Assembly (NCBI RefSeq): GCF_000144645.1
Contig: NC_014377.1
Coordinates: 1,736,001 to 1,800,000, forward strand
Source: Thermosediminibacter oceani DSM 16646
Lineage (GTDB): Bacteria > Bacillota > Thermosediminibacteria > Thermosediminibacterales > Thermosediminibacteraceae
Direction of reading: 5' to 3'
DNA length: 64,000 bases
Shown here: positions 1 to 64,000 of the stretch, piece after piece
Numbering within the stretch: position 1 is the first letter of the stretch
Layout: the number at the start of each line of letters is the position of its first letter
Program-made: the position numbers and the translations under genes
Notes under the pieces: model-generated
Databases searched by the model: none
What the model was told of the DNA's origin: nothing
What the model saw: the letters and a program-made list of their open reading frames with translations, nothing else

Positions 1-1
1 A

Positions 2-613
2 TCGGCCACTTCGGATCCGCTCCCGGTGGAACCGTACACCGGTGCTCTCAAAAAGACCATCGAGTTTTTTGCAAAACAGGAAAAAGGCCTTTTTCGGTTC
101 GTAACCAAGTTCACCAATGTGGATTCACTGCTGGATGCCCAGCACTGCGGCAGGACTACCTTCCGGTTCAGCATCAATTCTGCTAGCGTCATAAAAAATT
201 TCGAGCACAAGACCCCGCCTCTGGAAGAAAGGATCGAAGCCGCATCAAAGGTCGCGGAGGCTGGATATCCGCTAGGTTTCATTATTGGCCCCATCTTCCA
301 CTATCCCGGATGGGAACAGGAATACGGAGAATTGCTGGAAAACCTCAAGAAGGAGCTTGCCAGCCGGGTAAAACATCCGCCGGAATTCGAACTCATAACC
401 CACCGGTTCACCGCCAGGGCAAAGAAAAACATCCTGGATGTGTTCCCCAGGACGAAGGTGCCGCTTGATAAAAGGGAACGGGTCTTTAAATTCGGCCAGT
501 TCGGCTACGGCAAGTACCTATATCCGCCAGAAAAAATGAAGGATTTAAAGGAGTTTTTCGAAGAAAAAATCCGGGAATATTTCCCGGATGCTAAGGTTCT
601 ATACTTTGTATAA
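2..613 (+). CDS. splB: Spore photoproduct lyase, C-terminal part (cut by window edge)
   Basis: The reading frame is open from base 2, where it reads ATSDPLPVEP, so the gene begins before the window; the GTG at 26 is internal. About 203 C-terminal residues are present and match the C-terminal half of spore photoproduct lyase. This radical-SAM enzyme reverses the spore-specific thymine dimer during germination. The radical-SAM cysteine motif itself lies outside the window. The gene supports a spore-forming organism. A convergent hydrolase gene follows after 12 bases. Confidence 0.9.
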   Translation, partial: SATSDPLPVEPYTGALKKTIEFFAKQEKGLFRFVTKFTNVDSLLDAQHCGRTTFRFSINSASVIKNFEHKTPPLEERIEAASKVAEAGYPLGFIIGPIFHYPGWEQEYGELLENLKKELASRVKHPPEFELITHRFTARAKKNILDVFPRTKVPLDKRERVFKFGQFGYGKYLYPPEKMKDLKEFFEEKIREYFPDAKVLYFV

Positions 614-625
614 ATTTATCGATTT

Positions 626-1432
626 CTAATAATATACATCCGGCCGCCGGTCTTCAAATACGGGGATATATCTCCTCACCTTATCGACGGCTGAAAGGTC
701 AATAGTTGTTTCAAATATGCCCTCCTTTTCATCAGCTTCTAGCAGCACTTCACCCCACGGGTTCACAACAAGGGATATACCCGGAAAGACGGCTTTGCCC
801 TGGCTTCCCACTCTGTTTACACCCACCACGTAGAATTGATTCTCTATGGCCCTGACCATGTTCAGGAGTTTCCAGTGCATCTGTCTTGGTTTCGGCCACT
901 GAGCCGGTACGAAAAGGATTCTGGCTCCGAGCAGCGCTATTTTCCTAATGAATTCCGGGAACCTTATGTCGTAGCATATAGCCAGACCACAGGTTACGCC
1001 GTCCAGGTCAAAGGTGACGGCCCTTTCGCCCGGTGCTACATACTTTTCCTCGCCCATCAGCCTGAACCTGTGGACCTTGTCGTACCGGGCTACAACCTCT
1101 CCGCTCCTGTTGATGACGTAAGCTGTGTTGTACACCCGGGGTTCCTCCGCGGGCGATTCGCTCCTGATGTCGGCTATAGAACCCGCTACTATGTTTATGC
1201 CGTTCTCCGCAGCTACTTTTTTGAGCCATTCTATGGTGGGCCTGCCGTCCCTGTCGGCTATCTCGGAGAGCCTTTCCAGGGCATAACCGGTGTTCCACAT
1301 TTCCGGCAGCACTATCACATCTGGCTTAACTTTTGGCTTCAAAGCCTCCCGCAAGAGCCCTTCCAACTTCCGGCGGTTTTCCACCGGGTCACCATGAGCT
1401 AAATCCATCTGAATAAGACTCACCTTAAGCAT
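626..1432 (-). CDS. Carbon-nitrogen hydrolase (nitrilase / omega-amidase type)
   Basis: The 268-residue protein covers one complete nitrilase-fold domain. The catalytic triad is visible: Glu in VLPEMWNTGY near residue 43, Lys in YDKVHRF near 118 and Cys in GLAICYDIRFPEF near 152. The IRFPE context is typical of the omega-amidase/YafV-like branch, which deaminates alpha-keto acid amides such as ketoglutaramate or ketomethylthiobutyramate. The exact substrate cannot be read from sequence. The ATG has an AAGGAG site 6 bases upstream. It is cytoplasmic, and it reads in the same direction as the ABC exporter genes upstream of it. Confidence 0.85.
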   Translation of the reverse strand: MLKVSLIQMDLAHGDPVENRRKLEGLLREALKPKVKPDVIVLPEMWNTGYALERLSEIADRDGRPTIEWLKKVAAENGINIVAGSIADIRSESPAEEPRVYNTAYVINRSGEVVARYDKVHRFRLMGEEKYVAPGERAVTFDLDGVTCGLAICYDIRFPEFIRKIALLGARILFVPAQWPKPRQMHWKLLNMVRAIENQFYVVGVNRVGSQGKAVFPGISLVVNPWGEVLLEADEKEGIFETTIDLSAVDKVRRYIPVFEDRRPDVYY

Positions 1433-1468
1433 AACGAATCTCCTTTCGTAAAAAATTAACTGACTTCT

Positions 1469-2260
1469 TCAATCAGCCCTTATAACGAACGTATTGCCGG
1501 TTTCGAAGTACTTAAGGCCCATGGAAAAAACAAGATATCCGACAACGTTCAGGAGTATCCCAAATCCCAGGCTCCCAAGTATCCAAAAGTAAGCCCGGTT
1601 ATAAATAACCTGTACGGGGACGTAAGAGATGAAACCCGCCGGGATGACGGTGAATATTATCCATTTGGCCGCTCCCCTGAATATCCAGTTCGGGTACGTG
1701 CTGAAGGTGATCAGGGCGTTGTATAATTCCGTACCGATACCGTCTGCGGATTTGAGGAAAAAGCCAAGAGAACCCAGGATGAGAAGAAAACCGTGGATGA
1801 TTGCAGCCGAGATCGCCGACATCATTAAGAACAGAATAATTGACGCAAGTTCCGGTTTCAGTATGATAAAACTGATAAACCATATGAAAGCTTCCACCAG
1901 ATCCACCAGCTGCATCCTGGCGATTAAAAGGTGAAAGAGCGCATTTTTTGGCCTTACAAGGTAGTACTCAAGCTTACCCTCATTGATAAGCGCCGGGATC
2001 TTGTAAACATTGTAAAAAACGCTGACCAACGCCAAAGCAACGTTCAGCACGGCCCAAATGGTGAACAAATGGACAAACTGCCATTCGGAAATATTGGGAA
2101 ATCTGCGGAAAAACACCCACCAGAAAACCAGCCAGATGGCGCTGTTTAAAAGGGAGCCAAAAAGGGCTATCAGACTGCTGACCCCGTATTCCAGAAGCCC
2201 TTTCGCGTAAATGTATAAATAACCTAAAAACAGGTTGAAGTATTTACCCACCGTTGACAT
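1469..2260 (-). CDS. ABC-2 type transporter permease (second of pair)
   Basis: This is a 263-residue integral membrane protein with about six hydrophobic segments. It resembles the COG3694 permease family that pairs with a COG4587 permease and a COG4586 ATPase. Its start overlaps the end of the preceding permease by 17 bases, so the two are translationally coupled. It presumably forms the heterodimeric channel of the exporter encoded by the three-gene set at 1469-4023. The substrate is unknown. Confidence 0.85.
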   Translation of the reverse strand: MSTVGKYFNLFLGYLYIYAKGLLEYGVSSLIALFGSLLNSAIWLVFWWVFFRRFPNISEWQFVHLFTIWAVLNVALALVSVFYNVYKIPALINEGKLEYYLVRPKNALFHLLIARMQLVDLVEAFIWFISFIILKPELASIILFLMMSAISAAIIHGFLLILGSLGFFLKSADGIGTELYNALITFSTYPNWIFRGAAKWIIFTVIPAGFISYVPVQVIYNRAYFWILGSLGFGILLNVVGYLVFSMGLKYFETGNTFVIRAD

Positions 2261-3044
2261 CCAGGCGTTTCACCCCCATCCGGTATACCGACATCCCAAT
2301 GAGGAACAGCAAAATGCAGAGGAAAGTCTGTTCTGCCATTATGATCAGAGCCTGATTAATATCATAATCCACAAACAATTTAGCAGGAGCATACACCATA
2401 AACCTGAAGGGAAGCCACTCTGACAGCTTGCGGAGAAAAGGCGGAAACAAAGTAATGGGTATTATCATTCCCCCCAGCAGCATCTGCAGCCTGGAATACA
2501 CCAGGAAAAAGGGAGATACATCCTCCACCCAGAACGCGAGAAATCCTACGATAATCATTCCGATAAGGTCGGCCAGCATCGCCAAGGCCACTGTTACTAT
2601 AAGAAAAGGCAGCGTGGATAAGCCGGGAATGTAAGGTCCTATCATAATAGTCATTACGGCGTAACCAACAAGAAGGGTGCATATAAACCGCACCGTCCGC
2701 TCCCCGAAGCTTACGCTTAGTTGAAATAATAGATAGTTATAAGGCCGGGCGAGAGTATAACTAACAGTGCCGGTCCGAATATCTTCTTCGACCTTTTGAT
2801 CCACCCTAGGCCGTGAAATAACGATCGACTCGGTAAATACAAGGTACCACAGCATTTGTTTGAGGTCAAGTCCGGCGATCACCCCGGCGCCGGATCGGCT
2901 GTACGTAACTGTCCATAAGTTGACAAATACAAACAGGATAACCACCAGGAATCCCGACCGGAAGATCACCTCGGAAGTATACGCCAGATAATTCTTGGCG
3001 CTCAAAGCGGAGGCAGCTATGTATTTATCCATCGACTTGAGCAT
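2244..3044 (-). CDS. ABC-2 type transporter permease (first of pair)
   Basis: This is a 266-residue membrane protein with about six hydrophobic segments, related to the COG4587 ABC-2 permeases. The ATG at 3044 follows a GGAG site. The gene overlaps the upstream ATPase gene by 20 bases and the downstream permease gene by 17 bases. Such tight packing indicates one transcript and one exporter complex. No substrate-specific neighbour is present. Confidence 0.85.
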   Translation of the reverse strand: MLKSMDKYIAASALSAKNYLAYTSEVIFRSGFLVVILFVFVNLWTVTYSRSGAGVIAGLDLKQMLWYLVFTESIVISRPRVDQKVEEDIRTGTVSYTLARPYNYLLFQLSVSFGERTVRFICTLLVGYAVMTIMIGPYIPGLSTLPFLIVTVALAMLADLIGMIIVGFLAFWVEDVSPFFLVYSRLQMLLGGMIIPITLFPPFLRKLSEWLPFRFMVYAPAKLFVDYDINQALIIMAEQTFLCILLFLIGMSVYRMGVKRLDVNGG

Positions 3045-4023
3045 TTCTCTCCGCCTCCCTCCCCGCCGGATAACCCGAAAGGTAAATGTGGTGAATTATA
3101 GACTCCAGGGGAGGGTCCTGAATGGTTATGTCGCGAACCATATTGTATGTAACTATCCGGCTCACCACTTCGTTTACATCACACGTTTTTAAATCGACTT
3201 CTAGTCTTACGATAGACCCGTTTTGATCGATTACCCTTGCCCCCGGGGGCAGGTTCAAATCGTTAATGGGTTCGGAAAATTCCACTTCAATGATCTTGGA
3301 ATGGAAAAAGTTTTTTCTCATTTCCCTGATTTTCGACTCCAGCACGATTCTGCCCTCGTTGAGAACTATGACGTCCTCGCAGATTCGCTCGATGTCGCTG
3401 GTATCGTGCGAGGTGAGAATTATGGTCACGTTTTTACTTCGGTTAAGGTCTTTCAAGACATCTATAACCATGGACCTGGCCACCACGTCCAGGCCGATAG
3501 TTGGTTCGTCCAGAAACAGTATCTCGGGATTATGGATGAGCGCTGCTGCAATTTCGCAGCGCATACGCTGTCCCAGAGAAAGCTTGCGCACCGGTTGGTA
3601 GAGGAAGGAACTCAGATCGAATAACTCAACCAGCTCCTTCATTCGCTTTTTGAGCTCTGTTCGGTCTATGTCGTATATCCTGCCTAGCAACTGGAAGGTG
3701 TCGATGGGAGGCAGGTGGTACCACAATTGGGACCTCTGCCCGAATACGGAAGAAATACGGTACGCCAATCTACTGCGGTCTTTAAAAGGGTCCATTCCCA
3801 GAACCTTTATGCTGCCCTGCGTCGGACTGAGAATTCCACACAGCAGTTTTATCATTGTCGATTTACCCGCACCGTTGGGTCCAATTAACGCCAGAGCCCG
3901 CCCGGGTTCCACTTTAAATGAGACGCCTTTTAACGCTTCTATTTTCTGCCACTCCAGGCGCGTCCAGCCCTTAATTTTCCGGAGGATATATCTTTTTGAA
4001 ACACGGTCAACCTCGATACACAA
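3025..4023 (-). CDS. ABC exporter ATP-binding protein
   Basis: The 332-residue ATPase contains Walker A (GPNGAGKST, near residue 50), signature LSLGQRMRCE near 150, Walker B ILFLDEPTIGLD and a switch histidine (LTSHD). The insert near residues 88-105 and the roughly 90-residue C-terminal extension fit the COG4586 (DrrA/NodI-like) subfamily of exporters rather than importers. It is the first gene of the exporter operon and drives the two permeases downstream. The natural substrate (drug, lipid or polysaccharide precursor) cannot be decided. Confidence 0.9.
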   Translation of the reverse strand: MCIEVDRVSKRYILRKIKGWTRLEWQKIEALKGVSFKVEPGRALALIGPNGAGKSTMIKLLCGILSPTQGSIKVLGMDPFKDRSRLAYRISSVFGQRSQLWYHLPPIDTFQLLGRIYDIDRTELKKRMKELVELFDLSSFLYQPVRKLSLGQRMRCEIAAALIHNPEILFLDEPTIGLDVVARSMVIDVLKDLNRSKNVTIILTSHDTSDIERICEDVIVLNEGRIVLESKIREMRKNFFHSKIIEVEFSEPINDLNLPPGARVIDQNGSIVRLEVDLKTCDVNEVVSRIVTYNMVRDITIQDPPLESIIHHIYLSGYPAGREAERNAQVDG

Positions 4024-4121
4024 TAGACCTCACCTCAATTTTCTTTTAAGCATTCTTTCGGTGCATTTTTCATAATTTTACCACCGTTTTTTGCAATGTC
4101 AATATTTTGGAACGAATATGT

Positions 4122-4150
4122 AAAAAAATGGAGCCGCGGGAGACAGCTCC
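4122..4150 (-). terminator. Rho-independent terminator after the GH13 gene
   Basis: On the minus strand a GGAGC...GCTCC hairpin is followed by a seven-T run. It lies 11 bases beyond the stop codon of the oligo-1,6-glucosidase gene. Confidence 0.85.
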
Positions 4151-4160
4151 ATTTACTTAA

Positions 4161-5831
4161 CTAAAATAATTTATAAACCCTTGCTTCGTAAGGTTTCAGA
4201 ATAGTCCTCTTTAAATCACCCTCTACGGGATAATTGGAAAGCAGAAGTTTATAATCTCTGAATTCGACCTCGTCGGAGAGCACAAACTCGACTTCATTTT
4301 CGAAAAAATTGAGAACCACCAGCAGTTTATCATCATCAAGGGTCCGGGTGTAAGCAAAGATGTTTTCATCATCCTCAAGGATCATATTTACGTCCCCGTA
4401 TACTATCGCAGGGTGCTTTTTCCTGAGTTCGATTAGCTTTTTGTAGTAGTAAAAAACCGAATCGGGGTCTTTAAGTGCATTTTCTACGTTGATTTCTCTG
4501 TAGTTTGGATTGACCTTTATCCAAGGGATGCCCGTTGTGAATCCCGCATTTGGACCGGAGTTCCATTGCATGGGAGTTCTGGCGTTATCCCTGCTCCTGG
4601 CGTGGATGGCCTTCATCAACCTTTCGGGGTCATAACCCCCCTTTACCTTTTCGTTATACCAGTTTAAAGTCTCTATATCCCTGTAGTCTTCGATGCTGTC
4701 AAAGGCTACATTGGTCATACCGATTTCCTCGCCCTGGTAAATAAACGGGGTGCCCTGCCAGGTGTGCAGGAGTGTCGCCAGCATTTTGGCCGACTGCACC
4801 CTGTACCTGCCGTCGTTGCCGAAGCGGGAAACCATCCTCGGCTGGTCGTGGTTGTTGAGATAAAGGGCTACCCAGCCTTTATACTTCAATCCTTTATACC
4901 AGTTATACATGATCTTCTTAAAGTCGGTAAGCTTCCAGGGTACCACATCCCACTTTCCTCCGGATCCGCAGTCCAAATCCATGAGTTCAAAGTGGATGAT
5001 CATGTTCAGCTCTTCTCTGTCCTCATCGACATAAAGCCTACCGATTTCCGGCGTCACTCCGGGTATTTCCCCCACCGTCATTATGTCGTATTTGCTAAAG
5101 GCTTCCCTGTACATCTCATGCAGATAGTCATGAACTTTCGGGCCGTTCAAGTAAAATCTGGAACCCGGGAATCTTTCCCCCTGAGGATTAGGATCGTCGG
5201 GAAGCCCTTCAACTTTCGAGATCAGGTTGATAGCGTCCAACCTGAAACCGTCGATGCCTTTCTTTAACCACCAGTTTATCATTTCGTAGATTTCTTTCCT
5301 CAACCGCGGATTTTCCCAGTTAAGGTCCGGCTGCTTGACGGCAAACAGGTGCAGGTAATACTCCCCGGTCCTTTCGTCATATTCCCAGGCAGGGCCGCCG
5401 AATATGGAAACCCAATTGTTGGGCTCCCGGCCGTTCTGCCCTTCCCTCCATATGTAATAGTCCCTGTAAGGACTGTGCTTCGAGGAGCGGGATTCTATGA
5501 ACCATTTGTGCTCGTCGGAGGTGTGGTTCACCACAAGGTCCATAATGAGCTTCATTCCCCTCCTGTGCGCCTCTTGAAGCAGTTCGTCGAAATCGGCCAT
5601 AGTGCCAAACTCATCCATAATATCGTAGTAATCGCTGACATCATAACCGTTGTCAGCATTCGGCGATTTGTACACCGGGTTGAGCCAGATCGCGTCCACA
5701 CCCAGCTCCTTCAGGTAATCTAGTTTCTGGATAATTCCCCTCAAATCGCCTATACCGTCACCGTTGGAATCGTAAAAGCTCCTCGGGTATATTTGGTAGA
5801 CTACGGCTTCTTTCCACCATTTTCTGTTCAT
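4161..5831 (-). CDS. Oligo-1,6-glucosidase / alpha-glucosidase (GH13)
   Basis: The 556-residue length matches GH13 subfamily 31 enzymes. Conserved regions are visible: DLVVNHTS, GFRLDAINLISK (nucleophile Asp near 199), VGEIPG (acid/base Glu near 254) and NNHDQPR (transition-state Asp near 329). Gly-Glu-Glu-Ile-Gly after PFIYQ is also typical. The enzyme should release glucose from isomaltose-type alpha-1,6 oligosaccharides; related members act on trehalose 6-phosphate or sucrose. No signal peptide is present, so it works on imported sugar. Its neighbours are a YesN-type regulator and a sugar ABC importer. Confidence 0.88.
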   Translation of the reverse strand: MNRKWWKEAVVYQIYPRSFYDSNGDGIGDLRGIIQKLDYLKELGVDAIWLNPVYKSPNADNGYDVSDYYDIMDEFGTMADFDELLQEAHRRGMKLIMDLVVNHTSDEHKWFIESRSSKHSPYRDYYIWREGQNGREPNNWVSIFGGPAWEYDERTGEYYLHLFAVKQPDLNWENPRLRKEIYEMINWWLKKGIDGFRLDAINLISKVEGLPDDPNPQGERFPGSRFYLNGPKVHDYLHEMYREAFSKYDIMTVGEIPGVTPEIGRLYVDEDREELNMIIHFELMDLDCGSGGKWDVVPWKLTDFKKIMYNWYKGLKYKGWVALYLNNHDQPRMVSRFGNDGRYRVQSAKMLATLLHTWQGTPFIYQGEEIGMTNVAFDSIEDYRDIETLNWYNEKVKGGYDPERLMKAIHARSRDNARTPMQWNSGPNAGFTTGIPWIKVNPNYREINVENALKDPDSVFYYYKKLIELRKKHPAIVYGDVNMILEDDENIFAYTRTLDDDKLLVVLNFFENEVEFVLSDEVEFRDYKLLLSNYPVEGDLKRTILKPYEARVYKLF

Positions 5832-5931
5832 AAAAGGTTCTCCCCTTTCCGATGGTATTTGCTACCGGTAATATTTTGTATAAAAATAATGAACTTTTAA
5901 ATAATACTAGTTTATTATTTGGTGTAATTTT

Positions 5932-7032
5932 TTACAGGATTTTCTCCCTGTATTCCCTGGGGGTTAGGCCCGTTATGCTCTTGAATATTTTGCTGAAATA
6001 ATGGGGGTCCGTATACCCTACCGCATCCGAAATCTCGTAAATTCTTAACCTGACATCCTTCAACATCTCCTTGGCCCTCTCCACGCGGTACTCGGTGAGA
6101 TACTCACAAAATCCCTGGCCCATTTCGGTTTTAAATAGGGTGCTCAGGTAATTCGGGGTTATATAAAGCCGCTCGGCTATGCTGTTCAAAGTCAGGTTTT
6201 TATCGTGGTAGTTTTCCTTTATTATCCTCACCACTTCTTCCACCAGCTTCTTGTTTCTGACGTTTTTGTTCAAACCGATGCACTCGCATATAATTTCTAT
6301 GAGGTCCTTCATCCAGCCGTAAAGTTCTTCCTTCGATTTTTTACGTGAAATCTCAGCCCAGGGGTCTGTGTTTTTAAAAAGAATGTCCACGTTTTCACCT
6401 ATTTCTATAACCGAACGGGTAATTATGGCGACGAGCTCAAATCCCCACCTTTTTAGGAATTCCAGGGAGTAGTTTTTACTGCAGAACTCGTCCCAGATCC
6501 GCTGAAAAATTTCCAGTGCAAGGGGGCCGTCGGCTCTCTTCACCGCTTTTGCTAGTTCCTCTTCCATCTTTAGGGGAAATCTAGAGCTTTCGGGCTTGAA
6601 AAATTCCATATCTTCCCGGTTGAGCTGCGGTATAACACGGTTTTCACTGTCCAGCATTTCTTGCTTTTTTCTAACGGCCTTCTCCATAGTTTTCTTCAGT
6701 TCGTCCAGGTCAATGGGCTTCAAAATATAGTCAAAGGCTCCCAGCCTTATTGCCTCCTGGGCGTACCTGAACTCGTCGTAGGCGCTCAAGAGCACGACAA
6801 TCACCGACGGATCTATTTCCTTCACTCTACCGGTGAGCTCCAGCCCGCTCATGAATGGCATGCGGATGTCGGTCAGGATCACGTCGCAGCCGCAGGAAGT
6901 AAAAATTTCGAGGGCTTCCCTGCCGTCCCGGGCGCACCCTACGACCCGGAGTCCTAGTTCATCCCAGTTGACGGACTCCTTCAAACCTTCCCTCACTATA
7001 GGTTCGTCGTCGGCTATTATGAGTTTCAGCAT
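5932..7032 (-). CDS. Two-component response regulator, AraC-type output (YesN-like)
   Basis: I take the ATG at 7032, because the receiver domain starts there (MLKLIIADDEP); an upstream in-frame start would only add a nine-residue tail. The receiver domain spans residues 1-120 with the phosphoacceptor Asp in ILTDIRMP near residue 54 and the conserved Lys in YILKPID. The last 100 residues form an AraC-type double helix-turn-helix ending PREYREKIL. Such regulators activate sugar ABC transporter genes. Its partner kinase gene immediately upstream is frameshifted. Confidence 0.9.
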   Translation of the reverse strand: MLKLIIADDEPIVREGLKESVNWDELGLRVVGCARDGREALEIFTSCGCDVILTDIRMPFMSGLELTGRVKEIDPSVIVVLLSAYDEFRYAQEAIRLGAFDYILKPIDLDELKKTMEKAVRKKQEMLDSENRVIPQLNREDMEFFKPESSRFPLKMEEELAKAVKRADGPLALEIFQRIWDEFCSKNYSLEFLKRWGFELVAIITRSVIEIGENVDILFKNTDPWAEISRKKSKEELYGWMKDLIEIICECIGLNKNVRNKKLVEEVVRIIKENYHDKNLTLNSIAERLYITPNYLSTLFKTEMGQGFCEYLTEYRVERAKEMLKDVRLRIYEISDAVGYTDPHYFSKIFKSITGLTPREYREKIL

Positions 7033-7058
7033 AACAGCACCCCTGAAAATCAAATGCA

Positions 7059-8752
7059 TTAAGTTATCCTGGGTACCCTGATAACCGCCACCGTGTTGCC
7101 GTCCTGTATACGGTAGCTAAGACCATATTCTTCACCGTAATACAACTTTAACCTCTCATTCACGTTTTTTATGCCGTAACCGTTGCTAACTTCGCCCCCG
7201 GAATTCAATAAACTGTTAATTTTATCCAGGTCCGGGGCGTTCCCGTTGTTTTCCACCTCGAACACTACTTCATTACCCTCTGCAAATCCCCTTATTTCGA
7301 TATACCCTTTGCCCTGGTAGGTCTCTATTCCGTGAATTATGGCATTCTCCACCAGGGGTTGAAGTATCAACTTGATGATCTTGCAGTCGAAAATATCTTG
7401 GCTTATGCGGTAATATACGTCAAATTTATCGGAAAACCTTATCTTCTGTATGGTGATATAGCTTTTAACCTGCCTCAATTCGTCTTCGACGGTTATCACA
7501 TCATTTCCCCGATTGAGGCTGTACCTTAGTATGGAAGCCAAAGATGTCACCATTTTACTTATATCCGGCACGTTGTTCTTTATAGCAAGCCAGTTTATAG
7601 AATCTAGGGTGTTATAAAGAAAATGTGGGTTTATCTGGGCTTGAAGAGCTTCAATTCTGCTTCCTTTTTCTTTATTCTGGATACGTAAACTTCCTGAATT
7701 AGATCGTTGATCATCTTTATCATGTAATTGAAACTGGAGTAAAGTATCGCTATCTCGCCCTTTAAAGGGGTACTGACGCTCAAATTTAGGTCTCCGTTTT
7801 CAACTTTTTTCATTATGCCGGCTAGGCTCATGATGGGGTTGGAGATACTGCATGAAAAATACACTGACATCATTACCGCTACGAGGAGACTGATTATTGC
7901 TATAAGGTAGATTATATTTCTTGCCATGTCAGCCTTCCTGGTAAGCTCGTCCACCGGTACCACACCGACCAGCTTCCAGCCCGTCTGCGGAAGTGTATTG
8001 TATATGACCCTCATCTCGCGCCCGTTTAAATTTACGCGGTCACTACCGGATGTTGCGTCCAACAAATTAAACGGCACCGTCATATTTTCGTCAATCGGAT
8101 AAATCGTTTGGCCCCGGTTGTCAAGGAGAAACACCCTTCCGGTCTTCCCCAAGCGAATTCCAGAGAGTATGGATTTTATCACGTCCAAGTCTATGTCTAC
8201 CGACACCACCGCCAGCGGATTGGTGTAATTTTTAACATCGAATACGAGCCTCGACACCGAGATCTGAGGCCTGCCGAAATCGTTGGAAACCCGCCAGTAG
8301 AGCTTACCTCCCATATGCACCGTGGTCCTGTACCAGTCTTGCCCTTCAACAATCCCGGCCGACATTACATCATTCTGGGTGTGCCTCATGGGGTACATTT
8401 TCTTATTTATAGCGTAGACCTCTATAGATGAATAGCTGTCGTTGAAAATCCCCTGATAGAGCAGGTTGTTTCTTATGGCGGTTATTTCTCGGTTGATCTC
8501 GAAGGGTGACGCACTTTCCCTCGATAGATTACTCTGGAGCTCCCTGTTCATCGATACCGAGAATATGGCATTTTTCGCCTCGTCAAAGATGCCTGATATA
8601 TTTTTGCCTGCCTGATCCAAAGCCTGCACAGTGGTCCTCTGGATCTCCTCGTTTATCATCCTGGCGGTTATGTTGCTGGTAACGGCTGCGGCAACGAGGA
8701 GCGGAACTACGCTTATTAGGATGTAGGATACTAGTAGCCTCTTGAACAGCAC
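7059..8752 (-). pseudogene. YesM-type sensor histidine kinase, split by a one-base frameshift
   Basis: The first 373 codons (8752 to 7631) encode a membrane segment, an extracellular dCACHE-like sensor, a second membrane segment and a HAMP linker, ending in a stop after KLFKPR. Shifting by one base at about 7649 restores the frame: ALQAQINPHFLYNTLDSINW follows and joins directly to the ATPase part ending at 7059 (N box LILQPLVENAIIHG, G box NGYGIKNVNERL). One lost G after GAATTGAAG explains everything. The H box lies just after the break, so neither piece alone can autophosphorylate. It could be a true mutation or a sequencing error; everything else is intact. Confidence 0.88.
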
Positions 8753-8923
8753 AAGAATTCACCCGCCCAACAAAACTACCTTTATTAAATTATATAAAAT
8801 TTGATAATATGTTTTCAAAGTATAATAAAAAAATTCACTAAATATTAAAAATGCCTTATTTATTTACAATTTGGTTTTAATAAAATAATCTTGGAAACAT
8901 AATTCTCTAGGGAGGGAGATCAC

Positions 8924-10219
8924 ATGTTTAAAGGTCTAAAACCGCTGGCACTCTTACTGATCGCAACCCTTGTAGCCGGTATGCTTTCAGGATGCAGCTC
9001 CGGAAACAATAATAATGTTCCTGCGGGGAGCGGCAGCGGAAGTGAAGTTGTAACCATAACTTATGCTTCCGGCAAGGATTCCACACCTGCTACCAAGAAA
9101 TTAATCGAAGCTTTTGAGAAAAAATACCCGAATATCAAGGTGAAATTTTTAGAACTGCCTCAATCCCCCGATGACCAGCACAACGCCTATGTAACCGCCC
9201 TTTCAGCCGGCGATTCCAGTATGGATGTGATTGCCCTTGACATCATTTGGCCTCCGGAATTTGCCGCGGCGGGCTGGGTACTGCCTCTGGACGATAAATT
9301 CACCCCTGAAATGAGAGAGAAATTTTTAACAGGTCCGGTTGAAGCGGTTACTTATAACGGTCACGTGTGGGCAGTCCCTAGGTATACAGATGCGGGGATT
9401 CTTTACTACAGAAAAGATATAATCCAGAACCCGCCCGAAACCTGGGATGATCTCATAAAGATGGCCAAAGCAAACGTGGGCAAGGGCGGCACAAAATACG
9501 GGATAGTATTCCAGGGCAATCAATACGAAGGTCTGGTTTGCAACGCCCTTGAGTTTATCGGCGGCAACGGCGGCAGCATCCTCGAGGGCGACCGGGTCGT
9601 CATAAATTCGCCGCAGGCTATAGCAGGCCTGCAGAATATGGTTAATCTGGTTAAGGAAAAGATAGCTCCTCCGGGCATTACCACCTACAAGGAAGAAGAC
9701 GCGAGGATAGTATTCCAGCAAGGTGAAGCTCTGTTCATGAGAAACTGGCCTTATGCCTGGGCGCTACTAAACGCGGACGACTCTCCGGTTAAGGGCAAGG
9801 TCGGTATCGCCCCCATCCCCAGAGGTAAGGACGGCAAGGCGGGAACTCCAGCGCTTGGAGGATGGAACCTAGCTATAAATAAATACTCAAAGCACCCGGA
9901 AGAAGCCTGGAAGTTCATCGAATTCGTAACCAGCGAGGAAGGTCAGAAGATTTCAGCGCTTTACGGTGGCGTCCTTCCTACTTTGAAATCTCTTTATCAG
10001 GATAAAGAAATCCTGGAAAAGAACCCGTACTGGGCCGACTTTTACGATGCTTTCATAACCGCTAAGCCTAGACCGGTATCGCCCTTCTACACGCAGATGT
10101 CCGACTCTATGCAGATTAACTTCCACAAAGCCCTCACCGGCGAGATTACGGCTGAACAGGCGATTAAAAACATCGAAAAGGACCTGAACGAAATAATCAA
10201 AAACAGCGGAAAGAAGTAG
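8924..10219 (+). CDS. Sugar ABC transporter substrate-binding lipoprotein
   Basis: The 431-residue protein has a lipoprotein signal peptide with lipobox LSGC (Cys near residue 24) followed by a Gly/Ser/Asn-rich linker. The rest matches family-1 extracellular solute-binding proteins of the MalE/UgpB type. The ATG has a GGGAGGGAG site. It lies divergently from the kinase/regulator pair, with a 171-base AT-rich intergenic region between them. It should capture an oligosaccharide, perhaps isomalto- or malto-oligosaccharide given the glucosidase nearby. No ATPase gene belongs to this cluster. Confidence 0.92.
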   Translation: MFKGLKPLALLLIATLVAGMLSGCSSGNNNNVPAGSGSGSEVVTITYASGKDSTPATKKLIEAFEKKYPNIKVKFLELPQSPDDQHNAYVTALSAGDSSMDVIALDIIWPPEFAAAGWVLPLDDKFTPEMREKFLTGPVEAVTYNGHVWAVPRYTDAGILYYRKDIIQNPPETWDDLIKMAKANVGKGGTKYGIVFQGNQYEGLVCNALEFIGGNGGSILEGDRVVINSPQAIAGLQNMVNLVKEKIAPPGITTYKEEDARIVFQQGEALFMRNWPYAWALLNADDSPVKGKVGIAPIPRGKDGKAGTPALGGWNLAINKYSKHPEEAWKFIEFVTSEEGQKISALYGGVLPTLKSLYQDKEILEKNPYWADFYDAFITAKPRPVSPFYTQMSDSMQINFHKALTGEITAEQAIKNIEKDLNEIIKNSGKK

Positions 10220-10263
10220 TGGCAGCTTTAGGCTGCCACTCTTTTCGAAGGGGTAAAAGTGTC

Positions 10264-11163
10264 ATGTGGAAGAATAAAAAATTTGAAATAAGCGAACCGG
10301 TGCTGGGATATTTGCTCGTTACTCCCGCACTGCTTTGCATAATCCTAATAAATATATACCCGGTATTCGAAACCTTCAGGCTCAGTCTTTTTCACATGAG
10401 ATTGCAGCTCATCGGCCTTACCAAATTCGTCGGGCTCCAAAATTATACCATTCTTTTTTCTGACGGTCGGTTTTGGGCGGCGACGTTGAATACTTTTTAC
10501 TTCACGGTAATATCCGTAGCGCTGGAACTGGTGGTCGGCATGACAATGGCCCTGCTTATGAACAAAAGGTTCAGAGCCACGGGCCTTATCAGGGCGGCGG
10601 TTCTGGTACCCTGGGCAATCCCCACCATAGTGTCGGCATTGATGTGGAAGTTCATCTACAACGATCAGTTCGGCGTGTTAAACGACATCCTAATGAAGCT
10701 GGGATTGATAGAAAGCTACAGGTCCTGGCTGGGGACGCCAGCGTCAGCTATGGGAGCAGCCATCTTCGCCGACGTTTGGAAGACCTCACCCTTCATGGCC
10801 CTGATCCTTCTTGCCGGACTCCAGACGATACCGGAAGAACTGTACGAAGCAGCAAGGGTAGATGGTGCCGGCAGCGTCAGGCAATTTTTCAGCATCACCC
10901 TGCCGCTTTTGAAGCCCACAATTCTTGTAGCCCTGATATTCAGAACTCTGGACGCTTTCAGGGTGTTCGACCTCATCTTCGTGCTGACCGGAGGAGGGCC
11001 CGGTAACTCTACGGAAACCCTTTCCATTTACGCATATAAGACACTTTTCCGAAACCTGGACTTCGGACTCGGTTCGGCTATCTCAGTGGTGATATTCATA
11101 TTCGTGTTCATCCTGGCTATGTTATACATCAGAATGATGGATAAGAACACGATTTTGAGGTGA
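10264..11163 (+). CDS. Sugar ABC transporter permease, MalF type
   Basis: I choose the ATG at 10264 (MWKNKKFEI), preceded by GAAGGGG; an upstream GTG overlaps the stop of the binding-protein gene and would translate a small hairpin. The protein has six predicted membrane segments and the EAA loop EELYEAARVDGAGSVRQFF near residue 200 that contacts the ATPase. A short hairpin (GGCAGC-GCTGCC at 10220-10238) sits between the two genes and may reduce downstream expression relative to the binding protein. Confidence 0.92.
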   Translation: MWKNKKFEISEPVLGYLLVTPALLCIILINIYPVFETFRLSLFHMRLQLIGLTKFVGLQNYTILFSDGRFWAATLNTFYFTVISVALELVVGMTMALLMNKRFRATGLIRAAVLVPWAIPTIVSALMWKFIYNDQFGVLNDILMKLGLIESYRSWLGTPASAMGAAIFADVWKTSPFMALILLAGLQTIPEELYEAARVDGAGSVRQFFSITLPLLKPTILVALIFRTLDAFRVFDLIFVLTGGGPGNSTETLSIYAYKTLFRNLDFGLGSAISVVIFIFVFILAMLYIRMMDKNTILR

Positions 11164-11167
11164 GCTT

Positions 11168-12001
11168 ATGGAAAATAAAAGCTTACTGAATCAGATTCTG
11201 TTTTGCACCTTCGTGATACTTTTCCTTTTATACATCCTGTTTCCATTCCTCTGGCAGTTTATGACATCTATAAAGCCGCCGGAACAGCTCTTCAGCATAC
11301 CCCCTAGATGGATACCAGACAGGATTTTTACCGGGTATTACCTTTCTGTTTTCACGAAGAGGCCTTTCCTGGTGTACCTGAAGAACAGCCTGATAGTGGC
11401 GTCTGCCACAACCTTTTTGAGCCTTTTTGTGTCTTCTTTTGCCGCTTACGCCATAGCCAGGCTCAAATTCAGGGGCAAGGCCCTTATTTTGGCCCTGGTA
11501 CTGTCGGTATCCATGTTCCCGGGCATATCCATAATAAGCCCGCTCTTCCTGTTTTTGAAAAAGATAAACCTTTTAAACACACATCTTGGGCTTATTCTAA
11601 CTTACACCACTTTTACCATACCGTTATCCCTCTGGATCCTGACGTCCTTTTTCCGAGAGATACCCTTCGAGCTGGAAGAATCGGCCAAGGTAGACGGAGC
11701 GACACCAATGCAGGCATTCCTGAAGATTATCTTTCCGCTTGCTGCACCGGGGATGTTCACCACGGCCATACTAACTTTCATAGCAGCCTGGAACGAGTTC
11801 CTCTTCGCCCTGGTATTCAACACCAAGGACCTAATGCGTACAGTGCCGGTAGGGATAGCCATGTTCCCCGGCGAGCATGAACTCCCCTGGGGGGACATCG
11901 CGGCGGCATCGGTGGTAGTAACCGTTCCGCTTATAGTGATGGTACTAATATTTCAGAAGAGAATCATTTCGGGCCTCACCGCCGGAGCTGTCAAGGGATA
12001 G
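11168..12001 (+). CDS. Sugar ABC transporter permease, MalG type
   Basis: The 277-residue membrane protein has six hydrophobic segments and an EAA loop (ELEESAKVDGATPMQAFLK, near residue 165). It follows the MalF-type gene by four bases and ends the operon. With 10264-11163 it forms the translocation channel. No nucleotide-binding subunit follows, so an MsmX/MsiK-type shared ATPase from elsewhere in the genome is expected. Confidence 0.92.
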   Translation: MENKSLLNQILFCTFVILFLLYILFPFLWQFMTSIKPPEQLFSIPPRWIPDRIFTGYYLSVFTKRPFLVYLKNSLIVASATTFLSLFVSSFAAYAIARLKFRGKALILALVLSVSMFPGISIISPLFLFLKKINLLNTHLGLILTYTTFTIPLSLWILTSFFREIPFELEESAKVDGATPMQAFLKIIFPLAAPGMFTTAILTFIAAWNEFLFALVFNTKDLMRTVPVGIAMFPGEHELPWGDIAAASVVVTVPLIVMVLIFQKRIISGLTAGAVKG

Positions 12002-12003
12002 CA

Positions 12004-12031
12004 AAAAAAGCCATAGCGCGAGCTATGGCTT
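12004..12031 (-). terminator. Terminator between convergent permease and sigma genes
   Basis: AAAGCCATAGC and GCTATGGCTTT form a strong hairpin. The minus-strand transcript ends in an eight-T run, so it mainly terminates the sigma gene; the plus-strand side has only a short CTTT tract and may serve the permease operon weakly. Confidence 0.85.
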
Positions 12032-12457
12032 TCAGATTGCACGCAGGTATTTTTTCAACTTACTCAAAGCCCTGTTCTTTATCTTATTTACCGCCGGCTG
12101 GGATATCCCCAGCCTTTCGGCTACTTCTTTCTCGGTGGCACCTTCAAAGACCGTCGCCATTATAACTTTTTGCTGCCTTGCCGTCAGCATCATCAGAGCT
12201 TCCCTGACGAATATCCTGTCTTCCACCCGTGACAGTACATCGATCCCGTCTGCCAGGGTGTCTATCAATTCCGGAGATTCGCCATCGTTATCCCTGTCCA
12301 CTCTGTTGTTTAAAATCAGGAGCTCGTGTTGTTTCAGTTTTTTCTGCTTCAAATAAAGTCTTCTCGCTTCTCTCTTAAGTCCCTTTAAAAACCAGGCCGC
12401 AATCCTTGCGTCTTCGGGGTCGAGGTCGAGTTCGTAGAATTTGGGGATACTGACCAT
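12032..12457 (-). CDS. Sigma factor region-4 protein (SigO / Tn916-Orf7 type)
   Basis: The 141-residue protein carries a clear sigma region 4 at its C-terminus: residues 85-140 include LTARQQKVIMATVFEGATEKEVAERLGISQPAVNKIKNRALSKLK-type helix-turn-helix for -35 recognition. The N-terminal half is charged and has no recognisable region 2. The ATG follows a GGGGAGGTG site. It lies 77 bases after the region-2-like gene at 12535-12801 and shares its riboswitch leader. The arrangement parallels Bacillus SigO-RsoA and Tn916 Orf7-Orf8. Which promoters it directs is unknown. Confidence 0.8.
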   Translation of the reverse strand: MVSIPKFYELDLDPEDARIAAWFLKGLKREARRLYLKQKKLKQHELLILNNRVDRDNDGESPELIDTLADGIDVLSRVEDRIFVREALMMLTARQQKVIMATVFEGATEKEVAERLGISQPAVNKIKNRALSKLKKYLRAI

Positions 12458-12534
12458 ACAGCTTCACCTCCCCGGTTTATTCCCTTACCATATAAAAGAG
12501 GAGACATGAAGTCGTATTATAACCCCCTGTAAAA

Positions 12535-12801
12535 TTATTCTTGCTTTTTTATATCGTTTTTCTCCCTCAGAGAAGCCAGATAGCGATTCAGTTCTTCCCT
12601 GCCCCACCTGGTATCGGGCTGGTAGCGCTTTACCGCCTTTACAATCCACTCCACCAGGTTGGAATACATTTCTCCGTTACCCACCCTGCGCGTGTATTTT
12701 TTAACTATGGGCACAAACCTTTCAACTAGCTGGACAAGGGCCTCCTCATCGCCGTCTTTTGCCCTATATATTAATTCCCTAAGCTTTGGTTTCATCCCCA
12801 T
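12535..12801 (-). CDS. Region-2-like sigma partner (RsoA / HTH_16 type)
   Basis: The 88-residue protein resembles sigma regions 1.2-2.2: GDEEALVQLVERFVPIVKKY corresponds to the 'GDxxAfxxLyxRY' start, and LVEWIVKAVKRYQPDT to the core-binding helix ending in RFDP. The region 2.3-2.4 DNA-melting part is short or absent. In Bacillus, RsoA plays this role with SigO. A c-di-GMP riboswitch precedes the gene. The ATG at 12801 has GGGGGG about 12 bases upstream, a long spacing; an internal ATG two codons later is possible. No conjugation genes accompany it. Confidence 0.7.
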   Translation of the reverse strand: MGMKPKLRELIYRAKDGDEEALVQLVERFVPIVKKYTRRVGNGEMYSNLVEWIVKAVKRYQPDTRWGREELNRYLASLREKNDIKKQE

Positions 12802-12851
12802 ACCAAAAAAGTGCCCCCCTTTCCGAGTCTATATCCGAAAACAAAAAAGAC

Positions 12852-12895
12852 CCGCCACCGAAAAAGAGAGCGAGCCAGATCGTTTTGGTCAGCGG
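12852..12895 (-). terminator. Possible riboswitch-controlled terminator before the sigma pair
   Basis: On the minus strand the 3' side of the aptamer P1 stem (CCGCTG) can pair with TGGCGG, which is followed by GTCTTTTTT. Use of the P1 strand would make terminator and ligand-bound aptamer exclusive. The helix includes G-U pairs and a long loop, so this is tentative. Confidence 0.4.
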
Positions 12896-12978
12896 CAACC
12901 AGGCTGTCATAGTGCAAAAGCACCTTAGACCCTATGGCTTTGCGCCCCCACCTTTCGGTGAGTTTGCCCTTTTCGCTG
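12890..12978 (-). promoter_or_regulatory. c-di-GMP-I (GEMM-I) riboswitch upstream of the two-part sigma factor
   Basis: Read on the minus strand, the aptamer shows the class-I landmarks in order: P1 strand CAGCG, AGGGCAAAC, a CACCGAAAGGTG hairpin with GAAA tetraloop, GGCGCAAAGCC, the tetraloop-receptor stem with TCTAAGG and GACAGCCTGGTTGC, and the closing strand CGCTG. It begins about 180 bases before the ATG of the region-2-like gene, on the same strand. Confidence 0.9.
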
Positions 12979-13003
12979 TCTATCTTATTTCCTCTTTTTT
13001 AAT

Positions 13004-13009
13004 ATTATA
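13004..13009 (-). promoter_or_regulatory. Probable -10 box for the riboswitch-sigma transcript
   Basis: A TATAAT lies about 25 bases upstream of the aptamer on the minus strand, in very AT-rich DNA. The matching -35 position (about GAATTT) is poor, which could mean a weak promoter or use of another sigma. The remaining DNA between 13010 and 13136 shows no gene. Confidence 0.45.
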
Positions 13010-13136
13010 ACAATATATATTACTACAAATTCCTTTATTTTCCTGCTGTTTTAATGGTTAACCAATAAATATTTATCTCCCCGCAGTTTTTGAGCAGAAG
13101 AACTGAACCTGAACTGAGTTTCCGGGTAATCGAGAT

Positions 13137-13192
13137 AAAAAAGACGGTTAATAGGCTACTAATCCTTTTCAAGGCCTATTAACCGTCTTTTA
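13137..13192 (-). terminator. Terminator of the FMN-binding-domain gene
   Basis: A 15-base inverted repeat (AAGACGGTTAATAGG with its complement, 13141-13188) ends in a T-run on the minus strand, 37 bases past the stop codon. It separates this gene from the riboswitch-sigma unit downstream. Confidence 0.88.
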
Positions 13193-13228
13193 AAAATTTA
13201 CCTTTTTTATTTTACTTGCTTTGAATTA

Positions 13229-14689
13229 TTACTTAGCAGCCTTAGCAGCTGCCACGATTGCCGATATATAACCGTGTGTGTCCGCCAAGGTCGCACCGGT
13301 TACCGCATCCACCATATTTTCCGGGGTTGTTTGTGCAAGTTTTGCCTCTAATTCGCTGATGGTCTTACCTTTTACGTAATTTACAATTGCTGCGAAGTTC
13401 TTATCTATGGGAACTGTAGAACCTGCTTTTTCCTTCATATTATTGCTGTAGTATGCCGCATTGGTCAGCTTCGATGCCAATACGTAGCCTTCAGGATAAT
13501 TTTTGCCTAAGTCCCCATCGGAATTGGGAACTCCCGTTGCCACATCTTTAGGCATGAACTGGTAGTCATCAATATACGCTGCAACTATCTTGTTCCCTAC
13601 AACAACCGCTGCTGCAAGTGTAAAGCACTTCGAAGGATGAGCTGAATAGTCAACTTTCCCAATTTTAATATTGCTTAAATCCTTCACATCGACTTGGAAT
13701 GAATAGCTTGCATCAGCATTTTTAGCAGCCTTAGCAGCTGCCACGATTGCCGATACATAACCGTGTGTGTCCGCCAAGGTCGCACCGGTTACCGCATCCA
13801 CCATATTTTCCGGGGTTGTTTGTGCAAGTTTTGCCTCTAATTCGCTGATGGTCTTACCTTTTACGTAATTTACAATTGCTGCGAAGTTCTTATCTATGGG
13901 AACTGTAGAACCTGCTTTTTCCTTCATATTATTGCTGTAGTATGCCGCATTGGTCAGCTTCGATGCCAATACGTAGCCTTCAGGATAATTTTTGCCTAAG
14001 TCCCCATCGGAATTGGGAACTCCCGTTGCCACATCTTTAGGCATGAACTGGTAGTCATCAATATACGCTGCAACTATCTTGTCACCCGCAACCGCAGCTA
14101 TCGCAACCGTAAAGCTCTTGGAAGGATGAGCTGAATAGTCAACCTTTCCTATCTTTACCACGACTTTTTCACTTTGTGATACCTGCTGCTGTGTAGGTTG
14201 TTTTGTAGTTTGTGCGGGCTTTGCAGCCGCTGTTTTCGCCGGAGCCGGCATTAGTTTTGCAAGAGTTTTGGGGCCTACTATTCCATCTACCTTAAGGCCA
14301 TTTTTCTTTTGGAAATCTTTTACCGCCGCTAAAGTTTTGGGGCCAAATATACCATCTACCTTGAGCTTGTAGCCGCGCTGATTAAGCATGGTTTGCAGGA
14401 GTTTTACATCCTGACCATAGGAGCCCAAGGCAAGTAAGCGTTTAATACCGCTTGTGCTGGAAGTTTTTGTAACGGTAGGAGTTGATTTTTTAACGGCGGT
14501 TTGCGTTTTGGTGGATTTGGTAGTCGTTGCCGGTGTCTTTGTTGTTTGTTTTTGCGTTGAAGTATTCTGTGAACTGGTTGCCGCAGAAACGGCATCTACC
14601 TTAAAAATGGCGCTTTGAACCGGTGCAATGACGGAAAGAGTGAGTGCAACGATTAAAGAAAGGGCCAGTAGAGATAATTTTTTAGTCAT
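13229..14689 (-). CDS. Secreted wall-binding protein with two FMN-binding-type domains
   Basis: The 486-residue protein has a signal peptide (about 1-27), a Ser/Thr-rich linker (38-80), one peptidoglycan-binding domain of the PG_binding_1 type (84-146, SYGQDVKLLQTMLNQRG) and two repeats of about 140 residues (from 180 and 343). Each repeat ends with DAVTGAT (Thr304 and Thr467), which fits the DxxSGAT-like site where ApbE attaches FMN to Thr. Extracellular FMN-domain proteins such as Listeria PplA carry electrons across the envelope. No ApbE or quinone-linked partner lies in the window. RBS GGGGG lies 6 bases before the ATG. Domain assignment is by motif only. Confidence 0.72.
   Translation of the reverse strand: MTKKLSLLALSLIVALTLSVIAPVQSAIFKVDAVSAATSSQNTSTQKQTTKTPATTTKSTKTQTAVKKSTPTVTKTSSTSGIKRLLALGSYGQDVKLLQTMLNQRGYKLKVDGIFGPKTLAAVKDFQKKNGLKVDGIVGPKTLAKLMPAPAKTAAAKPAQTTKQPTQQQVSQSEKVVVKIGKVDYSAHPSKSFTVAIAAVAGDKIVAAYIDDYQFMPKDVATGVPNSDGDLGKNYPEGYVLASKLTNAAYYSNNMKEKAGSTVPIDKNFAAIVNYVKGKTISELEAKLAQTTPENMVDAVTGATLADTHGYVSAIVAAAKAAKNADASYSFQVDVKDLSNIKIGKVDYSAHPSKCFTLAAAVVVGNKIVAAYIDDYQFMPKDVATGVPNSDGDLGKNYPEGYVLASKLTNAAYYSNNMKEKAGSTVPIDKNFAAIVNYVKGKTISELEAKLAQTTPENMVDAVTGATLADTHGYISAIVAAAKAAK
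13232..13593 (-). repeat. Direct repeat copy 1 (362 bp, C-terminal domain)
   Basis: This stretch matches 13721-14082 at an offset of 489 bases with a single difference seen by eye (ATATAA versus ACATAA, Ile/Val). Identity stops sharply at 13593, after which the copies differ at many positions. Confidence 0.93.
13721..14082 (-). repeat. Direct repeat copy 2 (362 bp, N-terminal domain)
   Basis: This is the partner of 13232-13593. The next 70 bases encode the same beta strands (KIGKVDYSAHPSK) but are clearly diverged, so the near-identity covers only part of the duplicated domain. Confidence 0.93.
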
Positions 14690-14723
14690 GAAATACCCCC
14701 TTTAAATAAATTATTTTAGTTTC

Positions 14724-14749
14724 TGCAACCTCAAAATCGAGGGGTTGCA
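14724..14749 (-). promoter_or_regulatory. Stem-loop in the 5' leader of the FMN-domain gene
   Basis: On the minus strand TGCAA..CCTC pairs with GAGG.TTGCA around a GATTTT loop, 35 bases before the start codon. It may protect the mRNA 5' end or regulate it; it matches no riboswitch class I know. Confidence 0.5.
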
Positions 14750-14793
14750 TACCATGGAAATAATATGTTCAAATACTCACTTTTACCAACTAT

Positions 14794-14822
14794 ATTATAA
14801 TATACAAAAGCATTAATTTCAA
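14794..14822 (-). promoter_or_regulatory. SigA-type promoter of the FMN-domain gene
   Basis: Minus strand: TTGAAA, 17-base spacer, TATAAT. It predicts a transcript with a leader of about 100 bases. Its quality suggests strong housekeeping expression rather than dependence on the neighbouring alternative sigma. Confidence 0.8.
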
Positions 14823-14888
14823 TAATTTTAAAAATGAGCTTTTGTGCATAAATTCCCAAATGGGCTCCTGTTTGCAAACTTCATACTA

Positions 14889-14928
14889 AAGCGTCAAGGG
14901 ACAGAGAACCGGCACGCCCTTGACGCCT
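14889..14928 (-). terminator. Hairpin terminator after SOD
   Basis: GCGTCAAGGG and its exact complement (14891-14926) form a 10-bp stem just past the SOD stop; the following T-run (TTTAG) is short. Confidence 0.6.
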
Positions 14929-14934
14929 AAAATT

Positions 14935-15558
14935 TTACATCACATCATACAATCTCCTTATTCTATCCCATCTTCTCTCAGCTACCGACCAGTCGACGTT
15001 CTGCATGAACGCCCTGATGTAGTCGGCTTTTCTCGTACCGTAATCTATAAAGTAAGCGTGTTCGTATACGTCGAGCACAAGGATAGCCGCGGTATTCTGA
15101 ACGACGCCATGGTCATGGGCGTCCAGCAGGTAATTGTGAAGCCTGCCGTCGCGCGGGTCGTAGACCAGCACCGCCCAGCCCCTGGCGGAGATCCCCGTAG
15201 CCGTGAAGTCTTCCAGCCAACTCTGATACGATCCGAAATCCCTCTCCAGCCGCCTCATCAGGTCTCCCCGGGGCACTCCGCCGGGACCTCCCAGATTATC
15301 GAAGTAAAGCTCGTGCAGTATGACACCGTCTATCGCGTAAGTTTCCCCTTTTTTCAGGCACCTGAACTCACTGTAAGTGGCGTTCGCCTCCTGGCGGTCG
15401 GCCGAGGGAAGCAGTGAACGAATCTCGTTCACTTTGTTCACGTAGCCTTTATAAAGGACTTCAAAATGTTCAAGGATCTGGCGCTCGGAAAAGCCCGGCA
15501 TTAATAAGAGCCTCGGGTTCAAAGGTATTGGGGTGATCCTACCTTCGTAAGTCTTCAT
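14935..15558 (-). CDS. Fe/Mn superoxide dismutase, divergent
   Basis: I choose the ATG at 15558 (MKTYEG) because GGAGG lies 8 bases before it; an ATG five codons earlier overlaps that site. Metal ligands are conserved: His31 in LEHFEVLYKGYV, His in VILHELYF, and Asp and His in DVYEHAYFIDYG. However, the usual HHxxHHxxYV helix reads HFEVLYKGYV, so the second-sphere histidines are replaced. SOD removes superoxide in the cytoplasm, useful to an anaerobe under oxygen exposure. Whether it uses Fe or Mn, or is fully active, cannot be told. Confidence 0.85.
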   Translation of the reverse strand: MKTYEGRITPIPLNPRLLLMPGFSERQILEHFEVLYKGYVNKVNEIRSLLPSADRQEANATYSEFRCLKKGETYAIDGVILHELYFDNLGGPGGVPRGDLMRRLERDFGSYQSWLEDFTATGISARGWAVLVYDPRDGRLHNYLLDAHDHGVVQNTAAILVLDVYEHAYFIDYGTRKADYIRAFMQNVDWSVAERRWDRIRRLYDVM

Positions 15559-15740
15559 TTCCCTCGCCTCCAAATGAATCGTTTGGTCCTTATATATAAT
15601 ATTCAGCGAGGTTTTTCTTGAACCCGGATTATTCCGTTTGGCTCAGGATCTAAATAATGCCGCTTAAATTTTTTTGTGACACTCTGAATTTTTTGGAACG
15701 GCAGCTGGAACGCAAGTCAAACTAAACCCCAAAATTTGCA

Positions 15741-15772
15741 AAAAATAAAAACCCCGCCAAGTAATCGGGGTC
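15741..15772 (-). terminator. Terminator after the Doc toxin gene
   Basis: ACCCCG...CGGGGT hairpin followed on the minus strand by TTTTTATTTTT, 9 bases past the stop. Between 15559 and 15740 I see no gene. Confidence 0.85.
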
Positions 15773-15780
15773 TTTCAAAG

Positions 15781-16164
15781 TTAGTTCCTTTCCAGATGTC
15801 TTATTATCCATCCTTTTATATCTTTTTCATCTAATGATCCATCAGCTATTCCAAATCCTAATTCTACTAACTCTTTTTGTTCATACCTTAAATCAACTCC
15901 ATTTAGTTTTAAAAGTAGAAGCATTACGGCGATACCTATCCTCTTATTACCATCAATGAATCCATGGTTCCTAATAAGGGCAAAAGTTGTGGTTGGGATT
16001 TTGTCCTCGAGATCTTTATACAGTTCCTGTCCTTCAAACGTAACAAAAGCCTTATTTATCGCACTTTCTATTAATCTTATATCCCTTATACCACTAAGGC
16101 CCCCTATTTTTTCTATTATTTTTTCATGAAATAATATTACATCCTCCAAAGTAACCCATCTCAT
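15781..16164 (-). CDS. doc: Doc-type (Fic fold) toxin, death-on-curing family
   Basis: The protein contains HGFIDGNKRIG near residue 70, matching the Doc motif HxFx(D/N)xNKR. Doc toxins phosphorylate EF-Tu, unlike Fic AMPylases which carry GNGR. The preferred start is the ATG at 16164, whose ATGA overlaps the TGA of the upstream antitoxin gene; a TTG two codons earlier is also open. The overlap implies coupled translation, usual for toxin-antitoxin pairs. The protein is about 127 residues, normal for Doc. Confidence 0.88.
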   Translation of the reverse strand: MRWVTLEDVILFHEKIIEKIGGLSGIRDIRLIESAINKAFVTFEGQELYKDLEDKIPTTTFALIRNHGFIDGNKRIGIAVMLLLLKLNGVDLRYEQKELVELGFGIADGSLDEKDIKGWIIRHLERN

Positions 16165-16334
16165 CAGCAAAGCTCCTTAAATGCCTGTCTATTCTCTTCG
16201 ATAATAGAATCCATAAATTTTTCTAATTCTTTCTTATCCTTCGCCTTCAAAAACTCAATAAAGTCTATTACTTCCCTCTTCCTTTCTTCTGTAAGTTCAT
16301 TAAATTCTTTTAAGAACTTTTCCGCTAAACTCAT
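16164..16334 (-). CDS. Short antitoxin partner of Doc (DUF2281-like)
   Basis: This 56-residue protein starts at ATG 16334, seven bases or so after an AGGTGAT site, reading MSLAEKFLKEFNELTEERKR and ending FKELC. It is almost wholly helical and acidic/basic, like DUF2281 antitoxins that end toxin-binding segments, and not like Phd. Its stop overlaps the toxin start. In such systems the antitoxin fills the Doc active site and represses the operon. No DNA-binding domain is evident in so short a protein, so repression may need another factor. Confidence 0.75.
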   Translation of the reverse strand: MSLAEKFLKEFNELTEERKREVIDFIEFLKAKDKKELEKFMDSIIEENRQAFKELC

Positions 16335-16620
16335 AAAATCACCTTACTTTCTTGAAAATCCATCCATCCCGCATAAATAATTATACTCTAATTTTCTATA
16401 ATTTCAAACACCATTGTTTAAATTATAAGATGAATCAACGCACATCTCATTATTACATGCCTGACAACCATGGTCACTTTGAAAAGCCTACTCATCCACA
16501 GGATAATTAAACACCAAATCCCTCTCTTTGCCAGAATTAATGTGAGGTAAATCACAGCGTTACATTATAGAACCTGTTATGATAAAATTAGATTCAGGCA
16601 AGACTAAGGAGGTTTCGAAT

Positions 16621-17376
16621 ATGGCAATAAGGAAAATAGTCCATATCGATGAAGAAAAGTGCAACGGCTGCGGGCTTTGCGTTCCGGCCTGCGCCGAGGG
16701 AGCCATACAGATCATAGACGGGAAGGCAAGGCTCATCTCGGATAGATACTGCGACGGGCTGGGTGCCTGCCTCGGGGAGTGCCCCAGAGGCGCTATAACG
16801 ATTATCGAAAGAGAAGCCGAAGAGTTCGACGAAGAGGCGGTAAAGGAACACCTTTCCCGCAGCAAACCCGAAACCATGGCGCACGCCCATCACGGATTTT
16901 CCTGTCCCGGAAGCCAGATGATGAACCTGAAACATGCACCCGAGACTGGAGAAAACGTAAAAGCCGCGGCAAAAACTTTTTCCGATGGAGAAGTCTCCAT
17001 AAGCATCAGGTCCCAGCTGGGCAACTGGCCGGTACAGCTCATGCTGGTGCCCGTGGACGCTCCTTACTTCGACGGGGCCGACCTTCTGGTGACCGCAGAC
17101 TGCGTGCCTTTTGCATACCCCAACTATCACCTGGAACTTTTAAAGGGCAAAAGTGTGGTCATAGGCTGCCCCAAACTCGATGACGGCAACTACTACGTAA
17201 AAAAGCTTGCAGAAATTTTCAAGCGCAACCACATAAAGAGCGTCACCGTGGCCCACATGGAAGTGCCCTGCTGTTACGGTTTGGTGAAAATTGTTGAAGA
17301 AGCGTTAAATCTTTCCGGGAAAGATATACCGCTGAACCTGGTGGAAATAGGAATTAAGGGAGATAGAAAGAATTAA
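16621..17376 (+). CDS. Ferredoxin-domain iron-sulfur protein
   Basis: The ATG at 16621 has AAGGAGG nine bases upstream, so the 14 codons before it are untranslated. Residues 10-60 carry two cluster motifs, CNGCGLCVPACAEGAI and CDGLGACLGECPRGAI; the second has three cysteines plus CP. A linker with HAHHGFSCPG follows, then a 110-residue C-terminal domain with LVTADCVPFAYPNYH, GCPKLDD and VPCCYGL. This conserved anaerobe protein likely moves electrons in the cytoplasm; its partner enzyme is unknown. It is flanked by no redox operon. Confidence 0.82.
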   Translation: MAIRKIVHIDEEKCNGCGLCVPACAEGAIQIIDGKARLISDRYCDGLGACLGECPRGAITIIEREAEEFDEEAVKEHLSRSKPETMAHAHHGFSCPGSQMMNLKHAPETGENVKAAAKTFSDGEVSISIRSQLGNWPVQLMLVPVDAPYFDGADLLVTADCVPFAYPNYHLELLKGKSVVIGCPKLDDGNYYVKKLAEIFKRNHIKSVTVAHMEVPCCYGLVKIVEEALNLSGKDIPLNLVEIGIKGDRKN

Positions 17377-17411
17377 ACCCATCTATTGGATGATTTAAAG
17401 CCTTTATCTAT

Positions 17412-17446
17412 AAAAAAAAGAGCCATCCTTGGATAATGGATGGCTC
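17412..17446 (-). terminator. Terminator-like hairpin in the wrong direction
   Basis: GAGCCATCC/GGATGGCTC (17420-17446) is followed by an eight-T run only on the minus strand. The flanking genes are both on the plus strand, where the downstream tract is just CTTAC. It may work weakly for the ferredoxin gene. Confidence 0.6.
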
Positions 17447-17493
17447 TTACACAACGAATTTAATTTTTAAACATCAAAAAGGGAGGAAGATCC

Positions 17494-18036
17494 ATGTCCT
17501 TCTGGAAGTGCCCTGGACAGGATCAAAGTTTCTGGAGACCCGAAGATATATTTGAGTTTCCCTGCCCCCACTGCGGCAACAGCGTAGAATTCTGGAAAAA
17601 TGATGTAACCCGGCGCTGCCCCAATTGCAAAAAGCAGGTAGCCAATCCCCGATTCGATCCCGGTTGTGCCGCCTGGTGCTCCTATGCAGAAAAATGTCTT
17701 GGCGAAATGGCAAAGGTAATCAAAAGCCAGCCACAAATAATCCGGAGCCGCCTGCAAGCAGCGCTGCGCAAAAAACTGACTCCGGAGGACCGTGATTTGT
17801 TGAACCGGTCCATGAAAGCAGCCAAAAAGGCAGAAGAAATGGCCCTGTCTGAAAAAAGGGAGCCCCTCATCCCCTTGGCGGTAAGCCTTATCGGTCCGGC
17901 CGCGCGAGCGAAGGGCTGGTCCCGGGAGGAAGTGCTGGACCTGCTGGAGGAAGCTGGTATCGACGATGAAAGCACTGCTTTTAGAATTTATCAAGCGATC
18001 GAAGCCGGCGATGACGCCGGTAATGACCATCGCTAA
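17494..18036 (+). CDS. Uncharacterised zinc-ribbon protein
   Basis: The 180-residue protein opens with a zinc ribbon: CPHCGNSVEFWKNDVTRRCPNCKKQV (two CxxC pairs, residues 24-46), followed by a third cysteine group, CAAWCSYAEKC (58-68). The remainder is helical and ends with a region resembling a small HTH-like helical domain. The ATG has GGGAGGAAG upstream. Homologues occur in anaerobes but I know no function. The cysteine group could bind a second metal or an iron-sulfur cluster. It stands alone between two hairpins. Confidence 0.75.
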   Translation: MSFWKCPGQDQSFWRPEDIFEFPCPHCGNSVEFWKNDVTRRCPNCKKQVANPRFDPGCAAWCSYAEKCLGEMAKVIKSQPQIIRSRLQAALRKKLTPEDRDLLNRSMKAAKKAEEMALSEKREPLIPLAVSLIGPAARAKGWSREEVLDLLEEAGIDDESTAFRIYQAIEAGDDAGNDHR

Positions 18037-18105
18037 TTTTTCGGTAAAACAGGGGTCTCAAAAGTCGCTAGTTAGCCTGCTGCCTACGGCGATTGGTGAT
18101 TGTGT

Positions 18106-18137
18106 CCTGTATCCGGCGATACAGGCTCTTGTTTTTT
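18106..18137 (+). terminator. Terminator of the zinc-ribbon gene
   Basis: CCTGTATC and GATACAGG form a hairpin followed on the plus strand by CTCTTGTTTTTT. It faces the convergent MFS gene. Confidence 0.8.
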
Positions 18138-18146
18138 CATAAGGGT

Positions 18147-19400
18147 TCAGGTCTGAGAGACAGAATCCTCAACAACATCTTTTTGATAATGATTTAACTT
18201 TTTAATTATGATTAAATTGACGATCAAGATCCCGGCGGATATCAGCCATGTGGTCTGCATTGAAGTTAGATCACCTATAAGTCCCATTATAATCAATGAT
18301 AAAAAGTTAGCCGCTCTGGAAAGCATCGAATCTAGCGACAAAAGGGTTGCTCTTTCAGCATCCGTTATAAATTCGTTGATATAACCTTTTTGCAAGGGTT
18401 GTATAATCCCAAGCAAAGTTTCAAACAACAAGAACATTATAAGAGCAGTGATAAATTTTTTGGATAAAGAAGCTATTGACAGTACAATAGAAACACATAC
18501 TGTTGCCACAAACAGGATATTCAGTCTGTAATTACCTGATTTTGGTATATACTCTATTATTAAGTTTCCTGCTAAATTTGATATTTTAATAAACACCCAA
18601 ATCCAGCCCAATAGCCAAAAACCTTCGTTAGACAAACTTTTTAGATAGGGCGACCAGTATACAAAGACGGGCGAAAAGCAAAAGCTCAAAATCATATTAA
18701 ACTCAATTATATACTTCAATAGAGGGATTTTTAAAATATAATTCTTACTGGTGACGATGACTGATAAAATTTTGTAAATACCATTTTTAAAATCCAATTT
18801 ATTTATATTTTTTTCTGGCTCAACGCTGCGAACCGGTTTATTTACATATAAAGCCACTAAAATTACATATATTGAGGCTGAAATTAATGAAAGTTTCCAT
18901 GGTAATGCGATATTTATATTAGCCAAATATCCCCCTAACAAACCCGATATTATCATGGATATGTTATTTATCTTACCTGCTTTAATAAAAATCTTATCTA
19001 AATCCGGTCCGGTTAAACAAGAATTATTGACCATCCAGGCATCTAACGCGCCCGATTCAAAGGCAAAACTTACTCCCCATAGTATTTGCGCGATACCGAA
19101 TATCAATATATTATTCCCGATGGAAAACAGCAACATGGCTATGCTTAAAAACAGCCCCGCCAAGATTAAGGTTTTCCTATAGCCGAAAGCATCGGCATAG
19201 GCTCCCGTCGGAATTTCCATAACAAATACGCTAACCATAAAAAGGGAACTTAGCACATTCGTTATCAATTTACTTATGCCGAAATTGTAGAAAAATAAGA
19301 CGTAAGTAGCCCCTATAAATCCAAGGTGGATGCTAAATAGCAGATTGAGAAGATAGTAAATTTCCACAGTCTCCGGCGGGGAACTCTTTATTACCTTCAT
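18147..19400 (-). CDS. MFS transporter
   Basis: The ATG at 19400 has GGAGG six bases upstream; a TTG start four codons earlier overlaps that site. The protein of about 417 residues has twelve hydrophobic segments and an MFS-type loop after helix 2 (GAYADAFGYRKTL), the usual GxxxDRxGRR position. It is much richer in A+T and in Ile/Asn/Lys than neighbouring genes, a sign of recent transfer. The substrate is unknown; drug or metabolite efflux is the common role of such single genes. Confidence 0.85.
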   Translation of the reverse strand: MKVIKSSPPETVEIYYLLNLLFSIHLGFIGATYVLFFYNFGISKLITNVLSSLFMVSVFVMEIPTGAYADAFGYRKTLILAGLFLSIAMLLFSIGNNILIFGIAQILWGVSFAFESGALDAWMVNNSCLTGPDLDKIFIKAGKINNISMIISGLLGGYLANINIALPWKLSLISASIYVILVALYVNKPVRSVEPEKNINKLDFKNGIYKILSVIVTSKNYILKIPLLKYIIEFNMILSFCFSPVFVYWSPYLKSLSNEGFWLLGWIWVFIKISNLAGNLIIEYIPKSGNYRLNILFVATVCVSIVLSIASLSKKFITALIMFLLFETLLGIIQPLQKGYINEFITDAERATLLSLDSMLSRAANFLSLIIMGLIGDLTSMQTTWLISAGILIVNLIIIKKLNHYQKDVVEDSVSQT

Positions 19401-19469
19401 TGCAGCCTCCAATTTTTGCTTTTAACTGAATTAAAATAATAATTCTACTTTCACGAGATAACTCCTGCT

Positions 19470-19515
19470 AAAAAATAAAGGAGAGCACATATAAGCTGTG
19501 TTAATAGTACTCTCC
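19470..19515 (-). terminator. Terminator of the yerC-pcrA-ligA-DUF5680 direction
   Basis: GGAGAG...CTCTCC with further internal pairing is followed on the minus strand by TTTATTTTTT, 14 bases after the DUF5680 stop. Confidence 0.75.
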
Positions 19516-19529
19516 GTTCACACGCGCAC

Positions 19530-20009
19530 TTACCTAACAAATCCACCGCAATAGTTAAGACTGTATACGACTTTACCGGCAAAGGATATCGTCTCTTTGC
19601 CTTTGAACCTGTCCAATCCCCCTTCATTGCTATCTCTGTAGACGTAATCTCCTTCAATATATTCTTCAGGTCCGCGAAAGGGGTTTTCCGCATCGACATT
19701 TCTCATCGCCTTTCTTAAAAAGGCGTAAACTTTTCTTGCAAATTCAATGTCGGAATCTTTTTCGACTCCGCCCGAATAGCACATAGACCAAATCGGATTC
19801 CCTTTATAATAAACGACTTCTTGGCCTGCAAAGAATCTCATCCCGAAATATATATCGCGGTACAAAAAATGCCCTTCCCGAAACTCCAACTGCCGCGAAC
19901 CTTCCAACAAAGGCGTTACGGATGCATCGTCACCCCGAGACGCATAAGTAGCCCTTTTCGCTTTTATCAAAAAATCCAAAAACTCTCCTTCAGCGTACAC
20001 ATTCCTCAC
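19530..20009 (-). CDS. DUF5680 domain protein
   Basis: The 159-residue protein matches the DUF5680 family pattern: an N-terminal FLIKAKRATYAS segment, EGSRQLEFREGHFLYRDIYFG, GNPIWSMCYSGG and a C-terminal second FAGKVVYSLNYCGG. These look like two related beta half-domains (YRDIYFGMRFFAGQEVVYYKGNPIW and YRDSNEGGLDRFKGKETISFAGKVVY). The start is GTG at 20009, or the GTG three codons later, which has GGGGTGAGG upstream. It lies 10 bases after ligA and is probably co-transcribed. Function unknown; likely cytoplasmic. Confidence 0.75.
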   Translation of the reverse strand: MRNVYAEGEFLDFLIKAKRATYASRGDDASVTPLLEGSRQLEFREGHFLYRDIYFGMRFFAGQEVVYYKGNPIWSMCYSGGVEKDSDIEFARKVYAFLRKAMRNVDAENPFRGPEEYIEGDYVYRDSNEGGLDRFKGKETISFAGKVVYSLNYCGGFVR

Positions 20010-20019
20010 CCCGCAACCG

Positions 20020-22062
<2,043 letters not shown>

Positions 22063-22074
22063 TTATTTTATTTC

Positions 22075-24270
22075 TCATATCTTCACCAAAGGAGCGTACT
22101 TTAACATCAGGCGTTTTGTTCCTTCCGAGGCGAAGTTCACCGCAATCTCTGTATTTTCGCCGGCTCCGTATACGGCGGTGACCACGCCTTCACCCCACTT
22201 GGAATGCTTCACCCTGTCGCCGGGATTCAATTTTACCGGCTCCTGAGGTTTTACCCCCGTTTTCAGTTTTTGAGTCCGGGGTTTTACAGGTACAGCCTGT
22301 TCCGCTTTTTTATCCTCGCGAGGCTTTTCTTCTTCCTCCAGTGTATCATCTCCGGGCCTGATCTCTTTTATCAACCTTGCGGGGATTTCGTCGATAAACC
22401 TGGAGGCGGAATAATAGGAGGTGTTGCCGTAGAGGTTGCGGCTCCAGGCCCTGGTGAGGTAAAGCCTCTTCTTCGCTCGCGTTATCCCTACGTAGCACAG
22501 CCGCCGTTCCTCCTCGAGTTCTTCCTCGTCGAACATAGCCCTTGAATGCGGGAATATCCCTTCGTCCATCCCGCTCAAAAAAACCACCGGAAATTCCAGG
22601 CCCTTAGCGCTGTGCAGCGTCATCAAAATCACTGCGTCCCTGTCCTCGTCGAACTCGTCCACGTCGGAGACCAGGGCGATTTCGGCCAGGAAGTCCTGAA
22701 GTGCCGCTCCCGGGAACTTCTTTTCAAACTCTATAGCGACGCCTATCATTTCCTTCAGGTTTTCAATCCGGCTCTGGGCATCCGGCGTGTTTTCGGCTTC
22801 CAGTTCCTTCAAATAACCGCTCCTGTCCAGGATATAAGCGATGAGGTCGGGCACCGAAAGCTCTCCGGCTTTCTTGATAAAATCGTCTATCATATCCACG
22901 AAGTCGCGGAGTTTGCTCCTGACCCTGGAGGATAATTCCGCCAATTCTTCCTTCATGATGTGATAAACGGACTTTTCCCTTTCTTCCGCCAGCAGTTTAA
23001 GGGTCTCTACCGTAGCCTCGCCTATACCCCGCCGCGGCACGTTTATGATCCTGAGGAGACTTACGTTATCCGATGGATTGGCGACGACGCGAAGGTATGC
23101 CAGGATGTCCTTTATTTCCCTGCGCTGGTAAAACCTGACGCCACCCACAATTTTATACGGCAGGCCCATCTTCACCATCATCTCTTCCAGAACGCGAGAC
23201 TGGGCGTTGGTCCTGTAAAGCACCGCAAAGTCTCTGAACCTGAAATTTTTCATATTTACAAGTTTTTCTATTTCCCGGGCAATGAAAAAAGCCTCTTCGT
23301 GCTCGTTCCCAAGGGTAGCAAGATATATCTTATCGCCCCTGCCGTTCTCGGTCCACAGACTTTTTTGCTTCCTGTCGAAATTGTGACTTATGACGCTGTT
23401 GGCGGCGTCGAGAATGTTCTGGGTAGACCGGTAGTTCTGTTCCAGGCGGATAACCGTAGCATCGGGAAAATCCTCTTCGAAATCCAGTATGTTTCTTATA
23501 TCTGCCCCTCTGAAGCCGTATATGCTCTGGTCGTCGTCGCCTACGACGCACAGATTCCTGTGCTTTTCGGCGAGCAACTTGACCAGGACGTACTGGGCCC
23601 TGTTGGTGTCCTGGTATTCGTCCACCAGTATATGCCTGAACCTGTTCTGGTAATAGGATAGAACTTCGGGGTTTTTGCGGAAAAGCTCCACGGTCTTCAT
23701 TATCAGGTCGTCGAAATCCAGGGCGTTGCTCTCCTTTAACCTCTTCTGGTAAAGCTCGTACACCCTGGACATGGCCTTTTCCCTTATATCCTTCGCTCTA
23801 TCATGGCATTCCTCCGGGGTTTGAAGCCGGTCCTTGGCCCTGCCGATGTAATTGAGTACCGCCGTGGGGGCGTATTTCTTTTCGTCAAGCCCCAAGGCCT
23901 TGATACAATCCCTTATCAGCACCAGCTGGTCCTGGGTGTCGAAGATTATGAAGTTTTTGTTGTAACCCAGCTTGTCTATGTCGGACCTCAGTATACGCAC
24001 GCAGGCCGAGTGAAAGGTGCTGACCAGCATCCCCCGGGCCCAGGGCAGGAGCTTTTCGATCCTCTCCTTCATCTCCTGTGCCGCCTTGTTGGTAAAGGTG
24101 ATAGCCATTATGCTCCCGGGGTCGACACCCATTTTCTCAATGAGATATGCGATCCTGTAAGTTAGCACCCTGGTCTTGCCGCTTCCCGCTCCTGCCAGAA
24201 TCAAAAGAGGCCCTCCCGGGTGTGTGACCGCCTTTCTTTGCTCTTCGTTTAGGTCGGACAGGTAGTTCAT
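22075..24270 (-). CDS. pcrA: ATP-dependent 3'-5' DNA helicase PcrA (UvrD/Rep family)
   Basis: The 731-residue protein shows motif Q (LNEEQRKAV), Walker A (GAGSGKTRVL), DEYQDTNRAQ (motif II), GDDDQSIYGFRGAD (III), QNYRST, and LMTLHSAKGLEFPVVFL (V). A C-terminal segment (KLNPGDRVKHSKWGEGVV) is the RNA-polymerase-binding Tudor-like domain of PcrA. It works in repair, plasmid replication and removal of RecA or stalled polymerase. RBS GGGAGG precedes the ATG. It sits between yerC and ligA. Confidence 0.96.
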   Translation of the reverse strand: MNYLSDLNEEQRKAVTHPGGPLLILAGAGSGKTRVLTYRIAYLIEKMGVDPGSIMAITFTNKAAQEMKERIEKLLPWARGMLVSTFHSACVRILRSDIDKLGYNKNFIIFDTQDQLVLIRDCIKALGLDEKKYAPTAVLNYIGRAKDRLQTPEECHDRAKDIREKAMSRVYELYQKRLKESNALDFDDLIMKTVELFRKNPEVLSYYQNRFRHILVDEYQDTNRAQYVLVKLLAEKHRNLCVVGDDDQSIYGFRGADIRNILDFEEDFPDATVIRLEQNYRSTQNILDAANSVISHNFDRKQKSLWTENGRGDKIYLATLGNEHEEAFFIAREIEKLVNMKNFRFRDFAVLYRTNAQSRVLEEMMVKMGLPYKIVGGVRFYQRREIKDILAYLRVVANPSDNVSLLRIINVPRRGIGEATVETLKLLAEEREKSVYHIMKEELAELSSRVRSKLRDFVDMIDDFIKKAGELSVPDLIAYILDRSGYLKELEAENTPDAQSRIENLKEMIGVAIEFEKKFPGAALQDFLAEIALVSDVDEFDEDRDAVILMTLHSAKGLEFPVVFLSGMDEGIFPHSRAMFDEEELEEERRLCYVGITRAKKRLYLTRAWSRNLYGNTSYYSASRFIDEIPARLIKEIRPGDDTLEEEEKPREDKKAEQAVPVKPRTQKLKTGVKPQEPVKLNPGDRVKHSKWGEGVVTAVYGAGENTEIAVNFASEGTKRLMLKYAPLVKI

Positions 24271-24285
24271 TTATACCCTCCCATA

Positions 24286-24311
24286 GAAAAGTAGCGTGGA
24301 ATCCACGCTAC
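24286..24311 (-). terminator. Terminator between yerC and pcrA
   Basis: GTAGCGTGGA/TCCACGCTAC is a perfect 10-bp stem followed on the minus strand by TTTTCT. It separates yerC expression from pcrA at least partly. Confidence 0.8.
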
Positions 24312-24616
24312 TCGTTTTTCTTGTCTTTTTCCTTCAGTCGCTCCAGGATTATCTTGTAACCATCGGCACCGTAATTTAAAAAGCGTTTGACTCGGCTTAT
24401 GGTAGCCGTGCTCGCTCCGGTCTTTTCGGCTATATCGCCGTAAGTGTACCCGGCCTGCAGCATCTCAGCCACCTGCAGCCGCTGGGCCATGGCCTTTATC
24501 TCGGCGATGGTACAGATATCCTCAAAAAATCGGTAGCATTCATCCTTGGTCTTTAAAAGCAGTATTGCTTCAAAAAGTCTGTCAATAGCAGGGTCTTCCA
24601 TTTTTTGGAGTTCCAA
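24308..24616 (-). CDS. yerC: YerC/YecD family TrpR-like regulator
   Basis: The small protein has the TrpR-superfamily core: helix EIKAMAQRLQVAEMLQAGYTYGDIAEKTGASTATISRVKRFLNYG, in which residues 55-75 form the helix-turn-helix. I choose the TTG at 24616 since GGAGTG lies eight bases before it; other starts lie upstream. YerC neighbours pcrA in Bacillus too. The DNA targets of this family are not established. The protein is about 102 residues, normal for the family. Confidence 0.85.
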   Translation of the reverse strand: MELQKMEDPAIDRLFEAILLLKTKDECYRFFEDICTIAEIKAMAQRLQVAEMLQAGYTYGDIAEKTGASTATISRVKRFLNYGADGYKIILERLKEKDKKNE

Positions 24617-24639
24617 TTTAATCACTCCAATCAAAAGTA

Positions 24640-26037
24640 TCAGGTCACCAGCTCCAGCAGCACGTTAGTATATATCCTCAGGTTTTTCAAGAGGTCTTCG
24701 ATTTCTATATACTCGTCCTTTTCATGGGCCAGCTCTGGTTTGCCCGGAAAGCCTGGTCCGAAGGCCACCGCATTTTTCACCATGCGTGCATACGTTCCTC
24801 CACCGATGGAAAAACAGTAAGCCTTTTCACCGGTGACCTTTTCGTAAGCCTCCTTCAGGGTCTGGACGATGACGCTGTCTTCAGGCACGTAATGCGGCGG
24901 GTTGTCCGATACGTCTTCTAAACGCACTCCTTGGGCCAGATTTTCCTTTATCCTGAAAAGGAGCTCTTCTCCTTTATATTTTATCGGATACCTGATGTTT
25001 ATTACAACTTCCCCGGCCTTTTCGTCCAGGCGGATGATTCCCACGTTAAACGTCAGCGGGCCCGACAAGTCGTCCGACACATCGACGCCCAACCCCTTAC
25101 CGGTGGTATCCAGTCCAATTTTGTCGTTCAGGAAGCGAATAAAGTCCTCCTGAGCGGTGTTATCGAGGTCTAGTTCGGAAAGAAACGCCACAAGCTGCAT
25201 AACAGCGTTCTTCCCCTTGTGGGGCAGGCTGCCGTGGGCGGAAACGCCGTGGGATTTAACCGTCACCGTTTCCCCATCGGTGGAAAACTCCATGTCGTAA
25301 CCGGATTTTTCCTTAAAAGCTCTGAACTTCTCTTCCAGGTAGGCGACGTCTCCCCTCAATACCGCTTCGGCGTAATCCGGTACCATATTCGGCCTTTGGC
25401 CGCCCTTAAGTGAGATCAGCCTCGTAGGGGCTTTCTTCCTTCCGCAGCATTTCTCAAAGTCGCTCTTTAAAGAGAAGGTCAAAATACCCTTTTCTCCGTT
25501 TATTATCGGGTATTCGGCGTCGGGCGAAAAACCCATCGTCGGGGCCTCGTCGTGTTCCAGGTAGTAATTTATGCATTTCATACCGCTTTCTTCGTTGGTG
25601 CCGAATATCACCCGGACCCTTCTCTTAAATTTGACACCCGCATCCTTTAAAGTTTTAAGGGCATAAAGCGCCGCCATAGCAGGCCCTTTGTTGTCAATGG
25701 CACCCCGGCCGTAAATTTTCCCATCGTGGATTTCCCCGCCGTAGGGCGGATAAGTCCAGCCCTTTCCTTCCGGCACCACGTCCAGGTGAACCAGTATGCC
25801 CACCATTTCGTCGCCTTCGCCCCATTCGGCCCAACCTATGTAATTATCAAGGTTCCTGGTCCTCAGACCGAAACTGTCGGCCAGGTCCAGGGCGTACTCC
25901 AGGGCCTTGGCTACACCTTCTCCGAAAGGTTTTCCCGGCGCCGGATCTTCTTCTACGCTTCTTATCTTAAGTATTTCACACACCGACCTTATAAGGGGTT
26001 CCTCATTTAATTTTATCGCTTTTTCAACGTCCATCAA
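24640..26037 (-). CDS. pepV: Dipeptidase PepV (M20 metallopeptidase)
   Basis: The 465-residue protein carries all zinc ligands of the family: HLDVVPEG, GRGAIDNKGP, TNEESGMKC, SPDAEYPI and AHEKDEYIE. PepV cleaves a broad range of dipeptides and some tripeptides with a free N-terminus in the cytoplasm. The lid domain lies around residues 190-380. The gene lies immediately upstream of yerC on the same strand with about 20 bases between, so co-transcription is likely. Confidence 0.93.
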   Translation of the reverse strand: MMDVEKAIKLNEEPLIRSVCEILKIRSVEEDPAPGKPFGEGVAKALEYALDLADSFGLRTRNLDNYIGWAEWGEGDEMVGILVHLDVVPEGKGWTYPPYGGEIHDGKIYGRGAIDNKGPAMAALYALKTLKDAGVKFKRRVRVIFGTNEESGMKCINYYLEHDEAPTMGFSPDAEYPIINGEKGILTFSLKSDFEKCCGRKKAPTRLISLKGGQRPNMVPDYAEAVLRGDVAYLEEKFRAFKEKSGYDMEFSTDGETVTVKSHGVSAHGSLPHKGKNAVMQLVAFLSELDLDNTAQEDFIRFLNDKIGLDTTGKGLGVDVSDDLSGPLTFNVGIIRLDEKAGEVVINIRYPIKYKGEELLFRIKENLAQGVRLEDVSDNPPHYVPEDSVIVQTLKEAYEKVTGEKAYCFSIGGGTYARMVKNAVAFGPGFPGKPELAHEKDEYIEIEDLLKNLRIYTNVLLELVT

Positions 26038-26103
26038 AAACCCCTCCCTTTATTGTTTTCATTTATTAATTATTCCACTTTTTAAAGGAAAATCCTCTTA
26101 AAA

Positions 26104-26128
26104 CAAAAAAAAACAGCTTATTCAGCTG
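26104..26128 (-). terminator. Terminator of the PAP2 phosphatase gene
   Basis: CAGCT-GAATA-AGCTG hairpin followed on the minus strand by a ten-T run overlaps the end of the coding region at 26122. Confidence 0.75.
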
Positions 26129-26676
26129 ACGATTAATTTTTTTATCGAATGGGTCAATAGTGCAAAGGTCGTCCCCAAAAAAGCACCGCTCAGCACATCG
26201 GAAGGGTAGTGCATCCCCGTGTATATCCGCGAAAAGCCCACCAGTGCGGCCAGCGAATATATGGCGTACCGGTAGGACGGGAAGTACAGCGAAAACACCA
26301 CCGCCAGGGAGAACCCGGCTACGGTGTGACCCGAAGGAAAGGAGTAATCCCTGAGCAACCGTTTCCAGAACGTATTTACGTTGGGCAGCACCATGTACGG
26401 CCTCTTTCTGTAGATGCTCTTTTTAAAAATTTGAACAATACCCTGGCTTCCGGTCAGGGCTACAAAGGCTTCGCTGGCGGCCAGCCTGGCCTCCTCTTTC
26501 CCGAAAAGATAAAAGAACGCGCAGAGAAGTATGGTAAAAGTAGCCCCTCCGAGGTGGGTCAGGCGCGGCATGATCGCATCAAGAGTCCTGCACTTAATCT
26601 TCTGGTTCAGGTACATAAAGATTTTCTGATCTTTTTGATGCAAATAGTCAAGCGTTCTTTTCAGAATATCCCTCAA
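26122..26676 (-). CDS. PAP2-family membrane phosphatase
   Basis: The 184-residue membrane protein has the three phosphatase signatures: KKSIYRKRPY (C1), YSFPSGHT (C2, near residue 113) and SRIYTGMHYPSDVL (C3, near 150). Such enzymes dephosphorylate lipid pyrophosphates such as undecaprenyl diphosphate or phosphatidate at the outer face of the membrane. The start is TTG with AGGGGGG upstream. It follows the USP gene by 12 bases. Confidence 0.9.
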   Translation of the reverse strand: MRDILKRTLDYLHQKDQKIFMYLNQKIKCRTLDAIMPRLTHLGGATFTILLCAFFYLFGKEEARLAASEAFVALTGSQGIVQIFKKSIYRKRPYMVLPNVNTFWKRLLRDYSFPSGHTVAGFSLAVVFSLYFPSYRYAIYSLAALVGFSRIYTGMHYPSDVLSGAFLGTTFALLTHSIKKLIVS

Positions 26677-26688
26677 AAAAATGCCCCC

Positions 26689-27102
26689 CTATTCGACCAC
26701 TTCCACCAATATGCCGTTGTTTTCAACGGCTTTGATCAGCGGATTGATGATTTCCCCGTTTTTTTGAACGTCGAAAGCAGAACGCAGGGATTTACCGACT
26801 ATTATATGTGTAATCCGGTTGTTTTTGGCGTACTCCGCAAGGGTATGGTACACCTTATTACCGGATAGAATCGAAACCGTACCTCCAAGGCCTTTGGCCA
26901 TCTCGAAGAGTTCCAGCAAAATTTTGTGTTCCTTTAAATCTCGGCCCAGATCCTGGGATTTGTTTACGTATACTACGCAGAATTCTCCTCCCAATTCTCT
27001 GGCCCTGGCCGCACCCCTCTGGATTAACCTCTCGCAGCTTTTCTGCGGAGTTACGCATACCATTATTCGATGCTGTACCGAGGGGTCAAATATGGTCATC
27101 AT
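26689..27102 (-). CDS. Universal stress protein domain protein (KdpD-USP-like)
   Basis: I take the ATG at 27102 with GGGG seven bases upstream rather than the TTG at 27108. Residues 15-135 form one USP fold: RIMVCVTPQKSCERLI, a middle segment KILLELFEMAKGLGG, and the nucleotide-binding loop ITHIIVGKSLRSAF. It resembles the USP domain in KdpD sensor kinases but stands alone without histidine-kinase domains. Stress or osmotic signalling is possible. Confidence 0.8.
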   Translation of the reverse strand: MMTIFDPSVQHRIMVCVTPQKSCERLIQRGAARARELGGEFCVVYVNKSQDLGRDLKEHKILLELFEMAKGLGGTVSILSGNKVYHTLAEYAKNNRITHIIVGKSLRSAFDVQKNGEIINPLIKAVENNGILVEVVE

Positions 27103-27263
27103 GGGCAAACCCCTTTCATTCTTTATCTTAGCCGAACCTTGCAGTTTCCATTTACAAAATCGGTATATGAGCTTTCTTTTTAATTATACTATGAATGAGA
27201 CCCGTTGAGCAATAAATGAAAAAGATGTAAAATTATTTTATCTATAAGAAAGGGGGATTTATC

Positions 27264-27719
27264 GTGACTGTTCAGGTAGAAAGCTTCAAACTTGATCATA
27301 CGACGGTAAAAGCACCCTATGTCCGGCTGGCGGAACGGATCAAAGGACCGAAGGAGGATGTAGTGGTAAAATATGACCTCCGGCTGGTACAACCCAATCG
27401 AGATGCTATTCCAACCGGAGGCCTTCATACCCTGGAACATCTTTTCGCCGTATATTTCAGACAGTACCTGGAAGACGTTATCGATGTATCGCCGATGGGG
27501 TGTAGGACCGGTTTTTACCTCATAAAATTCGGAGAAACACCGGTACAGGAACTGGAGACGGTATTCATAAAGGTGCTCAACAAGGTCCTGGAGACGAATC
27601 CCGAAGGCGTACCCGCCACCACCGAAAAAGAATGCGGCAACTACAAAGACCACTCCTTTTTCACAGCCAAGGAATACGCAAGACTTGCTTTGGAGAACTT
27701 CAGGTCCCGTACCATCTAA
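27264..27719 (+). CDS. luxS: S-ribosylhomocysteine lyase
   Basis: The 151-residue enzyme has the metal-binding HTLEH (residues 53-57) and the third ligand Cys in KECGNYKDHS near 124, plus CRTGFYL with the catalytic Cys near 82. LuxS splits S-ribosylhomocysteine into homocysteine and the AI-2 precursor, recycling the methyl cycle. The start is GTG with AAAGGGGG upstream. It is a single plus-strand gene between divergent usp and convergent lonA. metX and metY for homocysteine synthesis lie 31 kb away. Confidence 0.95.
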   Translation: MTVQVESFKLDHTTVKAPYVRLAERIKGPKEDVVVKYDLRLVQPNRDAIPTGGLHTLEHLFAVYFRQYLEDVIDVSPMGCRTGFYLIKFGETPVQELETVFIKVLNKVLETNPEGVPATTEKECGNYKDHSFFTAKEYARLALENFRSRTI

Positions 27720-27737
27720 AGTCTACAAGAATTCGGC

Positions 27738-30128
27738 TCACTGGGCGGTGAAAAGACTGTTCATATCTTTTATATGTTCCTGAGCCTTGGGAATGCCCTT
27801 TCTCGGCAATGTCTTTAGCGCCTTTTCGATGACCTCGTCCATAGTTCTGACGAAGATAAAGCAGAGTTCTTGCTTTACATTTTGGGGCACTTCTTCCAGA
27901 TCCTTGATATTTTCTTCGGGAAGTATGATGGTCTTAATGCCCGCCCTGTGGGCTGCCAGTACCTTCTCCTTAATGCCTCCCACCGGTAGGACCCTACCCC
28001 GCAGGGTTATTTCTCCGGTCATGGCCACGGTCCTATCCACCGGTTGCCCGGAAAGAGCGGAAATAAGGGCACAGGCCATGGTGATCCCTGCAGAAGGCCC
28101 GTCTTTTGGTATGGCCCCTTCCGGGACGTGAATATGCACGTCGTACTTTTCGTGAAAATCCTCTTCAATGCCCAGTTCCTCAGCCTTTGATCTGACGTAA
28201 GTGTAACCGGCATGGGCCGACTCCTGCATCACGTCCCCCAGCTTGCCGGTAAGGATCAGCTTTCCCTTTCCCTTCATAACCGTAGCTTCTATGTTCAGTA
28301 TATCGCCGCCCATTTCCGTCCAGGCAAGACCGGTAGCCACCCCGACCTGGTCTGTCTCCTCGATGACACCGTAATGGAACCTGGGGACACCCAGAAAATT
28401 CTCGACCATGGAGCCGTCCACTTCCACCGTGGTCTTTTCGCCTTCCACCACGGACCTGGCGACCTTTCGGCAGATACTCGCTATTTCGCGTTCAAGGTTT
28501 CTTACCCCTGCTTCGCGGGTATAGTTGCGGATTATCTTTATTACAGCTTCGTCGAGAAACGCCAGGTTTTCCGGTTTCAGCCCGTGTTCCCTTATCTGCC
28601 GGGGGATTAAATGAAGCTTTGCTATCTGCAGTTTCTCGTACTCGGTATACCCCGGTATCGATATCACTTCCATGCGGTCTAAAAGCGGCCTTGGAATGTT
28701 ATATAAGGTGTTGGCTGTCGTTATGAAAAGTACCTTTGAAAGGTCGAAGGGAAGTTCTATATAATGGTCGGAAAAACTGTGGTTCTGCTCGGGATCCAGC
28801 ACTTCCAGGAGGGCTGCCGCGGGGTCACCACGAAAATCGGAGCTCATTTTGTCGATCTCGTCCAGCAGGAACACCGGGTTTTTCGTCCCGGCCTGCTTCA
28901 TTCCCTGGATTATCCTGCCGGGCAGAGCTCCCACGTACGTCCTCCTATGGCCGCGGATTTCAGCTTCATCCCTGACCCCACCCAGGGATACCCTGACGAA
29001 CTTTCGACCCATTGCTTTAGCTATGGACCTGGCCAGGGACGTCTTGCCCACCCCCGGAGGGCCAGCCAAGCATAATATGGGGGCCTTTGTCGACTCGGCC
29101 AGTTTCCTGACGGCAAGAAACTCCAATATCCTCTCCTTGACCTTTTCAAGCCCGTAATGGCCCTCGTCTAAAATCGCTTGCGCCGATTTAATATCCAGTA
29201 GATCCTCGGTGGCCGTATTCCACGGAAGGGCTACTATCCAGTCAAGGTAATTCCTTATAACAGCCATCTCCGCGGATGCTGGGGGAGTTCTTTCCAACCT
29301 GTCGACTTCTTTCATCATTTTTTCCTCGAGGTCTTTGGGTAAATTCAAGGCTTTGATCTTGTCTCGGTATTCGTTGGCCTCAGCCACCCTCTCGTCCTGC
29401 TCGCCCAGCTCCTGCTGGATTGCCCTGATCTGTTCTCTCAGGTAATATTCTTTCTGCGATTTTTCCAGCTGCTTTTTGACCCTATTGTTTATCCTCTTTT
29501 CCAGCTCCAGAATTTCGATCTCCCGCGTGAGGGTTTCAAATAAAAAAGACAGTCTATCTTTTATGTTGAGCGTCTCGAGAATCAGTTGTTTGTCCTCGAT
29601 CTTTAGGTTAAGATACGACGCTATAGTGTCGGCAAAACGTCCGGGCTGGCGCATATTTCCGATGGAGATCAATGCGTCAGGGTTGATTTTTCGGTTCAGA
29701 TTGACGTAGTTTTCAAAGAGGCTCATGACACCTCTCATCAGGGCTTCTTCTTCCGGTCCTGCTTCCACGTCGTCCTCGACAATCTCCTCAACTTTAACCT
29801 TGAAAAAGGGTTCGCACTGGATGTATTCCTGTATCGTAGCCCGGTGCAAACCTTCTACCAGTACCCTTATGGTGTCCCCCGGCATTTTTAAGAGCTGCTT
29901 TATCTTAGCCACCGTGCCGGTTCCGTATATGTCTTCGGGCATTGGAGAGTCGACTCTAGCGTCTTTCTGGGCTGCCAGAACTATTTTTTCATCCCCGACC
30001 ATGGCTTCTTCAAGAGCGCCAATGGACTTGTCTCTACCCACATCGAAATGAAGTACCATGTGGGGAAAAACTAAAAGACCCCTTAAGGGTAGCAACGGCA
30101 GGGTTCGCTTAAGTTTGCGTTTTTCCAC
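27738..30128 (-). CDS. lon: ATP-dependent protease LonA
   Basis: The 796-residue protease has the N-terminal substrate domain ([13 protein letters not shown]), a coiled-coil stretch, an AAA+ domain ([13 protein letters not shown] near 357; FLLDEIDKM) and the Ser-Lys protease domain ([12 protein letters not shown] with Ser near 681 and Lys near 724). It degrades misfolded and regulatory proteins in the cytoplasm. The start is GTG with GGAGGG upstream. It follows lonB by 77 bases. Confidence 0.96.
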
Positions 30129-30205
30129 AAAATTCCCTCCGATATATCTATGAAGATAAGAAAAAGGTAGATTTATCTTTATTAATTTTATTCGCCGAAA
30201 TTTAT

Positions 30206-31873
30206 TTAATTCCTGCCCGATAAAATTGCCATTTTTCTATCGGCCACCGGTTTTTCGTGCGAAAATACCAGGGCATGTTCTATTACCTCTTCGATCCTGT
30301 CTACTGCCAGGATCTTCACATCCATGGTTTTAAAGAGATCCTGCCAGTTTTCTTTGGGTATTATTACCGTTTTGGCTCCCGCCCTCCTGGCAGCCTCGAT
30401 CTTGGCAACTATGCCTCCCACCGGCTTAACAAACCCCCTGATGGAGAGCTCCCCGGTCATGGCAACCAGGTTATTCACGGGGATATTGGTTATGGCAGAG
30501 TAAATGGCTGTGGCGACGGTGATACCCGCCGATGGGCCGTCTATCGGTATACCTCCTGGGAAATTCAGGTGTATGTCGTAATCCCCGGGGTCTACTCCCA
30601 GATATTTTTTTAGTACCGTAAGGCAGTTGTCCACGGCACCTCTTGCAGTAGCCTTGCGCTTCAGCCTGTGCATTTCCCCACCCATTTCCTCTTCTTCCAT
30701 GATACCGGTGACAGTGAACTTGCCCTTACCCCTTTCAACCGGTATAGCGGTAGCCTCTATTTCAACAAGGGTGCCCATATTGGGGCCGTAAACCGCAAGA
30801 CCATTAGCGGACCCCACCTGGGGAGTGGGACTTACTTTCTTTTCCGGCCTGGGAGAGTATTGTCCACTGTTTATTACCCACTCAACGTCTTTCGCTTCTA
30901 TTTTCTTGCGCCTTTCCATCATCGCTAGCCCGGCGGCCATCTGCAGTATGTTCACCGCCTCGCGCCCGTTAGTGGCGTATTTTTTAATTATTTCTACGGC
31001 CCGTTCTTCCATCTCAAAGGATATCTTGGCCGCCGCGTTCCTGGCAATCTTACCTATGTCTTCGGGGCTGAGGGGTTTAAAAAATATTTCTATACACCTA
31101 GAGCGGATCGCCGGAGGAATTTCCTGCGGAGTCCTGGTAGTTGCACCAACCAGCCGGAAGTCGGCGGGAAGTCCTTTTTGAAAAATCTCGTGAATGTAAA
31201 GGGGGATATTTGGATCTTCGCTGTTGTAATAGGCGCTCTCCAGGAAAACCTTGCGGTCTTCCAGTACCTTTAACAGCTTGTTCATCTGTACAGGATGCAG
31301 CTCTCCGATTTCGTCGATGAAAAGCACTCCTCCATGGGCTTTGGTAACGGCTCCCGGTTTGGGCTGAGGTATTCCCGCTATGCCCAAGGGGCCGGCTCCC
31401 TGGTATATAGGATCGTGCACGGAGCCTATAAGAGGGTCGGCTATCCCCCTCTCGTCAAACCTGGCTATGGTAGCATCCACTTCCACGAATTTGGCGTCGG
31501 GGCCAAAGGGCGAACCGGGGGTTTTTTTAGCTTCCTCCAGCACCAGCCTAGCGGCTGCGGTTTTTCCTATACCCGGAGGACCGTAGATAATGACGTGCTG
31601 GGGATTAGGCCCGCACAAGGCCGCTTTCAGGGCTTTCAGGCCCTCCTCTTGCCCAATAATATCTTCAAATTTCGTGGGTCTCGTTTTCTCTGCCAGCGGT
31701 TCTGTGAGGGATATTTCCCTCAACCTCCGCAGTTTTTCCAACTCTTTCCTGGATTCGCGGTCGACCACAACCCTGTTCCCCTGCTGGTTTCTCAGGAGGT
31801 TTAAAAGATAAAGCCCGATAACTATGGCGAAAACTATCTGTATCAGGCTTAGGATATTCAGTGTCACGTTCAA
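30206..31873 (-). CDS. lonB: ATP-dependent protease LonB
   Basis: The 555-residue protein begins with one membrane-anchoring helix ([16 protein letters not shown]), lacks the LonA N-domain and carries an AAA+ module ([23 protein letters not shown]) followed by the Ser-Lys protease domain ([13 protein letters not shown]). In Bacillus, LonB acts in the forespore. The start is TTG with GGAGGAG seven bases before. The clpX-lonB-lonA order is the conserved Bacillota arrangement. Confidence 0.95.
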
Positions 31874-31949
31874 AAAATATCTCCTCCCTTCCCAAACTTC
31901 GGCTTTTTTTATTATTACCGCCCGGATTTAATTTATCCTGGAAAGGGAA

Positions 31950-31980
31950 GTAAAAAAGTGCAGCTTTCGCTGCACTTTAA
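31950..31980 (-). terminator. Terminator of clpX
   Basis: AAGTGCAG-CGAAAG-CTGCACTT hairpin with TTTTTTA tail on the minus strand directly after the clpX stop. Confidence 0.88.
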
Positions 31981-31982
31981 CT

Positions 31983-33248
31983 TTAAGCAGTCACTTCTTT
32001 TTTCTTGGCCTTCTTTCTTTCGGAAGTTACTATTATCGGCTCCTCTCGCTTTAGGACAACTTCTTTGGTGACGACGCACTTGGTTATATCGCTCCTGGAG
32101 GGTATCTCATACATTACGTCCATCATAACTTCCTCCAGGATCGCCCTCAATCCTCTCGCACCGGTCTTCCTATTCAGCGCCTCCTGTGCTATGACCTGCA
32201 GGGCCTCATCGGTAAACTCGAGCTGCACGTTGTCCATCTCGAACAATTTCTGGTACTGCTTTACGAGTGCGTTTTTGGGTTCTTTTAAAATTCTTATGAG
32301 TGCTTGCTCGTCCAAAGCATCCAGGGTTACTATGATGGGAACCCTACCAACGAATTCCGGTATCATGCCGAACTTCAGCAGGTCTTCCGGCATTATCTGG
32401 CTCAAAAGCTCGCCTACATTTTTTTCTTCCTTACTGCGAATCTCCGCACCAAATCCTATAGATTTCTTTCCTATCCTGTTGGCTATGATTTTTTCTATAC
32501 CTTCAAAGGCACCGCCGCAGATGAACAGGATGTTGGTAGTATCTATCTGTATGAATTCCTGGTGCGGATGCTTGCGGCCTCCCTGGGGAGGTACGCTCGC
32601 AATGGTGCCTTCCAGGATCTTCAGCAGTGCCTGCTGCACTCCTTCGCCGGAAACGTCTCTAGTTATGGACGGATTTTCCGATTTTCTGGCTATCTTATCG
32701 ATCTCGTCTATATACACTATACCCTTTTCCGCTTTTTCGACATCATAGTCAGCGGCCTGAATGAGCTTTAGGAGGATGTTTTCCACGTCCTCGCCCACGT
32801 AACCAGCTTCGGTGAGGGAGGTAGCATCGGCGATGGCAAAGGGCACATTCAAAATTTTGGCAAGGGTCTGAGCCAGCAACGTCTTACCGCTGCCCGTAGG
32901 TCCGAGCATTATGATGTTGCTCTTTTGAAGTTCAACATCGTCCGTTTTTACGCTGGAATTAATGCGCTTGTAATGGTTGTATACCGCTACCGACAGTATT
33001 TTCTTTGCTTTTTCCTGGCCGATGACATACTGGTCAAGTATCTCTTTTATCTCGCTGGGTTTGGGAATATTAGAAAAATCCATTTCTGCGTCTTCACTGA
33101 ATTCCTCTTCTATTATCTCGTTGCAGAGCTCAATGCATTCGTCACATATATATACACCGGGACCCGCCACAAGTTTACGCACCTGGTCCTGAGTTTTTCC
33201 GCAAAAGGAGCACTTTAATTGGCCCTTTTCGTCGTTGAATTTAAACAT
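31983..33248 (-). CDS. clpX: ATP-dependent Clp protease ATP-binding subunit ClpX
   Basis: The 421-residue unfoldase has the N-terminal zinc-binding domain (CSFCG near 15-18 and CDECIELC near 35-42), Walker [17 protein letters not shown] near 119, Walker [12 protein letters not shown] and the ClpP-docking loop IGF near 270. It feeds tagged and native substrates into ClpP. The ATG follows GAGGTG. It begins four bases after clpP ends. Confidence 0.97.
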
Positions 33249-33252
33249 GGTA

Positions 33253-33855
33253 TCACCTCTTTTCTCCGGCTTTGGTCCTCTTGTAGATCACCTCATCGAT
33301 AAGACCGTATTGCTTTGCTTCAACGGCAGACATGAAGTAGTCCCTCTCCGTGTCCCTCTCTATTCTCTCAAGAGGCTGTTTCGTGTGCTTGACCAGTATT
33401 TCGTTTAATACTTCCCTCAAGCGCAGAATCTCTTTTGCGTGGGTTTCTATGTCCAGGGCCCGGCCCTGCACACCTCCCCATGGTTGGTGGATCATTATCC
33501 TGGAATTGGGAAGTGCTAAGCGCTTGCCCGGGGCGCCACCCGCCAGAAGCACCGCACCCATGCTGGCAGCCATACCGATACATATAGTGGAAACGTCGGG
33601 TTTGATGTACTGCATGGTATCGTATATGGCAAGGCCGGCCGTTACGGAGCCACCGGGGGAGTTGATGTAGAGATAGATATCTTTATCCGGGTCTTCGGAC
33701 TCTAAAAACAGCAGCTGGGCGATGACAAGGCTCGCAATCGAATCGTCTATGGGAGTCCCGATGAATACTATCCTATCTTTGAGGAGCCTCGAATAGATAT
33801 CGTAAGCCCTTTCTCCACGGTTTGTCTGTTCAATTACAATTGGCACAAGACTCAT
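33253..33855 (-). CDS. clpP: ATP-dependent Clp protease proteolytic subunit ClpP
   Basis: The 200-residue serine protease shows the catalytic triad: Ser in [11 protein letters not shown] near 98, His in MIHQPWGG near 123 and Asp near 172 in [11 protein letters not shown]. Fourteen subunits form the degradation chamber. The ATG follows GGGAGG. Gene order tig-clpP-clpX indicates one folding and proteolysis operon. Confidence 0.97.
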
Positions 33856-33876
33856 ATTAATGCCCTCCCTTTCAAC

Positions 33877-35217
33877 TTAGACTTGCTCTTCCTCGCCTTC
33901 ACCCTCGTTCCCGGCAATCCCTTCCACGACCTTTTCCGTAACCTTTGCGTGGGATTTCAGGAAATCGAAAATCTTCCGGGTCAGTATACGGTCTTTAATA
34001 TACTCTAAATTCTCCTCTTTTAAACCCTTTTTGTATTCGGCCAGGGATTTCTGGGCGGCTTCGGCGTACTTTGAAAGTTCGTCGTCGAGTTCTTCCTCGG
34101 ACACCTCAATGTTTTCGGCTTTAGCTACGGCTTCGAGCACAAGAGAAGTTTTTACATTTTCATAAGCCCTGTCCTGGAATTTTGCCTTAAATTCCTCCGG
34201 CGAAAGCTGGGATGCTTCAAGATACTCTTTTAAATCCATGCCCCTCAATCTCAACTGGAAGGCAAAGTCCATGATCAGCCTTTCGATTTCCCTGTCGATC
34301 ATAGCCTGAGGAATATCGACCTTTGCCTGCTCCGTCAGCTTTTTGAGGATTGAACCCCTTAGCGAACTTTCGGCGAAAGATTTCGCCCTTTCTTCCAGTT
34401 TATTCTTTATATCCTGCTTTAATTCCTGCAGTGTATCGAACTCGCTCACGTCTTTGGCAAATTCGTCGTCAATTACTGGGAGCTCCTTTTCCTTAATTTC
34501 TTTCAGCGTGACTTTAAACAATACTTCCTTTCCTGCCAGCTCTTTGTTCGGGTGGTCGGCCGGGTATGTAACCTTAACCTCCCGGGTTTCTCCAGCGTTC
34601 ATACCCGCTATCTGCTCTTCCAGGTCTTCCACCAGGATTTTTGAGCCGAGCTCCATGGGATAATTTTGCACCTTCCCGTCCTTGAGGGGTTTCCCATCTA
34701 GAAAACCTTCAAGATCGACTATTACAATGTCCCCTTTCTGGGCCGCCCTTTCAACGGAAATGAGCCTGGCGTTTTTCTCCTGCAGGGCCTTCAGTTCCTT
34801 TTCTACATCCTCCTCTGTAACATTGTACACCATTTTTTCCACTTCTAAACCTTTATATTCTCCTAAATCCACTTCGGGTTTGACGGTGACTTTTGCGGTG
34901 GCGACGATGCCTTTCCCTTTTTCAATCTGATCTATATCGAAATGTGGATGGTCCACAGGCTCTAGGTTATTCTCTTCCACACCTTTTTTATAGGCTTCGG
35001 ACAGCACTATTTCCGCTGCGTCTTCATAAAAAACTTCCGGGCCGTAATGCATTTCAATCAATCTTCTGGGAGCTTTGCCTCTTCTGAATCCCGGTATGTT
35101 AAACCTCTTGACGTTCTTTTTGTATGCCTGCTCCAGCGCCTTTTCAAATTCGTCAGCGCCAACTTCAATTTTTAAAGTTGCTACATTATTTTCTATTTTT
35201 TCCACATTAACCTTCAT
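33877..35217 (-). CDS. tig: Trigger factor
   Basis: The true start is the ATG at 35217 (MKVNVEKI), preceded by GAGGAG; upstream in-frame codons are untranslated. The protein of about 446 residues has the ribosome-binding tail with FRRGKAPR near residue 45, the PPIase domain (GDIVIVDLEGFLDGKP) and the C-terminal chaperone arms. It binds nascent chains at the ribosome exit. The C-terminus is acidic (EGEGEEEQ). Confidence 0.96.
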   Translation of the reverse strand: MKVNVEKIENNVATLKIEVGADEFEKALEQAYKKNVKRFNIPGFRRGKAPRRLIEMHYGPEVFYEDAAEIVLSEAYKKGVEENNLEPVDHPHFDIDQIEKGKGIVATAKVTVKPEVDLGEYKGLEVEKMVYNVTEEDVEKELKALQEKNARLISVERAAQKGDIVIVDLEGFLDGKPLKDGKVQNYPMELGSKILVEDLEEQIAGMNAGETREVKVTYPADHPNKELAGKEVLFKVTLKEIKEKELPVIDDEFAKDVSEFDTLQELKQDIKNKLEERAKSFAESSLRGSILKKLTEQAKVDIPQAMIDREIERLIMDFAFQLRLRGMDLKEYLEASQLSPEEFKAKFQDRAYENVKTSLVLEAVAKAENIEVSEEELDDELSKYAEAAQKSLAEYKKGLKEENLEYIKDRILTRKIFDFLKSHAKVTEKVVEGIAGNEGEGEEEQV

Positions 35218-35280
35218 TATGCTCCTCCTCACAATCACGCTAAACCTTTTTTGCCATTTTATTATAGCATAAAAAAATAA

Positions 35281-35316
35281 ATAATAAAACAATACCCCGG
35301 TACAAATTACCGAGGT
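35281..35316 (-). terminator. Terminator after the seven-tRNA operon
   Basis: ACCTCGGTA/TACCGGGGT hairpin on the minus strand followed by ATTGTTTTATT, 20 bases past tRNA-Leu and before the trigger-factor promoter region. Confidence 0.75.
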
Positions 35317-35336
35317 TCTTTGCAAAACTCATATGG

Positions 35337-35417
35337 TGCGGGCGAGAGGATTTGAACCTCCACGGGAAACCCAACGGATCCTAAGTCCGTCGCGTCTGCC
35401 AGTTCCGCCACGCCCGC
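35337..35417 (-). tRNA. tRNA-Leu (anticodon UAG)
   Basis: Type-II tRNA with long variable arm. Acceptor GCGGGCG/CGCCCGC, T loop GGTTCAAATCC, anticodon loop CTTAGGA, encoded CCA at 35334-35336. Confidence 0.95.
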
Positions 35418-35421
35418 ATGG

Positions 35422-35494
35422 TGAGCCATGGAGGACTCGAACCTCCGACACCCTGATTAAAAGTCAGGTGCTCTACCGCCTGAGCTAATGGCCC
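35422..35494 (-). tRNA. tRNA-Lys (anticodon UUU)
   Basis: Acceptor GGGCCAT/ATGGCTC, anticodon loop CTTTTAA, T loop GGTTCGAGTCC, CCA encoded. Confidence 0.95.
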
Positions 35495-35501
35495 TTAATG
35501 G

Positions 35502-35572
35502 CTGGGGCGGCAGGATTCGAACCTACGATGCAGGATCCAAAGTCCCGTGCCTTACCGCTTGGCTACGCCCCA
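35502..35572 (-). tRNA. tRNA-Gln (anticodon UUG)
   Basis: Acceptor TGGGGCG/CGCCCCA, anticodon loop CTTTGGA, CCA encoded. The unpaired-type U1-A72 start is typical for tRNA-Gln. Confidence 0.95.
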
Positions 35573-35589
35573 GCATAAAAAAATTTTGG

Positions 35590-35664
<75 letters not shown>

Positions 35665-35672
35665 ACGTATGG

Positions 35673-35746
<74 letters not shown>

Positions 35747-35752
35747 GTATGG

Positions 35753-35825
35753 AGCGGGAAACGGGATTCGAACCCGCGGCACCCAGCTTGGAAGGCTGGT
35801 GCTCTACCACCTGAGCTATTCCCGC
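35753..35825 (-). tRNA. tRNA-Gly (anticodon UCC)
   Basis: Acceptor GCGGGAA/TTCCCGC, anticodon loop CTTCCAA, T loop GGTTCGAATCC, CCA encoded. Confidence 0.95.
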
Positions 35826-35835
35826 ATGTTTCTGG

Positions 35836-35909
35836 TCGAGGCAGAGGGACTTGAACCCCCGACCCCATGGTCCCAAACCATGTGCGCTACCAAGCTGCGC
35901 CATGCCTCG
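35836..35909 (-). tRNA. tRNA-Pro (anticodon UGG)
   Basis: Acceptor CGAGGCA/TGCCTCG, anticodon loop TTTGGGA, CCA encoded. It is the first gene of the seven-tRNA transcript. Confidence 0.95.
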
Positions 35910-35931
35910 AACGTCTTTAGAGACAATGTAT

Positions 35932-35960
35932 AGTATACATTAAATTATATTTTGCGTCAA
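35932..35960 (-). promoter_or_regulatory. Promoter of the seven-tRNA operon
   Basis: Minus strand: TTGACG, 17-base spacer, TATACT, ending about 22 bases before tRNA-Pro. Confidence 0.85.
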
Positions 35961-35989
35961 GATTATTTTAACACAATCCCGCTCCCTTT

Positions 35990-36658
35990 TCAAATACTTT
36001 CAACTTGATTGTCGAATAATCTGAGGATCTCCCTAAAATTTTTCAGATCCTTAAGAACTATGTCGGCTTTTTTCAAAATTTGCGGATCTCCTATCCCGAC
36101 TGCAAACATGCCCGCCCTTTTTATCGCTTCTATACCCGCTGTTGAGTCTTCCATCCCCACACACTCACCGGGTTTCAAACCCAGGTTTTCAGCGGCCACA
36201 AGGAATATCTCTGGGTCGGGCTTGCCCCTTTTAATCCGGGCTGCATCCACCACGTAGTCGAACAACTCCTCTATTCCAAGGCGTTTCAATACAATAGGTG
36301 CATTTCTACTGGCCGATGCAAGGGCGATTTTTACGCCTCTGCCCTTAAGGGCTAAAATGAGTTCTCCTGCGCCGGGAAGCAGGTCTTCCTGCGTCATCTT
36401 TTCTATCATATCTTTATAGTACCCGTTCTTTTTTTCGGCGAGGTGCTCCTTTTCCTCCCTGGTAAACTTTCGCGGGCTTTTTTCCAGGATCATCTCCAGG
36501 GATTCCATCCTCCCTACGCCTTTCAGCCTTTCGTTTATTTTTTCGTCAAAATAAATGCCCAATTCGTCGGCTAATTTTTTCCATGCCAGGTAATGAAACC
36601 TGGCCGTGTCGGCAATAACCCCGTCCAGGTCGAAAACGGCGGCTTTATAAACCGGCAC
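35990..36658 (-). CDS. pgmB: Beta-phosphoglucomutase
   Basis: The 222-residue HAD-family enzyme has the nucleophile/acid pair in FDLDGVIAD, the cap domain (RLKGVGRMESLE near 45-52), LASASRNAP and GMEDSTAGIEA. It converts beta-glucose 1-phosphate to glucose 6-phosphate. That is the product of the inverting GH65 phosphorylase encoded upstream, whose gene overlaps by 14 bases. The start is GTG with GGGGGAG upstream. Confidence 0.94.
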   Translation of the reverse strand: MPVYKAAVFDLDGVIADTARFHYLAWKKLADELGIYFDEKINERLKGVGRMESLEMILEKSPRKFTREEKEHLAEKKNGYYKDMIEKMTQEDLLPGAGELILALKGRGVKIALASASRNAPIVLKRLGIEELFDYVVDAARIKRGKPDPEIFLVAAENLGLKPGECVGMEDSTAGIEAIKRAGMFAVGIGDPQILKKADIVLKDLKNFREILRLFDNQVESI

Positions 36659-39002
36659 GGCGGATCTCCCCCTCTACGGTAATACCGGGCTTCAGCAAAA
36701 GTTCCGAGCCAAAGTGGCGTATTTTTATGGGCTCGCCTTCCTCCAGGGTATAAAAGACCTTTTCCCTCTCGAGCATCACGCGGAGCCTCCTGCCTCTGTA
36801 TTTCAAGGTAAACTTGAGGCAGCGCCATTTTTCGGGCAGAGCCGGGAAAAAGTAAAGCCCATCAGGATAAACCCTTAGGCCACCGAAGCCGTATACGGCG
36901 GCGAGCCACGCGCCACCCATAGCGGCTGCGTGTATGCCGTCTTTCGTGTTGCCGTTGTAGTCGTCCAGATCCATTCGGCACGACCATATAAAGTACCGGT
37001 AAGCTTCACCATGATAGCCCAGTTCGGCTGCCAGCGCAGCAAACACTGGCGGCGAGAGGGACGAATCGTGGGTGGTTACCGGCTCGTAGTAATGGTAGTT
37101 CCTCCTTATTTCCTCGATGGTGAATTTCTCCCTTAAAAGGAACATCAACAGCAGCACATCCGGCTGCTTGCATATCTGATGCCGGTATATATTTAAATAA
37201 TGCCAGTGTAAAAGGAGCGGAAAATCTTTTTCGGGTATCATGTCAACCGTAATCCTCTTTTTGTAGAGAAAACCGTCATCCTGAGGTACTATCCCCAGTT
37301 CCTCGGAATACGGAAGGTACATATTTTCGGCTGCCCTGCGCCATTCGTCAACTTCCTCATCTTGAAGGTTGATCTTTTGCGAAAGCTTCCTGTAATCCCC
37401 GGGCCTTTCCCGCTTCATCCTGTCCGCTATTTTTGCCGCAAACTCCAGGTTCATTTTGGCCATGTGATTCGTATACGCGTTATTGTCTACAAGGGCCGTA
37501 TACTCGTCGGGCCCGGTAACGCAGTTTATGCAGAACTTGCCGCCCTTTGCGGGTATGTAGGAGCCAAGATCAACCCAGAACCGGGCCGTCTCGAAGGCTA
37601 TCTCCGCCCCGTAACCGTACAGGAATTCCTCATCCCCGGTCGCTTCCACATAGCGTTTTATAGCGTATACTATATCGGCGTTGATATGGTACTGAGCGGT
37701 ACCCGCCGGGAAAAACGCCGAACACTCGGGGCCGTCGATAGTCCTCCAGGGGTACAGAGCTCCCCTGTGCCCCAGCTCCCCGGCCCTTTCTCTGGCAGCG
37801 TCCAGCAACCGGTAGCGGTGCATTAATAAAGCTTTTGCTATATCCGGCCTGGTATAGATGAAGAAAGGCAGCATGTATATTTCTGAGTCCCAGAAGTAAT
37901 GACCGCCGTAACCCTCACCAGTAAGGCCCTTCGCGGCTACGTTGGTTTTGCCGTCCCTGCCCGCCGATTGAAGGAGCGAAAACATACTGAATCTAATTCC
38001 CTGCTGGGCTGCGGGGTCTCCCTCGATGACCATGTCGGCGTCTTTCCAGAAGTCCTCGAGAAAGGTCTCCTGCTCCGCCTCCAATTGGGCGAAGCCGTCC
38101 TCTTTGGCTTTACTGACTTCCCTCCGGGCAAGAAGCACAAGGTCCTCACGTCCGGCGTCCCGGGAAGTAAAATATGATATATATTTAAAGAGGTTACAGG
38201 TGACTCCTTTGTGTGCTTTCACCCGGAACCTTATCTCTAATTCCTCTTCGGCCTGGTGGCCGGTAATCACCGCATCCCCGCCGGGTACCAGGTCATGTTC
38301 CACAGCACACGAAAGGAAAAAACCGCTCCTTTCCGTCCTTTGTTCCAGCCACGCCCCCGTTCCGTCTACGCCTTTGTCGACCGTGAAAAGCGCCCGGCCC
38401 TTCAACCCCGAACCTACCCTGAAGTCAGAGCTCTCATCTAGATTTGAAACCCTGCCGTCGATGCGGGATACGAATTCAAAAAAGCCGTCGAAGTTTACCG
38501 GTTTCAGCGAGAAAGATACGGCGGCCAGGTGCGGCCTGTCAAAGTGTACCAGCCTCTTAATTTCGGCTTCTACTATTTTGCCCGAGGGCGACTCCCACGT
38601 GATCCTCCTTACAAGGATGCCCCTTTTCATATCCAGTTTTCTCTCGTACGCGTGAATCCTTCCCGTCAGCAGGTCGAATCTCTCGCCGTCTATAAACGGT
38701 ATGATGATTTTGGCGTCGGCCACGTTGAGCATGGCCTGGCCCTTTCGGGGAAATCCGTAGCCGCCTTCCGGGTATACTATATCGTATTCCTCGTAAAACC
38801 CGTTTATATACGTGGCGTTGAAGGTGGTATCAGCAGGGCCGCTGTAGCCTTCCTCAAAATTGCCCCTCATCCCCATGTATCCGTTGCCAGTAGTAAATAC
38901 GGTCTCGTCCCTGAAATTGGTCTTTATGTCGAACTCGGTCTCTCTGATCATCCACTCGTCAAATTCGTATATTATACTTTTGCGTGCATTGCTTCCACTC
39001 AA
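36645..39002 (-). CDS. GH65 disaccharide phosphorylase (kojibiose/trehalose/maltose type)
   Basis: The 785-residue length fits bacterial GH65 phosphorylases. Visible landmarks are the GHYFWDSEIYMLPFF segment near residue 365, the general-acid Glu in TGPDEYTALVDNNAYTN near 500, and the phosphate-site segment CKQPDVLLLMFLL near 615. The reaction is phosphorolysis of an alpha-glucosyl disaccharide to beta-glucose 1-phosphate and glucose, used directly by PgmB. I cannot tell kojibiose, trehalose, nigerose or maltose specificity. The start is TTG with GGGAGGTT upstream. The protein is cytoplasmic. Confidence 0.9.
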   Translation of the reverse strand: MSGSNARKSIIYEFDEWMIRETEFDIKTNFRDETVFTTGNGYMGMRGNFEEGYSGPADTTFNATYINGFYEEYDIVYPEGGYGFPRKGQAMLNVADAKIIIPFIDGERFDLLTGRIHAYERKLDMKRGILVRRITWESPSGKIVEAEIKRLVHFDRPHLAAVSFSLKPVNFDGFFEFVSRIDGRVSNLDESSDFRVGSGLKGRALFTVDKGVDGTGAWLEQRTERSGFFLSCAVEHDLVPGGDAVITGHQAEEELEIRFRVKAHKGVTCNLFKYISYFTSRDAGREDLVLLARREVSKAKEDGFAQLEAEQETFLEDFWKDADMVIEGDPAAQQGIRFSMFSLLQSAGRDGKTNVAAKGLTGEGYGGHYFWDSEIYMLPFFIYTRPDIAKALLMHRYRLLDAARERAGELGHRGALYPWRTIDGPECSAFFPAGTAQYHINADIVYAIKRYVEATGDEEFLYGYGAEIAFETARFWVDLGSYIPAKGGKFCINCVTGPDEYTALVDNNAYTNHMAKMNLEFAAKIADRMKRERPGDYRKLSQKINLQDEEVDEWRRAAENMYLPYSEELGIVPQDDGFLYKKRITVDMIPEKDFPLLLHWHYLNIYRHQICKQPDVLLLMFLLREKFTIEEIRRNYHYYEPVTTHDSSLSPPVFAALAAELGYHGEAYRYFIWSCRMDLDDYNGNTKDGIHAAAMGGAWLAAVYGFGGLRVYPDGLYFFPALPEKWRCLKFTLKYRGRRLRVMLEREKVFYTLEEGEPIKIRHFGSELLLKPGITVEGEIRRAGL

Positions 39003-39065
39003 GCCGAATAACCTCCCAGCAAATGTTCGTCTTTTGTAAATTTAATAATTGTGTGAAGAGTATCA

Positions 39066-39094
39066 TCCCCCACCTGAAGGGTTCAGGTGGGGGA
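39066..39094. promoter_or_regulatory. Intercistronic hairpin between binding-protein and GH65 genes
   Basis: A perfect 13-bp inverted repeat (TCCCCCACCTGAA and complement) with a GGG loop lies 10 bases past the binding-protein stop. No T-run follows on either strand, so it looks like an mRNA-stabilising stem that raises binding-protein levels rather than a full terminator. Confidence 0.75.
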
Positions 39095-39103
39095 CGGTCG
39101 GAC

Positions 39104-40354
39104 TTACTTGCCTTCGGTAGCCTGTTTCGCTTTCTCGATCATTTCATGGTACTTATCGAGGGTGGGCTTTACCTCTTTACCTTCAAGAACAATTTCCCTC
39201 AACGCGCCGTTTATGGCCTTGTCCACATCGGCCCAATATGTAAGGTTCGGCCTCGGTTCCGCGTGCTTCAAAGCCTCCGAAACTGCTTCAAAGTAGGGTT
39301 TTTGCCATTCCTCGACTTTACCGTAGGCATCGGTTCTCATGGACGGCCAGCCGAGCTTCGAAGTGAGGATCTCCTGGACTTCCTTGCTCATCAGGAATTC
39401 CATAAACTTGACAGCCATCTCTTTATTCGGAGCACCCTTCGGTATACCTATCACTTCACCGCCCAGGACGTGGGATTCCTTGACGGGACCTGCCCATCCA
39501 TGATATGCTTTGATCTCTTCCTTACCTCCGTCTTTCACAACTACGACCGACGTAAAGGGCCAGTTCTGTACAAGATATGCGCTTTCGGTAGCCAGGTACT
39601 GGTTCGGAGTATTCCAGTCAGCTTTCTTGCTCTCAGGAGATAGATACGGGTAAAGTTCCTTGAGGAATGTAAAAGCCCTGATTGATCCTTCGTCATTTAG
39701 CACCGTCGGGTCTCCGCCGGCAGACCTTATAAAGTCAAACATATGGCAGGTGCTGTCGGGACCCAGATTCATCTTTACTACTACTTTACCGACACCCTCT
39801 TTTTCTTTAAATGTCTTTGCCACCTGCAGCAGCTCATCCCAGTTGGTAGGAGGCTTCAAGCCGTATTCGTTAAACTTCTTCTCGTTGTAGAAAGCAATTT
39901 CTACATTCGGCCTGTAGGGCATAAAGTAGAGTTTACCGTTGAATTCTCCCACCTCTATAAGGTTCGGGATAACCTCATCGGGGATCATGTTCTCGTAGGG
40001 CGTCAGATCTTCAACCAGCCCCTTTTCAACGAGCGGCGCCAGCTGCATGTTGTCCTGGGTTATAAGATCGATATCCATCTGTCCAGCCTGGTGCATGGCT
40101 TCAAGCTTTTTAACGGCATCCCCTGCTTCCATCTGGATGGGTTCGATTTTTACGCCGTATTTTTTCTCAAATTCGGGAAACACGTTTTCCCTCATTACCT
40201 TCCATTCTTCCTCGGCCAGCCCCATGGCGACCTTGAGCACGCCTTTCCTCGCATCGGCCTGATTATTACCGGTGGTACCGCACCCGGTCAGCGAGGCTAG
40301 AAAGAGCATCGACACCAGAGCTAAACAAATCGCCTTTAGCATGCTCTTTTTCAT
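39104..40354 (-). CDS. Sugar ABC transporter substrate-binding lipoprotein (GH65 operon)
   Basis: The 416-residue protein has a lipobox LTGC at about residues 22-25 and the family-1 solute-binding fold (EEWKVMRENVFPEFEKKYGVKIEP). It should deliver the disaccharide or oligosaccharide later cleaved by GH65. AGGAGGAG precedes the ATG. It follows the two permease genes and is followed by a stabilising hairpin. Confidence 0.92.
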   Translation of the reverse strand: MKKSMLKAICLALVSMLFLASLTGCGTTGNNQADARKGVLKVAMGLAEEEWKVMRENVFPEFEKKYGVKIEPIQMEAGDAVKKLEAMHQAGQMDIDLITQDNMQLAPLVEKGLVEDLTPYENMIPDEVIPNLIEVGEFNGKLYFMPYRPNVEIAFYNEKKFNEYGLKPPTNWDELLQVAKTFKEKEGVGKVVVKMNLGPDSTCHMFDFIRSAGGDPTVLNDEGSIRAFTFLKELYPYLSPESKKADWNTPNQYLATESAYLVQNWPFTSVVVVKDGGKEEIKAYHGWAGPVKESHVLGGEVIGIPKGAPNKEMAVKFMEFLMSKEVQEILTSKLGWPSMRTDAYGKVEEWQKPYFEAVSEALKHAEPRPNLTYWADVDKAINGALREIVLEGKEVKPTLDKYHEMIEKAKQATEGK

Positions 40355-40393
40355 AACTTACTCCTCCTTGTTTTTTTATAGCTTAAGATCGAT

Positions 40394-41224
40394 TTAACCT
40401 TTAACAGCTCCCGACAAATACCCCCCTTTCATATAGCGCTGGAGAAAGAATGTCACCACCATTACCGGTATAGTTAAAATGGTGGCGTATGTAGCTGCGT
40501 CAAACCATCCTCCCCTCACGACGTAATAATAGGTCTGCAGAGGCAGCGTCCTCTGCGAAACGGTGAGGTACAGGGCATAGGTAAACTCGTTCCACGAGTT
40601 CAGCCATACGAATATAGCAGCAACCGCGATACCCGGTAGCGCTAGAGGCATGATTACTTTTATCAACGATTCTACCTTCCCCGCCCCGTCGACCATAGCG
40701 GCTTCTTCCAGATCTTTCGGAATAGTCTCGAAAGTTCCCACCAGTATCCAGGCAGCAAAGGGGAGATTGAGTATCAGATGTGCAAGGACAAGGCCCAAGT
40801 ACGTGTCGATTAAATTCATCTTAATAAACTGGACCGAAATGGGCAGCGCTATTCCCACTTCCGGGAACATCCTTGTTAGAAAGAGGGACAGTACCAGCGG
40901 ATACTTTATTTTGCGGGGCATCCTGGCTATAACGTATGCGGCGGGAGATGCTATCAATACAGCTGCAACCGTTGTCAGAGTAGCCACGGCAAAACTTTTG
41001 ACGAAGGGCGCCTTCAGGTTGCCCGATTTCAAAACCTTCACCCAGTGTTCCAGCGTAAAATCCCTGATTAGAAAAGAAGGATGGGCGGTTAAAATTTCAC
41101 CGGGGGTGCTCACCGAAACTTTAAAGAGTATGTATACGGGTATGACCATAGCCATCGCCGCAAGGAGGGCCACAGGCAGATACAGGGAATCGGATATTTT
41201 ACGGCTTAAATCTCTACCCCTCAT
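40394..41224 (-). CDS. Sugar ABC transporter permease, MalG type (GH65 operon)
   Basis: The 276-residue membrane protein has six hydrophobic segments and EAA loop PKDLEEAAMVDGAGKVESLIK near 190. Its start overlaps the end of the MalF-type gene by one base. Ends YMKGGYLSGAVKG, typical for MalG-like permeases. Confidence 0.92.
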   Translation of the reverse strand: MRGRDLSRKISDSLYLPVALLAAMAMVIPVYILFKVSVSTPGEILTAHPSFLIRDFTLEHWVKVLKSGNLKAPFVKSFAVATLTTVAAVLIASPAAYVIARMPRKIKYPLVLSLFLTRMFPEVGIALPISVQFIKMNLIDTYLGLVLAHLILNLPFAAWILVGTFETIPKDLEEAAMVDGAGKVESLIKVIMPLALPGIAVAAIFVWLNSWNEFTYALYLTVSQRTLPLQTYYYVVRGGWFDAATYATILTIPVMVVTFFLQRYMKGGYLSGAVKG

Positions 41225-42075
41225 TATCCACTAACCTCCTCAGAGCCGCCCACTTTTAAGTACCCGTATATAAATATCATGATGATTACGAGCAAAATCG
41301 TGGAAGCAGCAGCCGATGTATAGGCATTTCCATAATTGTTGTACTCGTCGTAAGCAAAAGTTGAAAGCACCGGTGTAGCTCTCCCGGCAAGGACCAGCAC
41401 AAGCTCGAATACCCTGAAAGCATCAATAGCCCTCAGTATAATGGCCATTGTGATATACGGTTTCAGGAGGGGAAGGGTGATGTTTCTGAATGTCTGCCAG
41501 GCTGTTGCGCCGTCAATACTGGCAGCCTCATAGACCTCGTCTTGTATGCTCTCGAGCCCCGCCAGCAGTATCAAAATCACCATGGGAGTGACCTTCCACA
41601 TGTCGGCCAGCGACACCATCATAAGCGTGCGGAGCCCACCGCTGGCCCAGTCGACCGGAAGTTCTATTATATTCAGCCTGTAAAGCAGTTCATTGAGATA
41701 CCCGTGAATACTGAATATGTAAGTCATCGCCACACCCGAGACAAGCGTCGGCACACCCATCGGGACCATTAGCATGGCTCGCAAAAAGCCCCTCCCGAAA
41801 AACCGCCTTTTCAAGATCAGAGCTATGACTATGGCTGTCACCATTTCAAGGGTTAAACTTAGGAGCGCGAAGGCCACCGTATTAAAGAGCGCGCTCTTAA
41901 ACTCCACCTTACCGATTATTTCCCGGTAGTTGGCCAAGGTTAAAGCCCCTGTGAACCTATCAAGAAAACTCATGGTAATTGTCTGAAATATCGGGTATAC
42001 TGTAAACCCCAGTATGTACAGTAGCAGCGGTGCCAGCAGTAAGGCTTCCAGCCTGTACTTTTTAAGCCAGGTCAC
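41224..42075 (-). CDS. Sugar ABC transporter permease, MalF type (GH65 operon)
   Basis: The 283-residue membrane protein has six hydrophobic segments and EAA loop QDEVYEAASIDGATAWQTFRN near 193. The start is GTG with AAAGGGGG upstream. A LacI-type operator lies 24 bases upstream of the start. No ATPase gene accompanies it. Confidence 0.92.
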   Translation of the reverse strand: MTWLKKYRLEALLLAPLLLYILGFTVYPIFQTITMSFLDRFTGALTLANYREIIGKVEFKSALFNTVAFALLSLTLEMVTAIVIALILKRRFFGRGFLRAMLMVPMGVPTLVSGVAMTYIFSIHGYLNELLYRLNIIELPVDWASGGLRTLMMVSLADMWKVTPMVILILLAGLESIQDEVYEAASIDGATAWQTFRNITLPLLKPYITMAIILRAIDAFRVFELVLVLAGRATPVLSTFAYDEYNNYGNAYTSAAASTILLVIIMIFIYGYLKVGGSEEVSG

Positions 42076-42098
42076 GGCCAGACCCCCTTTAGAAAACT

Positions 42099-42114
42099 CC
42101 GTAATCGTTTACGG
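42099..42114. promoter_or_regulatory. LacI-family operator before the transport-phosphorylase genes
   Basis: CCGTAATCGTTTACGG is a near-perfect palindrome matching the operator upstream of the regulator gene. It lies between the regulator gene and the MalF-type gene, so it can control the transport and phosphorylase genes. Confidence 0.8.
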
Positions 42115-42129
42115 TGTCGTCTAAAAAAA

Positions 42130-43137
42130 TTATATGCTTTTACAAGAACTCCGTATAACGAGTTTATGTTCCAGTATTATCTGCTTTCTTTCAACACTTT
42201 CTCCGTTGATCAAGTTTATCAATATTTCGGCGGCTACAGCGCCTATATTGTACATAGGCTGAGCTACAGTTGTAAGCGGCGGCCTTGTCATTTCGCTCAG
42301 GTCGATGTTGTCAAAACCCACCACCGAAACGTCATCAGGGCATTTCAGGCCGAAATCAAAAACGGCGTTTAAGGCCCCTATAGCCATTATGTCGCTCACA
42401 GCGAAGATGGCTGTTGGCTTAACACCGGCCTCTAGAATTTTTCTTGCAGCTTCGTAACCCCCCTTCGCCTTAAAGTCACCCTCAGCGATCAGTTCATTAT
42501 AGATTTTAAGTCCGGCTTCGCTCAAAGCCTTTTTATACCCCATCAACCGGTCCACGCTGTCAATGGTCTCCTTCATGCCGTCCAGAGGACCGTGGATTAT
42601 TCCTATCCTTTCATGGCCGAGGGAAATGAGGTAGTTCACGGCATCGAAGGCGGCTTTGAAATTGTCGATAGTCACATAGGGGACGTCGTACACTGTAGCC
42701 CTTCCTGCCAGGACTACGGGAATTTTCTTCCGGCTGAAGGCCTCATAATGCTCCTCGCTGAAATAGTCGCAGTGAAATATTACTCCGTCGACCCAGCGGT
42801 TTTTTAAGATATCTATGTATTCGAACTCCTTTTCCCTTTTGTTGTCGGCATTGCAGAGGATCACGTTATACCTGAGGCTGTGGCAGGTGTCTTCGATTCC
42901 TCTTACTATTTCGCTGTAGTAGGGGTTCGATATATCTGGCACGATAAGCCCCACCGTCCGGGTTTTCCCCTTGATAAGGCTCCGGGCAGGCATGCTGGGT
43001 TCATATCCCAGCTCCCTTGCGATCTTAAGCACCCTTTCCCGGGTTTTTTCGCTGACATCGGGCTTGTTGTTGAAAACCCTCGACACAGTTGCTATCGATA
43101 CGTTTGCAAGTCTTGCTATATCTTCTATAGTGGGCAT
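42130..43137 (-). CDS. LacI-family transcription regulator of the disaccharide operon
   Basis: The 335-residue repressor has an N-terminal HTH (TIEDIARLANVSIATVSRVFN) with hinge helix PSMPARSL and a periplasmic-binding-like effector domain. It sits head of the operon and two palindromic operators flank it. It most likely represses until the disaccharide or a derivative binds. Confidence 0.93.
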   Translation of the reverse strand: MPTIEDIARLANVSIATVSRVFNNKPDVSEKTRERVLKIARELGYEPSMPARSLIKGKTRTVGLIVPDISNPYYSEIVRGIEDTCHSLRYNVILCNADNKREKEFEYIDILKNRWVDGVIFHCDYFSEEHYEAFSRKKIPVVLAGRATVYDVPYVTIDNFKAAFDAVNYLISLGHERIGIIHGPLDGMKETIDSVDRLMGYKKALSEAGLKIYNELIAEGDFKAKGGYEAARKILEAGVKPTAIFAVSDIMAIGALNAVFDFGLKCPDDVSVVGFDNIDLSEMTRPPLTTVAQPMYNIGAVAAEILINLINGESVERKQIILEHKLVIRSSCKSI

Positions 43138-43152
43138 TTCGTCACTCCTAGG

Positions 43153-43170
43153 TTCGTAAACGTTTACGAA
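43153..43170. promoter_or_regulatory. LacI-family operator upstream of the regulator gene
   Basis: TTCGTAAACGTTTACGAA is a perfect 18-base palindrome with the central CG of LacI/CcpA-type sites, 15 bases before the ATG. It implies autoregulation. Confidence 0.88.
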
Positions 43171-43218
43171 AATATTTTACTATAATAAGCCCAGGTTTCT
43201 CAAGAGTTTTTCAATTAA

Positions 43219-44244
43219 TTATTTTAATAGAACAAAATTTTGAACCATCATCTCTCCTCTACCCTTCAACGAATACGTGCTTATCTGTTTCATGTTTTTT
43301 AAATCGTATACAATAATTTTTCCCCCATTCCCAATTTGATGGAGTGTATAAAGATGATCGCCAGCGATAGCCGCGCGATAAACTTTATGATTTAGAACGA
43401 AATTAGCTTTTTGCTTCAGAGTTTTTCGATCCAGAAATGTAAGGATAGACCGGTCATCGGCAATGTCATGGGTGATGACAATAGAATCTGAAGTGGTTAA
43501 TATATGATTAGGTGCAGGATACCTTAATTTTAAAGTTCTCGCCTCCCACGATCCATCTAAATCAATAACAATTACGTGTTGATCAGGTTGCTCCCTTCGA
43601 CTATCGCTAAGGGAAGTGATTATAAGCCGTCCGTCCACAATTCGAACATCGCCCGCTCTGCCGCCTACATTCAGCGGAATACTTTTGATCAGGTGTCCTT
43701 GCAAATCAAATACATCTATAGATTGGTTTTTTTGCGGGACCTGCGCCACATAAACGTAAGCGTATTTTTTGTCGGTTTCAAGAGCCCAGGGAAATCCTTT
43801 ATGGCGAATCGTATTGCTGTGGTTGCGGTTACGAAAATCATAGCTAAAATAATCAATATCTCCTTGAGGATCGCTATTGTAGATGACAAGTTCTCGATTC
43901 TCATCAATTTTATCGTATAAAAAAGGGAACTGATGGGTCTTTTCAATTATTACTTTATCTTCCTTTACCCGGACAATCTTGTCGGAAAATCGCCCAAGCA
44001 TAACCAGTTCTTGATCCCCAGTGCGTTTGACCTCAAATATTCCCCGCACGGGAATATTTAGGGTCGTAATTTCCTTTCCTTCGTCATCAAGGACAACAAT
44101 CGTAGACTTTTCCTTAAGAGAATTGGTATACACAACGGCTAAAAAACCTTTTTCCCAATTAAACTTATTGGAACAGCCGGTAAGGATGAATAACATGATC
44201 AAAACTGATGCAATTAAAGTGATTATCATTTTATTATTTAACAT
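43219..44244 (-). CDS. Propeller-like lipoprotein of unknown function
   Basis: I choose the ATG at 44244 with GGAGGGG about nine bases upstream. The lipobox is ILTGC near residue 23. The rest, about 310 residues, shows repeated strand-rich units (VVVLDDEGKEITTLNI, IDVFDLQGHLIKSIPL, VIVIDLDGSWEARTL, LTFLDRKTLKQKANF, IIVYDLKNMKQIS) like a six- or seven-bladed beta propeller. It should be anchored outside the membrane. Base composition is AT-richer than the neighbouring sugar genes. Function unknown; its partner may be the amidase encoded just upstream. Confidence 0.75.
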   Translation of the reverse strand: MLNNKMIITLIASVLIMLFILTGCSNKFNWEKGFLAVVYTNSLKEKSTIVVLDDEGKEITTLNIPVRGIFEVKRTGDQELVMLGRFSDKIVRVKEDKVIIEKTHQFPFLYDKIDENRELVIYNSDPQGDIDYFSYDFRNRNHSNTIRHKGFPWALETDKKYAYVYVAQVPQKNQSIDVFDLQGHLIKSIPLNVGGRAGDVRIVDGRLIITSLSDSRREQPDQHVIVIDLDGSWEARTLKLRYPAPNHILTTSDSIVITHDIADDRSILTFLDRKTLKQKANFVLNHKVYRAAIAGDHLYTLHQIGNGGKIIVYDLKNMKQISTYSLKGRGEMMVQNFVLLK

Positions 44245-44263
44245 AACTTTTTGCCCCTCCAAA

Positions 44264-44290
44264 GAAAATGAGCGGCCACTGCCGCTCCTA
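44264..44290 (-). terminator. Hairpin between amidase and lipoprotein genes
   Basis: GAGCGG-CAGTGG-CCGCTC is followed on the minus strand by ATTTTCTTT. It may terminate partly, reducing lipoprotein expression from the amidase promoter. Confidence 0.6.
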
Positions 44291-44295
44291 GTATT

Positions 44296-44997
44296 TTATT
44301 TTGAGTAAAAGACTACCGTATGGGGGCTTTCCACAAGATCCACCGGCCACACGGCGCCTCCATCGTTTAAGTCCCAACCTCGATTTTTCCAGGCCCGCCA
44401 GGCTAGTTGAGAGCAATAGAATGCATCCGTACGGTTGATATCAAAAAAGTTGTAATTGTACGGTTTCCCAATTTGTGCATAGGAATAATCAGCAGCGTAT
44501 CGATAATCGGCATCTCCCGCACCGCTCACCCACAAACCTTTTACATTAGAGTAACGGACACCCCAATCGTTCGGCCAACGTCTTACACCGTTCAGACTAC
44601 CTTTATTTCCGAAGCTTTCTACCGTATAATCAGAATTGTACACAACACCGGCATGACCACCAACCCAGGAAGAAGAACCTGAGCTTGACTCACTCAACGT
44701 TACCAGGATATCTCCATATGAACCAATTGAACCGGCGGGTGCTGTAACGGTAACTCCACTATTTACCCCTTTCTTTAAATATTTGTACTTGAACTCTTTC
44801 TTAAGTTCTTTTTCATCCGGTAAGGCAACTTTATTCCAATTTTTTAACAGTCTCTCCGTTCGAATTTTCGCATTTTCAATGTCTTGCAGTTGCTCCTTTG
44901 TTAATTCCGAATCCTGCGCTTTCAATGCCTCCGTCCCAATAACTGCAATCAACGTAAAGCATAGAACCACAACCAGAAAACCTTTAAACCATTTCAC
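44296..44997 (-). CDS. Secreted permuted papain-like amidase (YiiX/YycO type)
   Basis: The 233-residue protein has a signal peptide (about 1-27, cleaving after ALKAQ) and then a helical linker. The catalytic core carries GHAGVVYNS (His) and AFYCSQLAWRAWK (Cys near 195). SIGSYGDILVTLS is the family start. Such secreted cysteine amidases act on wall or lipid amides. The start is GTG with AGGAGAG. It lies 51 bases upstream of the lipoprotein gene. Confidence 0.8.
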   Translation of the reverse strand: MKWFKGFLVVVLCFTLIAVIGTEALKAQDSELTKEQLQDIENAKIRTERLLKNWNKVALPDEKELKKEFKYKYLKKGVNSGVTVTAPAGSIGSYGDILVTLSESSSGSSSWVGGHAGVVYNSDYTVESFGNKGSLNGVRRWPNDWGVRYSNVKGLWVSGAGDADYRYAADYSYAQIGKPYNYNFFDINRTDAFYCSQLAWRAWKNRGWDLNDGGAVWPVDLVESPHTVVFYSK

Positions 44998-45154
44998 GGC
45001 GAATCTCTCCTATTCTAGACACTTTCCCCAATTTCTCGAAACAGCAAACCGGAAAACACGCCCATCAACCTATTCTTTATCGCCCGCCTCCTCCATTTTA
45101 ACTAAGTCTATCCAGGTAATGCAACTGACCGGTATGATGAATGGTGTATAAGTA

Positions 45155-45192
45155 GCAGAATAGAGGCTTTATCGCCTCTATTCTGCTTTTTT
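45155..45192 (+). terminator. Strong plus-strand terminator with no plus-strand gene
   Basis: GCAGAATAGAGGC and its complement form a perfect 13-bp stem with a six-base loop, followed by TTTTTTATA on the plus strand only. The adjacent genes are on the minus strand. Confidence 0.75.
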
Positions 45193-45220
45193 ATAGTGAA
45201 GAGGGGATATAACTTTCGCA

Positions 45221-46942
45221 TCACTTCCAGCTGACATTGAACCAGTAGTTTCCGGAGCCTCTATACGAGTAAACCCTCAGTTTGTATGTGCCGGTTTTGG
45301 TAGGCGTGTAGCGAATCTGTTCCTGCCTCGCGGTTCCCGTGGAACTGGCGACCAGGGTATCGTTCGGATCGTAGAGGTATATATCGAAATCTATCGAGGA
45401 GGTGTGATTCGGCATTACGAAGGTGATTCCGATGGGCTTTGTAGTATCGGTCACGTCGAATTGCCACCAGTCGGTATTGCCCGTGCCGGACAGGCTGTCC
45501 TGAATGAAGGAGAACCCTATGCCGTCGGAGAAGCTGCCGGCAAATCCGCCTGCCTGTTTAATGCAGTTGTACGAGAGGTTTATGCCGTAGCCGAAATCGA
45601 TGTCCTTGCCCGAGGGCCCGAAGTCTTTCACATTGGCGCTGGAGTAAAGGATGTTCTTAACCTGGGAATCAGTAAGCGCATAGTTGGCATCCAGCATCAA
45701 CGCTATAACACCGGATATGAAGGGCGTCGCCATGGACGTACCGCTGTAGGTCACGTAACCGCTGGTGGTACCCGCCCTGGCTGCGGTGATATTGCTGCCC
45801 GGAGCGGTTATATCCGGTTTTATGCGATTGTCGGCCGTAGGTCCCCTGCTGGAAAATTCGGACAGCACCCATCCCCTTTCACCCGGGTCGTAGAGGGAGC
45901 CCACGGTTATAGCATTCGCCGCTGCGGCAGGTGAACCTATGGTGTACCTGGCCGGCCCCTCATTGCCCGCAGCAACCACCATTATTATGCCGTTGTTCAC
46001 CGCGTTGTTTACCGCCTGCGACAGACTGTCAGTTCCGTCGGAAGAGCCCGCTGCCCCGAGGCTCATGTTGCCTATGCGTATGCCGTAGGTATTCTTGTTC
46101 TGGATCATCCACTCGATGCCCGAAATTATCCCGCTGATCGTGCCGGACCCGGCGGAATTCAGGACCTTTATTCCTACCAGAGCCGCCCCCGGAGCCACGC
46201 CTTTATAAGCCGGGTTCCCCTCGCCGGTACCCGCAGCGATGCTGGCCACATGGGTGCCGTGGCCATTGTCATCGTAGGGAGTAGTCCTTCCGTTGATTAC
46301 ATCGTACCACCCTATTACCTTTCCGCCATCCAGGTCTACGTGGCCTGCGTCTATGCCTGTGTCGAGGACCGCTATTACCACATCGTTTTTGGAATACGAA
46401 GTCTTGTTGCCGTCCCTATCTCCGTCGACGCCAAAATCACTTCTGGCCGCCTGAACTCCCGTCCACTGCGTAGCGGTGTTTATAAACGCCTTTACTTCCC
46501 GGTCCATATCGATTCTTTCGACCATCGGGTTCTTCGACAGGGCTCTTATCTGCTCCGGTGTCATCATCGCCGAAAAGCCCTTCAATGCCTTCTCCCACTG
46601 GGCTTTTCTCTCAATGACACCGATGTGCGTCTCCAGATCCTTCAGAACCTTTTCCGACGGGTTTTCCTTCAATCTGACTACTACGGGTACCTTTTCATCC
46701 CCTTGAGCCTCGATCAATCCGTCGAGGTCATCCGCTATCTTATTCTCGTCCCGATCCCCGATAAATGGCAAATCGTCGATTTTTTCAGCGGCCAGTTGCT
46801 TTTGGGCCACCTCTTCCCGGCCGATGGCTTCCACCGGCTCCCCGGGAACTACACCTCCCGGCTGAGCGGCGCCAAGTCCCGGTATCAATATGTTCAGGAA
46901 AAGCGCCGCGATGAGTATGACCGGGATGTACCTCTTCTTCAT
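45221..46942 (-). CDS. Secreted subtilisin-like serine protease (S8) with inhibitor pro-domain
   Basis: The ATG at 46942 follows GGGAGG and begins a signal peptide (MKKRYIPVILIAALFLN); upstream codons are not coding. A propeptide (I9-like, VPVVVRLKENPSEKVL) precedes the catalytic domain. The triad is Asp in IAVLDTGID, His in NGHGTHVASIA and Ser in SGTSMATPFISG. The C-terminal 110 residues form a pre-peptidase PPC-like beta domain. It is a 573-residue exported protease for peptide use or wall processing. A 15-bp inverted repeat lies 110 bases upstream. Confidence 0.93.
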   Translation of the reverse strand: MKKRYIPVILIAALFLNILIPGLGAAQPGGVVPGEPVEAIGREEVAQKQLAAEKIDDLPFIGDRDENKIADDLDGLIEAQGDEKVPVVVRLKENPSEKVLKDLETHIGVIERKAQWEKALKGFSAMMTPEQIRALSKNPMVERIDMDREVKAFINTATQWTGVQAARSDFGVDGDRDGNKTSYSKNDVVIAVLDTGIDAGHVDLDGGKVIGWYDVINGRTTPYDDNGHGTHVASIAAGTGEGNPAYKGVAPGAALVGIKVLNSAGSGTISGIISGIEWMIQNKNTYGIRIGNMSLGAAGSSDGTDSLSQAVNNAVNNGIIMVVAAGNEGPARYTIGSPAAAANAITVGSLYDPGERGWVLSEFSSRGPTADNRIKPDITAPGSNITAARAGTTSGYVTYSGTSMATPFISGVIALMLDANYALTDSQVKNILYSSANVKDFGPSGKDIDFGYGINLSYNCIKQAGGFAGSFSDGIGFSFIQDSLSGTGNTDWWQFDVTDTTKPIGITFVMPNHTSSIDFDIYLYDPNDTLVASSTGTARQEQIRYTPTKTGTYKLRVYSYRGSGNYWFNVSWK

Positions 46943-47051
46943 ACAGGACACCTCCCTAAAGATTTTTTTACGACGGCGCCGTCTGAAATTATGTATATGC
47001 AACAAACGTACCAATCCAAAAGGGCTCTTTTATTGGTAATTATGGATATAA

Positions 47052-47103
47052 AATGGGAAAACGGGATGATTGTATCCCGTTTTTAGCGTCCCGTTTTCCC
47101 ATT
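47052..47103. promoter_or_regulatory. Nested inverted repeat upstream of the subtilase gene
   Basis: A perfect 15-base inverted repeat (AATGGGAAAACGGGA, 47052-47066, with complement 47089-47103) encloses a third copy of the CCCGTTTT arm at 47075-47085. The three arms allow two exclusive hairpins. The rest of 46943-47290 is AT-rich and shows no gene. Confidence 0.75.
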
Positions 47104-47290
47104 AGCTTAAAAAAAAATATATGCATGTTCAAAGGAAAAGCGGCCTGTTATTACGTGCTAAGTGAACTCCCAGTCATTCATGTTTATACCCCCACATAAC
47201 TTTACAGTTATGAAGATTATTCTGTCGTTTTTTATATTCTGAAAATAATATTATAATAATATTAGACTATTCAGAGAAAGGATAGATTTT

Positions 47291-47962
47291 ATGAGTAGAA
47301 AAATCGGCATAATTTGTACCGTACTGGGAATCTTTATTTTGCTTGCCGGTTTTTCATTAAGAAGTTTTATTTACCATACGGAGTTTATATTGAAAAATGA
47401 TTTAAATCGCAGGTTCGTTTCGTTTTTATATGATAACGGCTTATTAGATAATAATAATATTTCTGAAAGCGATATAGGCCATCCCTATTTTGCAAAAGAC
47501 GTTTTGTTTATTTCCAATACAAAGAATAAATTGCGCGGGGTTCACCTTCATCCTAATAATCATTTAGTGGAACGCACAAGTGGAATAACAATAGAATTAG
47601 AAAACAATATTTTTATTGAGTTTTTTGCTGATGAACAGTACGAACAAGAGATAAGAGACATTTTGGCAAAATTCGATCCCAAAAACTATCCGGTTAACCC
47701 TGAAGCTATAAAGCTGGCTTTGTTAAAAAATGCATGTGCTAATTTCGGGCAAATTCTAGCGTTTATCGAACATCACGGATTCTTAGGACTACCGGGACTA
47801 TTCATTGAAGGATTTAATTCCGCCGTCAGGATACCTGTAGTTCCATTAATATACAAAAGCCCGGCGATGCAAAAATTCTTCCAATCGCTAATCCTGCCCG
47901 TAATTGGATTTATAATGACCGCGATAGGCTCCTTCAAGCTTGTCAAAAACCATTTCTCGTAG
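47291..47962 (+). CDS. Unknown membrane protein with two terminal helices
   Basis: The 223-residue protein has hydrophobic helices at 5-25 and near 200-215; the middle, about 170 residues, is polar and AT-rich in code. No known motif is seen. AAAGGAT lies nine bases before the ATG and a TATAAT box lies further up in AT-rich DNA. It is alone on the plus strand between the subtilase and the sigma-54 activator. A TTCAGGA/TCCTGAA hairpin follows the stop. I cannot assign a function. Confidence 0.65.
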   Translation: MSRKIGIICTVLGIFILLAGFSLRSFIYHTEFILKNDLNRRFVSFLYDNGLLDNNNISESDIGHPYFAKDVLFISNTKNKLRGVHLHPNNHLVERTSGITIELENNIFIEFFADEQYEQEIRDILAKFDPKNYPVNPEAIKLALLKNACANFGQILAFIEHHGFLGLPGLFIEGFNSAVRIPVVPLIYKSPAMQKFFQSLILPVIGFIMTAIGSFKLVKNHFS

Positions 47963-48033
47963 TTTCAGGACGTTCATCCTGAACATTGTGGTGCAATCGC
48001 GATGGACAAACAGGGAGAGGGCAGGGAAGCCCT

Positions 48034-49122
48034 TTACATCCCTTCTTCCCATTTTCCGCCGTTCTCGACCATTTCAAGCAACGCTTTTCCCTTTCCCGTC
48101 AGTACGGCGCCTTTAGCTCCTATTTTCAATTCAATCAGGCCGTCCCGCTCCATCTGTTTCATCATTCTCCTTATAATACCCTCTCCCAAATTCCAGTTCT
48201 CTCTCTTGGCCATTTCAGCCAGAGCCCTCCGGCCGATGCCGTCGTTCTCTTTTATTTTCTTCATGATCCATATCATTGCTTCCCTTTTTTCCTTTACACT
48301 CAGATCGCTTGCAGCGCTCAATATCCCGGAGATCATGTGTGATGGCAAATCCTCGATGGCGATCCTGGTCGTCTCATCCTTTACGCTAACCAGGTACTCC
48401 ACCAGATTTACAAGTTCCCTCACATTCCCCGGCCACTCGTACGAAAGCAGGTAATCAAGGGTATCTTCTTCAAAAAAATCCCATGCATTCGTAATCCTTC
48501 CATCGGTATACCTTTTCAGATAAAATCCCAGTAATACCAAAATGTCCTCTTTCCTTTCCCTCAGCGGTGGGACATACAGCGGTAGAACGCTCAGCCTGTA
48601 ATAAAGATCCTGCCTGAAAGAGCCCTCCTTAACTTTTTTCCAGAGATCTTTGTTCGTAGCAGCTATAACCCTCACGTCCAACTGTATTGCCTTAAGCCCT
48701 CCGACCCTGATTATTCTCTTCTCCTGTAGGACTCTTAAAAGCCTCACCTGAAAATCCTGCGGCGCATCGCCTATTTCGTCAAGAAAAATTGTGCCGCCAT
48801 CGGCCTCCTCGAACAGGCCGGGTTTTCCCCCTTTCTTAGCCCCGGTAAACGCACCCTCTTCGTAGCCGAAAAGTTCGCTTTCAAGCAGATTACTTGGTAA
48901 TGCGGCAAAATTCACAGGTACGAAAGGACCATCCTTTCTCCTGGAAGCATTGTGTATAGCCTGAGCGAAAAGTTCCTTTCCGGTGCCGCTTTCCCCGTAA
49001 ATAAGCACCGTTGAATCGCTTGATGCTATTTTCTTTGCCGCTTCTATTGCCTTTTTTATCGCACGGCTTTGACCAACTATGTCCTCGAATTCGTAAACTG
49101 CCGTAAGCCCATCTTTTCTCAC
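48034..49122 (-). CDS. Sigma-54-dependent transcription activator without sensor domain
   Basis: The 362-residue protein begins almost directly with the AAA+ domain (EFEDIVGQSRAIKKA at residue 11). It has Walker A GESGTGKE, sigma-54-contacting loop GAFTGA and Walker B GGTIFLDEIG, then the arginine-finger region and GNVRELVNLVEYL. Unlike NtrC there is no N-terminal receiver or PAS domain, and the C-terminus (265-362) looks like a winged helix (IGRRALAEMAKRENW) rather than the usual Fis-type HTH. Start GTG with GGAGG eight bases before. Its leader carries a c-di-GMP riboswitch. Target promoters are unknown. Confidence 0.85.
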   Translation of the reverse strand: MRKDGLTAVYEFEDIVGQSRAIKKAIEAAKKIASSDSTVLIYGESGTGKELFAQAIHNASRRKDGPFVPVNFAALPSNLLESELFGYEEGAFTGAKKGGKPGLFEEADGGTIFLDEIGDAPQDFQVRLLRVLQEKRIIRVGGLKAIQLDVRVIAATNKDLWKKVKEGSFRQDLYYRLSVLPLYVPPLRERKEDILVLLGFYLKRYTDGRITNAWDFFEEDTLDYLLSYEWPGNVRELVNLVEYLVSVKDETTRIAIEDLPSHMISGILSAASDLSVKEKREAMIWIMKKIKENDGIGRRALAEMAKRENWNLGEGIIRRMMKQMERDGLIELKIGAKGAVLTGKGKALLEMVENGGKWEEGM

Positions 49123-49150
49123 CTGCGCACCTCCAAATTCCGATTAAACT

Positions 49151-49190
49151 TAAAACAAAACTACCTCTGCCGGACACTGGAAAGGTAGTC
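49151..49190 (-). terminator. Riboswitch terminator before the sigma-54 activator gene
   Basis: ACTACCT/AGGTAGT stem (49189-49160) followed by TTTTGTTTT. CCGGCAG inside it (49173-49167) is the exact complement of CTGCCGG at the 3' end of the aptamer (49226-49220), giving a competing antiterminator helix. Confidence 0.85.
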
Positions 49191-49217
49191 TTTTACAATC
49201 CTATAATCTATTTTAAA

Positions 49218-49305
49218 CCCCGGCAGCCCGGCTGCTATGAAGAGCTTGTCTCTTCGTAGGCCCGTGGCTTTGCGTCCCTACCTTTCGACGGTTTGCCCTT
49301 GACGG
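49218..49305 (-). promoter_or_regulatory. c-di-GMP-I (GEMM-I) riboswitch upstream of the sigma-54 activator
   Basis: On the minus strand: AAGGGCAAACC, GTCGAAAGGTAGGGACGCAAAGCC (GAAA tetraloop hairpin), ACGGGCCTACGA, a GAAGAG/CTCTTC stem, then ATAGCAGCCGGGCTGCCGG receptor and closing strand. The order and conserved bases match the class-I c-di-GMP aptamer. It ends about 95 bases before the GTG start. Confidence 0.9.
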
Positions 49306-49377
49306 AAATAATTTTATTTTACATATTTTTACTATTCTTCATATTTATGCCATTTCCTGCTTTTTATGTAATCAAAA

Positions 49378-49404
49378 TTAAAGCCCGGTTTTATCAAACC
49401 GGGC
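49378..49404 (-). terminator. Terminator of the hydroxyacid dehydrogenase gene
   Basis: GCCCGGTTT-GATA-AAACCGGGC followed on the minus strand by TTTAATTTTG, just after the stop. Confidence 0.88.
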
Positions 49405-49410
49405 ATATTA

Positions 49411-50361
49411 TCAGTATCCCCTGTCCAGGTCGACGACATTTATCAATCGCTCATTCTTCAGGTATCTTTCCAGGTTTTCGTTCACCACTTTCATGGCTCT
49501 TTCCATGTAACGGTCGGAGCTGCCTGCTATGTGTGGAGTTATTATGACGTTGGGCATTCCCCACAAAGGACTTTCCGGCGGCAGGGGCTCTTCCTCAAAT
49601 ACATCTAAGGCCGCTCCCGCTATCCAGCCTTCTTTCAGTGCCTTTATAAGAGCACTCTCGTCAACCACGGCGCCCCGGGCTATGTTTATGAAATAAGCTG
49701 TAGGCTTCATGGCTCTGAAGTGTTCTTCTCTAAACAGGTGACGGGTCTCGACAGTAAGAGGGACAGCGCACACCACGAAATCGGACTTCGACAGGAGTTC
49801 TTTCAGAGAACTGCTGCCGTACATCTCATCGTAATCTCCTTTTATCCTGCCGCTCCTGCGAAGGCCGATCACTTTCATGCCGAAAGCCTTTCCCAGCCTT
49901 GCTATCTCGCTGCCGATATTACCGGTCCCCACTATTCCCAAAGTCTTTTCGAATAGCTCCGTAGTATTTACTTTTTTATTCCAAATCTTATTTTTCTGCT
50001 GTTCGTAAAACCGGTTCAGCCCTCTGGCAAACATGAGCATGTAGCCGAACACCAGCTCCGAAATTGGCACTTTATGAATTCCGCTGGTATTGGTTACAAT
50101 TATGCCCTTTTCCTTGACCAGATCAAAGGGCAAGCGTTCAACACCGGCGCTCAGCGACTGGATCCATTTTAGCCGTTCGGCAGCCTCAACAAGCTGCCTT
50201 TCAAAGTTGAATCCCCAGTCCACGTAAACTTCAGCGTCTTTTATCTCTTTTATTTTTTCCTCGGGGTTTTCGCTTATGACTATGTTCCAGTCGGGGGCGA
50301 CTTCGCGCGTTTTTATGAGGTGCTTTTCGGAAACCTTGGCCCCGAATAAGATTTTCCCCAT
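49411..50361 (-). CDS. D-2-hydroxyacid dehydrogenase
   Basis: The 316-residue NAD-dependent enzyme has the Rossmann motif GIVGTGNIGSEIARL near 145, the catalytic Arg in NIARGAVVDE near 227, Glu in DVFEEEPLPP near 256 and His in VIITPHIAGSS near 277. It may reduce a 2-keto acid; the substrate could be glyoxylate, hydroxypyruvate or an aliphatic keto acid. The ATG follows GAGGGAGG. It follows the yfcE-like gene by 25 bases. Confidence 0.9.
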   Translation of the reverse strand: MGKILFGAKVSEKHLIKTREVAPDWNIVISENPEEKIKEIKDAEVYVDWGFNFERQLVEAAERLKWIQSLSAGVERLPFDLVKEKGIIVTNTSGIHKVPISELVFGYMLMFARGLNRFYEQQKNKIWNKKVNTTELFEKTLGIVGTGNIGSEIARLGKAFGMKVIGLRRSGRIKGDYDEMYGSSSLKELLSKSDFVVCAVPLTVETRHLFREEHFRAMKPTAYFINIARGAVVDESALIKALKEGWIAGAALDVFEEEPLPPESPLWGMPNVIITPHIAGSSDRYMERAMKVVNENLERYLKNERLINVVDLDRGY

Positions 50362-50386
50362 AAGCTCAAACCCTCCCTCGCTTTTT

Positions 50387-50860
50387 TCAAAGCTCCTTTA
50401 TGGAGCTTTTTATATCCTCGTCCCGTATCTCAAGCACACCGAAAGTCCTTCCCGTGCCACACCTTGGAAGGGCAAGACTGCCGGGGTTGAAAATCAGGAC
50501 ATTTCCCACGCGCGTATTTTCCGGACAGTGGGTATGACCGAAAACCACCGCATCGGCAGAAAGGTCCTTTGCCCTGGCCAATAGCCTTTCATACCCGTGT
50601 TTTACACGATACGCATGGCCGTGGGTGAGAAGTATCTTTTTACCTTCCAATTGGATCAGCCTCTCACCCGGATAGTCGGAACCGGTGTCGCAGTTGCCTG
50701 ACACCCCGTAAACCCTGTAATTATACGCTTCCCTGATGTAATCAGCGTCGGCCGATATGTCTCCTGCATGCAAGATCAAATCCACAGGTTCCACAACTTT
50801 CATGGCTTTATCTATAAAATGTAGAAAACCGTGCGTATCGCTAAATACTCCGATTCTCAA
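50387..50860 (-). CDS. YfcE/MJ0936-family metallophosphodiesterase
   Basis: The 157-residue protein has the metal motifs FSDTHG, HAGDI, SGNCD, THGH and GHTH in order, the calcineurin-like fold of the YfcE (Bacillus YsnB) family. It hydrolyses simple phosphodiesters in vitro; its biological substrate is open. The start is TTG with GGAGGGG upstream. It sits after rdgB, as in Bacillus (rph-ysnA-ysnB). Confidence 0.9.
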   Translation of the reverse strand: MRIGVFSDTHGFLHFIDKAMKVVEPVDLILHAGDISADADYIREAYNYRVYGVSGNCDTGSDYPGERLIQLEGKKILLTHGHAYRVKHGYERLLARAKDLSADAVVFGHTHCPENTRVGNVLIFNPGSLALPRCGTGRTFGVLEIRDEDIKSSIKEL

Positions 50861-50876
50861 ATGTCGCCCCTCCGCT

Positions 50877-51473
50877 TCAACCTCTGGTGCATTGAAGTAT
50901 GTGCTTTCTGATTTTTTCTGTGGCCCTCGCCCGGTGGCTCACGGCGTTTTTCTCCTCAGGGGTGGCCTCAGCTAGGGTTTTCCCCAGCTCGGGTACAAAA
51001 AAAACAGGATCGTACCCAAATCCCATGGTACCTCTGGGCTCAAAGGTAATAAGCCCTTTCAAGTAACCGTACTCCACAAAAACCCTTCCGTCGGGTAATG
51101 CAAAGCACAGGCAGCAAACAAATCTCGCCTGCCTTTTTTCCCAGGGAACGCCCTTGAGCTCGTTCAGCAGCTTATTTATATTGTCTACGTCGCCGGCTCC
51201 GGGACCTGCAAACCTGGCTGTATGCACTCCGGGCCTGCCTCCCAGAGCGGCCACTTCAAGACCTGAATCATCGCCAAGGGACGCGATACCGGTCAGCTCT
51301 AAGACTTTTTTCGCTTTCATGACCGCATTTTCTTCAAAAGTGCTGCCGCTTTCCTCAACTTCGATCCCCGGAAAGTCTAAAAGTGAAATTATATTCAAGG
51401 GTATATCGGAAAGCATTTCTTTAAATTCTTTTAGTTTACCTCTATTCTTAGTTGCTATTACCAGATCCATCAT
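50877..51473 (-). CDS. rdgB: XTP/dITP diphosphatase (non-canonical purine NTPase)
   Basis: The RdgB/HAM1 family protein of about 198 residues shows [21 protein letters not shown] and [24 protein letters not shown] plus SHRARA near the end. It removes ITP, dITP and XTP from the pool. Adjacent ATGs (51473, 51470) are both possible; GAGG is upstream. It overlaps the rph end by about 25 bases. Confidence 0.94.
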
Positions 51474-52206
51474 TTTTTCCAACCTCGTCGACTACGTCGC
51501 TTAAAACTTGTTTTTGGATGGAAATCAGCTCAAAAACACCTTTTTGGGCCAGATCCAGCATATCGTTCAGATCCTGGCGGGTGAAAGGAAAAGCTTCTCC
51601 GGTACCCTGGACCTCTACAAGTTGCCCCTTGTCGGTCATCACCACATTCATATCAACCTGGGCTCTGCAGTCCTCCTCAAAATTCAGGTCCAGCAACTTT
51701 TCGCCGTCGACAATGCCCACACTTACTGCAGCCACAAAACTGTTAACCGGAATAACTTCAATGATTCCGTTGTCCTTTAAATACTTGAAAGCATCCACCA
51801 GGGCTACAAAGGCACCGGTGATAGCCGCCGTACGGGTACCCCCATCGGCCTGGATTACATCGCAGTCCAGCCATACGGTCCTCTCACCCAAAGCTGCAAG
51901 ATCAACCACAGATCTCATGGCCCTACCGATCAACCTCTGGATTTCCATGGTCCTCCCGCTGGGCTTCAAGCTTTCCCTGATATTCCGAATTTCCGTGGCC
52001 CTTGGGAGCATGGAGTATTCGGCCGTTACCCATCCCTGCCCTTTACCTCTCAAGAAAGGCGGTACTTTTTCGTCGACGGTTGCGGTACATATTACCTTTG
52101 TATCACCCGCTTCAATAAGAACAGACCCTTCGGCGTATTTATTGAAGCGGCGTATAATGTTTACAGGTCTTATCTCGTCGAATTCTCTGCCGTCAGCTCT
52201 CGCCAA
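51448..52206 (-). CDS. rph: Ribonuclease PH
   Basis: The 252-residue enzyme has the RNase PH motifs [30 protein letters not shown] and [20 protein letters not shown]. It trims tRNA 3' ends by phosphorolysis. The start is TTG with AGGATGG seven bases before. It lies between gerM-like and rdgB genes in the conserved block. Confidence 0.95.
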
Positions 52207-52232
52207 AAAATACCATCCTCTCTAAAACTATA

Positions 52233-53234
52233 TCATATATTGGCGGGGTTTATATACGCCGGTTTCAAAATGGGCGTATCCAGAATGGTACCTTCGGGCA
52301 AAACCCCGCTTTTACCCTCCACCTGAATGGTTACCTTCTCCACTCCGGGAAATTCCGAAAGAGTCAGCACTACGGTATTTACCAGCGCCTGTTCGGTGTC
52401 AACACCGCCACCATAGCCCTCGATCTCTTTGGAAAAATTGACAATCGCCTCATTCTCCTTCAGGCTGACATCAAGCACCTTTGTGTCGGCGGGTATGACC
52501 GAACTCAAACCCATTCCCTGCACCGGTCCTTTGATGAGTTCTTCCAGTGCTGTTTTCATGAGGTTATCGCTCTTTTTCACCATTCGCGTAACCGGCACGT
52601 AATAGGTAAAATTTCCGTCGCTGCTGCTTCCTCTGAAATACAGCATCACAGGAACCATATTATTACCCTCAGCTGCGGCACCCGGTTCCAGATTGATCTT
52701 TTCACGCTGGAGTTCGTCTTTCAAAATCGTACCGTTAGGGCATTTTTTTAAAGGTTTACCTTCTACCATTAATTGGACTTTCTGGACCGAGGGAAATTCC
52801 GTTAGGGTATATACTACAGCCTTTATAGCGTTCTGCTCTGCGGTTTTCCCGTTCAGATTTAGAAATTCCCTGCTGAAGTCAACTTTTGCAATGCCGTCCC
52901 TTATCGTCATGCCCAGCACTTTGGTTCCCGAAGGTAGAGGGGGCTTAAGGCCTTTGGGCTCAAGCTCGGCTCTTATCTCGGGCGTGTCCACAAGGCTTTC
53001 CAGAGCGGATTTGGCTATTCCCTCAACCCAGGGTATATCCCTGGTGACCGGTACCAGAAGATCGTGTTCGTTTACAAAATAAAACACTGTCCTGCGCATG
53101 TTAGCCTGCGTTTCCTGGACAGGTTCCGACTCTTGGGATGAAGCGTCGCCGCTGTCTTTTTTCTGCAGCCCGCAGGCTGTAATGCTGAAAATAAGAATGA
53201 GGATCAAAATAAGCGCCGCAACCCTCTTGGGCAT
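52233..53234 (-). CDS. gerM: GerMN-domain lipoprotein (GerM type)
   Basis: The ATG at 53234 follows GAGGAGG. A lipoprotein signal peptide ends ITACGLQKK (Cys near residue 22). Two GerMN (Spo-related) domains follow: FYFVNEHDLLVPVTRDIP...TEFPSVQKVQLMVEG and LYFRGSSSDGNFTYYVPVTRMV...SEFPGVEKVTIQVEG. GerM in Bacillus acts in sporulation and germination at the outer membrane side. The 333-residue length fits. It opens the gerM-rph-rdgB-yfcE block. Confidence 0.9.
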   Translation of the reverse strand: MPKRVAALILILILIFSITACGLQKKDSGDASSQESEPVQETQANMRRTVFYFVNEHDLLVPVTRDIPWVEGIAKSALESLVDTPEIRAELEPKGLKPPLPSGTKVLGMTIRDGIAKVDFSREFLNLNGKTAEQNAIKAVVYTLTEFPSVQKVQLMVEGKPLKKCPNGTILKDELQREKINLEPGAAAEGNNMVPVMLYFRGSSSDGNFTYYVPVTRMVKKSDNLMKTALEELIKGPVQGMGLSSVIPADTKVLDVSLKENEAIVNFSKEIEGYGGGVDTEQALVNTVVLTLSEFPGVEKVTIQVEGKSGVLPEGTILDTPILKPAYINPANI

Positions 53235-53305
53235 AAAACAACCTCCTCTTAAAGTATACATCTTAATTAATATATATTTAAGAAGAGGTTTTTTATGCCT
53301 GAGGG

Positions 53306-53815
53306 TCACTTTGCCTGTTTAAAGTATCCCCCTTTAGCCGACTTCATATCCATTATGGTGATAAATGCCGATTCGTCCTCGCTTTCTATGAGGTTGATCA
53401 GAGCCGGAACGTTTTTTCGTGCCAGATATATGACGAGCACGTGACGTGTTCCTTCTTTTCCCATGCCCTGAAGCATAGTTACACCAAATCCCCGGCTCCT
53501 GATTTTTTCTGGAAGTTCGGGGTTCTGCGTAATGACCTGTACCGTTGTGAGGCCGAGAGCCAATTTTTCTTCCAGCAGGCTGCCAACGTAATTGCCTGTG
53601 GCGAAACCCAATGCATAAGCAATCAGGTTTAATGGGTCGCCCAGTTTCCCTACAACCTGGTTTAAAGCCGTTATGTAAATAATCACCTCAAAAAAGCCCA
53701 TTACAGCCGCCTGCATCCGGTGACCCCTAACAACCATCAAGGTTCTTAACGTTGAAAGAGAAACGTCACAAACCCGAGCGATAAAAATGAATAAATAGCC
53801 TAGCAGTGGAGTCAA
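53306..53815 (-). CDS. UPF0316 membrane protein (DUF5698-DUF2179)
   Basis: The 169-residue protein has three N-terminal membrane helices (1-85), an RTLMVVRGH segment, and a soluble C-terminal DUF2179 domain (TTVQVITQNPELPEKIRSRG). The family is linked to nucleotide-second-messenger proteins of the DarA/PII-like context, but no function is proven. The start is TTG with GGGGG upstream. It lies 71 bases upstream of gerM. Confidence 0.88.
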   Translation of the reverse strand: MTPLLGYLFIFIARVCDVSLSTLRTLMVVRGHRMQAAVMGFFEVIIYITALNQVVGKLGDPLNLIAYALGFATGNYVGSLLEEKLALGLTTVQVITQNPELPEKIRSRGFGVTMLQGMGKEGTRHVLVIYLARKNVPALINLIESEDESAFITIMDMKSAKGGYFKQAK

Positions 53816-53880
53816 AACTCAACCCCCTTATCGAGATTCAAGTGTATCATATCAAACCCGGGTTTTTGTGTCAACAAAGT

Positions 53881-55485
53881 TTATTGACCCGAAAGGTAAT
53901 TGAAAATGCCTTTAAATATTCCTTCGGCGGCCTTTTGCCTAAACGCCTCCGTCCGCAGTAGCCCAAGGTCGTGGCTACTGCTCATGAAAGCGACTTCCAC
54001 CAGTGCTGAAGGCATCTTGGTCTCCCGGATGACTACCAAGTTGGGCCTTTCTATCAGGCCCTTGTCCGGAAGGCCCAGAGTTTCAACAACAGCTTTATGG
54101 ATGGTCTGAGCAAAAGCCTTCTTTTCCGGCGTCGGGTAGTACAGGGTCTGGGTCCCCGAAATTGCAGGGTTATTGATGGAATTATTATGAATGCTTACGA
54201 ACAAATCTGCCCCCGCTTCATTTGCAATACCTGCCCTGGTGTACAGGTTTACGTAAATGTCGGTCTCCCTGGTCATCAGCACTTTCGCCCCGTTTTCTTC
54301 CAGGAGCTTTTTTAATCTAAGAGCGATATCGAGGTTCAAATCTTTTTCGTTAACCCCTGAATATACTGCTCCGGGGTCCGAGCCGCCGTGGCCAGGGTCA
54401 ATCACGATGATCCTGCCTTTGAGAGGGTTGCCGGTGGGAGAAAAGTTCACCGTGATGTTACTCCCGTCTTTATAAACCTGATAATGGACGTCCGTCTTCA
54501 GGTCGAAGACGACCCTTACTGTATCGGGGTTTGTCGAAAACTGGCTCACCCGCACGCTTTTAACGTAGTCATTCTCGGGTACTTCGGGCGCTGATGCCGA
54601 AAGCCTTGCGCCGAATATATCCAATACCAGCCTGTAATCGCCTTTTTCCGGCGTGCCGAGGGTGAAATGGTTGTATTTAGCGGGCCCCAAAGTCCTCAAC
54701 GTGGCGATAAGGTCTTCTCCTCCCTCGAACTCTATACCGGTGAGGGCATTTCGAAAGACTATTGCCAAAGAGTTCTGCCCATCCATTCTTAAAATATCGA
54801 AGGAAACTCCTTCTTTAATTTCTACCACAAAACGGCTCGCCGGAGACTCTGTTTCCAAAACTTCCGCAATTACCCTGTCCACATAATTGTCGTGTACATT
54901 CAAGATGTTCTTATTGGTCTTCAATTCGGCCTTTATGTCGACTACGACCGCGTTTTCTGCCTCCGACTGGGCCACCGAATATTCCAGAGGCACGTTGCCT
55001 TTTATCACTACGGCCGGGACTTCGTTTACAGTACTATACGAAAAATCCAGAATCTGGGGAGAATACTTGATTACATCGACCCTTCTTCTGACACCGTCCC
55101 AGGACACTTTTGCCCCCAGCGATTCTCCTATAAACCTCAGGGGTACCATGGTCCTGTCTTTAATTATCATTGGAGGCACGTCTAGTGTGACCGGTGTTTG
55201 GTTTATAAAAGCCTTGGTATCGTTTATTTTGAGAACTATCAGCGTCTTTCCAGAAACCACTCTGACGGTGCGCTGTACGGCGTCCCAGTGGACAGCAGCA
55301 CCAAGATTTTCGGAGATCACCCTCAGAGGTACCAGAGTCCTGTCTTTGTAAATTATAGGCGCCACGTCGGATACTATCTTTTTCTGGTTAATGTAGATTT
55401 CGATAGGCTCCGCAGGTAGAGCCGCATATACGGTGGTGTGCAAAAAAAGTATCGCTAAAAGTGCGATAGCGATTTTCTTAAACAT
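53881..55485 (-). CDS. Secreted N-acetylmuramoyl-L-alanine amidase (Amidase_3) with AMIN and copper-amine-oxidase-like domains
   Basis: The 534-residue protein has a signal peptide, two copies of the copper amine oxidase N-like wall domain (IYKDRTLVPLRVISENLGA, IKDRTMVPLRFIGESLGA), an AMIN-type domain (about 150-260 and 290-345) and a C-terminal Amidase_3 catalytic domain with DPGHGGSDPGA, IHNNS and VEVAFMS (zinc His/Glu/His and catalytic Glu). It cleaves the amide between muramic acid and stem peptide. RBS AGGAGG precedes the ATG. Confidence 0.93.
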   Translation of the reverse strand: MFKKIAIALLAILFLHTTVYAALPAEPIEIYINQKKIVSDVAPIIYKDRTLVPLRVISENLGAAVHWDAVQRTVRVVSGKTLIVLKINDTKAFINQTPVTLDVPPMIIKDRTMVPLRFIGESLGAKVSWDGVRRRVDVIKYSPQILDFSYSTVNEVPAVVIKGNVPLEYSVAQSEAENAVVVDIKAELKTNKNILNVHDNYVDRVIAEVLETESPASRFVVEIKEGVSFDILRMDGQNSLAIVFRNALTGIEFEGGEDLIATLRTLGPAKYNHFTLGTPEKGDYRLVLDIFGARLSASAPEVPENDYVKSVRVSQFSTNPDTVRVVFDLKTDVHYQVYKDGSNITVNFSPTGNPLKGRIIVIDPGHGGSDPGAVYSGVNEKDLNLDIALRLKKLLEENGAKVLMTRETDIYVNLYTRAGIANEAGADLFVSIHNNSINNPAISGTQTLYYPTPEKKAFAQTIHKAVVETLGLPDKGLIERPNLVVIRETKMPSALVEVAFMSSSHDLGLLRTEAFRQKAAEGIFKGIFNYLSGQ

Positions 55486-55599
55486 GCAAAAAACCTCCTG
55501 CTGTTTGTTAGTGCGAAGTAAACTCCTTTTGTCTACTATAACAAGTTTCGACTTTAAAACCCTAAATCCTCCTCAAATTATAAAACGTAACAGAAATGT

Positions 55600-55628
55600 A
55601 AAAAAACCGGATATTTAAATCCGGTTTT
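55600..55628 (-). terminator. Terminator of rex
   Basis: AAAACCGGAT...ATCCGGTTTT hairpin with a seven-T tail on the minus strand, about 60 bases past the rex stop. Confidence 0.8.
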
Positions 55629-55690
55629 CATATATTCATCCAGGGAAGACGGCCTATTGACTCACCCAGTCAACGGCAAATTTTTATTCT

Positions 55691-56362
55691 TCATGAATTT
55701 TTCTGCGTTGCAATCCGCTCCTTCACCCTGCTCTCATTCATCCTGTAACTTAAAGTTAAAAGGCTGTCGAGGAGGAGCACGTTTTCCACGATTACCCCGG
55801 GACCGGCTTTAACTTCGATGGGGGCGAAATTCCATATCCCTTTTATCATGGTTTTACTCAAAGTATCAGCTACCTCCTGGGCGTTTTCCCGGGGCACAGT
55901 GATCACCGCAATGTCTACTTCGTTTTCATTTATAAAATAAATTATATCATTTATGTCGTGTACAGGGATGCCACGGATACTTTTTCCAATAAGGTCGGGA
56001 TTCACATCAAACAGAGCCAGAATTTTAAATCCATGCCGTTCGAAATCACCGTAACCGGCAAGGGCCTGTCCCAGTTTACCGGCCCCTACGATCACCATCT
56101 TATGTTCAGTATTCAGCCCTAGAATTTTCGCAAGCTCATTATACAGCTGTTCGACATTGTAGCCGTAACCCTGCTGACCGAATTCTCCAAAATTATTCAG
56201 ATCCTGCCTAATCTGAGAGGCTGTAAAACCTAGGATACGACCCATCTCATGGGACGAGACTCTTTCGACATTTTTCTGCAAAAGCTCGCCCAAGAATTTA
56301 TGGTATTTGGGAAGTCTTCTTATTACGGCAAGCGATACCTTTTTGATCTCATCTGATGCCAT
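55691..56362 (-). CDS. rex: Redox-sensing transcriptional repressor Rex
   Basis: The 223-residue protein has an N-terminal winged helix (VSSHEMGRILGFTASQIRQDLNNFG) and a Rossmann domain (VGAGKLGQALAGY near 95). NADH releases Rex from DNA, so it governs fermentation and electron-transfer genes. The ATG follows AGGAGG. A Rex-like operator overlaps the promoter region just upstream, implying autoregulation. Confidence 0.95.
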   Translation of the reverse strand: MASDEIKKVSLAVIRRLPKYHKFLGELLQKNVERVSSHEMGRILGFTASQIRQDLNNFGEFGQQGYGYNVEQLYNELAKILGLNTEHKMVIVGAGKLGQALAGYGDFERHGFKILALFDVNPDLIGKSIRGIPVHDINDIIYFINENEVDIAVITVPRENAQEVADTLSKTMIKGIWNFAPIEVKAGPGVIVENVLLLDSLLTLSYRMNESRVKERIATQKNS

Positions 56363-56375
56363 AGTATCCTCCTGT

Positions 56376-56393
56376 TTGTAAACAGTTACACAA
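56376..56393. promoter_or_regulatory. Rex-like operator upstream of rex
   Basis: TTGTAAACAGTTACACAA resembles the consensus TTGTTAA-N4-TTAACAA with about 11 of 14 defined positions matching. It lies 14 bases before the rex ATG. Confidence 0.6.
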
Positions 56394-56495
56394 TTATACA
56401 GTTATAATATAACACAATAATATATGCATGTCAAAATTTTGTTATTTTTGTTCAAGATTCGATCCAAATTAGGTCCAAAGCCTTCCCAAAATCAT

Positions 56496-56527
56496 AAAGG
56501 GGGTTCCTCCAGAGGAGAACCCCCTTT
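56496..56527 (-). terminator. Hairpin after the NhaC gene
   Basis: AAAGGGGGTTC/GAACCCCCTTT stem (with inner CCTC/GAGG) lies directly after the NhaC stop; a short T-rich tract follows on the minus strand. Confidence 0.7.
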
Positions 56528-56534
56528 CCCTGCG

Positions 56535-58223
56535 TTATAAATCCTGACCTGCCGGCAATGTCTTCTGCAATGTCTTTTGAGGTTCTTCGATGACCTCTCC
56601 GCCCCACACCTTGTGCATAATATAAACCACGCCGAAGAACATTACTATCGTTATCAGCCATACAATAATCGGGTGGTCAAAGAAGCCTAAAATCAAAAAT
56701 CCTATAGCAGAGGTGATTGCAGCGGTGAGGGCGTAGGGCAGCTGGGTGTTTACGTGTTCTATATGCGGACACGCGCCGCCTGTCGAAGACATAATCGTGG
56801 TATCGGAAATCGGAGAGCAGTGGTCCCCGAAAACACCTCCGGAAATTACAGCCGCCACGCACGGCAGTATATTAATCTTCATAGCCACTGCCAGAGGTAT
56901 GGCTATCGGGATCATTATGGCCCATGTGCCCCAAGAAGTACCGGTTGAAAACGCTATAAAAGCGCTTAAGATAAAGAGGGTAAAAGGTACTGCCCATGCT
57001 GGGAAGGTTTCGGACATGATGCTGGAAACATATATCCCCGTTCCCACTTCTTTACATATGCTGCCTATGGTCCAAGCCAGTGATAGGATGAAAAGCGCCA
57101 CCGTCATCGACTTTGCTCCCTGTATAACCGCTTCCATTGAATCCTTTAGCCGTACGACACCTCGGACCGAATAGAAAACAGCCGTAAGGATCAGGGTTAT
57201 AGTGGCTCCCCAGACGAGGGCTGTGGCCGAATCGGAATTCATCACTGCCTGGAAAAAGCCGGCTTTGCCTTCAAAAAACCCACCGGTGTAGGCCATACAC
57301 AGCAGCATGATTACTATCAATCCTACTAACGGACCGACCATGTCTATCGCGGAGCCCTTTTCGGATTTTTCCATGCTCTCGAATTCGTCTCCCGGCGGGG
57401 TTTTCGTGATGCTTGTATCCCAGAGGCCCTCACCGGAAAGAGCCCTGCGTTCCGCCCGGGCCATAGGTCCGTATTCCAGATTGGTAAACGACGTAACCAG
57501 GACCATAAGCACAATGAGCCACGGGTAAAAATCGTAAGGGATCATCTGCATGTATACGGTGTAGGGGTTCAGGTTCAATTTGTACTGCTCAAAAAGCGGC
57601 ATCATGAGGGATGCCACATAGGCGACCCATGTGGAAATGGGTACAAGGGTGCATACAGGCGCTGCCGTGGAATCGATAATGAACGAAAGCTTTGCCCTGG
57701 ATACCTTGAATCTGTCGGTTACCGGCCTGAGAGCTGTACCCACGGTCATACAGTTGAAGTAGTCATCCATAAATATCAATACTCCCAGGATCCAGGTTAT
57801 GAAAAGCGAGAGGCTCCTGCTTTTTATGTTTTTCTCGGCCCAGCGCCCGAAGGCTTGGGGGCCGTTCGCCCTGGAGATCATGCCTATTATAGAACCCAGG
57901 AGCATTATGAATACGAGCACCCTGAAGTTCCAGGATGGGTCACCAGCGGTGTTGATAAGGGTTTCCATCGCCTTCTTAAAGGCCTCAATCACGTTTCCTC
58001 CGGTCAGGGTCATGGCGCCCACCATAATACCGATCACTAGGGAACTGAGCACTTCTTTCGTGATTATTGCAAGACTGATGGCTATGACCGGTGGTAGCAG
58101 CGACCAGAACCCGTAGTGCTCGGGTTTTTCAGCTCCTTGCCCTCCGTCTCCGAAGACCGGTATGGCAAACGAAAGTATTATAAGAATTACAATACACCAG
58201 ACAATTCCTCTACCTCTCCTCAC
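56535..58223 (-). CDS. NhaC-type Na+/H+ antiporter family transporter
   Basis: The 562-residue membrane protein has about 12-14 segments and the family's FSTGTSWGTWAIMIPIAIP and GDHCSPISDTTIMSSTGGACPHIEHV motifs. It belongs to the NhaC/malate-lactate antiporter superfamily; proton-sodium exchange is likely but a carboxylate substrate cannot be ruled out. The start is GTG with GGGGAGG upstream. It stands alone. Confidence 0.87.
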   Translation of the reverse strand: MRRGRGIVWCIVILIILSFAIPVFGDGGQGAEKPEHYGFWSLLPPVIAISLAIITKEVLSSLVIGIMVGAMTLTGGNVIEAFKKAMETLINTAGDPSWNFRVLVFIMLLGSIIGMISRANGPQAFGRWAEKNIKSRSLSLFITWILGVLIFMDDYFNCMTVGTALRPVTDRFKVSRAKLSFIIDSTAAPVCTLVPISTWVAYVASLMMPLFEQYKLNLNPYTVYMQMIPYDFYPWLIVLMVLVTSFTNLEYGPMARAERRALSGEGLWDTSITKTPPGDEFESMEKSEKGSAIDMVGPLVGLIVIMLLCMAYTGGFFEGKAGFFQAVMNSDSATALVWGATITLILTAVFYSVRGVVRLKDSMEAVIQGAKSMTVALFILSLAWTIGSICKEVGTGIYVSSIMSETFPAWAVPFTLFILSAFIAFSTGTSWGTWAIMIPIAIPLAVAMKINILPCVAAVISGGVFGDHCSPISDTTIMSSTGGACPHIEHVNTQLPYALTAAITSAIGFLILGFFDHPIIVWLITIVMFFGVVYIMHKVWGGEVIEEPQKTLQKTLPAGQDL

Positions 58224-58390
58224 GGTTAATCCTCCCCTATATCCGAATTATCTCTGCCGGTTTTTCGGCATGCGCTTAATATTTAGCGGATTACTTTTTA
58301 TTTTAGCAATATCAGGCGATAATTGCAATATAAAAATTGAAAAAAAAAATAAAACGCCGGAAAACCAGCGTTTTTTGTACAAAATTTTGG

Positions 58391-58463
<73 letters not shown>

Positions 58464-58487
58464 ACTAAAAGAACTATTTTATTTTGG

Positions 58488-58560
58488 TGGGCACGGCAGG
58501 GATCGAACCTGCGACCTCTTGAATGTGAGTCAAGCGCTCATACCACTGAGCTACGCGCCC
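58488..58560 (-). tRNA. tRNA-Val (anticodon CAC)
   Basis: Acceptor GGGCGCG/CGTGCCC, anticodon loop CTCACAT, T loop GGTTCGATCCC, CCA encoded. Confidence 0.92.
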
Positions 58561-58572
58561 GCATATTTTTGG

Positions 58573-58645
58573 TGGAGACGATGGGATTTGAACCCACGGC
58601 CTCTACAATGCGAATGTAGCGCTCTCCCAGCTGAGCTACGTCCCC
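58573..58645 (-). tRNA. tRNA-Ala (anticodon CGC)
   Basis: Acceptor GGGGACG/CGTCTCC, anticodon loop TTCGCAT, T loop GGTTCAAATCC, CCA encoded. It is the first gene of the three-tRNA transcript. Confidence 0.92.
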
Positions 58646-58697
58646 ACTTTTCTCAGCTGAGCACCACGCTCGAGGCTTAACCTCAAACGCAAGATTT

Positions 58698-58726
58698 ATT
58701 ATACCCTAAACTTTTAAAAAATGCAA
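58698..58726 (-). promoter_or_regulatory. Promoter of the three-tRNA operon
   Basis: Minus strand: TTGCAT, 17-base spacer, TATAAT, about 50 bases before tRNA-Ala(CGC). The remainder of 58727-58857 shows no gene. Confidence 0.8.
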
Positions 58727-58857
58727 CCCCTTATGTCCTAAATTCGTGGTTATTTTTATAATAATTCACCTTGTAGATTATCGTCACTAGTAGAATTAAG
58801 TTTAAGACTACCCCTTTGTCCTCCGGCGAGAATGGGGATTTGGGTGCAATGCCCCCA

Positions 58858-59979
58858 TCAGACCAACGGGGATTCATTTAATAGGGTTTTTGTGCGTGTA
58901 TTTTTAAGGATTTCCCTTACAATGGGAGCCAACTGGTCGAAATCCACCAGGAAAGCATCGTGGCCTTGATACGATTTTATTTCCCTGTATTCTCCGTACC
59001 CGCCGGCCGTATTCAACCGCTGGATAAAACTCCGCATATCGACAGGAGGATAAAGCATATCTGTATCTATCCCAACCATAAAAACCTTTGCTTTTATCCG
59101 CCTCAGAGCCCTTTCCAGCAAACCGTAAGGCTCCGCTATGTTATGGCGGTTCATAGCCTTCAGCAGGCAGAGGTAAGTATTTGCGTCGAAGCGGTTGACA
59201 AAAATTTCTCCCTGGTGTTCGAGGTAGCTTTCCACCTGAAATAGTCCCCTTTCAGGGTCCATTTTTCTGGAAAACCTACGCTTGAAAAGTTCGTCACTTT
59301 TGTAAGTAAGGGTGCCAATCATCCGAGCAAGCATAAGACCTTTGACCGGCTGACCGGAGGAGTAATAATTCCCGTTTCTCCAAAGGGGATCGTTTTCTAT
59401 AGCCTTTATACCGGCGTAATTGAAAGCAATAGCGAGGGGAGAAAGTTCGTGTGTCGCGGCTATAGCCACTACAGTTTCCACAGAATCGGGGAAGGTCACC
59501 GCCCATTCGAGAGCCTGCATGCCCCCCATGGAGCCGCCGATTGCCATCCTCAATTTTTTTATCCCCAGGTTATCCAGCAAAATTTTTTGTAATCTCACCA
59601 TATCCCGTATATTTATGGGAGGAAAGCCTATGCCGTAGGGAGCCTTGGTTCGTGGATTAATGGAAGTGGGACCGGTGGTTCCGCCGCATCCTCCCAGCAC
59701 ATTGGAGCAAATGACAAAATATTTATCCGTGTCCAGTGCCCTGCCGGGGCCGATCATCGGGTCCCACCAGCCGGGCTTTGGGTCCCGGCTGGTGTAAAAC
59801 CCTGCCGCGTGGGCGTCTCCGGTTAAGGCGTGCAGCACTAGGATGGCGTTATCCCTTTCCCGGTTTAACCGCCCGTAGGTCTCATAGGCCACCTGAAGGG
59901 CATCGAAAGTATATCCGCTTTCGGTAGTAAACTGAATCTCTTCTTTAGTAAAGGAAAAAAACCGCTTTTTAACGATCAT
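58858..59979 (-). CDS. metX: Homoserine O-acetyltransferase
   Basis: The ATG at 59979 has GGGAGG six bases upstream; an ATG two codons earlier overlaps it. The alpha/beta-hydrolase fold protein has the nucleophile Ser in IGGSMGGMQALEW near 147, and the Asp (VGIDTDMLYPP) and His (SYQGHDAFLVD) of the triad. It acetylates homoserine, giving the substrate of MetY, which lies just upstream in the same transcript. Acetyl versus succinyl specificity is inferred from the MetX family. Confidence 0.93.
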   Translation of the reverse strand: MIVKKRFFSFTKEEIQFTTESGYTFDALQVAYETYGRLNRERDNAILVLHALTGDAHAAGFYTSRDPKPGWWDPMIGPGRALDTDKYFVICSNVLGGCGGTTGPTSINPRTKAPYGIGFPPINIRDMVRLQKILLDNLGIKKLRMAIGGSMGGMQALEWAVTFPDSVETVVAIAATHELSPLAIAFNYAGIKAIENDPLWRNGNYYSSGQPVKGLMLARMIGTLTYKSDELFKRRFSRKMDPERGLFQVESYLEHQGEIFVNRFDANTYLCLLKAMNRHNIAEPYGLLERALRRIKAKVFMVGIDTDMLYPPVDMRSFIQRLNTAGGYGEYREIKSYQGHDAFLVDFDQLAPIVREILKNTRTKTLLNESPLV

Positions 59980-60000
59980 GGCCATCCTCCCTGGGGAAAA

Positions 60001-61462
<1,462 letters not shown>

Positions 61463-61494
61463 TTTTTTAACCTTAATAATATTCAATTTTTTTG

Positions 61495-61523
61495 ATTATA
61501 CCAGTGGATTAAACTGCTGTCAA
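61495..61523 (-). promoter_or_regulatory. Consensus promoter of the metY-metX operon
   Basis: Minus strand TTGACA, 17-base spacer, TATAAT: a perfect SigA consensus immediately upstream of the SAM riboswitch. Confidence 0.92.
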
Positions 61524-61623
61524 TATAATTTTTGTAGTTATTTGTAGATGAGCCAGAGTTTCGTTCGCACTACTTTATTAAAGTAAAAAAGACATTACAA
61601 AAGGTGGGTATCTCTGGGGCATT

Positions 61624-62482
61624 ATGGATATGGCAGAACAAAAACCCATTAAGCATGTACACCACCCAATGATATTATACCAAAAACTTAAAGCTTCGGG
61701 TAATCCCCAGGCTATCGCTCAAATTACTATCTCTTTGCTAGAGTCCCATTCCATTAAGGAAACCGCTAAAATTTTAGGTGTTTCTACAAGATGGATCCAT
61801 AAAATAGCAGAGCGTTTCAGGCTTTCAAACGGCGATATATCGGCCTGCATCAAAAAACGAGGCCCTAAATCTCGCATGCCCAACAGGACGCCTGAGCATA
61901 TTGAAAATTTGGTCGTTGCTTTGGCAAAAGAAACTAAATGGGCTCTAAAAGACTGGCTCTATTTATTAAAAATACCTTTAATGTTAATCTTTCTCCTTTT
62001 ACTATTCGAAACATAAGAAGGCACTATGGTATACGTTGCCGTAAATACGGACAGTTAACGGTTCCCGCCACTTTGCAGCAGATTTCTCTACTTTTGCAGT
62101 TCTGGCAGATCGATGTAAAGTATATCACCGATCAGTCGGCTCTGCCTCCAGAAGCTTATGCCTCTATTTTTAAAAATAAATTACCTCTTTATCAGTTCAC
62201 TGCTATTGGTATTTAAAATAAGGTTGCGCTTTAAAAACATGAATGGAATGACTGACTCCTGTTGAGGCGTTAAGGTTTTATCGCTGCTTATCATGCTGCA
62301 ATTGGTTCTATGCCTGTAGTTGTTTTGGATCAGCTTTCTAATTACGCTTCTTTGCTTTTTGATATCTCTTCTTTGCCTTGGGGTAACCTACCCAGAAATA
62401 AAAAACTATTGAACGAAACTATGGCATATCACACTCGGGTAGAATATAAAGGGAGTGATGACTCATATGAATTTAATAGTTA
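61624..62482 (+). pseudogene. Degraded integrase-type transposase (IS481-like)
   Basis: The first 100 codons carry an HTH (ETAKILGVSTRWIHKIAERF). A shift near 61940 continues in a second frame (GSKRLALFIKNTFNVNLSPFTIRNIRRHYGIR), reaching the DDE-like WQIDVKYITDQSALP. The frame then stops after LYQFTAIGI, the middle is missing, and the C-terminal tail (PVEALRFYRC, then YHAAIGSMPVVVLDQLSNY) resumes in other frames until about 62482. At least two frameshifts and one internal deletion make it inactive. No terminal repeats or target duplication were found. Confidence 0.82.
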
Positions 62483-62518
62483 ACACTTGGCAACTATAAA
62501 TTTAAAGGAGGTATAAAA

Positions 62519-63073
62519 ATGCCCGTAAAAAATGCAATGACTGCGGATTTTCTACGTTCCGCCTACGGCGGAGAAAGCATGGCTCACATGAGGTACCTGC
62601 TGTGGGGGGAGATAGCAGAAAAGGAAGGATTCAAAAACATCGCGAGACTCTTTGAAGCTATATCCTATGCCGAAAGAGTGCATGCCAACAATCATTTCCG
62701 TGAGCTCGACGGAGGAATAAGCGATGCCACGGTTGCTGCCGGTGCCGTTTTCGGCGTCGGGAAAACTGTTGATAACCTGCAGGGCGCGATTAACGGCGAA
62801 CTACACAAAGTAGAGCAGATGTATCCCGTCTACCTAAATACTGCCCGGTTCCAGAATGAAACGGGGGCAGAAAAATCTTTCCATTACGCGCTGGAAGCAG
62901 AGAAAATCCACGCTAAACTATTCAAAGATGCCCAGAATGCCGCAAAACAGGGCAAGGATATAGAATTAAAAGCTGTTTATATCTGTCCGGTGTGCGGCTA
63001 TACGGTCCTGAATGAGGCCCCGGACAAATGTCCGATATGCGGAACAAGTAAGCAAATGTTTAAAGCGTTTTAA
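62519..63073 (+). CDS. Rubrerythrin
   Basis: The 184-residue protein has an N-terminal ferritin-like di-iron domain (FLRSAYGGESMAHMRYLLWGEIAEKEG; EAISYAERVHANNHF with ExxH) and a C-terminal rubredoxin-like iron site (CPVCGYTVLNEAPDKCPICG, residues 160-178). It reduces hydrogen peroxide in anaerobes. AAAGGAGG precedes the ATG. It and the SOD are the only oxygen-defence genes in the window. Confidence 0.95.
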   Translation: MPVKNAMTADFLRSAYGGESMAHMRYLLWGEIAEKEGFKNIARLFEAISYAERVHANNHFRELDGGISDATVAAGAVFGVGKTVDNLQGAINGELHKVEQMYPVYLNTARFQNETGAEKSFHYALEAEKIHAKLFKDAQNAAKQGKDIELKAVYICPVCGYTVLNEAPDKCPICGTSKQMFKAF

Positions 63074-63074
63074 A

Positions 63075-63115
63075 AAATAACAGCCGTGCGAATGAATTCG
63101 CACGGCTGTTATTTT
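63075..63115. terminator. Bidirectional terminator between rubrerythrin and lepB
   Basis: CAGCCGTGCGAAT/ATTCGCACGGCTG is a perfect stem with T-rich tails on both strands (TTATTTT on plus, TTATTTTTT on minus). Confidence 0.9.
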
Positions 63116-63633
63116 AATCTACCTATCCTGCCGGGAGGCCATATACGGTATACGGCCTTCCCGATCACCAGCTTTCTGGGTAGGTATTTGTTTTCCCAGA
63201 ACCTGCTGTCTTTAGAATTATTCCTGTTATCCCCCATCATGAAATAGTGCCCCTCCGGCACCTTATAAGGCCCGTAACTGCCTATCATGGGCTCGTTTAT
63301 ATATGGCTCATCTACGGGGCTGTCGTTTATGTACAGCTTCCCGTCCCTTATCTCCACTACATCGCCGCCCAATCCTATCACACGTTTGACATAGGGCTGC
63401 CTGGGATCATCCGGGTACTTGAAGACTACGATGTCTCCCCTCTTTATAGGTTCGAACCTATAAATATATTTATTAACCAGAATTCTGTCGCCGATATTGA
63501 TAGTTGGTATCATAGAACCCGTCGGCACTATCATGGGCTCAAAAATGTATGCTCTTATGGCAAGGGCTATGACCAGCGCAAAGGCTATAGATTTTATCCA
63601 ATCCACGATCTCTTTTTTCAGTTTGTCGTTCAT
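63109..63633 (-). CDS. lepB: Signal peptidase I
   Basis: The membrane protein of about 174 residues has one N-terminal anchor (IKSIAFALVIALAIRAYIF), catalytic Ser in PTGSMIPTI near 37 and Lys in YVKRVIGLGGD near 77, plus GDNRNNSKDSR. It removes signal peptides outside the membrane. The ATG at 63633 is preferred over an upstream start six codons earlier. Confidence 0.93.
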   Translation of the reverse strand: MNDKLKKEIVDWIKSIAFALVIALAIRAYIFEPMIVPTGSMIPTINIGDRILVNKYIYRFEPIKRGDIVVFKYPDDPRQPYVKRVIGLGGDVVEIRDGKLYINDSPVDEPYINEPMIGSYGPYKVPEGHYFMMGDNRNNSKDSRFWENKYLPRKLVIGKAVYRIWPPGRIGRLK

Positions 63634-63713
63634 TCGATCACCCGCGTACATAATGCTTTTTTTTTTATTATAACGCTTTATTTATTATAACACAAAAAAA
63701 TAAAAAAAGAACA

Positions 63714-64000
63714 TCAAAAATATTCCCTTAGCGCCCGTTCGATGGCGCTAGATAGTTTATACTGAAAATCTGCGTTTTGCAAAAGCCGCCGGTCAGCAGC
63801 GTTTGTCATAAATCCCAGTTCTACTATAACCCCCGGAACTCTGGCATTGCACAGCAAAAAAAGCGAAGAGTTGGCGAAAGGTCTTCTCTTCCTGACTTCC
63901 TGTCCCGCCGATTTATATGCTTCTTCCAGTTGAGCTTGTATTAACTCGGCGAGCCTCTTACTTTCTTCATCTTCTATGTAATAAAAGACCATCGGGCCCC
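63714..64000 (-). CDS. N-acetylmuramoyl-L-alanine amidase (Amidase_3), C-terminal part, cut by window edge
   Basis: The frame stays open to the window end (GPMVFYYIEDEESKRLAE), so the 5' part is missing. VPGVIVELGFMTNAADRRLL carries the catalytic Glu of Amidase_3, and ESKRLAELIQ matches the family's helix. It may be CwlD, a spore cortex enzyme, but the fragment does not settle it. Confidence 0.82.
   Translation of the reverse strand, partial: GPMVFYYIEDEESKRLAELIQAQLEEAYKSAGQEVRKRRPFANSSLFLLCNARVPGVIVELGFMTNAADRRLLQNADFQYKLSSAIERALREYF

Follow-up and report, generated by a model that had tools for sequence, protein, structure and literature searches.

The window analysed here, a 64,000-nt stretch of the genome (2.28 Mb, single contig) of the heat-loving bacterium Thermosediminibacter oceani DSM 16646, carries a class-I c-di-GMP aptamer upstream of two adjacent genes whose products are homologous to consecutive parts of a sigma70-family factor. 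The aptamer, the sigma homology, the point at which the factor is split and the conservation of the arrangement were all computed, and on balance we hold it to be reasonably probable that the leader is a riboswitch–terminator through which the ligand turns the operon off, and that the two sigma halves act together. From these results we infer a mechanism in which the leader of the two-gene operon would contain both a transcriptional terminator and a c-di-GMP-I riboswitch. When c-di-GMP is lacking, P2 of the aptamer would refold with the 5′ arm and loop of the terminator to form an antiterminator and both genes would be transcribed, whereas in its presence the aptamer would stay folded, the terminator would form and the sigma factor would not be made. 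Once made, the ORF1 and ORF2 halves would act jointly on RNA polymerase, binding it and guiding it to a small number of promoters. The best-studied c-di-GMP riboswitches stand on structural genes or large operons. Where a sigma factor has a riboswitch of its own, the second messenger would be translated directly into changed promoter use, and an entire gene programme may in this way be under the control of a single signal molecule.

The leader and its two-gene operon

An initial annotation of this DNA had proposed a class-I c-di-GMP aptamer in front of an operon encoding two sigma halves, and this core of the proposal is borne out by the covariance model, by the profile comparisons described below and by conservation across families. 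On the minus strand, RF01051 matched over its full length with 84.5 bits (E 3.3e-15), far above the gathering score of 35, and P1 is formed by CAGCG (12978-12974) paired with CGCUG (12894-12890). The motif AGGGCAAAC of the window aptamer, which corresponds to GGCAAA in intact ortholog aptamers, carries a G and not an A at the ligand-contacting position; this G corresponds to G20 of Vc2, and the choice of G or A at this position separates c-di-GMP from cGAMP sensors. Binding of c-di-GMP by the leader, with an effect on expression, is a prediction from sequence for the window riboswitch.

The unit reads, in order along the minus strand, aptamer, internal terminator, ORF1, ORF2 and final terminator (Table 1), and ORF1 and ORF2 are the only genes between the aptamer and the final terminator. 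Other species show the same layout of aptamer and split sigma genes. Thermosediminibacter litoriperuensis is the closest named relative found (ORF2 identity 95%), and both genes are under purifying selection, the dN/dS between the window and the ortholog locus L001, a comparison of two species, being 0.12 for ORF1 and 0.09 for ORF2. The host genome has genes for two GGDEF proteins.

Table 1. Features of the riboswitch-led sigma operon, in window coordinates
Feature	Position	Strand	Basis and remarks
Candidate promoter, TATAAT-like -10 hexamer upstream of aptamer	13004..13009	-	Weak; sequence inspection; not conserved in L001
Class-I c-di-GMP riboswitch aptamer	12891..12978	-	RF01051 match and P1 pairs
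P2 and adjoining segment UCACCGAAAGG-GGGGGCG, predicted 5′ antiterminator strand	12943..12961	-	Unconstrained fold, duplex energy
Terminator hairpin GGCUCGCU...GGCGGGUC	12849..12876	-	dG -11.1; U6 at 12848-12843
Predicted 3′ antiterminator strand CGCUCUCUUUUUCGGUGG	12855..12872	-	Overlaps terminator 5′ arm and loop
ORF1, 88 aa, putative N-terminal sigma half	12535..12801	-	PF12645 HTH_16 family; family profiles
ORF2 ribosome-binding site GGGGAGGTG	12465..12473	-	Read from sequence; within 77-nt ORF1–ORF2 gap
ORF2, 141 aa, putative C-terminal sigma half (region 2.3-like segment onward, linker, region 4)	12032..12457	-	
Operon-end terminator, AGCCATAGC/GCTATGGCT strong hairpin and U run	12003..12030	-	Read from sequence

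Several further riboswitches were seen in the window and elsewhere in the genome. A second c-di-GMP-I riboswitch of the window (49307-49219(-), 64 bits) is followed at about 96 nt by a gene for a sigma-54-type AAA+ activator, which would be another direct link from c-di-GMP to transcription initiation in the same window, and a SAM riboswitch (97 bits) lies at 61461-61347(-). Outside the window, c-di-GMP-I riboswitches precede CheW-like and chemoreceptor-like genes (L005, C1:472131-472224(-)) and a type IV pilus assembly (GspF/PilC-like) gene (L006, C1:1935836-1935923(-)). The genome also holds decayed relatives of the system itself. A decayed copy of the window riboswitch and terminator is followed by a transposase-like gene (L009, C1:1606665-1606753(-)), and 8 kb from it there is an intact ORF2 paralog that has no ORF1 partner (near C1:1614606-1614983(+); L020, L041) and lies near an Rv2525c-like glycoside hydrolase. 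Elsewhere, insertion-sequence genes stand between the halves of a second, broken ORF1–ORF2 pair (L042, C1:2226873-2231730(+)).

Two sigma halves and their single-chain relatives

Searched alone, ORF1 gives a sole Pfam match, to PF12645 HTH_16 (26 bits, cut-off 22), a family that also has an unnamed match in B. subtilis, together with weak matches to the start or part of region 2 in the SigY/SigI/SigF models. Family profiles were therefore built. A profile of four rows retrieved relatives across the phylum and also picked up full-length sigma ORFs through their region 2 (E 1e-4 to 1e-3), and the 21-row family (A4) matched SigG-type sigma factors over residues 21-88 at E about 1e-5. When compared with hhalign, the family aligned to columns 2-75 of the single-chain homologs, a set of nine proteins of 170-213 aa holding both parts (A6), at E 5.5e-21, so that the region 2 core (1.2-2.2) is found in ORF1 both by the SigG-type profile match and by hhalign. 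On the strength of these family profiles, ORF1 is assigned as the N-terminal sigma half, comprising regions from about 1.2 to 2.2. Its AlphaFold model, of modest confidence (pLDDT 70, pTM 0.46), has helices at 7-15, 19-40, 44-59 and 68-87, and the five best PDB matches in a fold search with it are all region 2 of E. coli sigma-E; since their E-values are above 1, these matches are only consistent with sigma region 2. Searches with ORF1 by tblastn gave no homolog among plasmids and one weak, unannotated match among phages.

In ORF2, region 4 is present as Sigma70_r4 (PF04545, E 6.6e-12), a sequence match was obtained in PDB at E 3.1e-11, and the structure model matches sigma factors in the fold search with E down to 3e-4. 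ORF2 holds more than region 4, however, because from residue 12 onward it aligns with positions 46-165 of TIGR02937, the general sigma70-ECF model; its family covers columns 67-177 of the single-chain homologs, region 4 included (hhalign, E 6e-28).

The ORF1 and ORF2 families thus align to consecutive and nearly non-overlapping parts of the single-chain homologs, and on SigE/F-type factors the ORF1 match runs as far as column 105, with that of ORF2 setting in at column 107. From this consecutive mapping, the cut in the sigma factor is placed by sequence comparison between regions 2.2 and 2.3. A break inside region 2 changes the description of both proteins: the 88-residue product, earlier called region-2-like, does have kinship with sigma region 2 in the profiles but would not be a whole region 2, and the 141-residue product, earlier called a region-4 protein, does contain region 4 but would extend further, from a 2.3-like segment. 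Both forms can be found within one GTDB family (f68), with a split pair at L091 and a single chain at L102. Split and single-chain relatives occurring side by side reveal at what point a sigma factor can be divided; they are also natural pairs for testing how the halves rebuild one polymerase specificity factor. As far as can be judged from the sequences, the pair works like a two-subunit sigma factor.

It could also be that no working sigma factor is made, with ORF2 acting independently as a region-4 DNA-binding regulator and ORF1 being an accessory or HTH protein. One might think so from the formal Pfam match of ORF1, which is to HTH_16 alone, from the intact but partnerless ORF2 paralog elsewhere in the genome (L041), and from the retention at L078 of ORF1 beside a truncated ORF2. 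We nevertheless regard this as improbable, given the consecutive mapping onto single-chain homologs and standard sigma factors and the adjacency of the ORF1–ORF2 pair, which is kept across families. The genome that harbors L078 (G288) carries two copies of the system with damage that is complementary, ORF2 being truncated in one and ORF1 interrupted by a TAG stop in the other (L084), and because of this complementarity the remaining halves might work in trans. A candidate new fusion, the r2 ORF of L082 (229-234 aa), was rejected because it contains a run of masked bases.

Terminator, predicted antiterminator and probable direction of the switch

A weak terminator had been noted behind the aptamer in the initial annotation, and it is present as a 28-nt hairpin followed by six U (Table 1). 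The hairpin is identical in the window, in L001 and in L110, the last from another genus; in all three it stands 11-14 nt past the aptamer, and a run of five or six U comes after it. Between the two genera the adjoining spacer differs while the terminator is identical. What had been inferred in addition from a possible entry of the P1 strand into the terminator, namely that the ligand switches the genes on, is not supported: P1 and the local terminator have no overlap, and in the ligand-free fold the partner of the terminator is P2, which predicts an OFF switch.

In the ligand-free fold of the whole leader, the two predicted antiterminator strands, UCACCGAAAGG-GGGGGCG and CGCUCUCUUUUUCGGUGG, pair over about 18 bp. 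The probability of the terminator is 0.00 in the free fold and 0.88 when the aptamer is barred from outward pairing (0.72 at 60 C), although insulating the aptamer in this way favours the local terminator by construction; folding of L001 and L110 gave the same shift between free and insulated aptamer. The free fold has an energy of -50.9 kcal/mol, as compared with -44.2 kcal/mol for aptamer plus terminator before any ligand bonus, a gap that ligand binding could close. The antiterminator duplex has an energy of -32.2 kcal/mol, and only 8 of 1000 shuffled aptamers reached a pairing with the terminator as strong as this. When the leader was folded in a series of lengths, the antiterminator started to appear just before completion of the terminator arm. 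The free-fold antiterminator, the energies, the shuffle test and the length series together favour OFF, and the folding models predict that c-di-GMP terminates transcription at the window leader. The same sign of control is given by the Cd1 riboswitch of Clostridioides difficile, which lies over the flgB operon containing sigD and in which the ligand causes early termination, that is, an OFF response (PMC5386303, PMC3649979, PMC9262584), and this precedent over a sigma operon also favours the OFF reading. Both are class-I c-di-GMP riboswitches by which the ligand lowers, or in the window is predicted to lower, a sigma factor, but SigD is a single chain encoded by one gene of a large flagellar operon, whereas the sigma halves of the window are alone in their unit.

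An ON switch would result if the 3′ strand of P1 entered the terminator unless held in P1 by c-di-GMP. The P1 3′ strand CCGCUG can in fact form pairs with CGGUGG in the 3′ arm of the terminator, a long hairpin using this strand scores -18.3 in L110, and among homologous aptamers both directions of control are known (PMC9262584). In addition, the riboswitch before the type IV pilus assembly gene of the same genome is probably ON, since the P1 strand seems to be part of its terminator. We still find this direction unlikely for the window, although it deserves to be kept in mind: a local terminator that spares P1 is present here and in the majority of orthologs and would therefore persist when P1 closes, and the free fold prefers the P2 antiterminator.

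The preferred OFF mechanism has difficulties of its own. The antiterminator requires the opening of P2, a stable hairpin, and kinetics could block this step. Since its strands are identical in the three relatives, covariation could not test it, and static folding of the leaders of L077, L078, L079, L080, L084, L098 and L002 predicted no switch. For these reasons the switch direction could differ between lineages. One could even suppose that riboswitch and terminator are relics and that the operon is effectively constitutive or autoregulated, as might be suggested by the decayed leader and gene copies of this genome, broken by insertion sequences, and by those several orthologs without a switch in static folding. 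This is very improbable in our view, as the bit score of the window aptamer is high (84.5) and the terminator is identical in two genera in which the adjacent spacer differs.

Distribution, neighbours and relation to known systems

The surroundings of ORF1-family matches were scanned with Rfam at 30 loci (29 above 40 bits, and L112 at 29.7), an aptamer being counted if RF01051 or RF03167 matched the same strand no more than 700 nt upstream. A c-di-GMP-I aptamer lies upstream in 19 of the 30 loci, spanning nine GTDB families, and 11 loci are aptamer-less; a Peptococcaceae MAG (L002) adds another aptamer-led case. At a chance rate of about 0.0015 aptamers per locus (assuming ten aptamers per genome, a generous density), occurrence in nine families is far from chance, although a binomial figure overstates the certainty because the loci are not fully independent. 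Aptamers are found upstream of single-chain homologs too (L093, L094, L095), which means that the aptamer is associated with this sigma family and not solely with its split form. Two of the 19 aptamers (L093, L094) are eroded, with the 3′ end lost into coding sequence.

In Bacillus subtilis, one sigma factor is divided between two proteins, SigO supplying the sigma4 part and RsoA the sigma2 part, and transcription needs both (PMC8103513, PMC10028694). The window pair resembles SigO-RsoA in that neighbouring but separate genes encode the sigma2-like and sigma4-like parts, but it is riboswitch-led, whereas the consulted parts of the same two papers mention no c-di-GMP riboswitch. A cited paper title moreover places in RsoA a 2.3-like segment contacting SigO, while in the window pair it is the second protein to which such a segment aligns. 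We liken the pair to SigO-RsoA by layout and description, and do not file it as a member of that family; nor is it filed with Tn916 Orf8-Orf7, named in the initial annotation as a similar two-protein layout. Single-chain homologs of 170-177 aa have the sigma2-sigma4 layout of group V clostridial sigma factors (TcdR/BotR/UviA type) and match a group V model weakly, and some of them adjoin holin-like proteins, including PF10960 BhlA holin; the window pair differs from group V in being split and riboswitch-led. The earlier statement that no case was known of a c-di-GMP riboswitch controlling a bipartite sigma factor agrees with our search for the split case, since the open-licence literature yielded no description of such a factor with a c-di-GMP riboswitch of its own, but for sigma genes as such there is the precedent of Cd1 (flgB-sigD). 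The aspect that looks new is thus the dedicated riboswitch on a split sigma factor.

A recurrent neighbour of the system is a membrane protein of 95-109 aa with no Pfam match above cut-off and, in some cases, weak phage-holin matches, and BhlA-type holins (PF10960) adjoin a single-chain relative. Also recurrent are YCF48/BNR propeller lipoproteins, Cu-amine-oxidase-N proteins, Rv2525c-like glycoside hydrolases and an amidase. We infer that these surface, wall-active and holin-like neighbours would be the best regulon candidates. It is tentatively proposed, with somewhat more doubt than confidence, that the system is a conserved regulatory module: a sigma factor divided within region 2 would be turned off by a c-di-GMP riboswitch, and in several lineages this unit would be joined to a holin-like protein and to secreted or wall-active enzymes, so that one second messenger gates a whole surface or secretion promoter programme.

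The ECF-like promoter element GGAAC-N17-CGTCTATA precedes the aptamer in L078, L079 and L084, with a CGTCTTAAA variant in L083, and it also precedes neighbouring secreted-protein genes; genome-wide it is enriched over a reversed control in G117 and G288. As a regulon motif it was rejected: it is also present in order-mates lacking the system and in front of ordinary ECF sigma genes, and may thus be the element of a different sigma factor; the window genome does not have it. Several other aptamers have upstream promoters that look sigma-A type, as does the promoter of the window gene upstream of the operon, which encodes a secreted peptidoglycan-binding protein (14689-13229(-)). This protein has two near-identical repeats where its counterpart in L001 has one (486 vs 319 aa), a doubling that appears from the sequence to be a recent tandem duplication. 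Serine-recombinase-like genes lie near the system in L077, L079, L080, L084 and L098, which suggests carriage by mobile elements.
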